IMG/VR virus record: IMGVR_UViG_3300034198_014458
Coordinates: 1-48,708 of that record
Source of the DNA: a virus
Reading direction: 5' to 3' (one strand)
Length of the DNA: 48,708 nt
The notes beneath the pieces were generated by a model, which ran no database searches, was not told the origin of the DNA, and saw only the letters and a list, made by a program, of their open reading frames with translations. Position numbers and translations under genes: made by a program. Position 1 is the first letter of the stretch. Each line of letters starts with the position of its first letter. Shown in pieces: positions 1 to 48,708 of the stretch.

Positions 1-728
1 AGATATGCGGTGTTGGAACCATAAGTGGTAAAATCTAGTTTAGAACTTCCTAATCCACTAATTGGTCCTGTAATTGTACCACCAGATGAACGGAATACTG
101 TATTGTCAACATCAACCATAACAGTATTGTTTGCATCAACAAATGCAGTTGTAATACCGTCATTACCTTTAACAACTAATCCATCAGTAAGAAGGTTGAG
201 TGAGCCTGAACCCGAATCACCAGAAACAAGTAATGTGGTTGCAACGTTTATAGTTGTTACGTTTGTTAGCCGACCTTTGGTGTCAACTGTAACAATTGGA
301 ATTTGTGTTTGGCCACCAAATGTGCCTGATGTAACACCAGTTGTCGGTAGAGAAGTATTGATTGTAACGTTAGAAGAACCGTTTAGTGCTACGTTACCTA
401 CTGAATCACCAGTTGCGAAAATGGTAATTGTATTCTGCCATGCATTCGCAGTACGTGCATTGCCAAGGAGTTCAGCACGAATAAAAGATGCTTGAAAACC
501 ACCAGAACCATCACGGCGTACCAACTGACTAAAAGTATTGGCTTGAGTTGCGGCTTCTAAGTCATCAACATAAGTTTTACCACCAATAACGAGTGGTGTA
601 CCGGCAGTATTACCAATGAATAACTTATTCGATGTGAATGAATATGCTGGTTCTGCGGTGTTTAATGATGCTGGTGTCGAGTTGGCACCAGAATATTTTA
701 GTTCAATTGATGTATTATTTGTTGACAT
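1..728 (-). CDS. Tail fibre protein, N-terminal part (runs off the window)
   Basis: About 242 residues are visible, starting MSTNNTSIELKYSG at 728; the frame stays open to the window edge. Composition is typical of marine T4-like long fibres: rich in Gly/Thr/Asn/Val, with a 'LFIGNTAG' segment and an 'FGGQTQIPIVTVDTKGRLT' segment common in fibre shafts. The start overlaps the stop of the upstream 67-aa gene (TAATG), so translation is probably coupled. It lies at the distal end of the fibre array. The receptor-binding tip would be outside the window, so which fibre it is cannot be said. Confidence 0.75.
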   Translation of the reverse strand, partial: MSTNNTSIELKYSGANSTPASLNTAEPAYSFTSNKLFIGNTAGTPLVIGGKTYVDDLEAATQANTFSQLVRRDGSGGFQASFIRAELLGNARTANAWQNTITIFATGDSVGNVALNGSSNVTINTSLPTTGVTSGTFGGQTQIPIVTVDTKGRLTNVTTINVATTLLVSGDSGSGSLNLLTDGLVVKGNDGITTAFVDANNTVMVDVDNTVFRSSGGTITGPISGLGSSKLDFTTYGSNTAY

Positions 729-931
729 TAAAACGTTCCACCAGAAATTTTATTTAATGATTTAACTGTGTATTTACCAGTTCCAGCATCATATACAAGT
801 GTTTGTCCGTCAGCTGGGTCAGTAGCAACAATATTAGTTAATTGTCCTAGTGATACGTTTGCTTGAGGTCCAATAGTAACAGAAGAAACTGTGGATTTGG
901 TTGGTTTGATTGTTACTGAGATGTTTGCCAT
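728..931 (-). CDS. Small virion/fibre-associated protein (67 aa)
   Basis: A short Thr/Val-rich protein beginning MANISVTIKPTKSTVSS and ending in a 'YTVKSLNKISGGTF' segment. It contains 'TDPADGQTLVYDAGTGKYTVKSL', a phrase often seen near the start of fibre or collar proteins. It overlaps the following fibre gene by TAATG and lies 3 nt after the 110-aa gene, so the three form one translational unit. Function is unknown; a small structural or connector role is inferred from position only. Confidence 0.6.
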   Translation of the reverse strand: MANISVTIKPTKSTVSSVTIGPQANVSLGQLTNIVATDPADGQTLVYDAGTGKYTVKSLNKISGGTF

Positions 932-934
932 GTA

Positions 935-1267
935 TTATCTCGTTACGTTAGGAAGAACAACGGCAATTCCTTCAAAGATTCGAGTGACTACACCAGAGCC
1001 ATCATCAATTTCAACATCATACAAGTAACGGCCAGGAGTAAGGTTGGCTGTATTAGCCGCACTCATACCCATAGTGATTTCTCCAATACCTGGAGAGGAA
1101 ACAGATACAGTAAAGTCTTTTGCTGAAGATGAGTAATATGATTTACGCATTTGTGAACGTGCAGTATAACCAACTAAATTTTTGGTTGCACCGTTCGCAT
1201 CATTGACTGTGATGACTGTATTAAATGTGGCACCCTGTTCCAAGGTGATTTCAACGAACTCTGCCAA
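935..1267 (-). CDS. Small virion structural protein, Ig/BppU-like (110 aa)
   Basis: Beta-rich protein with an 'EQGATFNTVITVND' start, an 'ARSQMRKSYYSS' core and a 'GRYLYDVEIDD' segment. This pattern recurs in small tail-associated proteins of marine T4-like phages and resembles BppU-type Ig folds. A good Shine-Dalgarno (AAAGGAGAT) precedes the ATG. It is the first gene after the terminator at 1311-1339, so it heads a separate transcription unit. A weak late-promoter-like CTAAATA lies in its leader. Exact role is not known. Confidence 0.6.
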   Translation of the reverse strand: MAEFVEITLEQGATFNTVITVNDANGATKNLVGYTARSQMRKSYYSSSAKDFTVSVSSPGIGEITMGMSAANTANLTPGRYLYDVEIDDGSGVVTRIFEGIAVVLPNVTR

Positions 1268-1310
1268 GATTATCTCCTTTTATCGTCTATTTAGTCAATC
1301 TCGGTATCTA

Positions 1311-1339
1311 ATAATAAAAAACCCCACCGAAGTGGGGTT
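1311..1339 (-). terminator. Intrinsic terminator with TTCG tetraloop
   Basis: On the minus strand AACCCCAC-TTCG-GTGGGGTT forms a perfect 8-bp stem with a UUCG-class loop, followed by TTTTTATTAT. It lies between the 53-aa gene ending at 1357 and the 110-aa gene starting at 1267, and would end transcription of the preceding fibre unit. Confidence 0.85.
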
Positions 1340-1356
1340 AATGGGAGTAAGTAAGA

Positions 1357-1518
1357 TTACTCGTCAGCAGGTTCTGGTGTATTGCCTTCTGCAACCCATT
1401 TTAAATATTCTTGGTAGTCGTTGTTTGCTGGGTCGAATGGTATGCAAGCACCATCTAACAATCTTCGAATTGATGTTGATTCTGTTTGGCCAATAAAAGG
1501 TCGAATTAATTTATACAT
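1357..1518 (-). CDS. Fibre-linked small protein, MYKL family copy 1 (53 aa)
   Basis: Too short for ordinary ORF cut-offs but clearly real. It starts [10 protein letters not shown] and ends [20 protein letters not shown]. The same C-terminal block recurs in three other small genes in this window (4928-5098, 6220-6381, 9029-9187), each directly downstream of an adhesin gene. The start lies 6 nt after the stop of the 375-aa adhesin. A role as fibre chaperone or small tail subunit is inferred from this pairing; no enzymatic motif is visible. Confidence 0.8.
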
Positions 1519-1524
1519 GTTAAT

Positions 1525-2652
1525 TTATAACTCTGAAGATAATAATATAGGAGAAGCAAAAGAAAATACACCAGGTGCACCAGCAGCAACAGCCACGGTG
1601 CAATCAAGTATAATACTTCCACTAATTACAGGGCTGCTGCCAATAGAACTAATAATGTTTGCAGCGTTTTGTGTGAAAAAGTAATGAGTACCAGATGAAA
1701 AAGTAGCTGTTGGTGCAGCTCGCATGTATACTGGATAAGGAATCGAACCTAACGCTCTGTTTGTTGAAAATCCGAATCCAGAAAAGTAACTACCGCCGAC
1801 CAAAGTAACAAAATACCTTTGACACAATGCAAACTCTGTTCCATATTGGCGATATTCAAATGCAGTAGCCGAAGAACCTTTTTCCAGCTGGACACCAGTA
1901 ATATAGAAAGTAGCACCATTGGTACCTACTACGCTGACTGCGCCTGTGGCAGAGAAGTATCCTGCTGATGCCCAAGCACCCGCAGTTCCACTAGTTGTAG
2001 ACCCAGCACCTAGACCCCAATAAACTGCTATGCCAGTTCCGTTTGTATTTAACCATGTGCCAGACGTATCGCCAGCAATAGTTATCCTAATTGATGTCCA
2101 AGTATTTGCGGATGAAATTGTGTAAGTAAATGGATAACTTCTGTCACCAGCCGAATTTTGCAATGCACCGCCAAATGTGCCTGTCAAACTTGAATAAACT
2201 TGAAATGACAAAGTTATGGTGGCCGCACCTGCCGCACCCCAACCCAAATCAGCAACATTTAAACCCTCAATATTTTGAGCAATATTAAATCTATCACCAG
2301 ATAAAACAGCATATGCTGATGTTGATACCACCCCTAAATAATTTATAAATCCAGCGGGTGGAGTAACGGAATTATAATTTTGCTGGACATTAGCTTTTGC
2401 CGTTTGGGTTGAACGATACCAAAATCTGTCAACCAAATATTGTGCACTTGCGGGAGAAGTAATCAATGCACCAGAATTCCTTTGGTCAATCCGCATATCT
2501 CCGTTTATGATACGATTCCGCATACTACCAAAAGTAGTATCTTGTCCACCAATTTGCATACCGCCAGTAAAGTTTACCTTTGATGCAACATTGACAGTTG
2601 ATGTGTAACTTGAGTCCGATTCAATACGGTCTACAACAATTGTTCCTGCCAT
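1525..2652 (-). CDS. Tail fibre/adhesin with RIINGDMRIDQR domain, copy 1 (375 aa)
   Basis: The N-terminus (MAGTIVVDRIESDSSYTS) is a short attachment-like segment also seen in the 209- and 211-aa fibre proteins. From residue ~45 the RNRIINGDMRIDQRNSGA block opens a ~230-residue beta-rich domain with LGWG, TLSFQVYSS, RSYPFTYTI, TWTSIRITI and 'ITGVQLEKGSSATAFEYRQYG' landmarks. It is shared with the genes at 5098, 6382 and 9188. This domain is common in phage tail fibres and probably binds cell-surface carbohydrate. The C-terminal ~100 residues differ from the paralogues, as expected for a variable tip. SD AGGA precedes the ATG. Confidence 0.82.
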   Translation of the reverse strand: MAGTIVVDRIESDSSYTSTVNVASKVNFTGGMQIGGQDTTFGSMRNRIINGDMRIDQRNSGALITSPASAQYLVDRFWYRSTQTAKANVQQNYNSVTPPAGFINYLGVVSTSAYAVLSGDRFNIAQNIEGLNVADLGWGAAGAATITLSFQVYSSLTGTFGGALQNSAGDRSYPFTYTISSANTWTSIRITIAGDTSGTWLNTNGTGIAVYWGLGAGSTTSGTAGAWASAGYFSATGAVSVVGTNGATFYITGVQLEKGSSATAFEYRQYGTEFALCQRYFVTLVGGSYFSGFGFSTNRALGSIPYPVYMRAAPTATFSSGTHYFFTQNAANIISSIGSSPVISGSIILDCTVAVAAGAPGVFSFASPILLSSEL

Positions 2653-2655
2653 GGT

Positions 2656-2913
2656 TTATCCTACTCTATTTAAAGAAGCTTCAATTAATGCTTCATATGC
2701 GGCAATAACCGCAGGTGTATGTGATACTTGACAAATTGCTTTTACATTGTCTGGTTGGTCAGAATAGTCTTGACCTGGTGCAATTGTCCAACGATGAAAT
2801 GATTGTGATAATTGAACACCATCTTCCATAATACGAGTTGCTTGGCGAACCTGAACAGTACCACCTTCAACAACTTCAATTTTATCAATTAATATTTCTT
2901 TAGTTAAACTCAT
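2656..2913 (-). CDS. Small conserved phage protein between fibres (85 aa)
   Basis: Starts MSLTKEILIDKIEVVEGG and contains 'VQVRQATRIMEDGVQLSQSFHRW', a pattern I associate with small accessory genes in marine T4-like fibre loci. No signal peptide or membrane segment. It sits immediately upstream of the 375-aa adhesin (3-nt gap), so an accessory or chaperone role for that fibre is possible but unproven. A 45-nt spacer separates it from the 209-aa fibre. Confidence 0.6.
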   Translation of the reverse strand: MSLTKEILIDKIEVVEGGTVQVRQATRIMEDGVQLSQSFHRWTIAPGQDYSDQPDNVKAICQVSHTPAVIAAYEALIEASLNRVG

Positions 2914-2958
2914 GTTTTTCTCTTTTAATGTTCGTCTGTATTGTCTGAAGCAGATAGG

Positions 2959-3588
2959 TTAAACAAAATAAAAACCAGTTGCCCAAACAATCGAACCTCC
3001 TCTAGGGTCATTTAGTGCTACGCTGGCGCTGTTGGAAACCATCCTACTTAATGCCAGGCCTGTTCCCGAAGGAACCATAATTCCAATAAAAGGTGATGAT
3101 GTAAATTCCCAATTATATAATTGAATAGTAATTCTTGCGTTATCGTAACCTGAGGTACTTCTCTGAGCAAAAGGAAGACCAGCTAAAAGCAAATCGCCGC
3201 TTGCAGTTCCTTTTGAAAATGCCGAAATTCGATAGTCAATTGTAAAATAAACAACTCTACCTATTTTAACGTAAGTACCAAACCTCTCCGTAGAGGTAAT
3301 ACTCAAAGTACCAGGAGTTTCATAACTAATAGCAGGAGTAAAAGTACCTTCTTCATAATCATCAAGTGTATTTGGGTCAGCACTTGCATTAACTGCAGCG
3401 GGAAACGAAATACCATTGTTTGCATAAAGCAAACCGCCAGTTGTTCTAAGTGTAGAACCGCCAGCAATAATTTCTCCACCGACAATATTTACACCGGTAG
3501 AGTTAAAGAATGAAACGTTAGACCCACCAACGTTAAATGCTAGGTTTGAATCTGATTGTACTCTATCGACTTTAATTATGCCTGCCAT
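2959..3588 (-). CDS. Tail fibre protein with LDDYEEGT motif (209 aa)
   Basis: The N-terminus MAGIIKVDRVQSDSN matches the attachment-like segment of the 375-aa adhesin. The middle has the 'DPNTLDDYEEGTFTPAI' block found in many marine phage fibres, followed by a beta-rich C-terminus (VYFTIDYRIS, GDLLLAGLPF). Its ATG overlaps the stop of the upstream 92-aa gene. Probably a short fibre or adhesin carrying a different receptor-binding head on the same adaptor. Confidence 0.72.
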   Translation of the reverse strand: MAGIIKVDRVQSDSNLAFNVGGSNVSFFNSTGVNIVGGEIIAGGSTLRTTGGLLYANNGISFPAAVNASADPNTLDDYEEGTFTPAISYETPGTLSITSTERFGTYVKIGRVVYFTIDYRISAFSKGTASGDLLLAGLPFAQRSTSGYDNARITIQLYNWEFTSSPFIGIMVPSGTGLALSRMVSNSASVALNDPRGGSIVWATGFYFV

Positions 3589-3866
3589 TATTCACTCTTT
3601 GGATGTGCGTCTTTTACTGCTTTGATTGCTGTGTAAAAGTCTGATGTTTTATTTAGTGTGCCTGCATCAATAGCGTGCCACAACATATCAAGTTGGTCAC
3701 CAATAGTTGGGTACTGTCGAGCAGTTTTGTATGCATTGGCATCTATGTAAGCCTGAACTGTAGCTTCATTATAAGATACTACATTACCATTTGCATTATA
3801 GGCAACATCACCACGGATAGTAACCACATTGGAATGTGTTGCGTAGATTGCTTCGTTCTTGGTCAT
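3588..3866 (-). CDS. Small fibre-associated protein with YPTIGDQLDMLWH motif (92 aa)
   Basis: The C-terminal half carries 'YPTIGDQLDMLWHAIDAG' and 'TSDFYTAIKAVKDAHPK', a motif that recurs in small proteins or fibre tails of marine T4-like phages next to adhesin genes. ATG overlaps the end of the 211-aa fibre (ATGA) and the stop overlaps the next fibre start. The tight coupling fits a fibre chaperone or small fibre subunit; this is inferred. Confidence 0.68.
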   Translation of the reverse strand: MTKNEAIYATHSNVVTIRGDVAYNANGNVVSYNEATVQAYIDANAYKTARQYPTIGDQLDMLWHAIDAGTLNKTSDFYTAIKAVKDAHPKSE

Positions 3867-4498
3867 CCTGCAATCTCCAATAAAGTAATGGTTGATGTTC
3901 TTAAACTAGCGTGTTGCGCTTCTAACGTATAAATTGCAGCACCAGTATACATTTGAGTTTTATAAGTAGTAGCACTTGTAGTTGCCGGAGTATCTAACAC
4001 AAAACATGTATATGTGCCATGTGCATATTGCATATACATGTTTGTACGAGGGTCTGTATAAATTTGTGTAGCATCTCGTAATACTCGCCAGGCACCATAA
4101 GTGTTTGAGCCAGAAGTAGTTGAACTGAGTGTTTGTGCTACACAAACTAATATTTTGCTAGTTGAAGATGTAGGTGTGATAGTTGCTGTTAATCCAGTAT
4201 CTACAAATGATGTGCTAGTAGTTGATGTTCCAGTTGCATAAGCAACATTAACCACCTGCAACACCGCACCAGTATACATGTTCGTTCTAGAAACTGATGC
4301 AGCACCTAATTTGCCAACAGGAATTGAACCTGCGGCAATTGATGCGGCGTTAATTTGACCGTTCTGGTCAATAATCTGAACACCAGTATTACTATGAAAT
4401 CCGGCCGAGTTGATTGTGGCAAAAGTAACATTACCTACATTCAAACTTAATTTGTTAGCATCCGTACGGATGTAATCTGCAATAATTGTGCCTGCCAT
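3863..4498 (-). CDS. Tail fibre protein (211 aa)
   Basis: The start is placed at the ATG in TAATG (4498), giving MAGTIIADYIRTDANK, the same adaptor as two other fibres here. An in-frame ATG 15 nt upstream would add MDGIL and is less likely. A 'GVQIIDQNGQINAASIAAGSIP' shaft is followed by a Thr/Ser-rich C-terminal half (SFVDTGLTATITPTSSTSKI) resembling a collagen-trimer-type or knob domain. Likely a virion adhesin with its own tip. Confidence 0.72.
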   Translation of the reverse strand: MAGTIIADYIRTDANKLSLNVGNVTFATINSAGFHSNTGVQIIDQNGQINAASIAAGSIPVGKLGAASVSRTNMYTGAVLQVVNVAYATGTSTTSTSFVDTGLTATITPTSSTSKILVCVAQTLSSTTSGSNTYGAWRVLRDATQIYTDPRTNMYMQYAHGTYTCFVLDTPATTSATTYKTQMYTGAAIYTLEAQHASLRTSTITLLEIAG

Positions 4499-4920
4499 TA
4501 AAATACCGTCCAAGTTGCGTTATTTGCAATTGTTACTGTAACGTTGTTTGCAATGGTCAATGGACCTGCTGAACTTGCGTTATAACCTGTTGCAATTGTA
4601 GCATTCTCTGTCAACACATTAGGATTAACACGAATGATACCATATGTATCTGCTGCCAAATAAGGGTTTACAGTTACACGTTCACCAAGGTATGTCAACT
4701 CAATGTTGTTTGTACCTGGAGGTGGTGCTTCTGTGAATACAATCTGTCCGTTGATTAATGCATATGTACTGGTCTGTTGTTTAACACCAGAGATTGCAAC
4801 TAATACAGATGCTTCGTTACCGTGAGCATATGCTAGATTGTATGCGGTAGTTGTGCCGTCACCAGAGAAGTACTCTGAACGGAACGTACCTGAAATGTTT
4901 TGATTACCGAGATATGACAT
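4498..4920 (-). CDS. Small fibre/connector protein (140 aa)
   Basis: Begins MSYLGNQNISGTFRSEYFSGDGTTTAYNL. This SYLGN...FSGDGxTTAY N-terminus is closely related to that of the 425-aa fibre at 7743-9020. It ends 'NNATWTVF', an ending shared in style with the 71-aa protein at 11715. Beta-rich, no membrane segment. Probably the base part of a fibre to which neighbouring adhesins attach. AATAAATA at 4925-4932 lies just upstream and may be a late promoter. Confidence 0.68.
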   Translation of the reverse strand: MSYLGNQNISGTFRSEYFSGDGTTTAYNLAYAHGNEASVLVAISGVKQQTSTYALINGQIVFTEAPPPGTNNIELTYLGERVTVNPYLAADTYGIIRVNPNVLTENATIATGYNASSAGPLTIANNVTVTIANNATWTVF

Positions 4921-4927
4921 GGTTTAT

Positions 4928-5098
4928 TTATTCGCTCTGTGGTTCGTCAGCTGGTTCAGGTGTATTGCCTTCAGCAACCCACTTTAGGTATTTTTGGTAA
5001 TCGGTGTTGTCTTCAGCCAAAGTAAATGATGATGTTGTGCCTAATATTTGTACAGCAACAACTTGATTTGTTCTAGGGTCTTTAATTAATTTATACAT
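4928..5098 (-). CDS. Fibre-linked small protein, MYKL family copy 2 (56 aa)
   Basis: Start chosen at MYKLIKDPRTNQ (5098), where the ATG overlaps the stop of the 368-aa adhesin; an upstream in-frame ATG lies inside that gene. It shares the block [20 protein letters not shown] with three other copies and has a short extra PQSE tail. The N-terminal half differs from the other copies, so the conserved C-terminus is probably the functional interface. Confidence 0.8.
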   Translation of the reverse strand: MYKLIKDPRTNQVVAVQILGTTSSFTLAEDNTDYQKYLKWVAEGNTPEPADEPQSE

Positions 5099-6204
5099 TA
5101 TAACTCCGATGAAAAATCGCTCCAAGCACTTGCGTTTGAACCGAATACATGAGCTCCAGGTCCAGTAATACCAGAAGCAACTACTGCTTGGATTGTGACA
5201 GTATCAGCACAGGCAGCATTGATTCCCAAAAATGTCGGCGTTCCTTGGCCACCACCAAGACCTTCAATGACAAAGTGACTTAAAGAAGAATAACTATACG
5301 ATGGTGCTGCCCGCATTGTTTGTTTTAAATAAGCAGTTGGAAAACAAGTGTTGCTTCCATTACCTGCAATAAAATGTCTTGCGTTGCCACCACCAGAAAT
5401 ACGTTGGTAATAACGTTGACACAATGAAAATTCTGTACCATATGAACGATGTTCGAAAGGAGTAGCTACTGCTCCTTCTTCCAGCTGTACACCTGTGATG
5501 TTAAAAGTTGCACCGGTCGTGGCAATTAAATCGACTTCACCGACTGCGCCTAATTTGCCGCCAGCATTCCAAGCATCGTTTGACACAGCCTTGTATGTGC
5601 TTCCGCAACCTAATGAAAAAATAATATTTATGCCATATGCGTTACCTGTGTACCAAGTGCCGGTTGTGGGAGCTGCAATGGTGACAGACTTTTTCTCCCA
5701 AGTGTTTGCGGCGTTGATGTTGTAGGTTGTCCAATAAGATAAATCAAAGGCGCTATTTCGAAAGCCTAAGCCAAATGCTCCTGTGACGCTTGAACGAACC
5801 CAAAAAGACACCGTAAACTGTTGAGCATTGGCCGTACCAAAAGACAAGTCAGAGATATTATGTGCTTCAACATATTGTTGAATACTAAAATAACTGCCAG
5901 CTGCAACAGCAGCACCAGTTGAAACTGTGGCAAGTATACTGTTAGCAAAACCTGGTGCCGAATTAGCAGCTGATTGTTGAATTGTTACTGTTGAACCAGT
6001 CCAAACACGGTCTACATTCCAACGGTCAAGTGTGTATGCCGAACCTGCTGTAACACTAGCCCCTGAATTTCTCTGGTCAATAGCCATGGCTCCGTTAATA
6101 ATTTTATTTCGGAAAGCAATCTGGTTACCTTCGTTCGTAAGCAGATTAGTGATTACGTTACCAGTAGGTGATACTGAGTTGACTTTAATTCTTGATAGTG
6201 GCAT
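5098..6204 (-). CDS. Tail fibre/adhesin with RIINGDMRIDQR-type domain, copy 2 (368 aa)
   Basis: The N-terminus MPLSRIKVNSVSPTGN differs from the MAG-type adaptors. It is followed by RNKIINGAMAIDQRNSGASV, a beta-rich body (SFWVRSSVTGAFG, TWEKKSVTIAAPTTGTW) and 'FNITGVQLEEGAVATPFEHR'. The shared domain spans roughly residues 30-270. The last ~95 residues (GNARHFIAGNG onward) are unrelated in detail to the paralogues and form a candidate variable tip. It is followed at once by its MYKL-family partner. Confidence 0.82.
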   Translation of the reverse strand: MPLSRIKVNSVSPTGNVITNLLTNEGNQIAFRNKIINGAMAIDQRNSGASVTAGSAYTLDRWNVDRVWTGSTVTIQQSAANSAPGFANSILATVSTGAAVAAGSYFSIQQYVEAHNISDLSFGTANAQQFTVSFWVRSSVTGAFGLGFRNSAFDLSYWTTYNINAANTWEKKSVTIAAPTTGTWYTGNAYGINIIFSLGCGSTYKAVSNDAWNAGGKLGAVGEVDLIATTGATFNITGVQLEEGAVATPFEHRSYGTEFSLCQRYYQRISGGGNARHFIAGNGSNTCFPTAYLKQTMRAAPSYSYSSLSHFVIEGLGGGQGTPTFLGINAACADTVTIQAVVASGITGPGAHVFGSNASAWSDFSSEL

Positions 6205-6219
6205 AGTCTTATTTATCTC

Positions 6220-6381
6220 TTATTCATCAGCTGGTTCAGGTGTATTGCCTTCTGCAACCCACTTTAAATATTCTTGGTAGTCGTTGTTGGCTAGGTCGAA
6301 AGGAATAAAAGCGTTATCCGTTGAACGCTTAACTACCGTAGATACTGAACCTTCTACAATTGGTTTTTGAAGTTTGTACAT
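6220..6381 (-). CDS. Fibre-linked small protein, MYKL family copy 3 (53 aa)
   Basis: Starts MYKLQKPIVEG directly after the stop of the 358-aa adhesin (TAAATG) and ends [20 protein letters not shown], identical to copy 1. 'FIPFDLANN' in its middle matches 'CIPFDPANN' in copy 1 and 'YIPFDPSNT' in copy 4. GATAAATA at 6210-6217, partly overlapping its end, may be a late promoter for the 368-aa adhesin. Confidence 0.8.
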   Translation of the reverse strand: MYKLQKPIVEGSVSTVVKRSTDNAFIPFDLANNDYQEYLKWVAEGNTPEPADE

Positions 6382-7458
6382 TTATAACTCCGCAGAAAAT
6401 GCCACGTTAGCAGATGTGCCATCTAATAATTTTGAACCAAAACCAGCAGTAGCACCTGAAATCGTAAAAACTACAGACGCCATTGAAACGGAAGCTGTTT
6501 GCAAACCAACTACTGTAGGTACTCTGTTTGCACTATCTTGGCATAAAAAAGTATTTGCTGCTGAAGAAGTAAATGTTGGAACAGAACGCATAGTTACTGG
6601 AAAAGGAATGCCATAGGCACCCTCATTTGTAGCTGTGTTATATCCAAAACCAAGAACACCGTTACTTGTGCTACTAGCTTTATAATAATACTTTTGACAC
6701 AATGCAAGCTCTGTTCCATATGGACGATAATCGAAAGGAGTGGCCTCAATTCCTTTTTCCAATTGTACGCCAGTAATATAGAAAGTAGCACCGTTAGTAC
6801 TTACAACTGAAGTTGCTCCTGTAGCTGAAGCATAATCTGCATTAGTCCATGAACCAGCAGCTGCACTATATGTTGAACCAACACCAATACCAAACCCAAC
6901 TAAAATTCCTGTGTTATTATCTGTTAACCAATTTCCAGTTGTTTCTCCTGGAATTGTTATAGTTTCATATTCCCAAGTATTTGCGTTATTGATGGTGTAG
7001 GTATATGGATATGAGCGAGTGCCGGTAACATTTTGAATTGTGCCTCCAAATGTACCAGTTAAACTTGAACGAACCCAAAATGACAAAGTTACTGGTGCTG
7101 CGTCTACAGTTCCCCATCCAAGGTCAGCGGTATTAAAACCTTCAATATTTTGCAACACACGAAAATAATCACCTGCGGCCAAAGAGTAAGCAGATGTAGA
7201 AGTTATACCAAGATAGTTTGTAAAACCTACAGGAAGAGCAACGCTACCAGCATTTCTTTGCATGGAATATTTTGACGATGCTGACTGACTTGCACGCCAA
7301 CGGTCAATCGAGAAATATCCTCCAGATGTAGGAGTCACGCTTGCACCAGCAGTCCTCTGGTCAATTCGCATATCTCCATTGATAATCCGATTTTTAAAAC
7401 CGAATGGTATACCGCTACTTTGGTTTTCTATTGCTTGCGTTGCTGTTTGAATTGGCAT
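6382..7458 (-). CDS. Tail fibre/adhesin with RIINGDMRIDQR domain, copy 3 (358 aa)
   Basis: A short leader (MPIQTATQAIENQSS) leads into FKNRIINGDMRIDQRTAGASV at about residue 22. The shared body has 'FTNYLGITSTSAYSLAAGD', 'FWVRSSLTGTFGGTIQN', 'TWEYETITIPGETTG' and 'FYITGVQLEKGIEATPFDYR'. It is close to the genes at 1525 and 9188, while its last ~95 residues diverge. It has the smallest N-terminus of the four copies, so the domain may be the minimal functional unit. The MYKL-family gene follows directly. Confidence 0.82.
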   Translation of the reverse strand: MPIQTATQAIENQSSGIPFGFKNRIINGDMRIDQRTAGASVTPTSGGYFSIDRWRASQSASSKYSMQRNAGSVALPVGFTNYLGITSTSAYSLAAGDYFRVLQNIEGFNTADLGWGTVDAAPVTLSFWVRSSLTGTFGGTIQNVTGTRSYPYTYTINNANTWEYETITIPGETTGNWLTDNNTGILVGFGIGVGSTYSAAAGSWTNADYASATGATSVVSTNGATFYITGVQLEKGIEATPFDYRPYGTELALCQKYYYKASSTSNGVLGFGYNTATNEGAYGIPFPVTMRSVPTFTSSAANTFLCQDSANRVPTVVGLQTASVSMASVVFTISGATAGFGSKLLDGTSANVAFSAEL

Positions 7459-7462
7459 TTAA

Positions 7463-7732
7463 TTAACCTTGTGCTAAACGACTAGCTTCATATTCTTCTT
7501 GAACTTGTGCAGCAGTTTTTATATTAGCTGCAAGAACAATTTCTTCTTTTGTACCGGAAATTGGTTGACCTGCGGCCAGTTTACGTTGAACTTCTGCGTT
7601 AACAATCTCTTCAATTGCATCTTGGCATCTAGCATTAACTGCATTTTGTATCCACTCTTGTTGAGAAACAGTAACAAAAGAAAGTGCTTTATCTTGCGCC
7701 GCAGAAATTGTAATTGTATAATTTTTTGACAT
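7463..7732 (-). CDS. Small conserved tail-associated protein (89 aa)
   Basis: Soluble, helical protein with 'FVTVSQQEWIQNAVNARCQDAIEEIVNAEV', a sequence type found in small proteins of marine phage fibre loci. No catalytic motif seen. It lies 4 nt upstream of copy 3 of the adhesin and 10 nt after the 425-aa fibre, so it is probably part of the same assembly unit. Function unknown. Confidence 0.6.
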   Translation of the reverse strand: MSKNYTITISAAQDKALSFVTVSQQEWIQNAVNARCQDAIEEIVNAEVQRKLAAGQPISGTKEEIVLAANIKTAAQVQEEYEASRLAQG

Positions 7733-7742
7733 TTTAATCCTT

Positions 7743-9020
7743 TTATGCTACTAATTTGATTGAATAATTGCAGGCACCTTCAGCGCTTCCAGTTAACTGT
7801 TTTGAAGTACCTGCGCTTTGCCATGCAACAAATTCTAAGTAATCGTTTACCGATAGAGACACATAAGTTGAAAGTGATAAAGCTTCATAACCAGCTATTG
7901 ATTGGTGATAATCGTAAACAACATATGTACCATTTTTCTTTAACATAAATTCAACAGAAAAACCTCCAGTTGAGTCTTGAATTCTTATTTTTCCGTGAAC
8001 AAAGAAAACACCGGCAACTTGTGCAGTAAATCTTCCAGCAGAATATGATATACCAGAAGAACCTTGATTAACAAAATTTTGATCCCAATTTACAACAGCG
8101 TTTGTTGCTGTAGCTACAGTTTGTGCTGTGAACAATCGACCGGCCAATACTGGTTGACTTGGCATTGTAACACGATTTAGTGAATCAATAGAAATACTAT
8201 TTACACCAGTTGTATTTGCAACACTAAATGATGTTACATTTGCAAGTGCAATTGTTGATGCTCGAACACTTAATGTATTTGCACCAACATCTAACTGGAC
8301 TTGACCAGCAGAAGTGGCACCAAAACGACCTACTTGTGAAGTGCCTGCTGAATTGAATAATGAAACGTTGCCTTTAAATGATGAGTTCTCAGCAGCCAAT
8401 GTAATCGTTGGATTACTAATATTTGGTTGAACCAAACTGGTACCAGCAGGAATTGCAGTAATAACAGATGAACTACGGAAGCCTAAGTGCTTGATGTGTA
8501 CATTTGAACCACTTGGTGGTGCAGATGTGAATGTGATTGTTTGACCTGAAATTGTATAGTTGAGTGGTGCTCTTTGAACAATACCATCAACTGATACAGA
8601 TAATGTGTTTGCATCAGCAGGCGCTTCAGATAAAGCATACGTAGAAATTGCAGTATTACCGATATAGTTATCAACAGTAAACAAACGAATGTTGTTTGCT
8701 AATTTGTTGTATGATACTGAACCATCAGGTAAATAGACCTGAGCGCCAGAATCAAACTTACGGTAAATAACATAGATGTTGGAAGAACCAGTTGGAACTG
8801 CTTCTGTAAATATTAGTGATGTGCCGTTAACATCATAGGCAACGATTGGTTCTTGTTGAACGTTCTCAACGAAGACTTCAAGGTCAACCGCTTTCTGCAC
8901 GAAACGAGAAAGAGTAAATGTTGTTAGTGAACCGTTACCAGAGAATCTTTCCGCATCACGGGGTTCCGCAGCGGTTCTCATTGGGTCGAAAGGTAAATTA
9001 TTATTGCCGAGATATGCCAT
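7743..9020 (-). CDS. Tail fibre with repeated base domain and C1q-like tip (425 aa)
   Basis: The N-terminus MAYLGNNNLPFDPM and 'RFSGNGSLTTFTLSR' match the base of the 140-aa protein. The first ~190 residues contain two similar beta domains (each with an 'FTEAVPTGSSN' or 'FTSAPPSGSN' turn). The middle is a shaft ('VQLDVGANTLSVRAST'). The final ~135 residues (SAGRFTAQVAGVFFVHGKI, MLKKNGTYVVYDYHQS) look like a C1q/TNF-like trimeric head, as in the 177- and 179-aa proteins nearby. Likely a complete fibre. Confidence 0.78.
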   Translation of the reverse strand: MAYLGNNNLPFDPMRTAAEPRDAERFSGNGSLTTFTLSRFVQKAVDLEVFVENVQQEPIVAYDVNGTSLIFTEAVPTGSSNIYVIYRKFDSGAQVYLPDGSVSYNKLANNIRLFTVDNYIGNTAISTYALSEAPADANTLSVSVDGIVQRAPLNYTISGQTITFTSAPPSGSNVHIKHLGFRSSSVITAIPAGTSLVQPNISNPTITLAAENSSFKGNVSLFNSAGTSQVGRFGATSAGQVQLDVGANTLSVRASTIALANVTSFSVANTTGVNSISIDSLNRVTMPSQPVLAGRLFTAQTVATATNAVVNWDQNFVNQGSSGISYSAGRFTAQVAGVFFVHGKIRIQDSTGGFSVEFMLKKNGTYVVYDYHQSIAGYEALSLSTYVSLSVNDYLEFVAWQSAGTSKQLTGSAEGACNYSIKLVA

Positions 9021-9028
9021 AGTAGTAT

Positions 9029-9187
9029 TTATTCGTCCGCTGGTTCAGGTGTATTGCCTTCAGCAACCCACTTTAAATATTCTTGGTAGTCGGTGTTGGA
9101 TGGGTCAAAAGGAATATATGCGTTATCCGACAGACGCTTAACTTGGTCTTGCTCGTTACGAATATTTAATGGACATAATTTATACAT
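9029..9187 (-). CDS. Fibre-linked small protein, MYKL family copy 4 (52 aa)
   Basis: Starts [11 protein letters not shown] directly after the stop of the 370-aa adhesin and ends [20 protein letters not shown], identical to copies 1 and 3. At DNA level the C-terminal region is also nearly identical to the other copies, forming a dispersed repeat about 55 nt long. AATAAATA at 9026-9033 overlaps its stop and may be a late promoter for the following fibre. Confidence 0.8.
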
Positions 9188-10300
9188 TTATAACTCCGCT
9201 GATGCTGTTGCATGAAACTCATATGTTTGAGCTGCTACACCATTTGTTGATGTCTGAATATAACTAAGCAAAGAATTTGTGCCGTGGTTTTGTACACTAG
9301 ATACTGTAATTGTGGATCCAGAATTACTATAAACATTAATTCTGTCTGCGGTTCCTGTTTGTGAGTATAAAGTCACGGTTGGAGTTACCCTCATTGATAC
9401 TGGCAATCTTGGATTAAATGCTTTTAATCTAGATAAAGTCCCGTCTGCTAAAGTCTCACAATATACGCTGCCTACAGATGTACTTGTACCAACAGCAACA
9501 TCGGTATTATATGTTTTATAAAAATATCTCTGACACATTGCAAGTTCTTGTCCAAAGGGGCGGTATTCAAAACTTGAGGCCGTAGAACCTCTTTCCAATT
9601 GAACACCAGTAAATGCCCATGTAGCTCCAGTTGTAGCAACTACAGAAGTACCTCCTATTGCACCACGATAATCACCAGCAGCCCAAGCACCAGCAGTTCC
9701 TTGAAGTGTAGAGCCACAACCCATATCCCAATAAACAAGCATGCCAGTACCATTTGTTGCACCGACCCAAGTTCCTGATGTATCACCTGGAATTGTTATT
9801 GTTTCATACTCCCAAGTATTTGCTGAGTTTATGGTATATGTGAATGGGTAAGAACGGTCTTGTGCAGAATTTTGTATTGAACCACCAAAAGTACCAGTTA
9901 AACTAGAACGAACCCAAAATGATAATGTTATAGTTTTAGCGTTTACACTTCCCCAACCAAAATCGGCGGTGTTATAACCTTCAATTTTTTGAATTAATTG
10001 TGCTCTAGTGGAAGCACCTGATGCTGAGCCACTTGTTATTGTATAGAGTAAAGAAGCAGAAAAACCTACAGGTGAATTACTACTTTGAGCCAAAGTTCCT
10101 GTTGCAGAGCCGTTAGTAAAATATGAATATCTGTCAACAGAGTAAATTGTATTGTTGTTGGAAGCAACATTAGCTCCAGCATTCCTCTGGTCAACAGTCA
10201 TGGCTCCGTTTATAATTCGATTTCTAAAATGAGTCCAACCAGACGATACTGTTGAGCCGTCATCGAATGCGATATTACTTCCGCTGTATGATACAGTCAT
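9188..10300 (-). CDS. Tail fibre/adhesin with RIINGDMRIDQR-type domain, copy 4 (370 aa)
   Basis: Leader MTVSYSGSNIAFDDGSTV, then RNRIINGAMTVDQRNAGANV. The shared body includes 'FWVRSSLTGTFGGSIQN', 'TWEYETITIPGDTSGTW' and 'FTGVQLERGSTASSFEYRPFG'. The final ~100 residues (YNTDVAVGTSTSVGSVY onward) are distinct from the other copies. It is the most promoter-proximal of the four paralogues. A virion adhesin binding a surface glycan is the likely role; the ligand cannot be told. Confidence 0.82.
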   Translation of the reverse strand: MTVSYSGSNIAFDDGSTVSSGWTHFRNRIINGAMTVDQRNAGANVASNNNTIYSVDRYSYFTNGSATGTLAQSSNSPVGFSASLLYTITSGSASGASTRAQLIQKIEGYNTADFGWGSVNAKTITLSFWVRSSLTGTFGGSIQNSAQDRSYPFTYTINSANTWEYETITIPGDTSGTWVGATNGTGMLVYWDMGCGSTLQGTAGAWAAGDYRGAIGGTSVVATTGATWAFTGVQLERGSTASSFEYRPFGQELAMCQRYFYKTYNTDVAVGTSTSVGSVYCETLADGTLSRLKAFNPRLPVSMRVTPTVTLYSQTGTADRINVYSNSGSTITVSSVQNHGTNSLLSYIQTSTNGVAAQTYEFHATASAEL

Positions 10301-10310
10301 GTCTTAACCT

Positions 10311-10484
10311 TTAATTAATCTCTGCCAACTGCTCATCAGTTGGTCTTTGTAATGTTGGGTGTTCCCATTTGGCAATGTAATCGCCACGTTCATCACCATC
10401 GTTTTGCAATGTGATTGTACCAAATGCAAAATCGGTAAATGTTAATTCTGGATAAATTGTTTTAATTTTTTCTACTAATGTCAT
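10311..10484 (-). CDS. Small fibre-assembly-like protein, KWEHPT family copy 2 (57 aa)
   Basis: Short gene, start overlapping the stop of the 179-aa protein (TAATG). It reads MTLVEKIKTIYPEL...GDYIAKWEHPTLQRPTDEQL. The 'W..P..PT.EQL' ending is typical of small XkdW/tail-fibre-assembly-type proteins. It is a clear paralogue of the 57-aa gene at 11007-11180: same length and same 'ITLQND' and 'KWEHPTL' blocks. Probably helps assemble or cap the C1q-like fibre upstream of it. Confidence 0.8.
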   Translation of the reverse strand: MTLVEKIKTIYPELTFTDFAFGTITLQNDGDERGDYIAKWEHPTLQRPTDEQLAEIN

Positions 10485-11023
10485 TATGCAGTCCTTGCCA
10501 TATAACCATTAAACCAAGTTGCACTACTTCCAAAACCAATTGATGCAGAAGCGCTAGATATGTATCCGTACAATTCTACATAATCAGTAGTTCCATTTAG
10601 ATACACTAAAGTTGACACACCAAAACAATCAGCTGCAATATAATAATTGCCATTAAAATAAAGTTGAGTACCTTGTTTAAATATAGAACCATTTTTGTAT
10701 AGTGCTGCAATTTTTAAAGCACAAGCTGCCCCATTTCTTAAATATAAAGTTCCATTAATCTGATAATATCCAGCAACAGTAGGTGTAAATCGACCTGAAG
10801 AAAAGTTACTATTAGTATCATATTCTTCTGTATCTAAGAGCGCCTTTGTCCAAACATCACCTGTGATTGATTGGTTTGCGCTACCATTTACTTGATACGC
10901 AGCAAACGCAGGACCATTTCCAACAACGTTTGCTGCCAAATCTTCTTGAATAATAGATGCATTTGGCAATCCACCAGGAGTTAAACCTGTAACGTTACCG
11001 TCTCCATTAAGAACTAATGGCAT
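10484..11023 (-). CDS. C1q-like short fibre/head protein, copy 2 (179 aa)
   Basis: The N-terminal ~40 residues (MPLVLNGDGNVTGLTPGG) form a short base. The rest is a C1q/TNF-like jelly roll: 'GRFTPTVAGYYQINGTLYL', 'LYKNGSIFKQGTQ', 'LNGTTDYVELYGYIS'. It is a paralogue of the 177-aa gene at 11180. The start lies inside the end of the preceding 57-aa gene in another frame, a 17-nt overlap. Likely a trimeric receptor-binding head. Confidence 0.75.
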   Translation of the reverse strand: MPLVLNGDGNVTGLTPGGLPNASIIQEDLAANVVGNGPAFAAYQVNGSANQSITGDVWTKALLDTEEYDTNSNFSSGRFTPTVAGYYQINGTLYLRNGAACALKIAALYKNGSIFKQGTQLYFNGNYYIAADCFGVSTLVYLNGTTDYVELYGYISSASASIGFGSSATWFNGYMARTA

Positions 11024-11180
11024 CTAATTGCTCCTGTGTTGGTTGTGCAAGTGTTGGATGTTCCCACTTGGATATGTAGTCACCTTGGCCATTGCTATCG
11101 TTTTGTAATGTAATAACAGTAATAAAATCTCTGTTAGTCAATTCGGGATAAATTGATTTAATTTTTTCGTATAATGTCAT
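11007..11180 (-). CDS. Small fibre-assembly-like protein, KWEHPT family copy 1 (57 aa)
   Basis: Reads MTLYEKIKSIYPEL...GDYISKWEHPTLAQPTQEQLD. The start overlaps the stop of the 177-aa gene (TGATG) and its last 17 nt overlap the next fibre start. Same length and pattern as the copy at 10311-10484. The pair (C1q-like protein plus 57-aa partner) therefore exists as a tandem duplication. Confidence 0.8.
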   Translation of the reverse strand: MTLYEKIKSIYPELTNRDFITVITLQNDSNGQGDYISKWEHPTLAQPTQEQLDAISS

Positions 11181-11713
11181 CATGCAGCCTTAACTAAAAT
11201 GCCTTGAAACCAACTATATTCAATTTGCGTACCATAAACGGTTGCCCCAGCGCCACTAATGTAAACATATAACTCAGTATAATCAGTTGTTCCATTAAGA
11301 TATATTAGTGCTGCTCCGTTGACGTATGATTCACCATTAGTAACTGAAATTCCACTAGAGCGTTTTTGTCTGACACCATTTTTATAAATGTCACAAAGAT
11401 TCAAAGATGTTGAGACACCGCCAATATCTAACTGCCAATTGAACTGATAATAACCGGCAACTGTTGGTGTGAAACGACTGGTACTGGTGTCATAGTTACT
11501 ATTTGTATCAAATTCTTCTACATTAAAAGTTACTTTTGTAAAAGTGCTACTAGCAGTACCTGTTTGGTTTGCGCTTTTATAAGCACTAAACGCAGGAATG
11601 TTTCCGTATGTTCCTAATGTGACACCATTCTGTTGAATGTTTAGTGGACCAGTTCCGTCAGCAAAAAATGTTGAACCTAGTACACCAGTTGTTGTTGTAT
11701 TAATTAATGCCAT
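11180..11713 (-). CDS. C1q-like short fibre/head protein, copy 1 (177 aa)
   Basis: The N-terminal MALINTTTTGVLGSTFFADG segment is followed by a C1q-like jelly roll with 'SRFTPTVAGYYQFNWQLDI', 'IYKNGVRQKRSSG' and 'YLNGTTDYTELYVYISGAG'. Paralogue of 10484-11023 with a different N-terminus. It starts 1 nt after the 71-aa gene. Probably another trimeric adhesin head of the virion. Confidence 0.75.
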   Translation of the reverse strand: MALINTTTTGVLGSTFFADGTGPLNIQQNGVTLGTYGNIPAFSAYKSANQTGTASSTFTKVTFNVEEFDTNSNYDTSTSRFTPTVAGYYQFNWQLDIGGVSTSLNLCDIYKNGVRQKRSSGISVTNGESYVNGAALIYLNGTTDYTELYVYISGAGATVYGTQIEYSWFQGILVKAA

Positions 11714-11714
11714 A

Positions 11715-11930
11715 TTATAGAACCGTCCATTTCTGACCTGTTGGTACTGTGATTGCCTTACCGTTTAAAATGGTAATAGGACCAACAGACATAGCATTGT
11801 TACCACCAGTTAGTGTGTAACTGTTGTAAACTGTATTGGCATTTTCCAACATAGCAACACCGGTTTGAAACGCTGTGTTAGCGCTACCACCAGTACCCCA
11901 AATGCCACCTTGAACTCTAGTAAGTGCCAT
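11715..11930 (-). CDS. Small fibre-base protein (71 aa)
   Basis: MALTRVQGGIWGTGGSANTAF...ITVPTGQKWTVL. The ending '(G/N)xxWTVL/F' is shared with the 140-aa protein at 4498, hinting at a common short structural module. Located between the 108-aa virion protein and the C1q-like pair. No function beyond virion structure can be assigned. Confidence 0.6.
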   Translation of the reverse strand: MALTRVQGGIWGTGGSANTAFQTGVAMLENANTVYNSYTLTGGNNAMSVGPITILNGKAITVPTGQKWTVL

Positions 11931-11938
11931 TTTTATCC

Positions 11939-12265
11939 TTAAGCGATTTCAAGTAAAGAAACAATCACATCTACTGAGCCGTTGGCGCTTGTAGTGATTT
12001 TCACACTATCTGCTGCCTGTAAAACAACTTTCTGGTCACCACCGATAGGAACTAAGGTAGACCCTGTGAGGATTGGCGCATTAGATATAATTGAGTAATC
12101 TACTGATGAACGAGTTAAGAAAACGTTTGCTGTAACGGTACCAGCACCTTTGTTTGAAAGTGTCATACCGATAAGCGTTGTCTGTGTTGCACTTGGCGTA
12201 GTGTAGATTGTGTTACCACTAGTTACAATATTTGCCGCAACGTTACTTTTGAAGGTGTTTGCCAT
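11939..12265 (-). CDS. Small virion structural protein (108 aa)
   Basis: A compact beta-sandwich-like sequence (MANTFKSNVAANIVTSGNTIYTTPSATQTTLIGMTLSNKG, ending DVIVSLLEIA). Proteins of this type are frequent next to fibre genes of marine T4-like phages. GATAAATA at 12290-12297, upstream of the ATG, resembles a late promoter, and the SD AAGGAAAA is present. Role in the tail is inferred from context. Confidence 0.62.
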   Translation of the reverse strand: MANTFKSNVAANIVTSGNTIYTTPSATQTTLIGMTLSNKGAGTVTANVFLTRSSVDYSIISNAPILTGSTLVPIGGDQKVVLQAADSVKITTSANGSVDVIVSLLEIA

Positions 12266-12292
12266 TTTTTATATTTTCCTTGATATTCTTAT

Positions 12293-13033
12293 TTATCCAA
12301 GTGCGATGGCCATAACGATTGCTTGACCAGCAGGTTCGAACTGAAATACTGAATTACCAGTAATACGTTCAATATTTGCATTATTCGATACATTCACATT
12401 CACTACATTCATTACACTATTAGGTTTGCCTTCTAGTGTCCGGAAGTAGATTGTATTTGCATTAATGTTATCTAAGTTGGTGTTACCACGTACGGTTAAA
12501 TCACCATTAATAATCGTATTACCACCAACATATAGGTCTGAACCTACATTTAGTGTCGTGCCAACTCTTGCGTTATTTGATACGTTGATTGTGTTGGCAG
12601 TAATATCACGTAAGTTGGCATTATTGCCAGTAATCGTGCCACCAAATGTGATGTTCCCTGATACTTCTAGGTCATTGAAACCAATTGCATCAAGTTGAAT
12701 ATTACCACCAACATACAAGTTGCCAGTAATATTAGTATCACCATAGACCCAAAGGTCGTCACCAATCCATGCATCAGTTGTTACATTAAGTGATGCAACA
12801 TTATTTAGAATTGTTACATTACCTAATGTTGCAGAATTTGCATATAACACGTTAATGCCAGCGGATGTGCGGACATTAAGAATTGCACCTGTACCAGAAA
12901 CTTGAAGTTTTGTATTGGCGACAAAGGTCGCACCGTTACCATCAGTAAGGTTGTTCGCAACCGTAATTAATTCTTGGGTGGCAATCAACCATTGTTGAAA
13001 CGTATTGCCAGTATTGACTTGTTTAATTGCCAT
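12293..13033 (-). CDS. Tail fibre shaft protein with beta repeats (246 aa)
   Basis: N-terminal helix MAIKQVNTGNTFQQWLIATQELITVANNLTDG is a fibre attachment domain typical of marine T4-like phages. Residues ~60-200 are short Asn/Val/Gly beta repeats (GNLYVGGN, GDLTVRGN, ANTINVSNNARVG), consistent with a triple-beta-helix shaft. Start overlaps the stop of the 77-aa coiled-coil gene. Confidence 0.75.
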   Translation of the reverse strand: MAIKQVNTGNTFQQWLIATQELITVANNLTDGNGATFVANTKLQVSGTGAILNVRTSAGINVLYANSATLGNVTILNNVASLNVTTDAWIGDDLWVYGDTNITGNLYVGGNIQLDAIGFNDLEVSGNITFGGTITGNNANLRDITANTINVSNNARVGTTLNVGSDLYVGGNTIINGDLTVRGNTNLDNINANTIYFRTLEGKPNSVMNVVNVNVSNNANIERITGNSVFQFEPAGQAIVMAIALG

Positions 13034-13266
13034 TAATTACCTCTGTTTTGTGCGAGACTACGCAACAAACTTTTAATTTCCAACATATCTTCTTCTATTC
13101 TATTCAATCGTTCATGCGTTTCGGTAACTTCTTTTTTCTGACGATTAAATATATTTTTACGCATACGATATGAATTGTATGCTTCACTATTGGTATTTAG
13201 AAGAGCTTTGGAGTTAATATCTCTCAAAAGCGATTCATTTTCAGTTTGTACAGTTTGCGTTTCCAT
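13033..13266 (-). CDS. Small coiled-coil protein (77 aa)
   Basis: Charged and helical throughout: METQTVQTENESLLRDINSK then 'NRQKKEVTETHERLNRIEEDMLEIKSLLRSLA', a clear coiled coil over roughly residues 42-72. It overlaps both neighbours by one nucleotide or so (stop/start). It could bundle fibre trimers or act as an assembly factor between baseplate and fibre genes. No family recognised. Confidence 0.65.
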   Translation of the reverse strand: METQTVQTENESLLRDINSKALLNTNSEAYNSYRMRKNIFNRQKKEVTETHERLNRIEEDMLEIKSLLRSLAQNRGN

Positions 13267-14789
13267 TATGGTGCCAATGCCAATGTTCTAAAATCTCTAA
13301 TTAAAGGAACGAATGTTGGGTCAGATGTTGTCATAACAATCTTAATTGCAAACGTTTTGAAAGTATCATATGTTGCATTATTTGAACCAACATATTGACA
13401 GTCTGTTGTGAACGGCAAGTATAGGTACTCACGGTAGTCACCGACATATTTTGATTTGATTGTGTTCGGTATTGTTTCATTACCTGTCTGAACACATTTC
13501 ATACGAACATATGGACGGTCATCAAAGTTGTCACCATCTTCTGCGGCTAAAACTTTGTAGTAAACTTCAATGCTTGTTTGTGAAGGATTGTATGCAGACA
13601 TATAAACACGTAACATGTTTGCATCAAAACCATCTTGTAGTACAACTCGGCGTGTAATATAACGTGCCTTTGCATTGCCACCACGAGCAGCAACTTCATT
13701 TGCAATTCTAACTGTAGCACCAGTACCGCCGCCACCAGTTACGGTTGCGGTAATAGCATCAACATAACCTAAACCTGGTGCATCAACTTTAATGTCAACA
13801 ATTTGACCTGTTACAACATTTGCAACAGCATATGCGTTTGCACCAGAGCCTTTTGCGGAAGTAATTGTAATAGTTGCATTGCCACTAAATCCTGAACCTG
13901 GATTTGTAATTACAATGTCACCTGGATGAATTTCTGCATTATCAATAACGTTTTCAATCGCAACGATAGAAACACGTTCAATATCGATAACAGGAGAAAC
14001 AGTATCATCAGAGGTAACAAATTCTGTTTTTAGAATGTATGCACCATTATTGGCAGTTAAAACTTTACGTTCATCTAAGTAATAATTTTCACCAACGGTT
14101 GCATCAGCAAAGTCAGCATCGAAAGCACCAGTTGCATTTGATGTTGCCTTGTCGTAATAGAGAATATCGGTATCTTTGAATACCAATTCTTGTGTTGTAA
14201 TTTTGCGTAAATCGTAAACTGTGTTAGCAGTTGCAGCTTTACTATTAAGTTGTAGAACTGTGGTACCGGTTGTAAACTTACAACGATTCAAACGGAACAT
14301 TAAGTCTAATTCTTGATATGGTGTATATGTTGAACCGTTTTGTGATTTAAAGAATGCACCAGCATATGGCTGTTCAGAAATCAAACGGTCAGAACCATCC
14401 AAACGTGTCTTACCTAATTCGGCAATATAGACAGAGTATGAATCTGAGTTTGTGTAAAGAACGATTGAATGTTCACCTGGTTGTAAATAAACTGGTGCAG
14501 AAAATTTAAATCTTGTGTACTTTGTGTTATCGCTGAACGTAGGTACATTACCATCAATACCACTAACTGTGTTTATGTCTAACGATTGTTTAACAACCTC
14601 ACCAAATGGGTAAATTGTTGTTGAGTGTGGATATCCATTAACAGTAGGACGTAACTGAAGTGTGAATGGTAAATATGTGATAGTATCTTTTTTCTTAAAA
14701 CACAAGTCGATACTATCCGCAAACATACCCTTAGGATATTTTTGAGCGTCAACAAAGAACGTTTGTGCAACTGGGTCAATATTAGACAT
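13266..14789 (-). CDS. Baseplate/fibre-connector structural protein (507 aa)
   Basis: Starts MSNIDPVAQTFFVDAQKYPKG and contains 'SIDLCFKKKDTITYLPFTLQLRPTVNGYPHST' and 'PYAGAFFKSQNGSTYTPYQELDLMF'. This block is characteristic of large baseplate-associated proteins in marine T4-like phages, where it often follows a DUF4815 region. Residues ~285-375 hold two GxGF/Y beta repeats (GSGFSGNATITITSAKGSGA; GLGYVDAITATVTGGGGTGA). It overlaps the 1754-aa gene by 8 nt and is probably its partner in the wedge. Confidence 0.7.
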   Translation of the reverse strand: MSNIDPVAQTFFVDAQKYPKGMFADSIDLCFKKKDTITYLPFTLQLRPTVNGYPHSTTIYPFGEVVKQSLDINTVSGIDGNVPTFSDNTKYTRFKFSAPVYLQPGEHSIVLYTNSDSYSVYIAELGKTRLDGSDRLISEQPYAGAFFKSQNGSTYTPYQELDLMFRLNRCKFTTGTTVLQLNSKAATANTVYDLRKITTQELVFKDTDILYYDKATSNATGAFDADFADATVGENYYLDERKVLTANNGAYILKTEFVTSDDTVSPVIDIERVSIVAIENVIDNAEIHPGDIVITNPGSGFSGNATITITSAKGSGANAYAVANVVTGQIVDIKVDAPGLGYVDAITATVTGGGGTGATVRIANEVAARGGNAKARYITRRVVLQDGFDANMLRVYMSAYNPSQTSIEVYYKVLAAEDGDNFDDRPYVRMKCVQTGNETIPNTIKSKYVGDYREYLYLPFTTDCQYVGSNNATYDTFKTFAIKIVMTTSDPTFVPLIRDFRTLALAP

Positions 14790-17700
14790 TAGTATTCCCG
14801 ATAAACTTATTCACAATTTTTGATTTGATAAAATTTTTAATTTTTTCAAATGGTGTTGTAACGGCAGTCAAGGCCATTGTTACAAAATAGAAGAATGACA
14901 ATGTGAAGAAGATTGTGTAACCTTTCAACAATGTGTCCTCTTTATCTAGGCGAGGATTAATCCAACCAATCAAGGCACAGATAGGTAAACCAATACCCAT
15001 CATAATCTTACCAGCAAGGTTAGATTCTTTACGCACCTTCATCATGCAGGCCATTTCTTCTGCCCATGGACGTGCCATCTTGTTAGCATACTTGATGACG
15101 AAATTCTTTTGAATCTCTGTACGGTTTGTTTGGTCTGGCCAGAAGAAACCTAGGTTAGGACCTTTGCCTTCCATCCAGTCAACAACTGTCTGAGCCCAAT
15201 ACACATAACCTTTATAGGTCATTGGGTATCTACGTTTCAACATAACACCGAAACGTTGGTCAGCAGTATTGATATCATTCTCAAAGTAACCAAGTTTGTT
15301 CAACTTAGCACAGATAATCTTACAGTCATCACCACCTGGTGCAGGAGTTTCGTCCCGCACAAGAATACCTGATTGAGTAACAACAGGGTCAAGTACTGCA
15401 TAACGTGGTGCAGAAGTTTGTGATGCTGACAACTGTTTAGTTTGCAATGTAGGTACACGTACAGAAACAGAAACTTCTTCAACAGTATTTAACAGGCCGT
15501 TGGCATGAAAATAAGCATCAGCAAACGATGTAATATTATCTATGTTATTGTTTGTATCATTACAAATACGAATCAAACGAGAACCGGTACGGAAACGTAA
15601 ACCGGATTGTTCATATGACGGGAAGTGTACACGAGCAGGTGCAACACCAAAGTCATTGGTGTATAAGTTACCTACAGTATAAATTGATGTACTGTCAGGA
15701 ATAATTGTCCATGCTGCGCTGATTGTTGCAACTTTAGTTGAACCGTTATATGCAGTAATTGTACGAGTTTGACCTAGACCTTTACCAGCAATAATCTTAA
15801 TGTACTTGTAACCACGAATCTCATCTTGGTCTGCCTTGTCCATCACTTTCAAGCCAGTTGATGGCCAGTTGATGGTTGGGAACACAGCAGAGAAATTACT
15901 ATACCAGTTATTATATGGCATACCGTTTGTAAGTGTGATTGTTGTGCTACTAGCGGTAGTAACACCACCTGTACAGATTACAGGAATATCAATTTTAGCG
16001 GTTGCACCAGATTTTGCGCCAGTTACAGTATCATTTGCAGCAAAAGTACCTGATACATCAACCAAGTATATACGAGCTTGATTCAATGACCATGAACGGC
16101 CGCCTTGGAAAATAACAGTACCACGACCACCTGAAGATGATGTAACAGTTTCATATTCACCAAACTTATCATGGAAGTTACTTGTTGCATTATACAAATA
16201 CAAACAAGCAGGACGTTCAATAAAATCATTAATTTTAATATCATCAAAGAATATATGAATGCGTTCGTTTGAACGTAAGTTCTTAGCAACAGCAATAACT
16301 TTCTGAGCACGAATATACGGAATAACAGACAAATCAACTTGACGATTACCAATAGATTTGGTAATAGTTTCTGGCACCATAATTTGTTGTGTACCAGAAC
16401 GTGTTTGTTGTAATGTGAATTGTTGAGTTACACGTTCTGAAACATCTCTTATGACCAAGTTACTGTTGTTCGGGTCACGGTATTCATCACCATTAATTGT
16501 TTGAACACTATAGCGGTCATTAGTAACAGTCTTGCTACCAGCAACATCTTCCCAGTTATTCCAGTTTTCACCCCAGCCTGGTAGGTTAGAACGTGGGTCA
16601 TTCAATGCTTTACCAATTGCGTCCCATGCATCATTACTACCTTGTAGGTTAACAAGAACATCAGGGTTCTTCTTAGTATCAACCCAAGTATCAGATGCAG
16701 GTGTTAAATCAATAGAACCAACATAGTTGGTCATAGTAAATGGGTTAACTAAAATTGCGTTACTTGCAATGTCTTGTACAATTGCAGCTTCAGAAATAAA
16801 TGATGTAGTAGCAATAGAACCAGCAGAAATATTTGAAGTAGTATTGTTTGCATCAATAACAAATGCGTGTGAGGTTGGAACAAACGGTGGACGTAGTTCA
16901 CCTTTTGATTTGTCTACTGAACAACGATATTCGAAGTTGGATACGTCACCGACACCGTGGCCACGGAAATTATCAACAAGAATACCATTCTTAAATCTTT
17001 CCAGTCCATTCTCATCAAGTACTGTTGTATCAGCAGCAGTCTTTTCTAATGAGTTTAAAGATGTGTAATATTCAAGGTTATCAATACGTTTTTCTAAACG
17101 TCCAATGTCTTTCATTGTGTAACGTTTGTTTTCAACGTAACGCACAACAGTATCATTAGGGAAGAATGTGTATGGTGACAAGAGAATTGTGTATAATGCC
17201 ATAGCATTATCTGGTGTCACAGGAGTTTGTGCATTAACAGCAGGCAAACCTTTGATGACTTGGAACTCACGTTCCGCTTTCAATACAACCTTGTCGATGC
17301 GTGGAACGTAATAACTGTAATCTGAAGTTAGACTCTCATCAGCTTTAGGAATAGCAACACCATTCAATGTAAAGTTAGGTGTTACATTAACCGCATTTGC
17401 ACGAATTGGTCGGAAGTCAATACAATCACGTAAATTATAAATTGTACCTGATGTAGGACTTGTGTATTTTGGAATCTTTGCGTAACGAACGTCAGCAGTT
17501 GCTCCCAAATTAATGTGTGTATACGAATCTACTGAACAGTAACCGTCACCAACATGTGTGAAGTAGTTAACAAGAACTAGAATCTGACCAGTAGGAGGCA
17601 ATGAACCTGGACGCAACGTGATGGCACCATGGTCATAATAGTTGTCACGTTGACCATCATCTAAGATGTATCGGTCAGTAATGTCTCTAGATGAACTTGC

Positions 17701-20046
17701 CATGTCAGCAGCATCAACAGCATCAGCAATATTACCAGAATCAATAACTTTGAACGAAGCTTTTCGGATTGTTCCATCAGCTTTGGTAATTGAGAAATGA
17801 CCGTACTGTTCTTCAAATGAACCATCAAGTTTAAATATATCTGAAATCCATAGATTATCAGATTTACCTGGAATTCTGTTTGGTGAGGAAATTGCAACTT
17901 GACCAGCAGCTGTGTAAACTGTTGCGGTGCCAATTGTTGTTCCACCTGTAGTATATGCAAATGTTGTGTTTGCCAAATTTAATTGTTTTGTTTTGGCAGC
18001 AGGCGAATTGTTATCTACAGAAGCAATAACGTCAACAGTAAATGTATTTGATGAATTAAAATTCAATGTTGAAGTTCCACCAGAAACAGAAATTGTTCTG
18101 CTTGCGGTGGTAAATGGAATTACTTGTCCAGATGTAAATTCTGAACTGCTTGCATTATTGGCAACAACGATAAAATGTTCAGTCTTTTGAGATTCTGACA
18201 AAGAACCAGAGCCAACAAACAACGTTGTAGCTGAACCGGTTGAAAGTGCCAAAGAACCAGAAGAAACTGTTACGTTTGTATATACTTTACGTGTGCGATA
18301 AGCTTGGTCGCTCATTCCATAAGAAACGAAACTTTGTGGAATCGCAAACAATAATGTGTTGTAATTTGTGTCGGAGAAGAATGTATTACCAGCAACAGTA
18401 CCACCTTGTTTATTTGAAGTGTATACGTCTGCGTTTGCTTTGAGTGTAGAACCGGTAGCAATAGTAATAGAATCTACATCTTTGACATTGAACTCAATAG
18501 AATATACTGAGTTTGCTGTTGGTGAAGTTGGGAAGTTATTTGCAACAGTCAATGTACGAGTTGCAGCAACATAACCCGAAACTCTACGTGCAACGTTATC
18601 TCCAGCAGAACCTGTGGTGATACGAATTGTTGCATTGGCAAATGCATTATCGGTTGCAGGTGATGCACCAGAACCAGGAAGAATCAATGTACTTGTTGAA
18701 CCACCAGTTGCATTACCTGTAATAGGTGTGAATCGGGTATCAAACACATATGCATCATACAAGTATGTGCTTGATAGTTGTGTGTTAGCAGCAGAAACAT
18801 ATTGCAACTGGCGAACACGAGCAGTACCAATTTTTGTAGAGTTGTATGTTGTATTATTTGCAGTTGTGATTAAACCAGATTGCACACAATGCATATCGGT
18901 GGTTACCATATTACCGATATCAAAGAAACCTCTTACGTTTGCGGCAACAAAGTAGTTACCATAGTTTGCTGCAATGTCGTAGTTGTTTACAGTTTCAGTT
19001 GTACGTGCTTTTTCGATTGACAAGTTAGTAGGTGCAATCGTTTCAAATTCATAACCACGTACATATGCTTTACCTGGACTCAAAGAAGCAGTAATGAAAC
19101 TTGCGTTGGCGGCCGCACCGGCTGCAGGAACATGGTCTTTCAAGTTCAATGCAAAAGGACGAACGGTGTAATCACCAGATTCGTCAAATGTACGGCGTGC
19201 GAATGTGGCTTCTAAGTCAGAGTAAATTGGGTACTTAACATTCTTTGTAACAGTACCACCATCAGTACGAACAATTTCAATGAACTTAGAATCGTCTGTA
19301 GAGTCTGTGGTTCTCTTCTCTAGTGTAAGAGTAATTTTGTAACGTGCGGAACCAGGAGCTTGATAGTTTGAAGCATCAAGTGCTGGATCCAACAAAGATG
19401 TATCAGTAACTTCAGTTACGATTTCATCATCATAGATTAGACCAACACGATAAGTAACATCGTTTGTGTACTTACCGAGAATAATTGTTTGTGGCAATAC
19501 TTTAACAAAGAATCCATCAACATAGTAGATGCCTTCATCGATGTGAGCAATAGAACCCAAACCAGATGATGCAGTAGAAATCAATTTAGCATTATATGGA
19601 GAAGCTTCGATAGTATAAATTGTTTGAGCATCAGACAGAACAACACCGGTTGTATACTCAACCATGATTGTTGGAGGCTCAGTATCGGTGGCAGCTGAAA
19701 CAGCAACAACCTTACCAAGACCACCTAAGTGGCCTAGTGCGTGAATGTCACCAACTGATTTACCTATAAAGTTGTTAACATCAATATCATTACCATTGAT
19801 ATCTGTAGTTTCTAATTTGTGATAACGTACCTTTGTTGATACGTTAACTTGACCACCGGTTACAACAGAACCGTGTTTAAAAATGTGGTTACCAAAACGA
19901 GAAACTTGATTTTGTAGGATTGTTTGTAGTTGAGTTAATTCACGAGCTTGAACTGCGTAACCTGGACGAAACAGAAGACGTAAGAAACGTTTTTCTTCAT
20001 CATAATCGTCATAGTATGGGGTTACATTAAAGTTTCTAATAGTCAT
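14782..20046 (-). CDS. Giant baseplate wedge protein, DUF4815/gp10-like (1754 aa)
   Basis: The N-terminus 'NVTPYYDDYDEEKRFLRLLF' and 'RELTQLQTILQNQVSRFGNHIF' mark the DUF4815 family of large marine-phage baseplate proteins. The middle is beta-rich with repeated small domains. Around residue 1000-1050 is a helical 'NKRYTMKDIGRLEKRIDNLEYYTSL' segment. Unusually, the C-terminal ~190 residues include 'DCKIICAKLNKLGYFEND' and then two hydrophobic stretches (IMMGIGLPICALIGW; IFFTLSFFYFVTMAL) followed by a basic tail. SD AAGGAA precedes the ATG. Probably a gp10-equivalent connecting baseplate to fibres. Confidence 0.78.
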   Translation of the reverse strand: MTIRNFNVTPYYDDYDEEKRFLRLLFRPGYAVQARELTQLQTILQNQVSRFGNHIFKHGSVVTGGQVNVSTKVRYHKLETTDINGNDIDVNNFIGKSVGDIHALGHLGGLGKVVAVSAATDTEPPTIMVEYTTGVVLSDAQTIYTIEASPYNAKLISTASSGLGSIAHIDEGIYYVDGFFVKVLPQTIILGKYTNDVTYRVGLIYDDEIVTEVTDTSLLDPALDASNYQAPGSARYKITLTLEKRTTDSTDDSKFIEIVRTDGGTVTKNVKYPIYSDLEATFARRTFDESGDYTVRPFALNLKDHVPAAGAAANASFITASLSPGKAYVRGYEFETIAPTNLSIEKARTTETVNNYDIAANYGNYFVAANVRGFFDIGNMVTTDMHCVQSGLITTANNTTYNSTKIGTARVRQLQYVSAANTQLSSTYLYDAYVFDTRFTPITGNATGGSTSTLILPGSGASPATDNAFANATIRITTGSAGDNVARRVSGYVAATRTLTVANNFPTSPTANSVYSIEFNVKDVDSITIATGSTLKANADVYTSNKQGGTVAGNTFFSDTNYNTLLFAIPQSFVSYGMSDQAYRTRKVYTNVTVSSGSLALSTGSATTLFVGSGSLSESQKTEHFIVVANNASSSEFTSGQVIPFTTASRTISVSGGTSTLNFNSSNTFTVDVIASVDNNSPAAKTKQLNLANTTFAYTTGGTTIGTATVYTAAGQVAISSPNRIPGKSDNLWISDIFKLDGSFEEQYGHFSITKADGTIRKASFKVIDSGNIADAVDAADMASSSRDITDRYILDDGQRDNYYDHGAITLRPGSLPPTGQILVLVNYFTHVGDGYCSVDSYTHINLGATADVRYAKIPKYTSPTSGTIYNLRDCIDFRPIRANAVNVTPNFTLNGVAIPKADESLTSDYSYYVPRIDKVVLKAEREFQVIKGLPAVNAQTPVTPDNAMALYTILLSPYTFFPNDTVVRYVENKRYTMKDIGRLEKRIDNLEYYTSLNSLEKTAADTTVLDENGLERFKNGILVDNFRGHGVGDVSNFEYRCSVDKSKGELRPPFVPTSHAFVIDANNTTSNISAGSIATTSFISEAAIVQDIASNAILVNPFTMTNYVGSIDLTPASDTWVDTKKNPDVLVNLQGSNDAWDAIGKALNDPRSNLPGWGENWNNWEDVAGSKTVTNDRYSVQTINGDEYRDPNNSNLVIRDVSERVTQQFTLQQTRSGTQQIMVPETITKSIGNRQVDLSVIPYIRAQKVIAVAKNLRSNERIHIFFDDIKINDFIERPACLYLYNATSNFHDKFGEYETVTSSSGGRGTVIFQGGRSWSLNQARIYLVDVSGTFAANDTVTGAKSGATAKIDIPVICTGGVTTASSTTITLTNGMPYNNWYSNFSAVFPTINWPSTGLKVMDKADQDEIRGYKYIKIIAGKGLGQTRTITAYNGSTKVATISAAWTIIPDSTSIYTVGNLYTNDFGVAPARVHFPSYEQSGLRFRTGSRLIRICNDTNNNIDNITSFADAYFHANGLLNTVEEVSVSVRVPTLQTKQLSASQTSAPRYAVLDPVVTQSGILVRDETPAPGGDDCKIICAKLNKLGYFENDINTADQRFGVMLKRRYPMTYKGYVYWAQTVVDWMEGKGPNLGFFWPDQTNRTEIQKNFVIKYANKMARPWAEEMACMMKVRKESNLAGKIMMGIGLPICALIGWINPRLDKEDTLLKGYTIFFTLSFFYFVTMALTAVTTPFEKIKNFIKSKIVNKFIGNTNV

Positions 20047-20054
20047 TTTATTCC

Positions 20055-21605
20055 TTAAAACCTAACAACAAATCTGATGTTTTCTGATTGACCATTTGAA
20101 CGCTCAACTTTTTTGAAATTTTCTGCATATAGTATGTCACCGGTATACGGTTGAAATTCTGGCCTTTTAATATTAACTACTGTTCTGCTTACTGCGGAAT
20201 TTTCACCAATTAAACCTTGGCCAACAACAGCAGAACCTCTTACTTTTGTTAAACGCACCACGTTAGATGTTTGTGCATGTACAAAACCAACAAAGGACTG
20301 ATATTCTGGTGTACCTTGATAAACCATCTCATTCAATTGATATTGTGTACCTGAAACCAATGTAATATCCGTTGTCTGTGAAATTACAGTATTAGAAGTG
20401 GTAGTATTTGCAGCACTTATTCTTCCATATTTATATGGGTCTCTTAGAAGACCATACTGTCGGAATGTTGTATTTGTAGAAATTATTCCACCTTCAGTAG
20501 AATCAATTGCACCAATCTTAACTGCAACCATTACATTGTTTGCAGACAATTCTTTTGCGGGGTTAAATGCATGGCCAAATTGTGGTGGCAATATAACTCT
20601 TGCATTTGCAGCGGTGCCAGAACCATAAATTTTAACATTGGCATAATTGTAGTCTCTACCATATGTTGACAACGTGATAGAATTTAATGTTCCGCCTTGC
20701 ACGTTTGCACTTGCAGCTGCGCCAGTTCCATCACCAATGATATAAACTCTAGTTGAAATGGTAATTGTGTTTGCGCTATTTGCACCGCCACCGTTTGCAG
20801 TAGTCGCAAGAGATATATTAATAATATTGTTTGGTGTATCAATACTTGTAATATGTGTACCCACAGATATACCTGTGCCTGATACGGCCATATTAGAAGA
20901 TACGTTACCCAATGTGGATATGCGTAAGAATGATTGACCTGTGGTAAATGCGGTTGCGGTTGCGTTTACTGTCTGATAACCAGAACCACTATTTGTAACA
21001 ACAATTCGGTTAATTTGACCAGGAACAACACCTGTAGGATTTACATTATAGTCCAATTTTGAACTACTGACTGGTGCTGGAATCCATGTATTGGAAATAA
21101 ACTTATTAAACGGTTTAACGTTATACATGTACTTCCAAATATAACCATCAGAAGTAGAGATTGTACCGTTTGATGTGTTATAGTCACCAGTTGGTTCAAT
21201 TGTTGATATTACAGCAGTACCGTTTGATAAACATTTATATACATTACGTTCGGCAGTAATAATATACATGCCATTTAAATTTTGACTCGCATTCGCAGTC
21301 AATAAACTGGTCATGTCAATGGTGTCATCAAATGAACGATAACGAACATTTGGCGTCCACTCTTTTCTTGGAATAACAAGTTCCACATCGTTGCCAGTAA
21401 TTTTCTTTGCGGCATACATGTTATCCCAAGTTTCTTTTTCAAACTTAACTGTATCTTGAGCCGCAGGAACTACATCCTCATTTACATAAGGAACATGGTT
21501 TGCAAGGTAAATATAACCAATCGTGGCCGGTTCTGGTTCATAGAACGATTCTTTGAACTGTTCAGCTGTATTAAACGATAGTCTTGTGGTTGTGGTAGAT
21601 GACAT
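20055..21605 (-). CDS. 8: Baseplate wedge protein gp8 (516 aa)
   Basis: T4 gp8 landmarks are visible: 'VELVIPRKEWTPNVRYRSFDD' (T4 VIPRRDW), 'NVYKCLSNG', 'STSDGYIWKYMYNVKPFNKF' (T4 GDGYVWEYLFEI) and the end 'GDILYAENFKKVERSNGQSENIRFVVRF'. T4 gp8 is 334 aa. The extra ~180 residues lie mainly in the middle (about 200-340) and include GxGY/GRDY beta repeats like those in gp6 and the 956-aa protein. gp8 dimers sit in the wedge next to gp10. AATAAATA at 21611-21618 is a possible late promoter. Confidence 0.85.
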   Translation of the reverse strand: MSSTTTTRLSFNTAEQFKESFYEPEPATIGYIYLANHVPYVNEDVVPAAQDTVKFEKETWDNMYAAKKITGNDVELVIPRKEWTPNVRYRSFDDTIDMTSLLTANASQNLNGMYIITAERNVYKCLSNGTAVISTIEPTGDYNTSNGTISTSDGYIWKYMYNVKPFNKFISNTWIPAPVSSSKLDYNVNPTGVVPGQINRIVVTNSGSGYQTVNATATAFTTGQSFLRISTLGNVSSNMAVSGTGISVGTHITSIDTPNNIINISLATTANGGGANSANTITISTRVYIIGDGTGAAASANVQGGTLNSITLSTYGRDYNYANVKIYGSGTAANARVILPPQFGHAFNPAKELSANNVMVAVKIGAIDSTEGGIISTNTTFRQYGLLRDPYKYGRISAANTTTSNTVISQTTDITLVSGTQYQLNEMVYQGTPEYQSFVGFVHAQTSNVVRLTKVRGSAVVGQGLIGENSAVSRTVVNIKRPEFQPYTGDILYAENFKKVERSNGQSENIRFVVRF

Positions 21606-21623
21606 GGTGTTATTTATTTCTCA

Positions 21624-23483
21624 TTACCAAGCATCACTTGAAGAAATTCTACTCCAAACATTTGTTGTCCCATTATAAGTTGCGGTGCAATAGTAGAAAT
21701 AATTATTAGCAAGATATACCATGCCTTTAGTATCACCAGAGGCACCTTTATTGGTCGATGGTGCAGCAGCAACAAATACAACTGAATTTGCAACAATGAC
21801 ATTAATGTTTGCCACATTGGCATTGGTTGAAACTAAATTGTTTGCAGTTGTGTTGGCTTGATTTCTTACTACTTGAATTCTATCAAGGTTGGCGTTAACT
21901 CTAACATCAAGGTCTGATGCAAGAGATGAGGTAGAATTTGCCAAACTATATCCGGCATTCGCATGTGCATAAGCACCATTGGCGTGGGCGAATGCGAGGT
22001 TGGCAGAAGATTCTAAAGTAATTGCTAAACTGCCTAATTGCAATGCCGTGTTGGCAACATCGTGTGCTGAATTGGCATGAACTCTTGCCGCATTGGCCTG
22101 AACGAATGCTGGCGTTGCAATGTTTGCTTGAGTATAAACTGTTGCAATTGTATTTGAGTTGGTATTAGCAACAATGTATGCGGCATTTGCGTGTGCGAAT
22201 GCTGGTGTTGCAATATTAGCCTGAGTGTAAATTACTACAAGATTGTTTGCGTTTGTATTGGCCAATGCATAGGCTGCGTTAGCATTAAACAATGCTAAGT
22301 TGGCAGTATTTGCAGATACCGCACCAACGTTTGCTTGATTATATGCCGCATTCGCAGTTGCAGAAGCATAGTTTGCGGTATTATTTGCAGTTGTCGCAGT
22401 ATTACCAGAATTGTTTGCAACCTGAAAAGCTGCATTGGCATACACACCACCGCTTGTAACGGTCAAAATCAATGTTGCAATAGCCGAAGTTGATGTGTTT
22501 GCTTGGTCATATGCACCACGAGCATGTACGTTCGCTGAGTTGGCGGTAGCAAATGCACTATTGATAAAGTTCGTATTCAATGTAACAGACAAACTATTTG
22601 CAAAATTGTATGCTGAGTTTGCATGAATGACTACAGAGTTGACAGTATTTGATACTGTGCTTAATGTCTGTGCGGTAGTATTTGCTTGTAACCAAACTGT
22701 TGCGATTGTATTCGAGTTGGTGTTAGCAACCAAGTATGCCGCATTGGCATATGCACCAGCAGAGTTTGCATTAATTGTTGCTAAGTTTGCGGCATTCCAA
22801 CCAGCAACCGCAATGTTACTTACGTTTGCAATATTGGATGCAACATTGATTGTAATTGTGTTGGATAGTACATTTGCGGCGTTATAAGCAGAATTTGCAT
22901 GTGCATAAGCACTTAATGTTAATCCAACGTTTGCGGTTGATACTAAAGTGTTTGCTAAATTAAAGGCACCGTTTGCGTGAATGTATGCGGTATTGGCAGC
23001 TTCAAATGCTGGTGTTGCAATGTTAGCCTGTGCAAATGCAGCCACGGCAGTAGTGTTTGCGGAACGTGCAATTGTGTTAACCGTGTTACCTAAACTGAAT
23101 GAGGCTAGCGCCGTGGTGTTTGCTGACAGAGCAATTGTGTTAACTGTATTTGCCAGATTAAATGCACCTGTCGCATGACCTGAAGCAAAGTTTGCAGTAG
23201 TATTTGCAGTATTGGCCGTGTTTGCGGCACCGTTTGCATGTGCAAATGCTGGTGTTGCGATATTTGCCTGTGTGAAAGCTGCGTTAGCTCGGTCAAATGC
23301 AGTATTGGCACGACTATAAGCAATGTTTGCATAGTTATCGACAGCCAAATCCAGACTGGATAACGTCAGTTGTTTTGTCGTGAATGTACCACTACTTTTA
23401 TCGACAACAACAAACACCGTATTGTCGGTGTTTGCGTCTGGTGTACTCAGTAGAGGTAAGTCCGTGATTCGTGTAGATGCCAT
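21624..23483 (-). CDS. Ala/Asn-repeat tail fibre protein (619 aa)
   Basis: N-terminal 'MASTRITDLPLLSTPDANTD' and 'VVDKSSGTFTTKQLTLSSL' form an attachment region. Residues ~50-540 are almost entirely ANxAxxxAN heptad-like repeats, including four copies of QANIATPAF and two of VANTNSNTIATV. This implies a long continuous trimeric coiled-coil or helical shaft. The C-terminal ~60 residues ('STNKGASGDTKGMVYLANNYFYYC') form a small cap also common in phage fibres. The underlying DNA is repetitive and prone to length change. Confidence 0.8.
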   Translation of the reverse strand: MASTRITDLPLLSTPDANTDNTVFVVVDKSSGTFTTKQLTLSSLDLAVDNYANIAYSRANTAFDRANAAFTQANIATPAFAHANGAANTANTANTTANFASGHATGAFNLANTVNTIALSANTTALASFSLGNTVNTIARSANTTAVAAFAQANIATPAFEAANTAYIHANGAFNLANTLVSTANVGLTLSAYAHANSAYNAANVLSNTITINVASNIANVSNIAVAGWNAANLATINANSAGAYANAAYLVANTNSNTIATVWLQANTTAQTLSTVSNTVNSVVIHANSAYNFANSLSVTLNTNFINSAFATANSANVHARGAYDQANTSTSAIATLILTVTSGGVYANAAFQVANNSGNTATTANNTANYASATANAAYNQANVGAVSANTANLALFNANAAYALANTNANNLVVIYTQANIATPAFAHANAAYIVANTNSNTIATVYTQANIATPAFVQANAARVHANSAHDVANTALQLGSLAITLESSANLAFAHANGAYAHANAGYSLANSTSSLASDLDVRVNANLDRIQVVRNQANTTANNLVSTNANVANINVIVANSVVFVAAAPSTNKGASGDTKGMVYLANNYFYYCTATYNGTTNVWSRISSSDAW

Positions 23484-23504
23484 CTATATTCCTATTAATC
23501 CGTT

Positions 23505-23512
23505 TATTTATA
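23505..23512 (-). promoter_or_regulatory. T4-type late promoter TATAAATA
   Basis: A perfect minus-strand TATAAATA lies 22-29 nt upstream of the ATG of the 619-aa fibre. In T4 this octamer is the whole late promoter, read by gp55 with gp33, and gp33 is encoded at 41957-42178. It is one of two perfect copies seen in a gene-start context. Confidence 0.7.
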
Positions 23513-23524
23513 ACGCCAGATTAG

Positions 23525-26395
23525 TTAACTTGTTTTTCGATACAAAATTGCGGTGCCAGAACTTGGAATGTTTGGTGTGATGTAGACCTTATAAACTTTT
23601 CCGTCAGTTTCTACATTTCTTGAAATAACTCTTACTTCATAACCATCAATTACAACATTAGAACCAACAACGATACCTGCAGCATTCATATCAACGTTGT
23701 AAGCGTCTGTTGAAATAGAGTAGTAATAGTAGTCTGCCAGACCAACCTGTGCGGTATTAGCAGGTGTCGTTGGTACATATGGTTCTTCACGTACAACAGG
23801 AATTCCTTCTTCTGTGCTGATGCCGCCTGTGCCAACACCGCCAATACCAGAAATTGGCATTATAATAACAATAATTTCTGAGTTGACAATGTTGCTTGTG
23901 AGATTAGGTGTAACAGTAATTGTGTTGGAGTTGACAATATTAGAAATAACAACAATCTCATTGTTAACACTAATGATAGAACCATTAGAGATAAGTTGAT
24001 TGTTTGCCGCACCAGTAAAGTTAATTGTGTTACTTGTAATTGTTGATGTATTGCTTCTACCGTTTGCGTAACCAGAAATAGTAGCAATAGAGCCAGGATT
24101 CGTTAAGTCACCATCAACAAAGTTTCTAGTATTGATAATAACATCTAATGCTGACCATTCACCATGTTCTTGGAAACCAGCTGGGTGCAACAATTGTTTG
24201 ATTACGTTTTTATAACGTGAGAATTCAATTTGTGTTGAAATTACATATGAGTAATCGTGATAATAATTACCAGATTCTAAACGTGTCTCTTCAGATGACA
24301 ATAAACCATCTGAAGTTACAAAACGACCTGGTAATGAAATGTATGGGTTTTCAATCTGTGCATTAGCAGTTGCGGTGCCGTCACCTGATTGTGTCAAATC
24401 AATTTGTGGAACATCTAAGTAACCGTTACCAGGACTTGTAATGGTGATAACAAGAATTTCACCAGATTTTTTATTTGATTGGCCAACAAGAATTTCACCA
24501 TCACCAAGAATTGATGTAATTACTACGTTAGCGCCATTACCTGTTGGTGATGAAACGACCGTTGTTGGCAATGCACCTTGTTCATAACCTTGTCCACCAA
24601 CCAAATACAAGTCATAGTTACCAACTTTTTTGTTAGTAGTATTGAATGTGAAATTATTATTTGCAACCATGTATGTGTCTGATGAAACTGACGATACAAA
24701 GTTGACTTGATTATTAATCATAATCTTAGCACCAATACGCAACTCTGACATGAATAGTGTGCCGGTGCCAATTACAACTGTTGAGTTTGCGGTGGTGTTT
24801 GCTGTACCTGAAATTCTATATGGTTGAAATTCCATAACCTGAATCATACCATTTGAAGCGACTTTAGTTACGGCAGCTGCTGCACCTAATCCTTTTTCAC
24901 CAGGTTTGTTAGTAAACAATATTTCATCACCAACAGCATATCCTGTTCCACCTGCGTTAATTTTAAAACGACCTAGTGAACCATAATCATTAATATAAAA
25001 AGTGTTGTTTGCAAACTCAGTACTTGCACCCAAAGCATTCAATGGAGGCGGTGATGAGAATGTACCATTTGAACTTAATAGTGCAACTGAAACAATTGGT
25101 CCTAAACCAGTAAAAGTGGTATTTGATAATGCATCAGCAATAACAGTATTAATTGTTTCGGAAGGAACAACAATAGCAGGAAACAAATAGTCTGTAGAAG
25201 ACAATAATGTATTTTTGTACGTTTCAATAATGTCCGGTGAAATCACAAAGGTATTTGGACTCAAGTTGGTAGCATAACCACCAGCATCAACTTCATCTAT
25301 GGCAAGGCGTAAAACTTCAGGTGGAAAACCAATAGGTAAAACATCTGAACCTGGTTTGAATCCAGCACCACCATAAGTTACAACAATTCTTTCAATAGAG
25401 CCGGCAAAAACTTGACTAACAATAGCCGTAGCAGGAGTTGATGCGCCGCCACCAAAAACAATAACCACATCACCAACGTTATAACCAGAACCACCATTGA
25501 TAACGTTGATGGTTCTTAAAATAGAAATTGTTTGAGCTTTGATTTTAACCAATACACCATTGGTGTTAAAGATATCAAAAAGTACTCGTTCACCTTCTTT
25601 AAATTTACCTATTACATTTTTTTCAAATGTGAATAGTGAAAACACCGGTAATTCATTGATGTTTTCTTCAACAATCTTTTCTGTGATAGTTGTTGCACCA
25701 GAAATTTCACCAGTAATCTTTCGACTGGCAAATTGACTAGGATTTAATGAAGTAAAATTCTTATAATAAACTTCAACCTCGGCACCATCTGCCGGTGCGG
25801 TAAGAAAGACTAAACGCAAATATTCTTTTTGTGTATAGTATGTTGATGGGTTTTGTTCAGTACCATTAATCGTGACTGTAATGTCTTCTTTTGATACAGG
25901 TAAAATTAAATCAAATTTTTTATTTACACCATTACCTTCATAGTAACTAAAAAAGTTCTTACTAATACGTAATTTGTTATCTACAATCCATGTACCATCG
26001 GATGCACGTAGTATGTTTTCCGATGGTCGTCTAAATTCAATCTCTTTATTATAGAGCGCACGAAATAAAAATTTAAAAGATTTTTCACTACCTTTGGTCA
26101 AATAAAGAGGCAAAATATTCTTTAATAAGTATGCCTTGTCAATTACAGCGTCTTTAGGAATAAAACGCATGAATGTTTCCATGAAGTAGTCTTCAAACTC
26201 ATCAATGGATTCGTCTACGTTACTTAAATCTTTTAATGTCTGCGCTTTAGCAAGAAGGTCATTAGTTTGTGTGCCTTGTTTATTTTCAAGGAACTCATAG
26301 TATGCCTCAAGAAAAGATTGGAATTTAGGATACTCTTCCCTCACATAAGAAGGGAGTTGTTTTCCAACCAATAATGATAGTTTTTCTGAACTCAT
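23525..26395 (-). CDS. Large baseplate wedge structural protein, gp7-position (956 aa)
   Basis: The N-terminal ~130 residues ('LPSYVREEYPKFQSFLEAYYEFLENKQG') form a helical domain known from marine T4-like virion proteins. The rest is beta-rich with at least five GxGY-type repeats (GGSGYNVGD, GGAGFKPGS, GGTGYAVGD, GGQGYEQGA, PGNGYLDVP). Between gp6 and gp8 it occupies the place of T4 gp7 (1032 aa), so a gp7-equivalent role is inferred by synteny and size, not by clear sequence match. It overlaps the gp6 stop by TAATG. Confidence 0.65.
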   Translation of the reverse strand: MSSEKLSLLVGKQLPSYVREEYPKFQSFLEAYYEFLENKQGTQTNDLLAKAQTLKDLSNVDESIDEFEDYFMETFMRFIPKDAVIDKAYLLKNILPLYLTKGSEKSFKFLFRALYNKEIEFRRPSENILRASDGTWIVDNKLRISKNFFSYYEGNGVNKKFDLILPVSKEDITVTINGTEQNPSTYYTQKEYLRLVFLTAPADGAEVEVYYKNFTSLNPSQFASRKITGEISGATTITEKIVEENINELPVFSLFTFEKNVIGKFKEGERVLFDIFNTNGVLVKIKAQTISILRTINVINGGSGYNVGDVVIVFGGGASTPATAIVSQVFAGSIERIVVTYGGAGFKPGSDVLPIGFPPEVLRLAIDEVDAGGYATNLSPNTFVISPDIIETYKNTLLSSTDYLFPAIVVPSETINTVIADALSNTTFTGLGPIVSVALLSSNGTFSSPPPLNALGASTEFANNTFYINDYGSLGRFKINAGGTGYAVGDEILFTNKPGEKGLGAAAAVTKVASNGMIQVMEFQPYRISGTANTTANSTVVIGTGTLFMSELRIGAKIMINNQVNFVSSVSSDTYMVANNNFTFNTTNKKVGNYDLYLVGGQGYEQGALPTTVVSSPTGNGANVVITSILGDGEILVGQSNKKSGEILVITITSPGNGYLDVPQIDLTQSGDGTATANAQIENPYISLPGRFVTSDGLLSSEETRLESGNYYHDYSYVISTQIEFSRYKNVIKQLLHPAGFQEHGEWSALDVIINTRNFVDGDLTNPGSIATISGYANGRSNTSTITSNTINFTGAANNQLISNGSIISVNNEIVVISNIVNSNTITVTPNLTSNIVNSEIIVIIMPISGIGGVGTGGISTEEGIPVVREEPYVPTTPANTAQVGLADYYYYSISTDAYNVDMNAAGIVVGSNVVIDGYEVRVISRNVETDGKVYKVYITPNIPSSGTAILYRKTS

Positions 26396-28434
26396 TAAAT
26401 TGCTTCTAATTCTAACGCAATAGCTGTTGGGTCGTTTTCGTCAATTGTGATAATTGTACTTCTCTGCGATTGAATAATATCATTCTCAGATTCAACATCA
26501 AGACGCATTAAATTGTCCGATGAGGACAAACTAACAATACGTAAATTGTTAATAGTTACATATCCAGTATCGTAGTTGATTGAACCAACATCCGAATTGA
26601 TAATTTGTTTTTCCGCATTGGTGTCGAAGTAAACAACACGTAATGTACCGATTCTGCCTGTTGCCAGAGCAGAAGCACTTGCCGAAACACCGCCACCGCC
26701 TGTGATTGTCACAACGGCACGGGTATATCCTGTGCCTCGGTTGGTGATATCGATTCGGTTCAAACGGCCGTTAACAATAACAGCCTCTGCGGTCGCACCA
26801 AAACCGTCACCTGTGATTGTAACTGTAGGAGTTGTTATGTAGTTATATCCAGGATTCGTAACGTCAATCTGTTCGATACCCGTGAATGATTGGGCAGTCT
26901 CTTCAATTTGAGCATTTCTCAACACACCAAATGTATCATATGTGGTAAACTCGGTAGATAACATTCGGTTAACTACTGTACCACGGTGTAGTGCGGAATT
27001 GTAATCGATTATGTAAGATGCAATCTGGTTAATCTTAGGCTCAAAACGTTTTTCTAAACGCAGTCTTGTTTCGGAACCAATAAATGAAATGTCGGTATTG
27101 TCAATTTCATCTTGCAATTTAGATAATACAAACAACGCACCAAATTTGTTCAAGTTGTTCAAGTTATAATTTAATACTGAATTTCTAGTAGCATTCAACA
27201 AAAAAGGAGTATTGTTGACTGTTTTTCTTTTCTCATATTTAATTTTAGTGGTTGTTTTCAAGTACAAATAATTTGGGTCACGAATTTCAATATTAACACC
27301 AACAATAGATTTTGGTTTAATGATGTCTTCAATAATGTATGCTTTTTCTGACTCTGAAATATAATAGTTTTGTTTTGGTTTCAAAGATACAAACACTTTA
27401 CCATAAACTTTTGGTACTTCATCTTCACCACCCCAAACGGATAAAGAATCAACGCTTGGGTAGTTACGTTTAATATATGATTCATAATCTTTGAATGTGA
27501 CTAAACGATTTTGTGTTGTAAACTGTGATGGTGCAGAATATTTAATACTATCAACGGTTTCACGTGATGAACCGCCAGATGCGACTGTGATAACATCTAC
27601 TCGAATTACATTAAAGATGCCGAGGGCCGAGGCTGCTACAAAGTCTGTTGACTTATTTGCAGAAACACCATTTGTTACCAAGTATTCAATATTTACAATA
27701 GCTCCATCAGGTAACTTTTTGCCAACATTGCCATCGCCAAAATAAATCTCATACTTGCCATCACGACCTTCTTGTAAAAAGAAAACTTCAGACAATGCAG
27801 AAACTTCAAAGATATCGGTAACACGACTATAAACAGTACTACTTGTATTTGAAGATGATGGTGAAACACTTACTTTGAGTGTCTTGGTATCAATGTTCTC
27901 ATCTTGTAATTTGAAAATAGATTTTGGATTCTCAGTCAATGAATGTTCATAACGATATGTTACTAACTGACCTTCATAGATATCAATATTTTCAAAAGAA
28001 AAATCAGTATTCGCTTTAGTGATTGTTACGTCTTCTAATGTTACAAAATTGTAAGTACGGCCGTCAAGAATACCAGAAATGAAACGATATCCTTTTGGAA
28101 TAGTCAAAGTCTCTGTTGTATTAGTCGCCGTATCTACAAGAATATTAACTGTGGCTTTTGAAGCATTCACAGAAAACGGTATATAACCTAATGTCTTTGC
28201 ATGAGAAACTACAGAATCACGCAATAGTGCAGTATCCAAAAATGACTCATTTGCCACCATATTTAAATAGTAAGCATTGTAGTGAGTGTTGTATGCCAAC
28301 AAATCAACAAGCACACTTAGGCCAGCGCCTTCAAAGTCGTAGTCTTGAAATTCTGTTTGTTGTTTTAGAAAGTTTTTAAGATTTGACTTGATTGTGTCAA
28401 AGTCAAGGTCTGTAACCTTTAAACGGTCTGCCAT
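26395..28434 (-). CDS. 6: Baseplate wedge protein gp6 (679 aa)
   Basis: The N-terminus 'DFDTIKSNLKNFLKQQTEFQDYDFEGAGLSVLVDLLAYNTHYNAYYLNMVANESF' is the gp6/gpJ signature found in contractile-tail wedges. Length is close to T4 gp6 (660 aa). Residues ~525-610 carry two GYxY/GTGY beta repeats absent from the T4 core. gp6 dimers form the inner ring of the baseplate together with gp25 and gp53. The gene starts directly after the gp25 stop. Confidence 0.92.
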   Translation of the reverse strand: MADRLKVTDLDFDTIKSNLKNFLKQQTEFQDYDFEGAGLSVLVDLLAYNTHYNAYYLNMVANESFLDTALLRDSVVSHAKTLGYIPFSVNASKATVNILVDTATNTTETLTIPKGYRFISGILDGRTYNFVTLEDVTITKANTDFSFENIDIYEGQLVTYRYEHSLTENPKSIFKLQDENIDTKTLKVSVSPSSSNTSSTVYSRVTDIFEVSALSEVFFLQEGRDGKYEIYFGDGNVGKKLPDGAIVNIEYLVTNGVSANKSTDFVAASALGIFNVIRVDVITVASGGSSRETVDSIKYSAPSQFTTQNRLVTFKDYESYIKRNYPSVDSLSVWGGEDEVPKVYGKVFVSLKPKQNYYISESEKAYIIEDIIKPKSIVGVNIEIRDPNYLYLKTTTKIKYEKRKTVNNTPFLLNATRNSVLNYNLNNLNKFGALFVLSKLQDEIDNTDISFIGSETRLRLEKRFEPKINQIASYIIDYNSALHRGTVVNRMLSTEFTTYDTFGVLRNAQIEETAQSFTGIEQIDVTNPGYNYITTPTVTITGDGFGATAEAVIVNGRLNRIDITNRGTGYTRAVVTITGGGGVSASASALATGRIGTLRVVYFDTNAEKQIINSDVGSINYDTGYVTINNLRIVSLSSSDNLMRLDVESENDIIQSQRSTIITIDENDPTAIALELEAI

Positions 28435-28839
28435 TTATCGAATCCGTTCTAGTAAAAATTTGATGTTAATTGGTTCTGTTCTGTTGATAATAAAAAATTC
28501 AAGTTCAACCTGATACGCATTATCGTCATACTTTGGTATTGTGGTAATTTTGGTTACCTTAGCTCTAGGTTCAAAGTTGGCAATCGTCTGTGAAATTTCT
28601 TGTTCAATCTTATTAGCGACAATAGAATCTATATTTTCAAACAACAAACGGCGAATATTTGAACCTAAATCCGGTTGAAATGGACGTTCATAATGATTCG
28701 TAAGAATCAAATTTTTGATTGCGTTTATGACTGCGATTGGACCAACATTTTTGTTGATATCCTTTCTAACCGGATGGATAGAAAAGTTTAAATCCAAGTC
28801 TCTATAGTCTTTTGGTATTTGAGTGATTACAGTTGCCAT
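28435..28839 (-). CDS. 25: Baseplate wedge protein gp25 (134 aa)
   Basis: Matches gp25: 'DLDLNFSIHPVRKDI' at the N-terminus, 'AINAIKNLILTNHYERPFQPDLGSNIRRLLFE' and the core EPR motif in 'IANFEPRAKV'. Length equals T4 gp25 (132 aa) within two residues. gp25 starts sheath polymerisation at the wedge core and is conserved in all contractile injection systems. AATAAATA at 28844-28851 is a candidate late promoter. Confidence 0.95.
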   Translation of the reverse strand: MATVITQIPKDYRDLDLNFSIHPVRKDINKNVGPIAVINAIKNLILTNHYERPFQPDLGSNIRRLLFENIDSIVANKIEQEISQTIANFEPRAKVTKITTIPKYDDNAYQVELEFFIINRTEPINIKFLLERIR

Positions 28840-28849
28840 CTTCTATTTA

Positions 28850-29692
28850 TTAAGCTAACCTAGACAATAGTTTGTCGGTACCAATATAATTATTAATTAG
28901 TGTATTTTCGCTGCCACCCATACTACTAAACTGTTTTAAGGTTTGATAGTTTTCAACCATAGTTTTTGAATTGTTATAGTAGTTCACATCATGTTCACGG
29001 CGTATTCTGAGTGTGTAGTTAATTGTTGCAATTTGTTGGTCAATTGTATGTACAGTACTGTATGACAGGTTTGAAGTGTGGGTCGTTACTTCATCCGGAT
29101 GAACTCCTGAAGTAACCGAAGTGAGACTATTCGCAATCTGATTATAATATGGTGTAATTGTTGTATTACTCGTTCCAAGTGTATCGACAATAAGAATACT
29201 GGTAAAATTTCCCATTATTGGAGAATTATTTCCAATATTGTCGGTTTTGTTGGTCAAATACATGATTGTTTTACCAATACCCATTGCTGTGTCGTAGTGT
29301 GGTAACAACGCAGTTGCGGGAGTAATTGTTGTTACACCAGAGATTCTATTCGTGTGAGCAATGAATTGGTCAGCTTCTCCGCCAGTAGTGGATATAGAAT
29401 TTGCATTAACCGCAATATTAGCAAACAATGTGGTTGCACCACTATTCGCACCAACAATACCTGCTGGTAGTGAAAATATTTGAATGCATTTATTTTTAAT
29501 TGCGGTAGCAGGAGTCGCAGTTGGATTTTTAAAATAACCACCCACACTACTATCTGCAATGTCTTGCGATTGCCATTCATTTAACAATGGAGGTACCGAA
29601 TCTAAGAATTTCTTAGACTCTGTGGATAAAGGTGTTATTGCACCTTCAGGGTCATTAAAGTTATAACCTAATTTTTGAAAAATTTCTGCCAT
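28850..29692 (-). CDS. Virion structural protein between gp5 spike and gp25 (280 aa)
   Basis: Starts MAEIFQKLGYNFNDPEGAITP and has 'DSVPPLLNEWQSQDIADSSVGGYFKNP' and a C-terminal helical region 'YTLRIRREHDVNYYNNSKTMVENYQTL'. Genes of this type sit between the spike and gp25 in marine T4-like phages. The middle (SGVTTITPATALLPHYDTAMGIGK) resembles low-complexity virion sequence. No catalytic motif. Probably a baseplate or central-hub component; it is not a clear PAAR tip. Confidence 0.65.
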   Translation of the reverse strand: MAEIFQKLGYNFNDPEGAITPLSTESKKFLDSVPPLLNEWQSQDIADSSVGGYFKNPTATPATAIKNKCIQIFSLPAGIVGANSGATTLFANIAVNANSISTTGGEADQFIAHTNRISGVTTITPATALLPHYDTAMGIGKTIMYLTNKTDNIGNNSPIMGNFTSILIVDTLGTSNTTITPYYNQIANSLTSVTSGVHPDEVTTHTSNLSYSTVHTIDQQIATINYTLRIRREHDVNYYNNSKTMVENYQTLKQFSSMGGSENTLINNYIGTDKLLSRLA

Positions 29693-29693
29693 A

Positions 29694-30512
29694 TTAAATC
29701 ATACCAGGGAAAGGAGTGCTCGAAACACCATGTGGTGTAATATGCAAATGGAAATTATGCAATGTAGTATTGACAACATCGGTCATCAAAATTGCAGACA
29801 TTAGACCAAAATTACCCATCGGTGCATTCACAGAAACAACTGAGTTAATTGAACCTAATGTGTAGATAGATCCAGGTATAGCAACAGGAATACCTAAAGA
29901 TAATCCACCAAAGACTGAAACGAAACCTAAAGGTCCAGCGTTAACACCAGTACCAGCATCAATACGTGTTAATGAAGTAATCTTATCGGCAGTCAGTTCA
30001 CCAGCAATCGTTAAGTCTGAATCCAAATATAAGTGGTCACCAGTTGACACACGTAAAGAACCGGCAAAACCTGGATTAGAACCAATGGTCATGTCATTTT
30101 CAGACAAGATTTTAGCTTCACCTTTTACTACTTGTGTGAAGTCACCACGAATCTCTTGTTCATAATTACCATCAATACGTTCATACTTGTTACCTTTAAC
30201 GTGCATGACAGCATCACCTTCAACGGTGATATTACATACACCTTTGATTAGTACATTCTTGTTTTTGATATTAATTTCATAACCATCACCAAAAACTTTA
30301 TGCACCTCTGTACCATCAGAATGCACTTCAGTAAAAGTACCAGAACGGTGTTGCAAACGAATACGTTCACGACCTGGTGTATCATCCATTTCAAATGAAT
30401 GACCAGATTCAGTTTGTGTTATGTTATTGTATGGATAAACCGGTGGACTATCAACGTTTGCTTGCGATTCCGGTTCAGTCCAACTGTTGTCAAAACTTGG
30501 CTTTGTTGTCAT
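29694..30512 (-). CDS. 5: gp5 C-terminal beta-helix spike as separate gene (272 aa)
   Basis: VgrG/gp5C-type sequence: 'GHSFEMDDTPGRERIRLQHRSGT' then short beta-helix steps (EVHSDGTEVHKVFGDGYEINIKNKNVLIKG, NITVEGDAVMHVKGN, 'ERIDGNYEQEIRGDFTQVVKG'). In T4 this is the third domain of the 575-aa gp5. Here it is an independent gene 6 nt after the OB-fold gene. Residues ~170-272 form a further Gly/Ala-rich extension that may build the spike base or tip. It pierces the outer membrane during contraction. Confidence 0.85.
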   Translation of the reverse strand: MTTKPSFDNSWTEPESQANVDSPPVYPYNNITQTESGHSFEMDDTPGRERIRLQHRSGTFTEVHSDGTEVHKVFGDGYEINIKNKNVLIKGVCNITVEGDAVMHVKGNKYERIDGNYEQEIRGDFTQVVKGEAKILSENDMTIGSNPGFAGSLRVSTGDHLYLDSDLTIAGELTADKITSLTRIDAGTGVNAGPLGFVSVFGGLSLGIPVAIPGSIYTLGSINSVVSVNAPMGNFGLMSAILMTDVVNTTLHNFHLHITPHGVSSTPFPGMI

Positions 30513-30518
30513 ATTATA

Positions 30519-31625
30519 TTAAGGTGAACTTGCAGTTGAGGAAGTATAACCATATGTATTAGCTGCCTCGGACGATGATGTTGAATTTGTTGCAATGTAA
30601 CTTGTAAGTGTATTACCTACAGCCTGCACATCAGCAGCACTTGCAGGTGTGGCAAGAATACCAATAATGGCCGCAGGCACAGCAGCAATAGTTGCTGAGT
30701 TACTAATAATTTGTTTAGCTTCATTAGTTGCAAGTTCTATTTCTTTAATTAGTGCTGATACATCTGTTTCTGAACCTGAGCCCAATGCAAACAAGTCTTT
30801 AAATCCATTGGCCAATGCGCTTAAAAATTCAGCCAAACACTCTCTAAACATTGCCAATAATTTAGCAGGTAAACCTAAAATGTAATCAATCATTGCACGG
30901 ACTTTTCTGGCAAAATCAATAAGAACCCTAGACAAATCTAAGATTTCTTTCAGAATCTTATTAATATTTTTCAACTCACGAACAATGGCCTTTGCAAGTG
31001 ATACAAGTTTTGAAATTTCACCACTAGGTTCTAAACCTAAAGCGGCAAGCAATGCTCGAAGTTGTTTACGTACAGCTTGAAGAAAAGAGCTAAATTTGGC
31101 ACGAGCAAGCGCAGAGTTTTTTTGCAATTCGGTAGTAATATCACAAACGTGGACTCGTTTGTTATTTGTGATATGAATCATTGACTTACTGACTTCACCA
31201 CGAGCCAACGGAGAATTTGTAGGTTGTCCTACAACACGGTCTTGTGTACCAGCAGGAATCTGAGGACCAGCAGCCTTTTGTGCGACAGTACGTGGGTCAT
31301 TGAAACCTTTTGATGGGTCATTGTTATACATCTGAATGCCAGGGAAAACACCCATAACAACAGGTTTATTAGCCAACTCACCATCCATAAAATAACCCAT
31401 AACCCACTCACCTTCACGTGGAACGGAATATGAATTGGGAGAGTTTACTGATTGTAATGTTTGTGCCCATGGCAAATCTTTAGTTGGTAACAAAGATTTC
31501 TCTTCCGGATGCCAACCAATAATACGTACACGACAATGGCCTAGTTTCAATGGGTCGTTACGGTCTTCAACGACACCGACCCACCAAACGAAACCGTTTA
31601 ATCCCGCAAAATCTTTTCTAATCAT
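30519..31625 (-). CDS. 5: gp5 N-terminal OB-fold hub protein without lysozyme domain (368 aa)
   Basis: Residues ~10-110 are the gp5/VgrG OB-fold: 'FVWWVGVVEDRNDPLKLGHCRVRIIGWHPEE', 'LPWAQTLQ', 'VPREGEWVMGYFMDGE', 'KPVVMGVFPGI'. No T4-lysozyme motif follows. Instead residues ~165-300 are amphipathic helices (LRALLAALG, NINKILKEILDLSRVLIDFARKV, LPAKLLAMFRECLAEFLSAL) and the C-terminus is Ser/Thr/Ala-rich. The start overlaps the gp27 stop (TAATG). It attaches to the gp27 trimer and carries the spike encoded next. Confidence 0.85.
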   Translation of the reverse strand: MIRKDFAGLNGFVWWVGVVEDRNDPLKLGHCRVRIIGWHPEEKSLLPTKDLPWAQTLQSVNSPNSYSVPREGEWVMGYFMDGELANKPVVMGVFPGIQMYNNDPSKGFNDPRTVAQKAAGPQIPAGTQDRVVGQPTNSPLARGEVSKSMIHITNNKRVHVCDITTELQKNSALARAKFSSFLQAVRKQLRALLAALGLEPSGEISKLVSLAKAIVRELKNINKILKEILDLSRVLIDFARKVRAMIDYILGLPAKLLAMFRECLAEFLSALANGFKDLFALGSGSETDVSALIKEIELATNEAKQIISNSATIAAVPAAIIGILATPASAADVQAVGNTLTSYIATNSTSSSEAANTYGYTSSTASSP

Positions 31626-32950
31626 TAGTAATCACCCGCTTGTTTTAACGACAAATTTGAACCTAGTGTCAAAGGTTTATTAGTAGAATCTGATGCAACT
31701 TCAACAAGAGTTTCGTGACGATTGTACTTAATGATGTGACGGCAACCAATAACCAGATACTTACCGTTCAACGCTTCATCAGTATTATCACCTGAGTCAC
31801 CCTGTATCGATTTCATTGGCATATCTAAGTGCAAGTTTAAACCGGATGATATCGCAAAGTTTCCTGGTAAAACCATCTTAACACGTTTTTGCATCAAGTT
31901 TTCAAAGATTGCTCTGCGTTGAAAAATGTAGTTTTGAGAATCATCTTCAAATGTTAATGATGATGCGTTTTTATCTTTAATATATGAACTCTTCAATCTG
32001 CTGCCAGGAAAAGCAAACAATGATTTGCGTGATTGGTTCATGCTTGAATTTAACTTGTTGTCTTTATTAACTGCCAAGTTAATGTTTGGGTTTGCATTGC
32101 CGTGTCTCATCTTTTGATAAATGTCAGCAATGTTAATATTTTTATGTTCAATCGTTCTTGTTAATGTATCAAAACCAATGAATGACCCGGAATAAGCACC
32201 TGAACGTGTACTTGAAATTGAATCATACTGTGATACAACTTTAACATAACGGGCACCTAACATTTCTGTATATTCAGTCTCGGCCAAGTTTTTAGGATTA
32301 AAATTTACCTTGAACAATTCGGGTCTACTGAACAATGATGATAATGTTGCAAAGTTATAACCTTGAGAATTTTGAAAGAAAATGAAGTTAGGTGAACTCT
32401 GTAAATCTACTGCCTTTTTGGCCAGCCAACGCAAGGCATCAAATGGTGTCATGTTTGGTACAGCAATACTTCTTAATCCTAATGACTGTTCAATCAAACC
32501 AATTGAATTTGGTTTTGAAGACAAATCCAAGTAGTCAGTTAAAATTTTGTAGGCAATATTTGAATAAGTATCGGTATATGATTGATTAATCTTTTGTTGT
32601 TCAGAATAAATGAATTCGTCTGAAACAAAATTCAACACATACATTTCACTACTTTGATTCTGACCTTTGCGTTCAGATTGTTTGTAGATTCTGAATGCTC
32701 GTTTAATTGATAACTCATCATCTTCTTTACCAATGTTTATCAGTAAGAATTCACTACCATCAAACAACAAATTGGTTGATAGTCCGACAGCATCACGTAT
32801 GACAATACTACCCGACATACAAGGTGTCAGTATACTATCGTAAATATTAATCTCTTCATAGATACCAGAAACGTCAATGTTACCTTGCTTGGTAACAATC
32901 GTCAGCTCATTGATACTGAAGTCGGTTGTTTGATTTATGTCAAAACTCAT
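31625..32950 (-). CDS. 27: Baseplate hub protein gp27 (441 aa)
   Basis: Matches gp27 in the first third ('IYEEINIYDSILTPCMSGSIVIRDAVGLS', 'FDGSEFLLINIGK', 'RAFRIYKQSERKGQNQSSEMYVLNFVSDEF'), with 'PNMTPFDALRWLAKKA' typical of hub proteins. It is somewhat longer than T4 gp27 (391 aa). Trimers adapt the six-fold tube to the three-fold spike. It lies directly between gp53 and gp5, as expected for a hub cluster. Confidence 0.88.
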   Translation of the reverse strand: MSFDINQTTDFSINELTIVTKQGNIDVSGIYEEINIYDSILTPCMSGSIVIRDAVGLSTNLLFDGSEFLLINIGKEDDELSIKRAFRIYKQSERKGQNQSSEMYVLNFVSDEFIYSEQQKINQSYTDTYSNIAYKILTDYLDLSSKPNSIGLIEQSLGLRSIAVPNMTPFDALRWLAKKAVDLQSSPNFIFFQNSQGYNFATLSSLFSRPELFKVNFNPKNLAETEYTEMLGARYVKVVSQYDSISSTRSGAYSGSFIGFDTLTRTIEHKNINIADIYQKMRHGNANPNINLAVNKDNKLNSSMNQSRKSLFAFPGSRLKSSYIKDKNASSLTFEDDSQNYIFQRRAIFENLMQKRVKMVLPGNFAISSGLNLHLDMPMKSIQGDSGDNTDEALNGKYLVIGCRHIIKYNRHETLVEVASDSTNKPLTLGSNLSLKQAGDY

Positions 32951-33588
32951 TACAATGCCATCACTCGTCTAAACTCTTTTTCCAACTCAGAAACAAATTC
33001 AGGTTTTAACAATTTAATTTTACGCTTACTTTCGTTCAACTCTTCTTCATACTCAAAATGTGTTCTTGTTGACTTGGTCACGGCAAAATTAATTTGTTGC
33101 CCATTTTTTAAAGTATAATCGTTTGTTGTAACGGCCAAATTTGTATGTGCATTTGCATCAATACTAAATTTTTCAACATTCTTTACACCAGTATTACTTA
33201 TCGTCTGCGTTTCAACCTTATAGTAATCTTTGACATTATTTCTTGCCCATAAAAGACCGGTTTGTCCTGCAGCTGCATTAGGTTTATACTTATCCTCAAC
33301 ATATGAAACAAAGGTTGCATAGTCTAAAGGGAAGTCAAAGCGAGCATCAAAAATGTCATTCATTGACATAACAATCCAATGTTTTTCAGCAGACTTGTAA
33401 AACTTATGTGCAATAATTTCTGGTGTATCACCATCACGCAATTCATACTCATAATACACAGAAGTATTATTTTTAAAATCATCCGATAGGTTAAAACGTG
33501 CAATGATGTTGGAAACGTAATCTACATCTTTTTGATTTTCATCTAATGAATAAAATGCTTTTGGAAAGTATTCGAAATATTTTGCCAT
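32950..33588 (-). CDS. 53: Baseplate wedge protein gp53 (212 aa)
   Basis: gp53 features: 'YYEYELRDGDTPEIIAHKFYKSAEKHWIVMSMNDIFDARFDFPLDYATFVSYVEDKY', the LysM-like region of gp53 with the T4 pattern (GNPQLYWVLLMCND). T4 gp53 is 196 aa. It binds the gp6-gp25 core and clamps the inner baseplate. The start overlaps the gp48 stop and the stop overlaps the gp27 start. Confidence 0.87.
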   Translation of the reverse strand: MAKYFEYFPKAFYSLDENQKDVDYVSNIIARFNLSDDFKNNTSVYYEYELRDGDTPEIIAHKFYKSAEKHWIVMSMNDIFDARFDFPLDYATFVSYVEDKYKPNAAAGQTGLLWARNNVKDYYKVETQTISNTGVKNVEKFSIDANAHTNLAVTTNDYTLKNGQQINFAVTKSTRTHFEYEEELNESKRKIKLLKPEFVSELEKEFRRVMAL

Positions 33589-34781
33589 TAGTAAACACCT
33601 CCTTCACTAGTTCCTCTTGAAGAGAAATTGGACTTGGTAAGAATTTCTGTTTCTTTGAATTGTAGTGACAAGCGAATACCAACTGGCATACCAGTTCCAC
33701 CTAGACTTGGTTTGCCGTCACCAAAAACTTCATATGCTGCAAAACCGTTAGGTGCATAATCAACGTTAATATCTGTCAATACACATGTTGATACTTTAGG
33801 AATATTCATGTTTTCTTTGCCATTGTACATGAACTTGATATCAAACTCTGAAGGTGGTACTAAAAAGTAACCACTACTTCCTTTTACATATTCTGGTGCT
33901 TGATGAAATTTCAAACGACCAATAATCTTTTGTACCTCGGCTGCTTCCTTTTCGGAACGTGGGTACATCATAAATTCAAATCTAAATGACCTGAATGATG
34001 GTGAAGAATACAACAACTCTAACATTGGGTTAACTACAGCACCTTGTGTTGCAAAGATTGCTTTACCAATATTCGATTGATTCAGGATGTAACCTGCAAC
34101 AAATGGAGTCAAGTTACCAACTGCTTTACCAATTTGTTCAGCTGATGCGCCACTTTTTAAAGCATCAGCAAGAGATGAACCAGCTGCAGCAGCTGCCGCA
34201 AGTGGTGAGTCACCTAAACTCACATCAGAATAACTTTGATTGTAATCAAATGCCATTGTATCTGGCATATACAGAGCAATAGTATCGGTTGTACGTTTGA
34301 TTGTTCGTACAAAGTTTTCATTGGTCAAGTTGTTATAATATGCTGATGTTGTATCTAAAACACCTTTTGTAGTGTTAGCGGCTAAGTTAACCAATGGATT
34401 ATCAGATGATGTTGCATCACCAAACAACTTAGAAATACCATCAGTAAGTGATGATATACCAGGAATGTTATTCAATGCGCCTTGAATCGCTGAACCTGTA
34501 TTTTTAATATTGCCGGCCAAGTTCACACTACCATATTGACCCGCCAAAGCTTTACGATTGGCAGTAATAGTAGGTACATCAGTTGTTCTGCTTCCCTTAA
34601 ATGATGTTTTGGCTTGTTCATTAACGTGAACCAGTAAGTAGTGGCCACGGTCATAGGTCGTACCCAAGTCTTCCGGATATCGAAATACGTTGTAGTCGAA
34701 TTTAGAGTCCACCAAATCGTTTAGTGGTCCTCTAGACCCTTCTTTATTGAAGGTTATATCTGTAAGAGAAAATAGCGCCAT
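33588..34781 (-). CDS. 48: Baseplate tail-tube cap protein gp48 (397 aa)
   Basis: gp48-like: the C-terminal half has 'SPSFRSFRFEFMMYPRSEKEAAEVQKIIGRLKFHQAPEY', 'YFLVPPSEFDIKFMYNG', 'TCVLTDINVDYAPNGFAAYEVFGDGKPSLGGTGMPVGIRLSLQFKETEILTK', corresponding to the T4 gp48 tube-like fold. T4 gp48 is 364 aa. SD AGGA precedes the ATG, and a perfect late promoter lies at 34805-34812. First gene of the leftward structural unit. Confidence 0.88.
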   Translation of the reverse strand: MALFSLTDITFNKEGSRGPLNDLVDSKFDYNVFRYPEDLGTTYDRGHYLLVHVNEQAKTSFKGSRTTDVPTITANRKALAGQYGSVNLAGNIKNTGSAIQGALNNIPGISSLTDGISKLFGDATSSDNPLVNLAANTTKGVLDTTSAYYNNLTNENFVRTIKRTTDTIALYMPDTMAFDYNQSYSDVSLGDSPLAAAAAAGSSLADALKSGASAEQIGKAVGNLTPFVAGYILNQSNIGKAIFATQGAVVNPMLELLYSSPSFRSFRFEFMMYPRSEKEAAEVQKIIGRLKFHQAPEYVKGSSGYFLVPPSEFDIKFMYNGKENMNIPKVSTCVLTDINVDYAPNGFAAYEVFGDGKPSLGGTGMPVGIRLSLQFKETEILTKSNFSSRGTSEGGVY

Positions 34782-34804
34782 TTTAGTCCTGTGAGTTGAC
34801 TACA

Positions 34805-34812
34805 TATTTATA
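34805..34812 (-). promoter_or_regulatory. T4-type late promoter TATAAATA at the divergent junction
   Basis: The minus strand reads CATATAAATATG, with TATAAATA 24-31 nt upstream of the gp48 ATG. The element is part of a near palindrome (CATATTTATATG) that also contains the ATG of gp4 on the plus strand, so promoter and opposite start codon share the same bases. Confidence 0.7.
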
Positions 34813-35258
34813 TGACTTTCGGTAACAAATCATATAAAGGATTCTTCAAGCCTAAGAATCCGGCAAAGTATAAAGGTGACCCATCCAATGTGGTTTATCG
34901 TTCATCATGGGAACTTCGTGTGATGAAGTGGTTTGACGACCACCCAAATGTAATATGGTGGTGTTCAGAAGAACTTCACGTTAAGTATTTTTCTCCAGTA
35001 GATGAGAAATGGCATCGTTATTTTCCCGATTTTGTTGTAAAAATGAGGAGAAAAGATGGTACCGTTATGACCTATGTATTAGAGGTCAAACCTGAGTTTC
35101 AAACGAAAAAACCGGTTCAAAAAAGAAAAACTAAAAGGTTTATCCAAGAATCAATGACTTATATTGTCAATCAATGTAAGTGGAAAGCAGCCGATGAGTT
35201 CTGTCAGGAACACGGATGGCAGTTTAAGGTGGTTACTGAAAAGGACCTAGGTATCTAA
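34812..35258 (+). CDS. 4: Head completion protein gp4 (148 aa)
   Basis: Closely follows T4 gp4: 'SYKGFFKPKNPAKYKGDPSNVVYRSSWELRVMKWFDDHPNVIWWCSEEL', 'RYFPDFVVKMRRKDG', 'YVLEVKPEFQT'. The PD...EVK arrangement (PDF at ~74, LEVKP at ~90) is a PD-(D/E)XK nuclease fold. In T4 gp4 acts with gp50 and gp65 when heads are finished and joined to tails. Length matches T4 (150 aa). No good Shine-Dalgarno is visible. It heads the rightward operon. Confidence 0.92.
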   Translation: MTFGNKSYKGFFKPKNPAKYKGDPSNVVYRSSWELRVMKWFDDHPNVIWWCSEELHVKYFSPVDEKWHRYFPDFVVKMRRKDGTVMTYVLEVKPEFQTKKPVQKRKTKRFIQESMTYIVNQCKWKAADEFCQEHGWQFKVVTEKDLGI

Positions 35259-35341
35259 TGAAAACGGAACACCAATACTTATGCAGTATATCAGTAAAAA
35301 TAAGGCAAAGGTATAGGTAAACAATTGAACATAAATAGAGA

Positions 35342-35920
35342 ATGGCATATCTTTTAGACAGAATACAACAACAGTTGATGAAAACTGGTTACGAACCTCG
35401 TTCAAAGCAGGCTCGTGATTGGTTACGTGGTAAGGTCAAGGACTTAAAACCTACCAGACAAACAATGATGCAAGACCGTGATAGATTGACAAATTCTGCT
35501 TTCATTGGTCATATGTACTTCTATTCCTACGACCCAAAAACAAAAGACAGTTTGCCGTATTATGACCGATTCCCTCTGGTGATACCCATTGAACAATATA
35601 AAGATGGTTTTCTCGGCATCAATCTACACTATATTCACCCAAAACAACGCATACTGCTTCTCGACCAATTAAGTGAGTATGCCACAAATAAGAACTTCGA
35701 CATACGTACCCGGTTACGTTTAAGTTACGATTTGTTGCGTAGAGCATCTAAGGCTTATCAAGCAACTCCTTGTATTAAACGGTATCTGTTTTCGCACGTC
35801 CAATCACGCTTCGTAGAAATCTTTGCGGATGAATGGGACATTGCTGCACTATTGCCTGCCGAAAACTTCGTTGGTGCCTCTACAAGCAAGGTATGGTCAG
35901 ATTCTAGGAAAAAATTCTAA
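35342..35920 (+). CDS. Conserved T4-like phage protein next to gp4 (192 aa)
   Basis: MAYLLDRIQQQLMKTGYEPRSKQARDWLRGKV, then 'GHMYFYSYDPKTKDSLPYYDRFPLVIPIE', 'GINLHYIHPKQRILLLDQL' and C-terminal 'WDIAALLPAENFVGASTSKVW'. I recognise this as a protein conserved beside gp4 and tail-tube genes in marine T4-like phages, but do not know its function. It is soluble and has no membrane segment. An ATAAATA at 35331-35337 is close to its start. Its stop overlaps the gp54 start, suggesting coupled synthesis with the tail initiator. Confidence 0.7.
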   Translation: MAYLLDRIQQQLMKTGYEPRSKQARDWLRGKVKDLKPTRQTMMQDRDRLTNSAFIGHMYFYSYDPKTKDSLPYYDRFPLVIPIEQYKDGFLGINLHYIHPKQRILLLDQLSEYATNKNFDIRTRLRLSYDLLRRASKAYQATPCIKRYLFSHVQSRFVEIFADEWDIAALLPAENFVGASTSKVWSDSRKKF

Positions 35921-36705
35921 TGTCATTTTCACCTCAATTATTCTTATCCAACGTTAAGGCAAAAGACGGTCTTGCCCGTCCAAATCGATTTGAGACAATC
36001 GTGCCCATTCCAAAATATGTTGGCGATTTTGTTGGTAACTCAATACTTGAACAGATTGCAAACTTACCAAACGTATTGTTTACCGATGTTCAGAGTGGTA
36101 TCAATAACTTACTTGGTAACAAAAAAGGTGACCCACAATCTATGTCTGCTAATCCAACAATGTCACGATACTTGACATTGCAATGTGAAACTGCGGAGAT
36201 TCCGGGTAGGACTTTACTTACAGCAGATGCTAAGGTTTACGGACCAACTTATAAAGTACCATATCAGACACAATACAATGATATGAGTATGACATTCTTA
36301 TGTACCAACGAATTCTATGAACGTAAACTGTTTGAGCGTTGGATGGAAGCAATTATGCCTTTAGACTCCAGCAACCTTAGATTCCCTAAAGGTGAGAATA
36401 GTCGTTATCTAACAAACATTCAAATTATTCAGTATGATGATTTTATTAAGAAGATTCATATTGTGGAATTGAAAGATGCTTTTCCTACCGGTATTGCACC
36501 ACAACAGTTGAGCTGGGCCGATGATGGTTTTCACAGGTTGAATGTTCAGTTTGCTTATCATAAATACGAAACACTATACTCAGGTCAATACGATTTGGGT
36601 CAGGCTGCGGCCGCACTATTTGGTACACGTGCTGCTGCATGGTTTGATAAAACAACCACAGAACTTGGTACCGGTGTGACGAACACACTATTGAAAGTTT
36701 TTTAA
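35920..36705 (+). CDS. 54: Baseplate tail-tube initiator gp54 (261 aa)
   Basis: A tube-fold protein. 'RYLTLQCETAEIPGRTLLTAD', 'YGPTYKVPYQTQYNDMSMTFLCTNEFYERKLFERWMEAI' and 'FPTGIAPQQLSWADDGFHRLNVQFAYHKYE' align with the C-terminal half of T4 gp54 and gp19. T4 gp54 is 320 aa. It sits on gp48 and seeds gp19 polymerisation. Position before gp26 rather than in a gp19/gp18 block favours gp54 over the main tube protein. Confidence 0.78.
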   Translation: MSFSPQLFLSNVKAKDGLARPNRFETIVPIPKYVGDFVGNSILEQIANLPNVLFTDVQSGINNLLGNKKGDPQSMSANPTMSRYLTLQCETAEIPGRTLLTADAKVYGPTYKVPYQTQYNDMSMTFLCTNEFYERKLFERWMEAIMPLDSSNLRFPKGENSRYLTNIQIIQYDDFIKKIHIVELKDAFPTGIAPQQLSWADDGFHRLNVQFAYHKYETLYSGQYDLGQAAAALFGTRAAAWFDKTTTELGTGVTNTLLKVF

Positions 36706-36724
36706 TTTATGGAGATGAGTTATT

Positions 36725-37465
36725 ATGTTACCTAAACTTGATGTGCCGATGTTTGAATTGGTTCTTCCATTAACAAAGAAAAAGGTCAAGTTTCGACCGT
36801 TCTTAGTTAAAGAGGAAAAGATTCTATTGATGGCGATGGAATCAGAAGATGATAATGCAACATCATTAGCTATTAAACAGATTGTTAATAACTGTTTAAT
36901 TAGTGATAATGTTGATATTGAAAGTATGCCTGTTTTGGATTTAGAATATTTGTTCTTAAATTTACGAGCAAGGTCTATTGGTGAAGTTGTTGAACTGCAA
37001 TACAAGTGCAACAACAAAGTCAAAGATGATAAAGGTGAAGAACAAGAATGCGGCGCAGTTATTAAATTGCCTGTAAATCTTTTGGAAATTGAACCTGTCA
37101 TTCCAGAGACACACAAAAATAAAATTGAATTCTCACCAACAATGGGTATGCTTATGCGTTATCCATCATTCAAGTCTATAGAAAATGAAAGCAATTCTGA
37201 TACGACAGAAGTTGAACGTGTGATGAATATTTTGGTAAACTGTGTCGAATCTATTTACGATGCAGATAACATTTTCTATGCGAAAGATATTCCACAAGAA
37301 GAACTTGTAGAATTTATTGAAAATTTAACCCGTGAACAATTTGTAAAAGTGCAAGAGTTCTTTGACACTATGCCAAAGATTAGTAAGAAATTAAATTTTG
37401 GTTGCAAAAAATGCGGTTACAAAGAAGACATTACTGTTGAGGGTCTTCAAAATTTTTTCGTATAA
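36725..37465 (+). CDS. 26: Baseplate hub assembly protein gp26 (246 aa)
   Basis: gp26-like N-terminus: 'LDVPMFELVLPLTKKKVKFRPFLVKEEKILLMAMES' (T4: LPSFELSLPVTQQ...RPMLVKDEKL). A zinc-ribbon-like pair occurs: CNNK near residue 100 with CGAV, and CKKCGY near the C-terminus (C-x2-C). SD GGAG precedes the ATG. The last codons run through TTTTTTC, a -1 slippery heptamer, before the TAA at 37463, so a second, longer product is predicted. Role: chaperoning hub/tape-measure assembly, by analogy with T4 gp26/gp51. Confidence 0.82.
   Translation: MLPKLDVPMFELVLPLTKKKVKFRPFLVKEEKILLMAMESEDDNATSLAIKQIVNNCLISDNVDIESMPVLDLEYLFLNLRARSIGEVVELQYKCNNKVKDDKGEEQECGAVIKLPVNLLEIEPVIPETHKNKIEFSPTMGMLMRYPSFKSIENESNSDTTEVERVMNILVNCVESIYDADNIFYAKDIPQEELVEFIENLTREQFVKVQEFFDTMPKISKKLNFGCKKCGYKEDITVEGLQNFFV
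37453..37459 (+). promoter_or_regulatory. Predicted -1 ribosomal frameshift site TTTTTTC
   Basis: In the gp26 frame the codons are AAT TTT TTC GTA TAA, so T-TTT-TTC fits the X-XXY-YYZ rule for -1 slippage. Slipping bypasses the stop two codons later and continues in a frame open to 37653. No obvious Shine-Dalgarno precedes any ATG in that second frame, which supports frameshifting over independent initiation. Confidence 0.7.
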
Positions 37466-37653
37466 CTTTTCGTCATGATAACCTGAAGAACCATTTTGAG
37501 ACAAATTTTGCGTTAATGCAACACCACAAATACTCGTTAAGTGACTTAGAAACTATGATACCTTGGGAACGAAGCATCTATGTTTCAATGCTTGTACAGT
37601 ATATTGAGGAAGAAAACGAAAAAATTAAACAACAGAAGTTAACTAAGAGATAA
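37459..37653 (+). CDS. -1 frame extension of gp26 (64 aa; gp51-like assembly chaperone tail)
   Basis: Read from the slippery site, the frame gives RITFRHDNLKNHFETNFALM, then 'HHKYSLSDLETMIPWERSIYV' and a helical charged end (EEENEKIKQQKLTKR). 'HKYS..(E/D)LE.M.PWER.IYV' is a conserved-looking small domain. The fusion would be 309 aa (245 + 64). It ends 2 nt before the next ATG. Layout resembles the G/GT tail chaperones that precede a tape-measure gene. The alternative is a separate gene starting at ATG near 37516, which has no good RBS. Confidence 0.7.
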   Translation, partial: RITFRHDNLKNHFETNFALMQHHKYSLSDLETMIPWERSIYVSMLVQYIEEENEKIKQQKLTKR

Positions 37654-37655
37654 AG

Positions 37656-39605
37656 ATGGCATCAAATTTTTCAGATATTGTTAAGTATCAAAGAGCACAG
37701 GGAAGAGGAGTTTTAGGCTCACTCGGTTCTGCTATGGGTCAATCCACATTACAAAGGATGGATCCTAGAAATTACCTGTTCAATAGAAAGGGAGCAATGG
37801 CATCATTGTTTCCTGGTCTAAAAGGATACCAAGCAAAAACAACATCTGATAAAATCTCTAGTGGCGGAAGTTCAGGTGGTTTTTCAACCGGTCAGGTTGA
37901 ATTGATAACAGAAAAACTTGACCAAGTAAGAACACAAACAGGCCTTGTTGCCAAAAATACATTGGTGTTACCATCTCTTGCAAGAGATTTCCACCTTGTA
38001 AAACAAAACATCATTAAATTGGTGAAGTTACAAGGCGGCACACCAACAACAAAGGCTGGTGATTTCTTCTCACGCCAAATGGCAAGAGAATCTGCATATG
38101 AATCTAAATTTGGCAACAAACCCACACCAGTAGTAAAAACAGAACAGAAAAAAGAAGGTGGTTTCTTCTCAAACCTTTTTAGTGGTGGACTATCCGGTAT
38201 TTTGAGTAATCTTGTTAGTACTCTCGTTAAGGGTGGTTTAATCGTTGGTGCTTTGGCAGCAATAGGTAAAGCTGTTGAGAAATTCTTTTCCGACCCCGAC
38301 TTTAGAGAAAAAGTCTTTACTATGATTAAAGATTTCTTTTATTCCGATTTTGGTAAAGCTTTAATGATTGGCGTGGGTGTAGTGGTTGGCGTATTTGCAA
38401 CTTTCAAACTCGCATTGTTGGCGCTCGAGGCCGCAGTTCTAATGGCAGCTAGAAAGATTGGTGCCCTCTCTGGTATTCCTGGAGGTGCAGGCGGAGGCGG
38501 AATACCTACAGATACACCAGATAGTGATAGAAATAAACCTGGTCAAAAAGGTCCAACTAAAGATAAAAATGGTAGAACTTTACCACCAAGAGATGCAAAA
38601 GGACGATTCACCAAATTACCTAAACCTGGAACAAGTTCTGTTGGTATAGGTAGAGCAGCTGGTATTGCGGCCATTCTTGGCCTATTAGTCGATTCAGTTT
38701 ATACATCAGAAGATGATATTGCAATCATACGTGACTCAGGTTTTAGTAAATCTAAGATTTTTGAAAAACTGTCTGAGGAAGACCAATCTCAATATTTGGC
38801 CAACGTTTATGACAAGAGCGTACTTGAAGAAGATTTGAAAAAGTTTCGTCAAGAATTAATGTCAAAATATAACATTAAAGAAACTGGCGCAATTCTACGT
38901 TGGAAAGAACGTTATGTCGAAACGCCTGCCGCAGCAACACCTGACTCACCAACACCTTACAACGCAGCTAAAGATAGTCAAGCAGCGAATTCACCTTCAT
39001 CAACTGCTACCTCAGCAGTCACCCAAATGAATGGCGCAAGCGGTACATTCAATGGTTTATCTCGAGCTCAACAAGATGCATTCTTAAATGCTCAGTATGA
39101 AAGAGAAGGTAATAAACCTGGAAATTTGGCATATGATTTAAATAATCCTGGTGCTATGTTATATGCCGATTGGCAAAAAGCTTATGGTGCTGTACCAAAT
39201 AATGATAGAGGTAAAGTATTTTCAAATGGCAAGAAAGTTCCTTTTGCTGAGTTTCCATCATTCGAACAAGGACGTGAAGCACAAAGAGCATTATGGTCTT
39301 CTAAGTATGGAAGCATGCCTCTATCTCAAGCAGTTGCCACTTGGTCGGGTACCAAAATCGGCACAGTAGAACATGCAAATTATACAAATGCATTGATGAC
39401 GGCCGCAAATAATAGTGGCGCAAACCTCAACAATTCATCAGTTGCAATGGCAGATGGCAGAACAAACACTTCTGGTACTAATCAAACTGTGAACAATACA
39501 CAAGTTGCTCAGGCAGCACCGGCATTTAAACCAATGGAAGTTCCTGATTTGAAAGTGTATGATTCCGATTTAGCTAAGTTCTTACTAGAACCAGTAGTTA
39601 TATAA
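37656..39605 (+). CDS. Probable tape-measure/hub tail protein with C-terminal domain (649 aa)
   Basis: Residues ~1-60 are basic and Gly-rich. Two hydrophobic helices lie at about 180-206 (LVSTLVKGGLIVGALAAIG) and 233-266 (ALMIGVGVVVGVFATFKLALLALEAAVLMAA), as is common in tape-measure proteins. A low-complexity linker follows (270-330). Residues ~465-590 (LSRAQQDAFLNAQYEREG, 'NNPGAMLYADWQ', 'FPSFEQGREAQRALWSSKYG') form a discrete domain also found in phage tail proteins and perhaps peptidoglycan-related. Size is close to T4 gp29 (590 aa). Following gp26 supports this, but there is no direct sequence match to gp29. Confidence 0.55.
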   Translation: MASNFSDIVKYQRAQGRGVLGSLGSAMGQSTLQRMDPRNYLFNRKGAMASLFPGLKGYQAKTTSDKISSGGSSGGFSTGQVELITEKLDQVRTQTGLVAKNTLVLPSLARDFHLVKQNIIKLVKLQGGTPTTKAGDFFSRQMARESAYESKFGNKPTPVVKTEQKKEGGFFSNLFSGGLSGILSNLVSTLVKGGLIVGALAAIGKAVEKFFSDPDFREKVFTMIKDFFYSDFGKALMIGVGVVVGVFATFKLALLALEAAVLMAARKIGALSGIPGGAGGGGIPTDTPDSDRNKPGQKGPTKDKNGRTLPPRDAKGRFTKLPKPGTSSVGIGRAAGIAAILGLLVDSVYTSEDDIAIIRDSGFSKSKIFEKLSEEDQSQYLANVYDKSVLEEDLKKFRQELMSKYNIKETGAILRWKERYVETPAAATPDSPTPYNAAKDSQAANSPSSTATSAVTQMNGASGTFNGLSRAQQDAFLNAQYEREGNKPGNLAYDLNNPGAMLYADWQKAYGAVPNNDRGKVFSNGKKVPFAEFPSFEQGREAQRALWSSKYGSMPLSQAVATWSGTKIGTVEHANYTNALMTAANNSGANLNNSSVAMADGRTNTSGTNQTVNNTQVAQAAPAFKPMEVPDLKVYDSDLAKFLLEPVVI

Positions 39606-39610
39606 AAGAA

Positions 39611-39635
39611 AACCCTGCCGAAGCAGGGTTTTTTA
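39611..39635. terminator. Bidirectional intrinsic terminator between convergent units
   Basis: AACCCTGC-CGAA-GCAGGGTT is a perfect 8-bp stem with a 4-nt loop. Its plus-strand side is followed by a T run (TTTTTTATT counting the stem end), and the minus-strand side runs into TTCTTTTATA. It sits 6 nt after the 649-aa gene and 16 nt before the end of gp32, so it can stop both transcripts. Confidence 0.88.
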
Positions 39636-39650
39636 TTGGGTGATTAGAAA

Positions 39651-40550
39651 TTAATCTTGGTCAGCCAAAGACTTGAAATAATTCATGTCATCATCTTCAG
39701 TAGCTGGGACAGTATCAATTACTGAAACGTCTTCATCTTTAAACTTGGCCAACACAGCATCTTCTGCCTTAGTTTTTAAGTTTACAGCAGCATTGCCATC
39801 GAAACCTAGGACCTTGTCAAGGCGAGCCTTCAACTGGTCATAAGGTTTGAATTGTTTACGGTCTGTGAAATCTTTGAGTGAGTACTCTTTCTTCCACAAG
39901 TCTTCAAGTTTCTCATCATCACCATCAAACAAAGCGGTGATGGAATCAAATTCAGACTTATCGTAGTTACGATAACCTTCAACATTACGAATCTTCAACT
40001 TGAAGTTGGCACCTTCCCACATATCAAATGGGTTAGTTGGTTGCTCATCAGGGAACTCAGGGTTCATAGTCTCTGAAATTTTATCAAAGATTTTCTTACC
40101 AAACTTGAACAGTTTGATTTTACCTTCATTCTCTGGATGTTTTGGGTCAGAGATGACCAAGATATTTGCGACATAGCTCAACTTACGTTTTTGCTTACGT
40201 GCGATATCTTTGTTTGCTTCAATACCAGAATTCCATAGTGTATTGTTGTGTTCACAAACTGGACACTTCTCATTGAGAGTTGTCAAACAGTTATCAATGA
40301 ACCAACCACCAGGACCTTGGAACCCGTGAGAGAATGTTCGTGCCCATGGAAGAGCATCGTCACCATCTACGGAAGGAGCGGGAAGAAAACGGATGATTGC
40401 CATGCCGTTACCTGCCTTATCGACTTCTGGTTGCCAAAAACGTGTATCGTCTTTAGAACCTGCTTCGGCAGTTTGCGTTGTTTGTTCCAATGCTTTGGTC
40501 AGTTTGTCCAAAGAAGAACGGTTACGCTTAAGATTTGCAAATGAACTCAT
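39651..40550 (-). CDS. 32: Single-stranded DNA-binding protein gp32 (299 aa)
   Basis: gp32 architecture: an N-terminal basic self-association segment (FANLKRNRSSLDKLTKAL), an OB-fold core and an acidic C-terminus (AVLAKFKDEDVSVIDTVPATEDDDMNYFKSLADQD). Zinc ligands H75, C88, C96 and C99 have the spacing expected from T4 (H64, C77, C87, C90). Length matches T4 (301 aa). It coats ssDNA in replication and recombination and recruits gp59, encoded two genes upstream. Confidence 0.95.
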   Translation of the reverse strand: MSSFANLKRNRSSLDKLTKALEQTTQTAEAGSKDDTRFWQPEVDKAGNGMAIIRFLPAPSVDGDDALPWARTFSHGFQGPGGWFIDNCLTTLNEKCPVCEHNNTLWNSGIEANKDIARKQKRKLSYVANILVISDPKHPENEGKIKLFKFGKKIFDKISETMNPEFPDEQPTNPFDMWEGANFKLKIRNVEGYRNYDKSEFDSITALFDGDDEKLEDLWKKEYSLKDFTDRKQFKPYDQLKARLDKVLGFDGNAAVNLKTKAEDAVLAKFKDEDVSVIDTVPATEDDDMNYFKSLADQD

Positions 40551-40616
40551 ATATTACCTCGTATTAAATGTATGTTTTGTATAACGTCTTATCCACAGTA
40601 TGCATAGTATATCATG

Positions 40617-40624
40617 TATTTATG
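40617..40624 (-). promoter_or_regulatory. Late-promoter-like CATAAATA upstream of gp32
   Basis: CATAAATA overlaps the stop of the HAD gene and lies ~70 nt upstream of the gp32 ATG. The 69-nt leader between them (40551-40619) is AT-rich, carries the SD GAGG (TACGAGGTAATATATG) and has no clear sigma70 -35. The leader is of the length in which T4 gp32 autoregulates its mRNA, but no pseudoknot could be confirmed by eye. Confidence 0.4.
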
Positions 40625-41108
40625 CTTCTGTCAAGTAGAATCTCAGTAACTTTTTACATTCACCGAAATCCTTGTAAAGAATGCCTGTACCGCCTGCTTT
40701 GACAAATGATTCAATCACATCAGGGGTATCGTCAATCATTACATAGTCTGGTTGAGCATACTTCGCCTTGTTACGGCGACCTGCAACCACGTTAATCTTA
40801 TAAGGAATGCCGTGATTACATAACCAAACTGTTTTCTGTGCCGCAACATCATCATGTCTGGCATTGCCGCCACTTGATGTTAGAATTTCAATCGGCACAT
40901 GTAACGTAGCCAGAAAACTAAGAAGATTCTCAGCATCAGGCCAGTACTCTAGTGTTTCAAACTGTTTCGTTTCAATGAAGTCGTGCCAGTTTGTATTCCA
41001 TTCTTTTCGGTCACGTTGAGAACCTGGTAATTCACCATAACGTTCTGTGTACCGTTTTTCAAAGTTGGCAATTACGCCATCCATATCCAAATAAATTTTA
41101 CTAATCAT
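40620..41108 (-). CDS. HAD-superfamily phosphatase / 5'(3')-deoxyribonucleotidase-like (162 aa)
   Basis: Start chosen at 41108 (MISKIYLDMDGVIANFEKRY), 1 nt after the upstream stop; a longer frame would overlap that gene. HAD motif I is DMDG (D8, D10), motif II is 'IEILTSSGG' near residue 75, and motif IV is 'YVMIDDTPD' near residue 128. The 'WPDAENLLSFL' cap region is typical of the NT5C-like nucleotidases used in phage nucleotide salvage. It lies between gp59 and gp32 in the replication cluster. Confidence 0.78.
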   Translation of the reverse strand: MISKIYLDMDGVIANFEKRYTERYGELPGSQRDRKEWNTNWHDFIETKQFETLEYWPDAENLLSFLATLHVPIEILTSSGGNARHDDVAAQKTVWLCNHGIPYKINVVAGRRNKAKYAQPDYVMIDDTPDVIESFVKAGGTGILYKDFGECKKLLRFYLTEA

Positions 41109-41109
41109 A

Positions 41110-41352
41110 TCAATATCCAGGTGCGCTATAATCCGTGGTCTTTGTGTAGATAGCAAATCCATCTGCACCGATTTGTGGACAAACCATAATCGTCTTAGGT
41201 AGACCCATGTTATCTTTCTCACCAGATTCACCGCAGATAAAAAACAATCCAGTCTTATCTGCCGTTGCGTGTGCGAAAATCTTTTCCAATTTCACAACAC
41301 GTTCTCTTAGTTGCCTAAGTTCACCCTCAAACGATTCAACTGCGTGATTCAT
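41110..41352 (-). CDS. Hypothetical phage protein (80 aa)
   Basis: MNHAVESFEGELRQLRERVVKLEKIF is a short coiled-coil N-terminus. It is followed by a small beta domain ('GLFFICGESGEKDNMGLPKTIMVCPQIGADGFAIYTK') that looks conserved in marine T4-like phages. Its ATG overlaps the gp59 stop (ATGA region). No function known; it may be a gp59/gp32-associated factor by position. Confidence 0.6.
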   Translation of the reverse strand: MNHAVESFEGELRQLRERVVKLEKIFAHATADKTGLFFICGESGEKDNMGLPKTIMVCPQIGADGFAIYTKTTDYSAPGY

Positions 41353-41936
41353 AATAATTCCTTAATCAAAATACCACGAAACTTATCCTTTTCAAACTCA
41401 ATGAAAGGTGTATACTTTAACACCTTCCGATGAATCTCAGGATAACGAATCGTGTCCGTAATCTTTCTTTTCCACATCGGCAGAAAACCCATCAACGAAT
41501 TCAGTATACACAAAGTTTCAATATGTGTAACCTTCTGTAGAGTCATTTTTAACAATACAGGATAGTCTCCGTCTGTCTTCAACAAATCGTTAGGGTCTTC
41601 AAACAATTCTTTCAACTTTTGACAATCGGATTGAAACATATATCCCAACGATTGAATTACCTTCATACGTTCTTTATATCGAACAATGGCATCTTCTTGT
41701 AACAGGTCACCTGCCCAACAGTTATCATTATCGATAAAGTTGGAGATTAAAAACTCAATGTAATCTTGAGTTTCCTGTCGGCGAGAAAGTTTGTAAAAGT
41801 GGTACTTATCTTTTCGTTTTTCGAACGAATCGATAGAAATATTGCTTTTACCATTGTACTTAAAATAGTCATAAGAATCCGTTGAGAAGTGTAGTTTTAG
41901 TGAATTGTAAATACTAAATGCTTCATAACCAGTCAT
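41349..41936 (-). CDS. 59: Replicative helicase loader gp59 (195 aa)
   Basis: gp59 landmarks: 'EKRKDKYHFYKLSRRQE' (T4 KRRDKYFFQKLSEKY), 'LISNFIDNDNCWAGDLLQEDAIVRYKERMKVI' (T4 LISNLVANQDAWIGD) and the helical C-terminal half. T4 gp59 is 217 aa. It binds fork DNA and gp32 and loads the gp41 helicase. Gene order gp33-gp59-(two small)-gp32 mirrors T4. Confidence 0.88.
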   Translation of the reverse strand: MTGYEAFSIYNSLKLHFSTDSYDYFKYNGKSNISIDSFEKRKDKYHFYKLSRRQETQDYIEFLISNFIDNDNCWAGDLLQEDAIVRYKERMKVIQSLGYMFQSDCQKLKELFEDPNDLLKTDGDYPVLLKMTLQKVTHIETLCILNSLMGFLPMWKRKITDTIRYPEIHRKVLKYTPFIEFEKDKFRGILIKELL

Positions 41937-41943
41937 AGTTCAT

Positions 41944-41949
41944 ATTATA
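41944..41949 (-). promoter_or_regulatory. Extended -10 promoter element (TGTTATAAT)
   Basis: The minus strand reads GTGTTATAAT, an extended -10 (TGn-TATAAT) with no clear -35. The same ten bases occur at the tmRNA promoter (47645-47650). It lies only ~8 nt upstream of the gp59 ATG, so it would give an almost leaderless mRNA or serve a downstream start. Confidence 0.4.
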
Positions 41950-41956
41950 ACACATA

Positions 41957-42178
41957 TCAAATAGGAAGGCGGGCAGACTTAGGAAGCATGTTGCATTCCT
42001 GAGCATCTAATTCAATCTTTGCCTTTAGATTGGCATTGACTAGACTAGAGGCAACTTCAATCTCCAAGCCCGTTGTTTTACAGTATTCAACAATTGCCTC
42101 AATATGATTGTAGTCTGTTTCAGCAACCAATTTCTCAATTGCTTTGGCAAACTTCATCATTTCGTCTTTTGTCGGCAT
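41957..42178 (-). CDS. 33: Late transcription coactivator gp33 (73 aa)
   Basis: Small acidic protein 'KAIEKLVAETDYNHIEAIVEYCKTTGLEIEVASSLVNANLKAKIELDAQECNMLPKSARLPI'. The 'SYIDAI.HYCE...E.A..L.N..LK.KI..EA...N.LPK' pattern is that of gp33 in T4-like marine phages. gp33 bridges the sliding clamp and RNA polymerase carrying gp55 at TATAAATA promoters. TAATG overlap with the upstream 106-aa gene. Confidence 0.8.
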   Translation of the reverse strand: MPTKDEMMKFAKAIEKLVAETDYNHIEAIVEYCKTTGLEIEVASSLVNANLKAKIELDAQECNMLPKSARLPI

Positions 42179-42498
42179 TATCGTACCTGCGTTCTGTTTG
42201 TGCCACCGAAAGGACGAGAATACACAGTTTCTCCCTTGTCTGGTGATTCATAGATTCGTTGTTCTGTTTCTGTTTCCGATTCAGAAACTTCTTCGAGCAT
42301 TGAGTTAACCGCATCATAATCTACCTCTTCAACAATATCAAGTTGTCCATCAAAATGAAATCCCGCACCTCGCAGGAATTGTTCAAACTCTGCCAAGATA
42401 TCTGGCAAAGAAACGTTGTTGGTTTCAACTGTCACCTTACTATCAAGGGAATCATCCCAAGGATTTCGGTGTTCACAAATAAATGTCATATAGCTCAT
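42178..42498 (-). CDS. Hypothetical protein in the dsbA-gp33 interval (106 aa)
   Basis: MSYMTFICEHRNPWDDSLDSKVTVETNNVSLPDILAEFEQFLRGAGFHFDGQLDIVEEV, then an acidic Glu/Ser-rich stretch. The N-terminal ~60 residues look like a small folded domain conserved in marine T4-like phages; the C-terminus appears disordered. Its place between DsbA and gp33 suggests a role in late transcription or replication, unproven. Confidence 0.6.
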   Translation of the reverse strand: MSYMTFICEHRNPWDDSLDSKVTVETNNVSLPDILAEFEQFLRGAGFHFDGQLDIVEEVDYDAVNSMLEEVSESETETEQRIYESPDKGETVYSRPFGGTNRTQVR

Positions 42499-42505
42499 AA
42501 TAATC

Positions 42506-42778
42506 TCACTTCACAATGGTTTCGTATAGTTGTTCAAATTGTTCATGCGTGGCAACTTCTTCATCATAGTTTTGTTTATGATAAACTTTCACCAAACGAG
42601 AAACAATTTTTTTAGGTAGTTTCAAGTCATTACAAATTTGCGTAACGGATTCTTTAATGTAATCCTTTTCGCCCTCCATTCGGGTCATTGAACCCGAACA
42701 TTCACGTAGAACCTTCAACAACTTTTCACGGTCTGCTGGGTTCGATATCTGATTAATTGCCAATTGCATTACTGCCAT
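42506..42778 (-). CDS. dsbA: dsDNA-binding late transcription factor DsbA (90 aa)
   Basis: The length equals T4 DsbA (89 aa) and the C-terminal half matches well: 'DLKLPKKIVSRLVKVYHKQNYDEEVATHEQFEQLYETIVK' against T4 'MFNRLLALYHKDNRDVFEAETEEVVELYDTVFSK'. SD AGGAGT precedes the ATG. T4 DsbA binds promoters and stimulates late transcription. Synteny with gp33 and gp59 supports the call. Confidence 0.85.
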   Translation of the reverse strand: MAVMQLAINQISNPADREKLLKVLRECSGSMTRMEGEKDYIKESVTQICNDLKLPKKIVSRLVKVYHKQNYDEEVATHEQFEQLYETIVK

Positions 42779-42792
42779 AATATACTCCTAGG

Positions 42793-43029
42793 TTACTTTT
42801 TGTTTGTTATTTGGAATGTGTATGCAACACAAACCGCATCAACATGAGATGCATAAGAACATCGAATTGAAAGTGGGTCAATACCTTTTCCCATTGCCAT
42901 TTCGATGTTCTTCGACATTAATACACGTTCATTATAATGATAGATTGCTAAAGAAACAATTGCTGACACAAGAACAATCGTTATTGCGACAATTAGTTGC
43001 GTCAGATTACCTTTTAGTGATTCAATCAT
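42793..43029 (-). CDS. Small membrane protein next to the hydrolase (78 aa)
   Basis: One hydrophobic helix at about residues 10-30 (TQLIVAITIVLVSAIVSLAIYHY). It is followed by 'MAMGKGIDPLSIRCSYASHVDAVCVAYT', a GxDPLxxRC motif seen in small membrane proteins of marine phages, with two Cys that could pair in the periplasm. Overlaps the hydrolase stop by ATGA. Being coupled to a cell-wall hydrolase, it could be a holin- or spanin-type lysis factor, but this is inference. Confidence 0.6.
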   Translation of the reverse strand: MIESLKGNLTQLIVAITIVLVSAIVSLAIYHYNERVLMSKNIEMAMGKGIDPLSIRCSYASHVDAVCVAYTFQITNKK

Positions 43030-43589
43030 AATTTAATTTCCTTGTTATCGATGGTTATAAAATCTTTACTGCTCTTATAAAAAATGTGTCGACCAATCTT
43101 GGTAGTTTTGGGTAAACGCCAATCAGGATTAACATAGTCTGCATGATAAAACGTTGCACCTTTTGTGTGGTCTTCCATTCTCTCATAGTTCATAAAAACA
43201 TAAACAGCGAGATTACGTATATCATTATACAACGGATTGTGTTTGATAGTCAAGCGTTTTGAGGCAATAATGGGTTGACATACCCATGAGAATTGGCAAA
43301 CACCTGCGGTCTTCTGATAAACTACACCACAAATATCATTGGCATAATTGCCTGATATCAATCTGTTTAATGTAACTAAGGCAACCGCAATTTGACCGTC
43401 TTTAGGTTCGCTGAGTGATTCAAAGTATATGTTTTCTGCTAAACAATCTATTTGTTTCTGTGCAGGTTTCGATAGAGAATAATAACTCACATTATCGAAA
43501 ACAAACTTATTTTCATTCTTAACGGTAAATGCTGCTGTTAGAAATGATAGTGCCAGTAAGACACCGATTAATATGGATTTACTTCGCAT
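43026..43589 (-). CDS. Cell-wall hydrolase, SleB/CwlJ family, with signal anchor (187 aa)
   Basis: Start placed at 43589, where AGAGGAAAAT precedes ATG; the longer frame would read through a terminator hairpin. Residues ~5-22 (ILIGVLLALSFLTAAF) form a signal or SAR-type anchor. The hydrolase_2 domain follows: 'CLAENIYFESLSEPKDGQIAVALVTLNRL' with catalytic-type Glu, 'VCQFSWVCQP', and 'GATFYHADYVNPDW'. It probably cleaves peptidoglycan at lysis. The baseplate gp5 here lacks lysozyme, so this is the only clear murein hydrolase in the window. Confidence 0.8.
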   Translation of the reverse strand: MRSKSILIGVLLALSFLTAAFTVKNENKFVFDNVSYYSLSKPAQKQIDCLAENIYFESLSEPKDGQIAVALVTLNRLISGNYANDICGVVYQKTAGVCQFSWVCQPIIASKRLTIKHNPLYNDIRNLAVYVFMNYERMEDHTKGATFYHADYVNPDWRLPKTTKIGRHIFYKSSKDFITIDNKEIKL

Positions 43590-43605
43590 ATTTTCCTCTC
43601 TGTGT

Positions 43606-43631
43606 GTAAAAAGGGAACTGTTAGTTCCCTT
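43606..43631 (-). terminator. Intrinsic terminator/attenuator before the hydrolase
   Basis: The minus strand reads AAGGGAACT-AAC-AGTTCCCTT followed by TTTAC: a perfect 9-bp stem with a 3-nt loop and a short T run. It lies between the 91-aa gene stop (43637) and the hydrolase SD, so it can lower expression of the lysis gene relative to upstream genes. Confidence 0.75.
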
Positions 43632-43636
43632 GCCCA

Positions 43637-43912
43637 TCAGGACTTCTTAGAAACTTTTGGTATAGTTTCAGAGACAACATTAGACACAAAGCCATTCAAA
43701 GTTTGGGCTTTAGTGATAATGTCTTGTTCTGTGGGATAAGCCGGCATTGGTGGGTGGTCAGGTGGTGTGACGCCGGCATGTCTGGCAGATTCTATTTTAG
43801 TCTGCCAGTCGTTGGTGACTTGCTCTTTTTTGGTGTAGTAATCTTCTACAAGCATGTCTTTCGCCATTTTTAAAAGTTCTAGGCGAATCTCGAACGGACT
43901 CATATTACTCAT
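43637..43912 (-). CDS. Hypothetical protein (91 aa)
   Basis: MSNMSPFEIRLELLKMAKDMLVEDYYTKKEQV, then a Pro-rich patch (GVTPPDHPPMPAYPTEQDII) and a helical end. The N-terminal 'PFEIR.ELL.MAKD.L...Y' is a pattern seen in small T4-like marine phage proteins. SD AGGAG precedes the ATG. Its 72-nt leader carries the 9-bp inverted repeat at 43938-43968. Function unknown. Confidence 0.65.
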   Translation of the reverse strand: MSNMSPFEIRLELLKMAKDMLVEDYYTKKEQVTNDWQTKIESARHAGVTPPDHPPMPAYPTEQDIITKAQTLNGFVSNVVSETIPKVSKKS

Positions 43913-43937
43913 TTTTAACTCCTGTGTGTGTTATGTG

Positions 43938-43968
43938 TTACTAGACGTTAGTGTGTTTTGTCTAGTAA
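43938..43968. repeat. Perfect 9-bp inverted repeat in a leader
   Basis: TTACTAGAC...GTCTAGTAA with a 13-nt loop, lying in the 72-nt gap (43913-43984) between the 236-aa and 91-aa genes. There is no T run on either strand, so it is not a standard terminator. It could be an operator or an RNA processing hairpin. Confidence 0.6.
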
Positions 43969-43984
43969 GCTTATTTAGTAAACT

Positions 43985-44695
43985 TTAATCCCATAGCGTT
44001 TGATAATACTTACCAAACAATCTAACACCATTACTTACACGTTCTTGGTGCTCACGTAGACCTTCCCAATCAACTTGCGCTTCTTTCAGCCAACGCAATG
44101 GTTTAGAGGTCTTACCCTCATCTTCTGGATGTTTAGAGAAATCAATTTCACCATGTTCAATCCAGAATTTACCCTCACCTTTATCATCATCACAAAGTTG
44201 TTCAAACGTCCAAATCAATTCATTTAGGAACCAATCATAACGTTTATGAACATCAGGTCCTTCAGAGGTGTCTTCACGATAGAAATCAAAAGTTGATTGT
44301 GAATCATAATCTTCTGTTTGTGTAAATCTTAGGTGTTCTGGTACATCTTCAAGTTCGATATAACCTGAACCATGTTTCACTTCTTTGAGTTGTTTCAACA
44401 TCGGCAGAATTATTGGAGAGAGGGTATAGTCCATAGACCAAACATCCCAATAATCAATCTTAACATACTCTATCGGTGGATGAACCTTATTCAGTACCCA
44501 TTGAATTGCTTTTGATACAGGTTCAACTTTATCGGATAACTTTTCAACCCATTTTGGATGGTCGATGTTTTTGTCCTCAGGAATATATTCCTTACTACGA
44601 GAACATTTAGACCAATCTGTCCAAAAGAATGCATAATCTATTAGTGTGTAAGGACTAATCCAATGATTACGAGGTTTACTAAGATAAACTTTCAT
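43985..44695 (-). CDS. Unknown protein at the end of the lipid cassette (236 aa)
   Basis: Trp/Tyr/Asp-rich soluble protein: 'MKVYLSKPRNHWISPYTLIDYAFFWTDWSKC', 'VEYVKIDYWDVWSMDYTLSPIILPMLKQLKEVKHGSG', 'RYDWFLNELIWTFEQLCDDD' and 'SNGVRLFGKYYQTLWD'. I recognise the type from marine T4-like phages but know no function. Its ATG overlaps the ketoacyl synthase stop (ATGA), so it is translated with the lipid genes. That may be chance placement or a functional link. Confidence 0.72.
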   Translation of the reverse strand: MKVYLSKPRNHWISPYTLIDYAFFWTDWSKCSRSKEYIPEDKNIDHPKWVEKLSDKVEPVSKAIQWVLNKVHPPIEYVKIDYWDVWSMDYTLSPIILPMLKQLKEVKHGSGYIELEDVPEHLRFTQTEDYDSQSTFDFYREDTSEGPDVHKRYDWFLNELIWTFEQLCDDDKGEGKFWIEHGEIDFSKHPEDEGKTSKPLRWLKEAQVDWEGLREHQERVSNGVRLFGKYYQTLWD

Positions 44696-45867
44696 TTATA
44701 TTTTCCAAATGCTAAAACAATATTTGTTCCACCGAATGCGAATGAACTGTTCAATACAACATCAATTTCTTTTTCAAACTTCTTAGTTGGCAAATAGATT
44801 CCTTCGGGAATATTTTTATCGGGATTGTCTAGGTGCCAATTTGGAATAATTGTATCACATTCTATAGTGGCAAGGCAAGCGATTGTTTCAATTGCACCCG
44901 CTGCACCTAAAGTGTGCCCATGCAACGCTTTAGTTGACGATACCGGTGGAGAAAGATTACCAAAAACTTCTTTGATAGATTCCAATTCAATCATGTCACC
45001 AACTGGTGTCGATGTACCGTGAGCATTGATATAACTTACCCGTGTCTTTGATATATCTTTAAGTACCTTTTCAAGTACCATAATTTCACCTTCTTTATTC
45101 GGCTTAGTCATAGATTCGGAACTACATGAGAATCCAAAACCTAAAATCTCAGCATAAATCTTTGCACCACGATTTAGTGCATGTTCAAGTTCTTCAAGTA
45201 TGAATATTGCCGAACCTTCGGCGATAACGATACCACTTCTATCAGCAGAGAATGGTTTAGATGCCTTTGTAGGTTCTTTACTATCCTTAGCGATAGCATT
45301 CATTGCTCGCCATGTTGCGACAGATAATTCATTCAAACAAGATTCTGCACCACCAGCTGCAATAGTATCAACCTCACCGAGAGCGATATATCGATATGCT
45401 TCACCGATAGCAACTGAAGCAGAAGAACATGCCGCTGAGTATGTGAAAACAGGACCTTTAATCTTCTCTTTGTATGCAATAAAGTTTGTTGCATTATTAG
45501 GCATGGAACACACCAAGGCGGTAGGTCTAGTGCGTTTAATTCTCTTTAGGTCGGAATATGATTGTTCAAGTGCAAGAGCACCACCGCCATATCCAACACC
45601 CAACATAACGCCTTCAACATCGGTGCCAGAATCCTTGTGTGCTTGTTGATAAGCTGCCCACGCTAAACGTGAGAATCTATCTGTAACACTTAAATCGGTA
45701 GAGTCCATATTATCAACGTCAACCTTTACTCTCGCAAGGTTAACACCGAATGGTTCATAAAACTCTACACCAGATTCACCGTTAAACAAAGCTTTCTTCA
45801 CTTCGTCATATGATGCACCAATTGGTGTTACACAACCAATTCCTGTAATTACAACTCTACGTTTCAT
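44692..45867 (-). CDS. fabF: Beta-ketoacyl-ACP synthase II-like (391 aa)
   Basis: Full-length condensing enzyme (FabF is ~412 aa). The N-terminus VVITGIGCVTPIG is canonical. The active-site Cys147 lies in 'YSAACSSAS', His283 in 'NAHGTSTPVGD', Lys313/His318 in 'STKALHGHTLGAAGA', and the glycine loop is 'NSSFAFGGTNIVLAFG'. The Cys-His-His triad marks an elongating, decarboxylating KAS rather than a KASIII. It would extend acyl-ACP with malonyl-ACP in the cytosol. It overlaps the desaturase by 11 nt. The nearby ACP is its likely substrate carrier. Confidence 0.92.
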   Translation of the reverse strand: MKRRVVITGIGCVTPIGASYDEVKKALFNGESGVEFYEPFGVNLARVKVDVDNMDSTDLSVTDRFSRLAWAAYQQAHKDSGTDVEGVMLGVGYGGGALALEQSYSDLKRIKRTRPTALVCSMPNNATNFIAYKEKIKGPVFTYSAACSSASVAIGEAYRYIALGEVDTIAAGGAESCLNELSVATWRAMNAIAKDSKEPTKASKPFSADRSGIVIAEGSAIFILEELEHALNRGAKIYAEILGFGFSCSSESMTKPNKEGEIMVLEKVLKDISKTRVSYINAHGTSTPVGDMIELESIKEVFGNLSPPVSSTKALHGHTLGAAGAIETIACLATIECDTIIPNWHLDNPDKNIPEGIYLPTKKFEKEIDVVLNSSFAFGGTNIVLAFGKYK

Positions 45868-46615
45868 TTTTCTTAATCAATCTAATAAATTGAGCAGCGA
45901 GGTCGAACTCCCACCACTTCACCTTCTCATCGAAACGACCTGGATATTTGTGGTGATTATTGTGCCATTCACCACCGACCCAGCCGGCAAATAAATCATT
46001 CTTTGATGTGTCTGGAGTTTCAAAGTTTCGATATGTAAATCTATGACCAAGATGGCAAAACACATTTACATATCCAACGGCAAGAAACGCCAATGCAACA
46101 CCAACATTATATGTCAAAGCAAGTCTATAGTCAATAAGCAATAAGGCAATATAGAAGATACCAATAATCGCAATATACCAATCATGTGTAAATTTAATCC
46201 ACTTATCACGTAGACCATTTGCATACAGTAAACTGGCACCTTTCATATTCCAACGAAAGAACATTGTGTTAAATTTACCTTTTTCCGGATTATGCGGGTC
46301 TAAATCGGTATCTGAATATCGATGATGCGTTCTGTGAGCAATCGTATATCCTACTGGTGAACCAAAAGTTACCAGACATGCTGAAAAGGTAATGAAGATG
46401 TGCCAGAATTTATTGAGTTTGTAAGAACCGTGTGAAAAATAACGGTGTAATCCTGCATGATGGCAGAAATGTAGTAGGAAAACGAACCAACCTAGAATCG
46501 CAAACCAGTACCAAGTTTGATACTGCAAAAGCAAAACTGGCAATGCCATTGAAGCAAATGCCAGTTGTAACAGAATTATGTTTTGTGAATTTTTATCGTT
46601 GGCACGAAATAACAT
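45857..46615 (-). CDS. Membrane fatty-acid (acyl-lipid/acyl-CoA, delta-9 type) desaturase (252 aa)
   Basis: All three histidine boxes are present (numbered from the ATG at 46627): H61-RYFS-H66, H98-RT-H101-H102 and H222-NN-H225-H226, the di-iron ligands of the stearoyl-desaturase family. 'SDTDLDPHNPEKG' after box 2 is also typical. Two hydrophobic hairpins flank the boxes (~15-55 and ~150-190). The start could be 46627 or the ATG at 46615 in TAATG; the latter is favoured for coupling to the micro-ORF. Regioselectivity cannot be read from the sequence. Confidence 0.9.
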   Translation of the reverse strand: MLFRANDKNSQNIILLQLAFASMALPVLLLQYQTWYWFAILGWFVFLLHFCHHAGLHRYFSHGSYKLNKFWHIFITFSACLVTFGSPVGYTIAHRTHHRYSDTDLDPHNPEKGKFNTMFFRWNMKGASLLYANGLRDKWIKFTHDWYIAIIGIFYIALLLIDYRLALTYNVGVALAFLAVGYVNVFCHLGHRFTYRNFETPDTSKNDLFAGWVGGEWHNNHHKYPGRFDEKVKWWEFDLAAQFIRLIKKNET

Positions 46616-46707
46616 TAAAATGGCCATCCATAGGTTAGTATTTCAAGGGTTGATACAAACAGAACACTAAGAAGTATGTAAATCAAATCCTTCTTAGTCA
46701 TCTTCAT
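46615..46707 (-). CDS. Membrane micro-protein between ACP and desaturase (30 aa)
   Basis: MKMTKKDLIYILLSVLFVST, then LEILTYGWPF and a stop in TAATG that overlaps the desaturase start. It has a basic N-terminus, one transmembrane helix of ~18 residues and a short tail. The start lies 4 nt after the ACP stop codon. Translation coupling and hydrophobicity argue that it is expressed. It might help insert or anchor the desaturase, or recruit ACP. No family recognised. Confidence 0.55.
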   Translation of the reverse strand: MKMTKKDLIYILLSVLFVSTLEILTYGWPF

Positions 46708-46711
46708 ATCA

Positions 46712-46975
46712 TCACTTGATTGAGTTGAGGTATCCTGCATATATTGAATCAAAGATATCTTTAAGATTTTTTGGAGCATCTGCATCGCCAAATTTGAATT
46801 TCATTTCATCTTCAACGTCAAATAAAAATTCAAGTATTTGAAGAGAATCCAATTTCTCATTTAATTTCTGTAAGTCTTCCAATGGTGCTTCTTCATCAAT
46901 TTCCATCAAGTTAACATTAAACTTGGATTGGAACATATCTGACACTTGTTGTTTAAGGTCTTCTCTAGTTAGCAT
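46712..46975 (-). CDS. acpP: Acyl carrier protein (87 aa)
   Basis: Start at 46975, directly after the AcpS-like stop (TAATATG) with SD AGGA. Acidic four-helix ACP pattern: the phosphopantetheine Ser44 lies in 'KLDSLQILEFLFDVEDEM' (DSL motif), with 'EEAPLEDL' before it and 'LKDIFDSIYAGY' as the last helix. It carries acyl chains for the synthase encoded in the same operon. It diverges from bacterial housekeeping AcpP (no canonical GADSLDT), so it is probably a dedicated carrier. Confidence 0.88.
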   Translation of the reverse strand: MLTREDLKQQVSDMFQSKFNVNLMEIDEEAPLEDLQKLNEKLDSLQILEFLFDVEDEMKFKFGDADAPKNLKDIFDSIYAGYLNSIK

Positions 46976-46976
46976 A

Positions 46977-47273
46977 TTATTTCCTAAGTGCAATCGCTAT
47001 GATTAAATCATCTTCATGTGAAAGTGTGAGCACGTATGAACCACTTAATACGTTACCCACATCTTCAACTTGTGGTGCCATACTTTTTGGAAATGAAATG
47101 CGAATGTCTCGGTATTGAATTTGTTTACCTTCTGCTTTGACAATCGATTCGTAACATGCCCAAAATTTTGCCACATCTTTTATGTTGGAATAATTGGTAT
47201 TGAATCTACGATTATATCTATTCAACCAATCAGATTTGAATCTAGATATTTTTGTAATGTCAGTACCAATCAT
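46977..47273 (-). CDS. acpS: Holo-ACP synthase (4'-phosphopantetheinyl transferase), AcpS-like (98 aa)
   Basis: Start chosen at ATG 47273 with SD AAGGATT; an upstream in-frame extension lies inside the tmRNA. AcpS motifs: 'MIGTDITKISRF' (Mg-binding Asp), 'FWACYESIVKAEGK' (the W/F..KE..xKA.G box with Glu) and the C-terminal 'YVLTLSHEDDLIIAIAL' (SLSH). At 98 aa it is shorter than typical AcpS (~120-126). It would load CoA-derived phosphopantetheine onto Ser44 of the ACP encoded next. Tight spacing supports partnership. Confidence 0.82.
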   Translation of the reverse strand: MIGTDITKISRFKSDWLNRYNRRFNTNYSNIKDVAKFWACYESIVKAEGKQIQYRDIRISFPKSMAPQVEDVGNVLSGSYVLTLSHEDDLIIAIALRK

Positions 47274-47287
47274 AATAATCCTTGAAA

Positions 47288-47475
47288 GTGGTGATTCTTC
47301 TGTTACGAGGTGAACCACCGAAACCCTAAGCGGCGATTAGGCTGCTAATGCGAACTGTGAGTCGTTTGCTTTTACTTTTTTGCTTCTACGACCGGGTTAC
47401 CCCAATCCTAATGGCTTTCACATTGCCAAGTTGTCCACTTCTGTACTTCTTGCCCTGTCGAAACTATTCATCCCC
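47288..47475 (-). ncRNA. ssrA: tmRNA coding piece of a permuted two-piece ssrA
   Basis: 5' end GGGGATGAATAGTTTCGACA at 47475 is the canonical tmRNA start. Its first seven bases pair with CATCTCC of the acceptor piece, leaving the G3-U70 wobble required for alanine charging. The tag ORF lies at 47337-47369. The stop codon sits in a CCTAA/TTAGG hairpin as in known tmRNAs, followed by a GGTGGTT/AATCACC helix (47319-47313 with 47296-47290). The 3' limit is approximate. It rescues stalled ribosomes with SmpB, which is not encoded here. Confidence 0.9.
47337..47369 (-). other. tmRNA proteolysis tag ORF: ANDSQFALAA
   Basis: Resume codon GCA, then AAC GAC TCA CAG TTC GCA TTA GCA GCC TAA. The encoded tag has ten residues, like E. 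coli ANDENYALAA, and keeps the AND start and the ALAA end read by ClpX and ClpA. The differences (SQF for ENY) fall in the SspB-contact region. Confidence 0.88.
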
Positions 47476-47562
47476 ATCATAAAGACTTTTTATAATCCAG
47501 AACATATAATTTATCCAAATTAATATGCCCCACATATAAACCCAATGCCATTCACCTAACAT
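47464..47562 (-). CDS. Trp-rich membrane micro-ORF in the tmRNA spacer (32 aa)
   Basis: ATG at 47562 preceded by AAGGA with 5-nt spacing. The product starts MLGEWHWVYMWGILIWIN and is one very hydrophobic helix with five Trp, ending KSLYDGDE; the stop TAG lies inside the first 12 nt of the tmRNA coding piece. It fills almost the whole spacer between the two tmRNA pieces. It may be a real micro-protein or a chance ORF in a spacer removed by processing. Confidence 0.4.
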   Translation of the reverse strand: MLGEWHWVYMWGILIWINYMFWIIKSLYDGDE

Positions 47563-47573
47563 AAAAGTCCTTA

Positions 47574-47638
47574 TGGTGGAGATGGGGGGATTCGCACCCC
47601 CGTCCAGAACACGTTTCTAGTTGCTTCATACAACCATA
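47574..47638 (-). ncRNA. ssrA: tmRNA acceptor piece (permuted two-piece ssrA)
   Basis: The 3' end is CATCTCC-ACCA (ACCA at 47577-47574), preceded by a perfect T arm: GGGGG-TGCGAAT-CCCCC (47601-47585). The loop has TGCGAAT instead of the usual TTCGAAT/TTCAAAT. CCA is encoded. The 5' end is not fixed; ~47638 is inferred from the promoter just upstream. UUCUG near 47610 can pair with CAGAA of the coding piece, part of the expected P2 helix. Acceptor piece before coding piece is the order of alphaproteobacterial and some cyanobacterial tmRNAs. Confidence 0.9.
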
Positions 47639-47644
47639 ATCTGC

Positions 47645-47650
47645 ATTATA
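47645..47650 (-). promoter_or_regulatory. Extended -10 promoter for tmRNA and lipid operon
   Basis: GTGTTATAAT on the minus strand (TATAAT at 47650-47645), inside the last codons of the nuclease gene. A start ~7 nt downstream would fall near 47638, exactly at the acceptor piece. No consensus -35 is seen. The element is identical over ten bases to the one at 41944-41949. Confidence 0.65.
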
Positions 47651-48332
47651 ACACAACCAATTCGTTTTTGCGGTAGTATTGTGTTACATACAATTCAAAC
47701 TCAGGTAAGTATTTATCTTTTTTCACTTCAAAAATCTGTGATTCTTTACTACCTTCTACACCAATAGCAACGACCAAATCGTCAATTGGTTGACCTGTAC
47801 GGTCTTCAAACATATCTGCATATGCGGCACATTGCATAAAATAATTTAGAATGCCGTCTGCTGATTTTAATCGTGATGCCGATTTAAAGTCAATGACTGC
47901 AATTTTACCTTTCCATTCGGCGATACAGTCAACACGACCTGCAATGCCAAGACGGTCAGAATACAATGCTTGTTCTAGTGAAAAGATTTTACCAATATTA
48001 TCATCAAGTTGTGGTTTCAATTGCACAAACAATTCTTTGACATTCGGCATCATTGATTGAATTTTCATTGGTGTCAATTCATTCAATAGATACTTCTCAC
48101 AAATGGTGTGTAATGCGGTACCTCTACGTGATGCCTTTGCGGCAATACGATTAGCTTCTTCTGCACCCACACGTTCACGCCATTCAAACAAAGCTTTCTT
48201 ACCATAAGGTGCAAGCACAGTAGTTACAGACGGATATTTGTTACCTGTTGGTGTGACATATTTACGACCTTCTGTTGTCGTTTCTGAAACTAAATCAAAA
48301 TCTAATTCAGGTATTTTTACAAATTCAAACAT
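47646..48332 (-). CDS. PD-(D/E)XK nuclease, RecB/Cas4-like (228 aa)
   Basis: All motifs of the RecB-type nuclease family are visible in order: GTALH (H75), E120, D135 in 'GIAGRVDCIAEW', D148-F-K150 in 'IAVIDFKSASR', and the QxxxY motif at 167-171 (QCAAY). No Cys cluster for an Fe-S site is seen, so it is nearer to phage exonucleases than to Cas4. Likely acts in DNA recombination or host DNA degradation. Its last codons contain the tmRNA promoter. Confidence 0.8.
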   Translation of the reverse strand: MFEFVKIPELDFDLVSETTTEGRKYVTPTGNKYPSVTTVLAPYGKKALFEWRERVGAEEANRIAAKASRRGTALHTICEKYLLNELTPMKIQSMMPNVKELFVQLKPQLDDNIGKIFSLEQALYSDRLGIAGRVDCIAEWKGKIAVIDFKSASRLKSADGILNYFMQCAAYADMFEDRTGQPIDDLVVAIGVEGSKESQIFEVKKDKYLPEFELYVTQYYRKNELVVL

Positions 48333-48661
48333 TATTTACCATCAAGTCGTTTTGTGATTTTATCAATGTGTTTACGTACAACTTCACGGGTTTTAACAGT
48401 CTTAATGGATTTATCACCATATTCAGCACCAACTTTTGACATTGGATGTGCTTCACCAACTTTGGCGAGAACCTCTTTGAAACCATCAGGCACTCTATTA
48501 TTTGTACCGTTAGATGTTGAAACACTAGTTACAATCGATGGCGCCGTTATAATAGGTGTGATGTGAGGATTTTCTTTTAAGAATTCCTCACGCTCAGAAA
48601 TTTTCATAAAGACTTCAAAGTTTTCATCTGTCTTCGTATCTAAAAATTCATATGTTGGCAT
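48332..48661 (-). CDS. Hypothetical T4-like phage protein, MPTYEF family (109 aa)
   Basis: MPTYEFLDTKTDENFEVFMKISEREEFLKENPHI resembles the start of FmdB-type zinc ribbons but lacks the Cys pairs. The C-terminal half is basic ('KEVLAKVGEAHPMSKVGAEYGDKSIKTVKTREVVRKHIDK'). Such proteins are common beside nuclease and packaging genes in marine T4-like phages. Start overlaps the previous stop (TAATG); stop abuts the nuclease start. Function unknown. Confidence 0.68.
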   Translation of the reverse strand: MPTYEFLDTKTDENFEVFMKISEREEFLKENPHITPIITAPSIVTSVSTSNGTNNRVPDGFKEVLAKVGEAHPMSKVGAEYGDKSIKTVKTREVVRKHIDKITKRLDGK

Positions 48662-48708
48662 TATACCATCCTGGTGTACTTCGTTTTTTCCATGACGCTA
48701 AATGCGTC
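48661..48708 (-). CDS. C-terminal fragment of an upstream gene (partial)
   Basis: Only 15 codons plus stop are visible: ...DAFSVMEKTKYTRMV, ending TAA in TAATG, the overlap style used throughout this phage. A second frame (...HLASWKKRSTPGWYNANI) is also open and would end at about 48650, overlapping the next gene. The two cannot be told apart without the flanking sequence. Confidence 0.4.
   Translation of the reverse strand, partial: DAFSVMEKTKYTRMV

Follow-up and report, generated by a model that had tools for sequence, protein, structure and literature searches.

Analysis of a 48,708-b DNA fragment (the window) from a T4-like myovirus, a virus of bacteria, revealed a minus-strand run of four consecutive genes in the operon order AcpS, acyl carrier protein (ACP), desaturase and β-ketoacyl-ACP synthase (KAS). 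We judge it likely that they form a type II acyl-ACP module for chain elongation and desaturation, encoded by the phage and in part self-sufficient. An earlier sequence-only reading had proposed a four-gene operon with intact catalytic residues at this position; the operon was confirmed, and alignments bore out the AcpS Asp/Glu boxes, ACP Ser44, the three His boxes of the desaturase and Cys147-His283-His318 of the KAS, leaving the active sites of all four proteins intact. Profile searches supported all four family assignments, with further support from fold models for AcpS and the desaturase. Chance open reading frames or misannotation were rejected on the basis of family profiles, folds, conserved gene order and dN/dS. 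The cassette and its surroundings, all on the minus strand, are as follows:

47646-48332, minus strand: upstream T4-like PD-(D/E)XK exonuclease, phrog_298 (PHROG E 2.5e-65)
47283-47686, minus strand: permuted (two-piece) tmRNA gene (ARAGORN; Rfam)
46977-47273, minus strand: AcpS-like 4'-phosphopantetheinyl transferase, 98 aa, ATG start
46712-46975, minus strand: ACP, 87 aa
46615-46707, minus strand: putative 30-codon ORF in the ACP-desaturase gap, a membrane peptide as predicted from its sequence
45857-46627, minus strand: SCD1-type membrane fatty-acid desaturase, 256 aa
44692-45867, minus strand: FabF-like KAS, 391 aa
43985-44695, minus strand: conserved phage protein phrog_11543 (PHROG E 6e-42)

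The four genes had been described as overlapping or abutting. This held for AcpS and ACP, which are 1 nt apart, and for the desaturase and KAS genes, which overlap by 11 nt, but not for ACP and the desaturase, which are separated by an 84-nt gap. The 30-codon ORF has no counterpart in L195, where the desaturase begins immediately past the ACP. At the other end of the cassette, the phrog_11543 gene shares its first 4 nt with the end of the KAS gene, and its product is perhaps co-translated with the KAS; this gene serves as a synteny marker and takes the equivalent place in L195-L199 and L201. A PADLOC search for anti-phage defence systems gave no match for any of the four cassette proteins.

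The AcpS-like protein taken alone scored below the curated cut-offs of both PF01648 (E 2e-4, 21.8 bits versus 25) and TIGR00556 (E 4.5e-6, 26.8 bits versus 45.35). Homologues from sister phages cleared the PF01648 cut-off (45.9 bits for L114), and a profile of the viral AcpS family matched solved holo-ACP synthases in the PDB (E 1.1e-14). Foldseek analysis of an AlphaFold (AF2) model (pLDDT 93.7) returned AcpS/PPT structures as top matches (TMq about 0.79). Residues D5, E42 and K46, corresponding to the Asp and Glu/Lys boxes (the Mg-binding Asp and Glu plus the Lys), were invariant in the viral AcpS alignment. The window protein is a short form in which both the E. coli AcpS insert and the GTG motif that follows the helix are missing. 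Family profile and modeled fold together predict an AcpS-type transferase that would activate the phage ACP. The ACP itself scored below the cut-off of the NCBIfam ACP model when searched alone (E 9e-5, 22.2 bits versus 71) and gave no match to PF00550; the viral ACP family profile matched ACPs in the PDB (E 2.7e-13). Ser44 lies in a DSL motif at the start of helix II, and both D43 and S44 were invariant across 13 aligned viral ACPs. Ahead of this motif the cassette ACPs share four additional residues.

The desaturase scored above the PF00487 cut-off (E 1.7e-15, 57.9 bits versus 29.7), its profile matched the SCD1 structure 4ymk (E 2.6e-16), and Foldseek assigned its AF2 model (pLDDT 87) to the SCD1 fold (4zyo, TMq 0.77). 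It contains the His boxes HRYFSH, HRTHH and HNNHH together with an NxxxH motif (N188xxxH192), and the His and Asn positions of these boxes were invariant in 12 viral desaturases. The positions aligned with R155-D156 of SCD1, residues which we take to be CoA contacts, were uncharged in all 12 phage desaturases, and the R188-K189 segment of SCD1 fell in a gap; on the alignment, these differences speak mildly against CoA as the desaturase substrate. Linkage of the desaturase gene to the ACP gene instead suggests acyl-ACP. A scan with two peptide patterns, which may miss other relatives, identified no cellular desaturase above 32% identity, and the single clear homologue found in an isolate phage was that of Pelagibacter phage Mosig (25% identity).

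The KAS gave strong matches to Pfam PF00109/PF02801 (120.9 and 98.2 bits versus a cut-off of 20.8; E 9e-35) and to KAS II structures in the PDB (E 2e-85). C147, H283, K313 and H318 were retained in all full-length homologues. FabF was its nearest relative in the family libraries; however, its TIGR03150 score (342.8 bits, E 2e-102) was below the FabF equivalog cut-off of 493.75. In the KAS tree it fell in a virus-only clade of 12 sequences (support 100/100) outside the cellular FabF set used; with G065 added, the clade comprises 13 lineages. Because of the equivalog score and the separate viral clade, the window protein is, by sequence, a member of the KAS family and not FabF proper.

Viral scans using single proteins gave little, and alignments were required to find relatives. 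The complete AcpS-ACP-desaturase-KAS operon was present in three lineages, namely the window, L195-L199 and G065. The sequence-only reading had proposed a co-occurrence check, with genes that never occur together and are degraded host copies as the outcome against it; the check instead found the operon in two lineages besides the window, with dN/dS values of 0.03-0.2 between close relatives and a prevalence of synonymous changes. Degraded host copies were thus rejected on synteny, the virus clade and selection, and the cassette is co-inherited as a unit under purifying selection. ACP lay directly upstream of KAS in 13 of 13 lineages, mostly with 4-nt gene overlaps that imply coupled translation. 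A desaturase adjoined this pair in nine of the 13 and was not adjacent in the other four (L102, L106, L109/L110 and L114), and we therefore regard ACP-KAS as the core and desaturation as optional. In six of 13 lineages AcpS was part of the operon or no more than about 5 kb from it. A carrier accompanied by its own predicted activator, as proposed earlier, is seen in the window operon, where both genes are present, but not in several large sister genomes with the ACP-KAS pair (G055, G015, G059 and G073), in which AcpS was undetected. Self-activation is thus not obligatory, and phages with ACP-KAS but no detectable AcpS must need a host or unrecognised phosphopantetheinyl transferase.

The stable ACP-KAS pairs that lack a desaturase (L102, L106, L109 and L114), together with FabF as the closest library family of the KAS, would fit a different function, in which ordinary chains are elongated and desaturated simply to sustain membrane synthesis as host fatty-acid synthesis falls, with the phage ACP and KAS acting as spare AcpP and FabF accepted by host enzymes. 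We consider this somewhat unlikely, given that the KAS forms a virus clade apart from the cellular FabF set used and scores below the equivalog cut-off, and that the strong divergence of ACP and AcpS better suits a dedicated pair.

Desaturases were also coupled to ACP and/or AcpS without a cassette-type KAS in independent phage loci, with the arrangements des-des-AcpS-ACP (L200), des-des-ACP (L002) and des-ACP (L078). Loci with more desaturases comprised an ACP...AcpS locus with seven of them plus proteins resembling a type III PKS and an SDR (L057), five desaturases next to a KAS (L011), and three desaturases with a PF10118 predicted metal-dependent hydrolase (L202). A general rule that a phage desaturase implies an ACP was rejected, since 133 of 141 desaturase loci outside the clade had no ACP or AcpS within 1 kb; this distribution, which weighs against the module reading, suggests that such enzymes need no ACP of their own to function. 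ACP-plus-desaturase cassettes are known from polyyne and JamABC-type pathways, where ACP-tethered desaturation belongs to bacterial secondary metabolism and involves an acyl-ACP ligase. The window resembles these systems in pairing a membrane desaturase with a dedicated ACP, but it is a phage operon with AcpS and KAS in place of the ligase. In L057, L011 and L202, tandem desaturases occur together with ACP, AcpS or KAS, which raises the prospect that the cassette, too, makes a specialised acyl compound, (poly)unsaturated or acetylenic, in place of ordinary membrane chains. This appears unlikely for the window operon, in which a single desaturase is accompanied by neither a ligase nor a thioesterase nor any other tailoring gene; moreover, L057 and L011 contain KAS types other than that of the cassette clade, and AMP-binding genes occurred only in G015 and G059, distant from the cassette.

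AcpS lay several kb from ACP-KAS in L106, L107 and L114, and phage ACPs without fatty-acid synthesis genes exist (PMC5463345), as might be expected if ACP and AcpS served another role than desaturase and KAS, such as the use of the carrier to modify a component of phage or host. The invariable position of ACP upstream of KAS within an operon, with 4-nt overlaps, and the clade-specific loop common to the ACPs make such a role improbable. Host-derived passengers or bacterial contamination can be dismissed as extremely improbable: bacterial-type FabF contigs are present in IMG/VR and apparently bacterial contigs occur among isolate-phage records, but T4-like exonuclease, endolysin, helicase-loader and gp32 genes flank the cassette in several contigs, no cellular desaturase relative was found above the identity given above, and the KAS forms a virus clade under strong selection. 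An exonuclease of the phrog_298 kind, which serves as a synteny anchor, preceded the cassette in L195, L109, L114, L106, L107, L202 and L348. Taken together, its location among phage genes, its recurrence and the selection acting on it identify this as a phage auxiliary metabolic gene cassette.

The permuted tmRNA gene encodes an ALAA-type tag, ANDSQFALAA (ARAGORN), and its 3' end lies 9 nt ahead of the AcpS start codon. It matched Rfam RF04321 (124 bits at 47337-47635, above the gathering score of 47) and RF01850 (107 bits at 47283-47686). The tmRNA, which the sequence-only reading had not foreseen, adjoined the cassette in nine of 13 lineages (the window and eight others), a close linkage that is an unexplained regularity in its own right. 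No clear sigma-70 promoter site above shuffle background was identified before the tmRNA. It passed threshold as a betaproteobacterial type, which hints at a host other than SAR11 without proving one, and the earlier suggestion of SAR11 was unsupported. Phage Melnitz and pelagimyophages have a two-piece tmRNA upstream of a transcription coactivator, under a glutamine riboswitch (PMC9004378). They share with the window a permuted ssrA near the late-transcription coactivator region of a T4-like aquatic phage; in the window, however, the tmRNA adjoins an acyl-chain cassette, a link that paper does not make.

Phages with the cassette probably remake fatty-acid chains on their own carrier during infection. 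The interpretation in the sequence-only reading was supported in part, with chain elongation and desaturation in the cell, a change in membrane fluidity and insulation of the carrier from host enzymes as its predicted elements. In our scheme AcpS would take 4'-phosphopantetheine from host CoA and attach it to the phage ACP at Ser44, and malonyl and starter acyl groups would come from the host (FabD, FabH and the acyl-ACP pool). The phage KAS would then lengthen chains bound to this ACP by two carbons at a time, with host FabG, FabZ and FabI completing each cycle, and the SCD1-type membrane desaturase would introduce a double bond, most likely with the chain attached to ACP. Host acyltransferases would receive the elongated unsaturated acyl-ACP, and the membrane or surface lipids of the infected cell would acquire a phage-chosen acyl chain. 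We infer that host enzymes act as partners, and likewise which lipids receive the chain, the product and the orthogonality of the carrier. Cassette-clade records contained no FabA/FabZ-type gene, FabZ being found solely with a different cassette type, and most lacked an AMP-binding ligase; dependence on host partners fits these absences. No off-loading enzyme was found in the window cassette or in the clade phages, a point against the proposed module.

The recurrent acyl-ACP module is a variant of known phage lipid auxiliary genes, with the operon itself not previously described in the sources searched. Phage desaturase genes known so far reportedly come without a dedicated ACP, AcpS or KAS. 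Lipid desaturases occur in cyanophages and other phages (Roitman et al. 2018, as cited in PMC8224337); as far as that citation describes them, the window is similar in having a membrane desaturase as an auxiliary metabolic gene and differs in that its desaturase comes with ACP, AcpS and KAS. Predicted Rhodobacteraceae prophages with acpP-fabF-fabG (PMC8224337) likewise have ACP and FabF annotated in (pro)phage regions, but in the order fabG-acpP-fabF seen on bacterial chromosomes and without AcpS or desaturase, and this is possibly a host fab operon; the window-type KAS, in contrast, forms its virus-only clade in genomes of T4-like or large phages. ORF 32 of Erythrobacter phage vB_EliS-R6L is a phage ACP like that of the window, reported alone and without mention of AcpS, a desaturase or a KAS as partner (PMC5463345). 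No INPHARED isolate-phage record contained the cassette. KAS and AcpS matches in that set, for example 'Listeria phage LM 4-11-1' and Acinetobacter phage MD-2021a, were rejected as apparently bacterial contigs with about 30-36% identity. No paper with this gene set was found in the library of openly available journal papers searched, in agreement with the view of the sequence-only reading that the set is undescribed or rare.

Lipid genes of phages have so far been reported singly, mostly desaturases or a lone ACP. The recurrent operon makes the question of why phages carry ACPs testable, with partners, residues and an expected mass shift named. More tentatively, aquatic T4-like or large phages may have an orthogonal, virus-evolved acyl-ACP pathway, equipped with carrier, carrier activator, condensing enzyme and one to several desaturases of their own, that makes chains the host cannot, for a special lipid or metabolite aiding infection, with the tmRNA possibly co-expressed on one transcript. 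If the operon works as in the main scheme above, the cassettes would offer biotechnology small AcpS-ACP pairs of divergent sequence, and some aquatic phages would actively rebuild the acyl chains of their hosts on a carrier apart from the host's, a new layer of host takeover.

The window is a complete IMG/VR record (48,708 bases) encoding baseplate genes, tail-tube and head-closure proteins, a gp32-like ssDNA-binding protein, a gp59-like helicase loader and a DsbA-like regulator, and is therefore part of a T4-like myovirus. Between a PD-(D/E)XK exonuclease on one side and the conserved phage protein phrog_11543 on the other lies a minus-strand set of AcpS, ACP, desaturase and ketoacyl synthase (KAS) genes. 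The four gene coordinates proposed by the sequence-only reading were confirmed.

47283-47686, minus strand, permuted tmRNA gene (tag ANDSQFALAA), ending 9 nt before the AcpS start
46977-47273, minus strand, AcpS
46712-46975, minus strand, ACP
46615-46707, minus strand, 30-codon ORF, membrane-peptide-like
45857-46627, minus strand, desaturase
44692-45867, minus strand, KAS

The description of these genes as overlapping or abutting was nearly but not wholly right: it holds for AcpS and ACP (1 nt spacing) and for desaturase and KAS (11-nt overlap), but 84 nt lie between ACP and desaturase, a gap filled by the 30-codon ORF. No counterpart of this ORF was found in L195, a related viral locus.

To establish the identity of the four proteins, the window sequences were queried alone and alignments of their viral relatives were queried against solved enzymes. 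KAS and desaturase passed Pfam cut-offs from the window sequence alone; AcpS and ACP fell below their family cut-offs in the same analysis. The viral alignments matched solved enzymes for AcpS (E = 1.1e-14), solved structures for ACP (E = 2.7e-13), KAS II for KAS (E = 2e-85) and the stearoyl-CoA desaturase SCD1 for the desaturase (E = 2.6e-16). For the AlphaFold models, the top structural matches were AcpS/PPT structures in the case of AcpS (pLDDT 93.7) and stearoyl-CoA desaturases in that of the desaturase (pLDDT 87). The catalytic residues were intact: AcpS D5/E42/K46, ACP Ser44, the three His boxes of the desaturase (plus NxxxH) and KAS C147/H283/K313/H318. The KAS scored 343 bits, below the FabF equivalog cut-off of 494, and is thus FabF-like rather than FabF proper. 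The window AcpS is a short form lacking the GTG motif.

Recurrence was surveyed by alignment-based scans of viral contigs followed by HMM searches of loci. This search for co-occurrence, suggested by the earlier reading, recovered the same KAS type in 13 lineages: the window; G065 (L348); L195-L199 with L201 and L234; G015/G059 (L083, L103-L105, L113); L111; L112; L185; L109/L110; L114; L106; L107/L108; L102; and L202. ACP was upstream in the same operon in all 13, directly before KAS or before the desaturase preceding it, with genes mostly joined by 4-nt overlaps. The operon included a desaturase in 9 of 13 lineages and AcpS in three (window, G065 and the L195 group). AcpS, in full canonical form, lay within ~5 kb in three further lineages (L106, L107 and L114); it was undetected in the large records G055, G015, G059 and G073, which may be incomplete. 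Several cassettes sit amid T4-like genes. In L202 (ACP-des-des-des-KAS; des, desaturase), a PF10118 predicted metal-dependent hydrolase, perhaps another chain-modifying enzyme, directly follows KAS (8619-9251). Downstream of the cassette in L103, from a large phage, is an apparent translation initiation factor IF-1 (7596-7817, read by eye).

In a tree of 60 ketoacyl synthases, the 12 from cassettes (G065 was found later) formed one clade (support 100/100), separate from E. coli FabF, FabB and other viral-contig KAS. Clade members shared 45-55% identity with the window KAS, and sequences from outside it no more than 40%; the closest cellular desaturase relatives found were at most 32% identical. 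Between close relatives, Nei-Gojobori dN/dS fell in the range 0.03-0.11 for both KAS and desaturase; ACP gave 0-0.24 and AcpS 0.07-0.2. In more distant pairs dS was saturated or near-saturated. The low ratios rule out decaying gene copies. The cassette genes are maintained, and the four proteins are intact, co-selected members of their named families.

A permuted tmRNA gene adjoins the cassette, upstream of AcpS or ACP, in 9 of 13 lineages (window, L102, L106, L107, L108, L109, L110, L114, L195-L199, L202 and L348); in G015/G059 and G063 (L185) it is located away from it. Permuted tmRNAs are already known from aquatic myophages (PMC9004378), and no mention of an acyl-cassette neighbour turned up in the literature searched. 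The linkage is most simply explained by the locus having descended from a common ancestor; co-transcription of tmRNA and cassette is possible.

Loci outside the clade independently support the pairing of ACP with desaturase: canonical ACPs adjoin desaturases in L200, L002 and L078 (des-ACP), and L057, a T4-like contig that encodes a head-maturation protease, carries a larger cluster.

L200, 2720-8965, des-des-AcpS-ACP
L002, 5481-10603, des-des-ACP
L057, 2867-12694, ACP, 2OG-dioxygenase-like proteins, SDR-like protein, type III PKS-like enzyme, AcpS, seven tandem desaturases
L011, 3561-8660, KAS then five tandem desaturases; tail-fibre genes adjoin
L077, 12502-16362, ACP-KAS of a different KAS type, AcpS nearby, FabZ-type dehydratase

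Read by eye, the genes on either side of the L002, L200 and L078 loci resemble 2OG-Fe hydroxylase, GNAT and radical-SAM genes; these loci are apparently biosynthetic islands of large phages. ACP-KAS pairs with a KAS unlike the cassette clade also occur in L076, L013 and L059; these records and that of L077 hold a FabZ-type dehydratase, and AcpS is near in L076, L077 and L088 (of the L013 record). Desaturase loci from outside the clade served as a control: within 1 kb, 133 of 141 lacked both ACP and AcpS, indicating that coupling is a trait of particular lineages rather than of all phage desaturases.

The open-licence papers found describe phage desaturases, but none of them this AcpS-ACP-desaturase-KAS operon. 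A reported phage ACP stands alone (PMC5463345), and predicted prophages carry a different, bacterial-type fabG-acpP-fabF set (PMC8224337). The cassette was absent from isolate phage records, where KAS, ACP and AcpS queries gave no match or bacterial-looking contigs only. Phage-labelled INPHARED entries (OR846827, OR848561, CAKLQH020000002 and others) resemble contigs of bacterial chromosomes, carrying FabF, AcpS, btuB and baeSR, and can mislead AMG surveys.

In the proposed pathway, AcpS would load phosphopantetheine onto the phage ACP, the KAS would lengthen chains with host reductases and dehydratase taking part, the desaturase would introduce a double bond, and host acyltransferases would put the finished chain into lipids. 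Gene linkage suggests acyl-ACP as the desaturase substrate, as does, more weakly, the lack of charged residues in the phage desaturases at SCD1 CoA-contact positions. Lipids are the presumed destination of the chain; cassettes with tandem desaturases in other phages lend weight to the main alternative, a specialised unsaturated product. We rate the operon as a putative phage lipid-metabolism cassette, for which the comparative evidence is unusually good.
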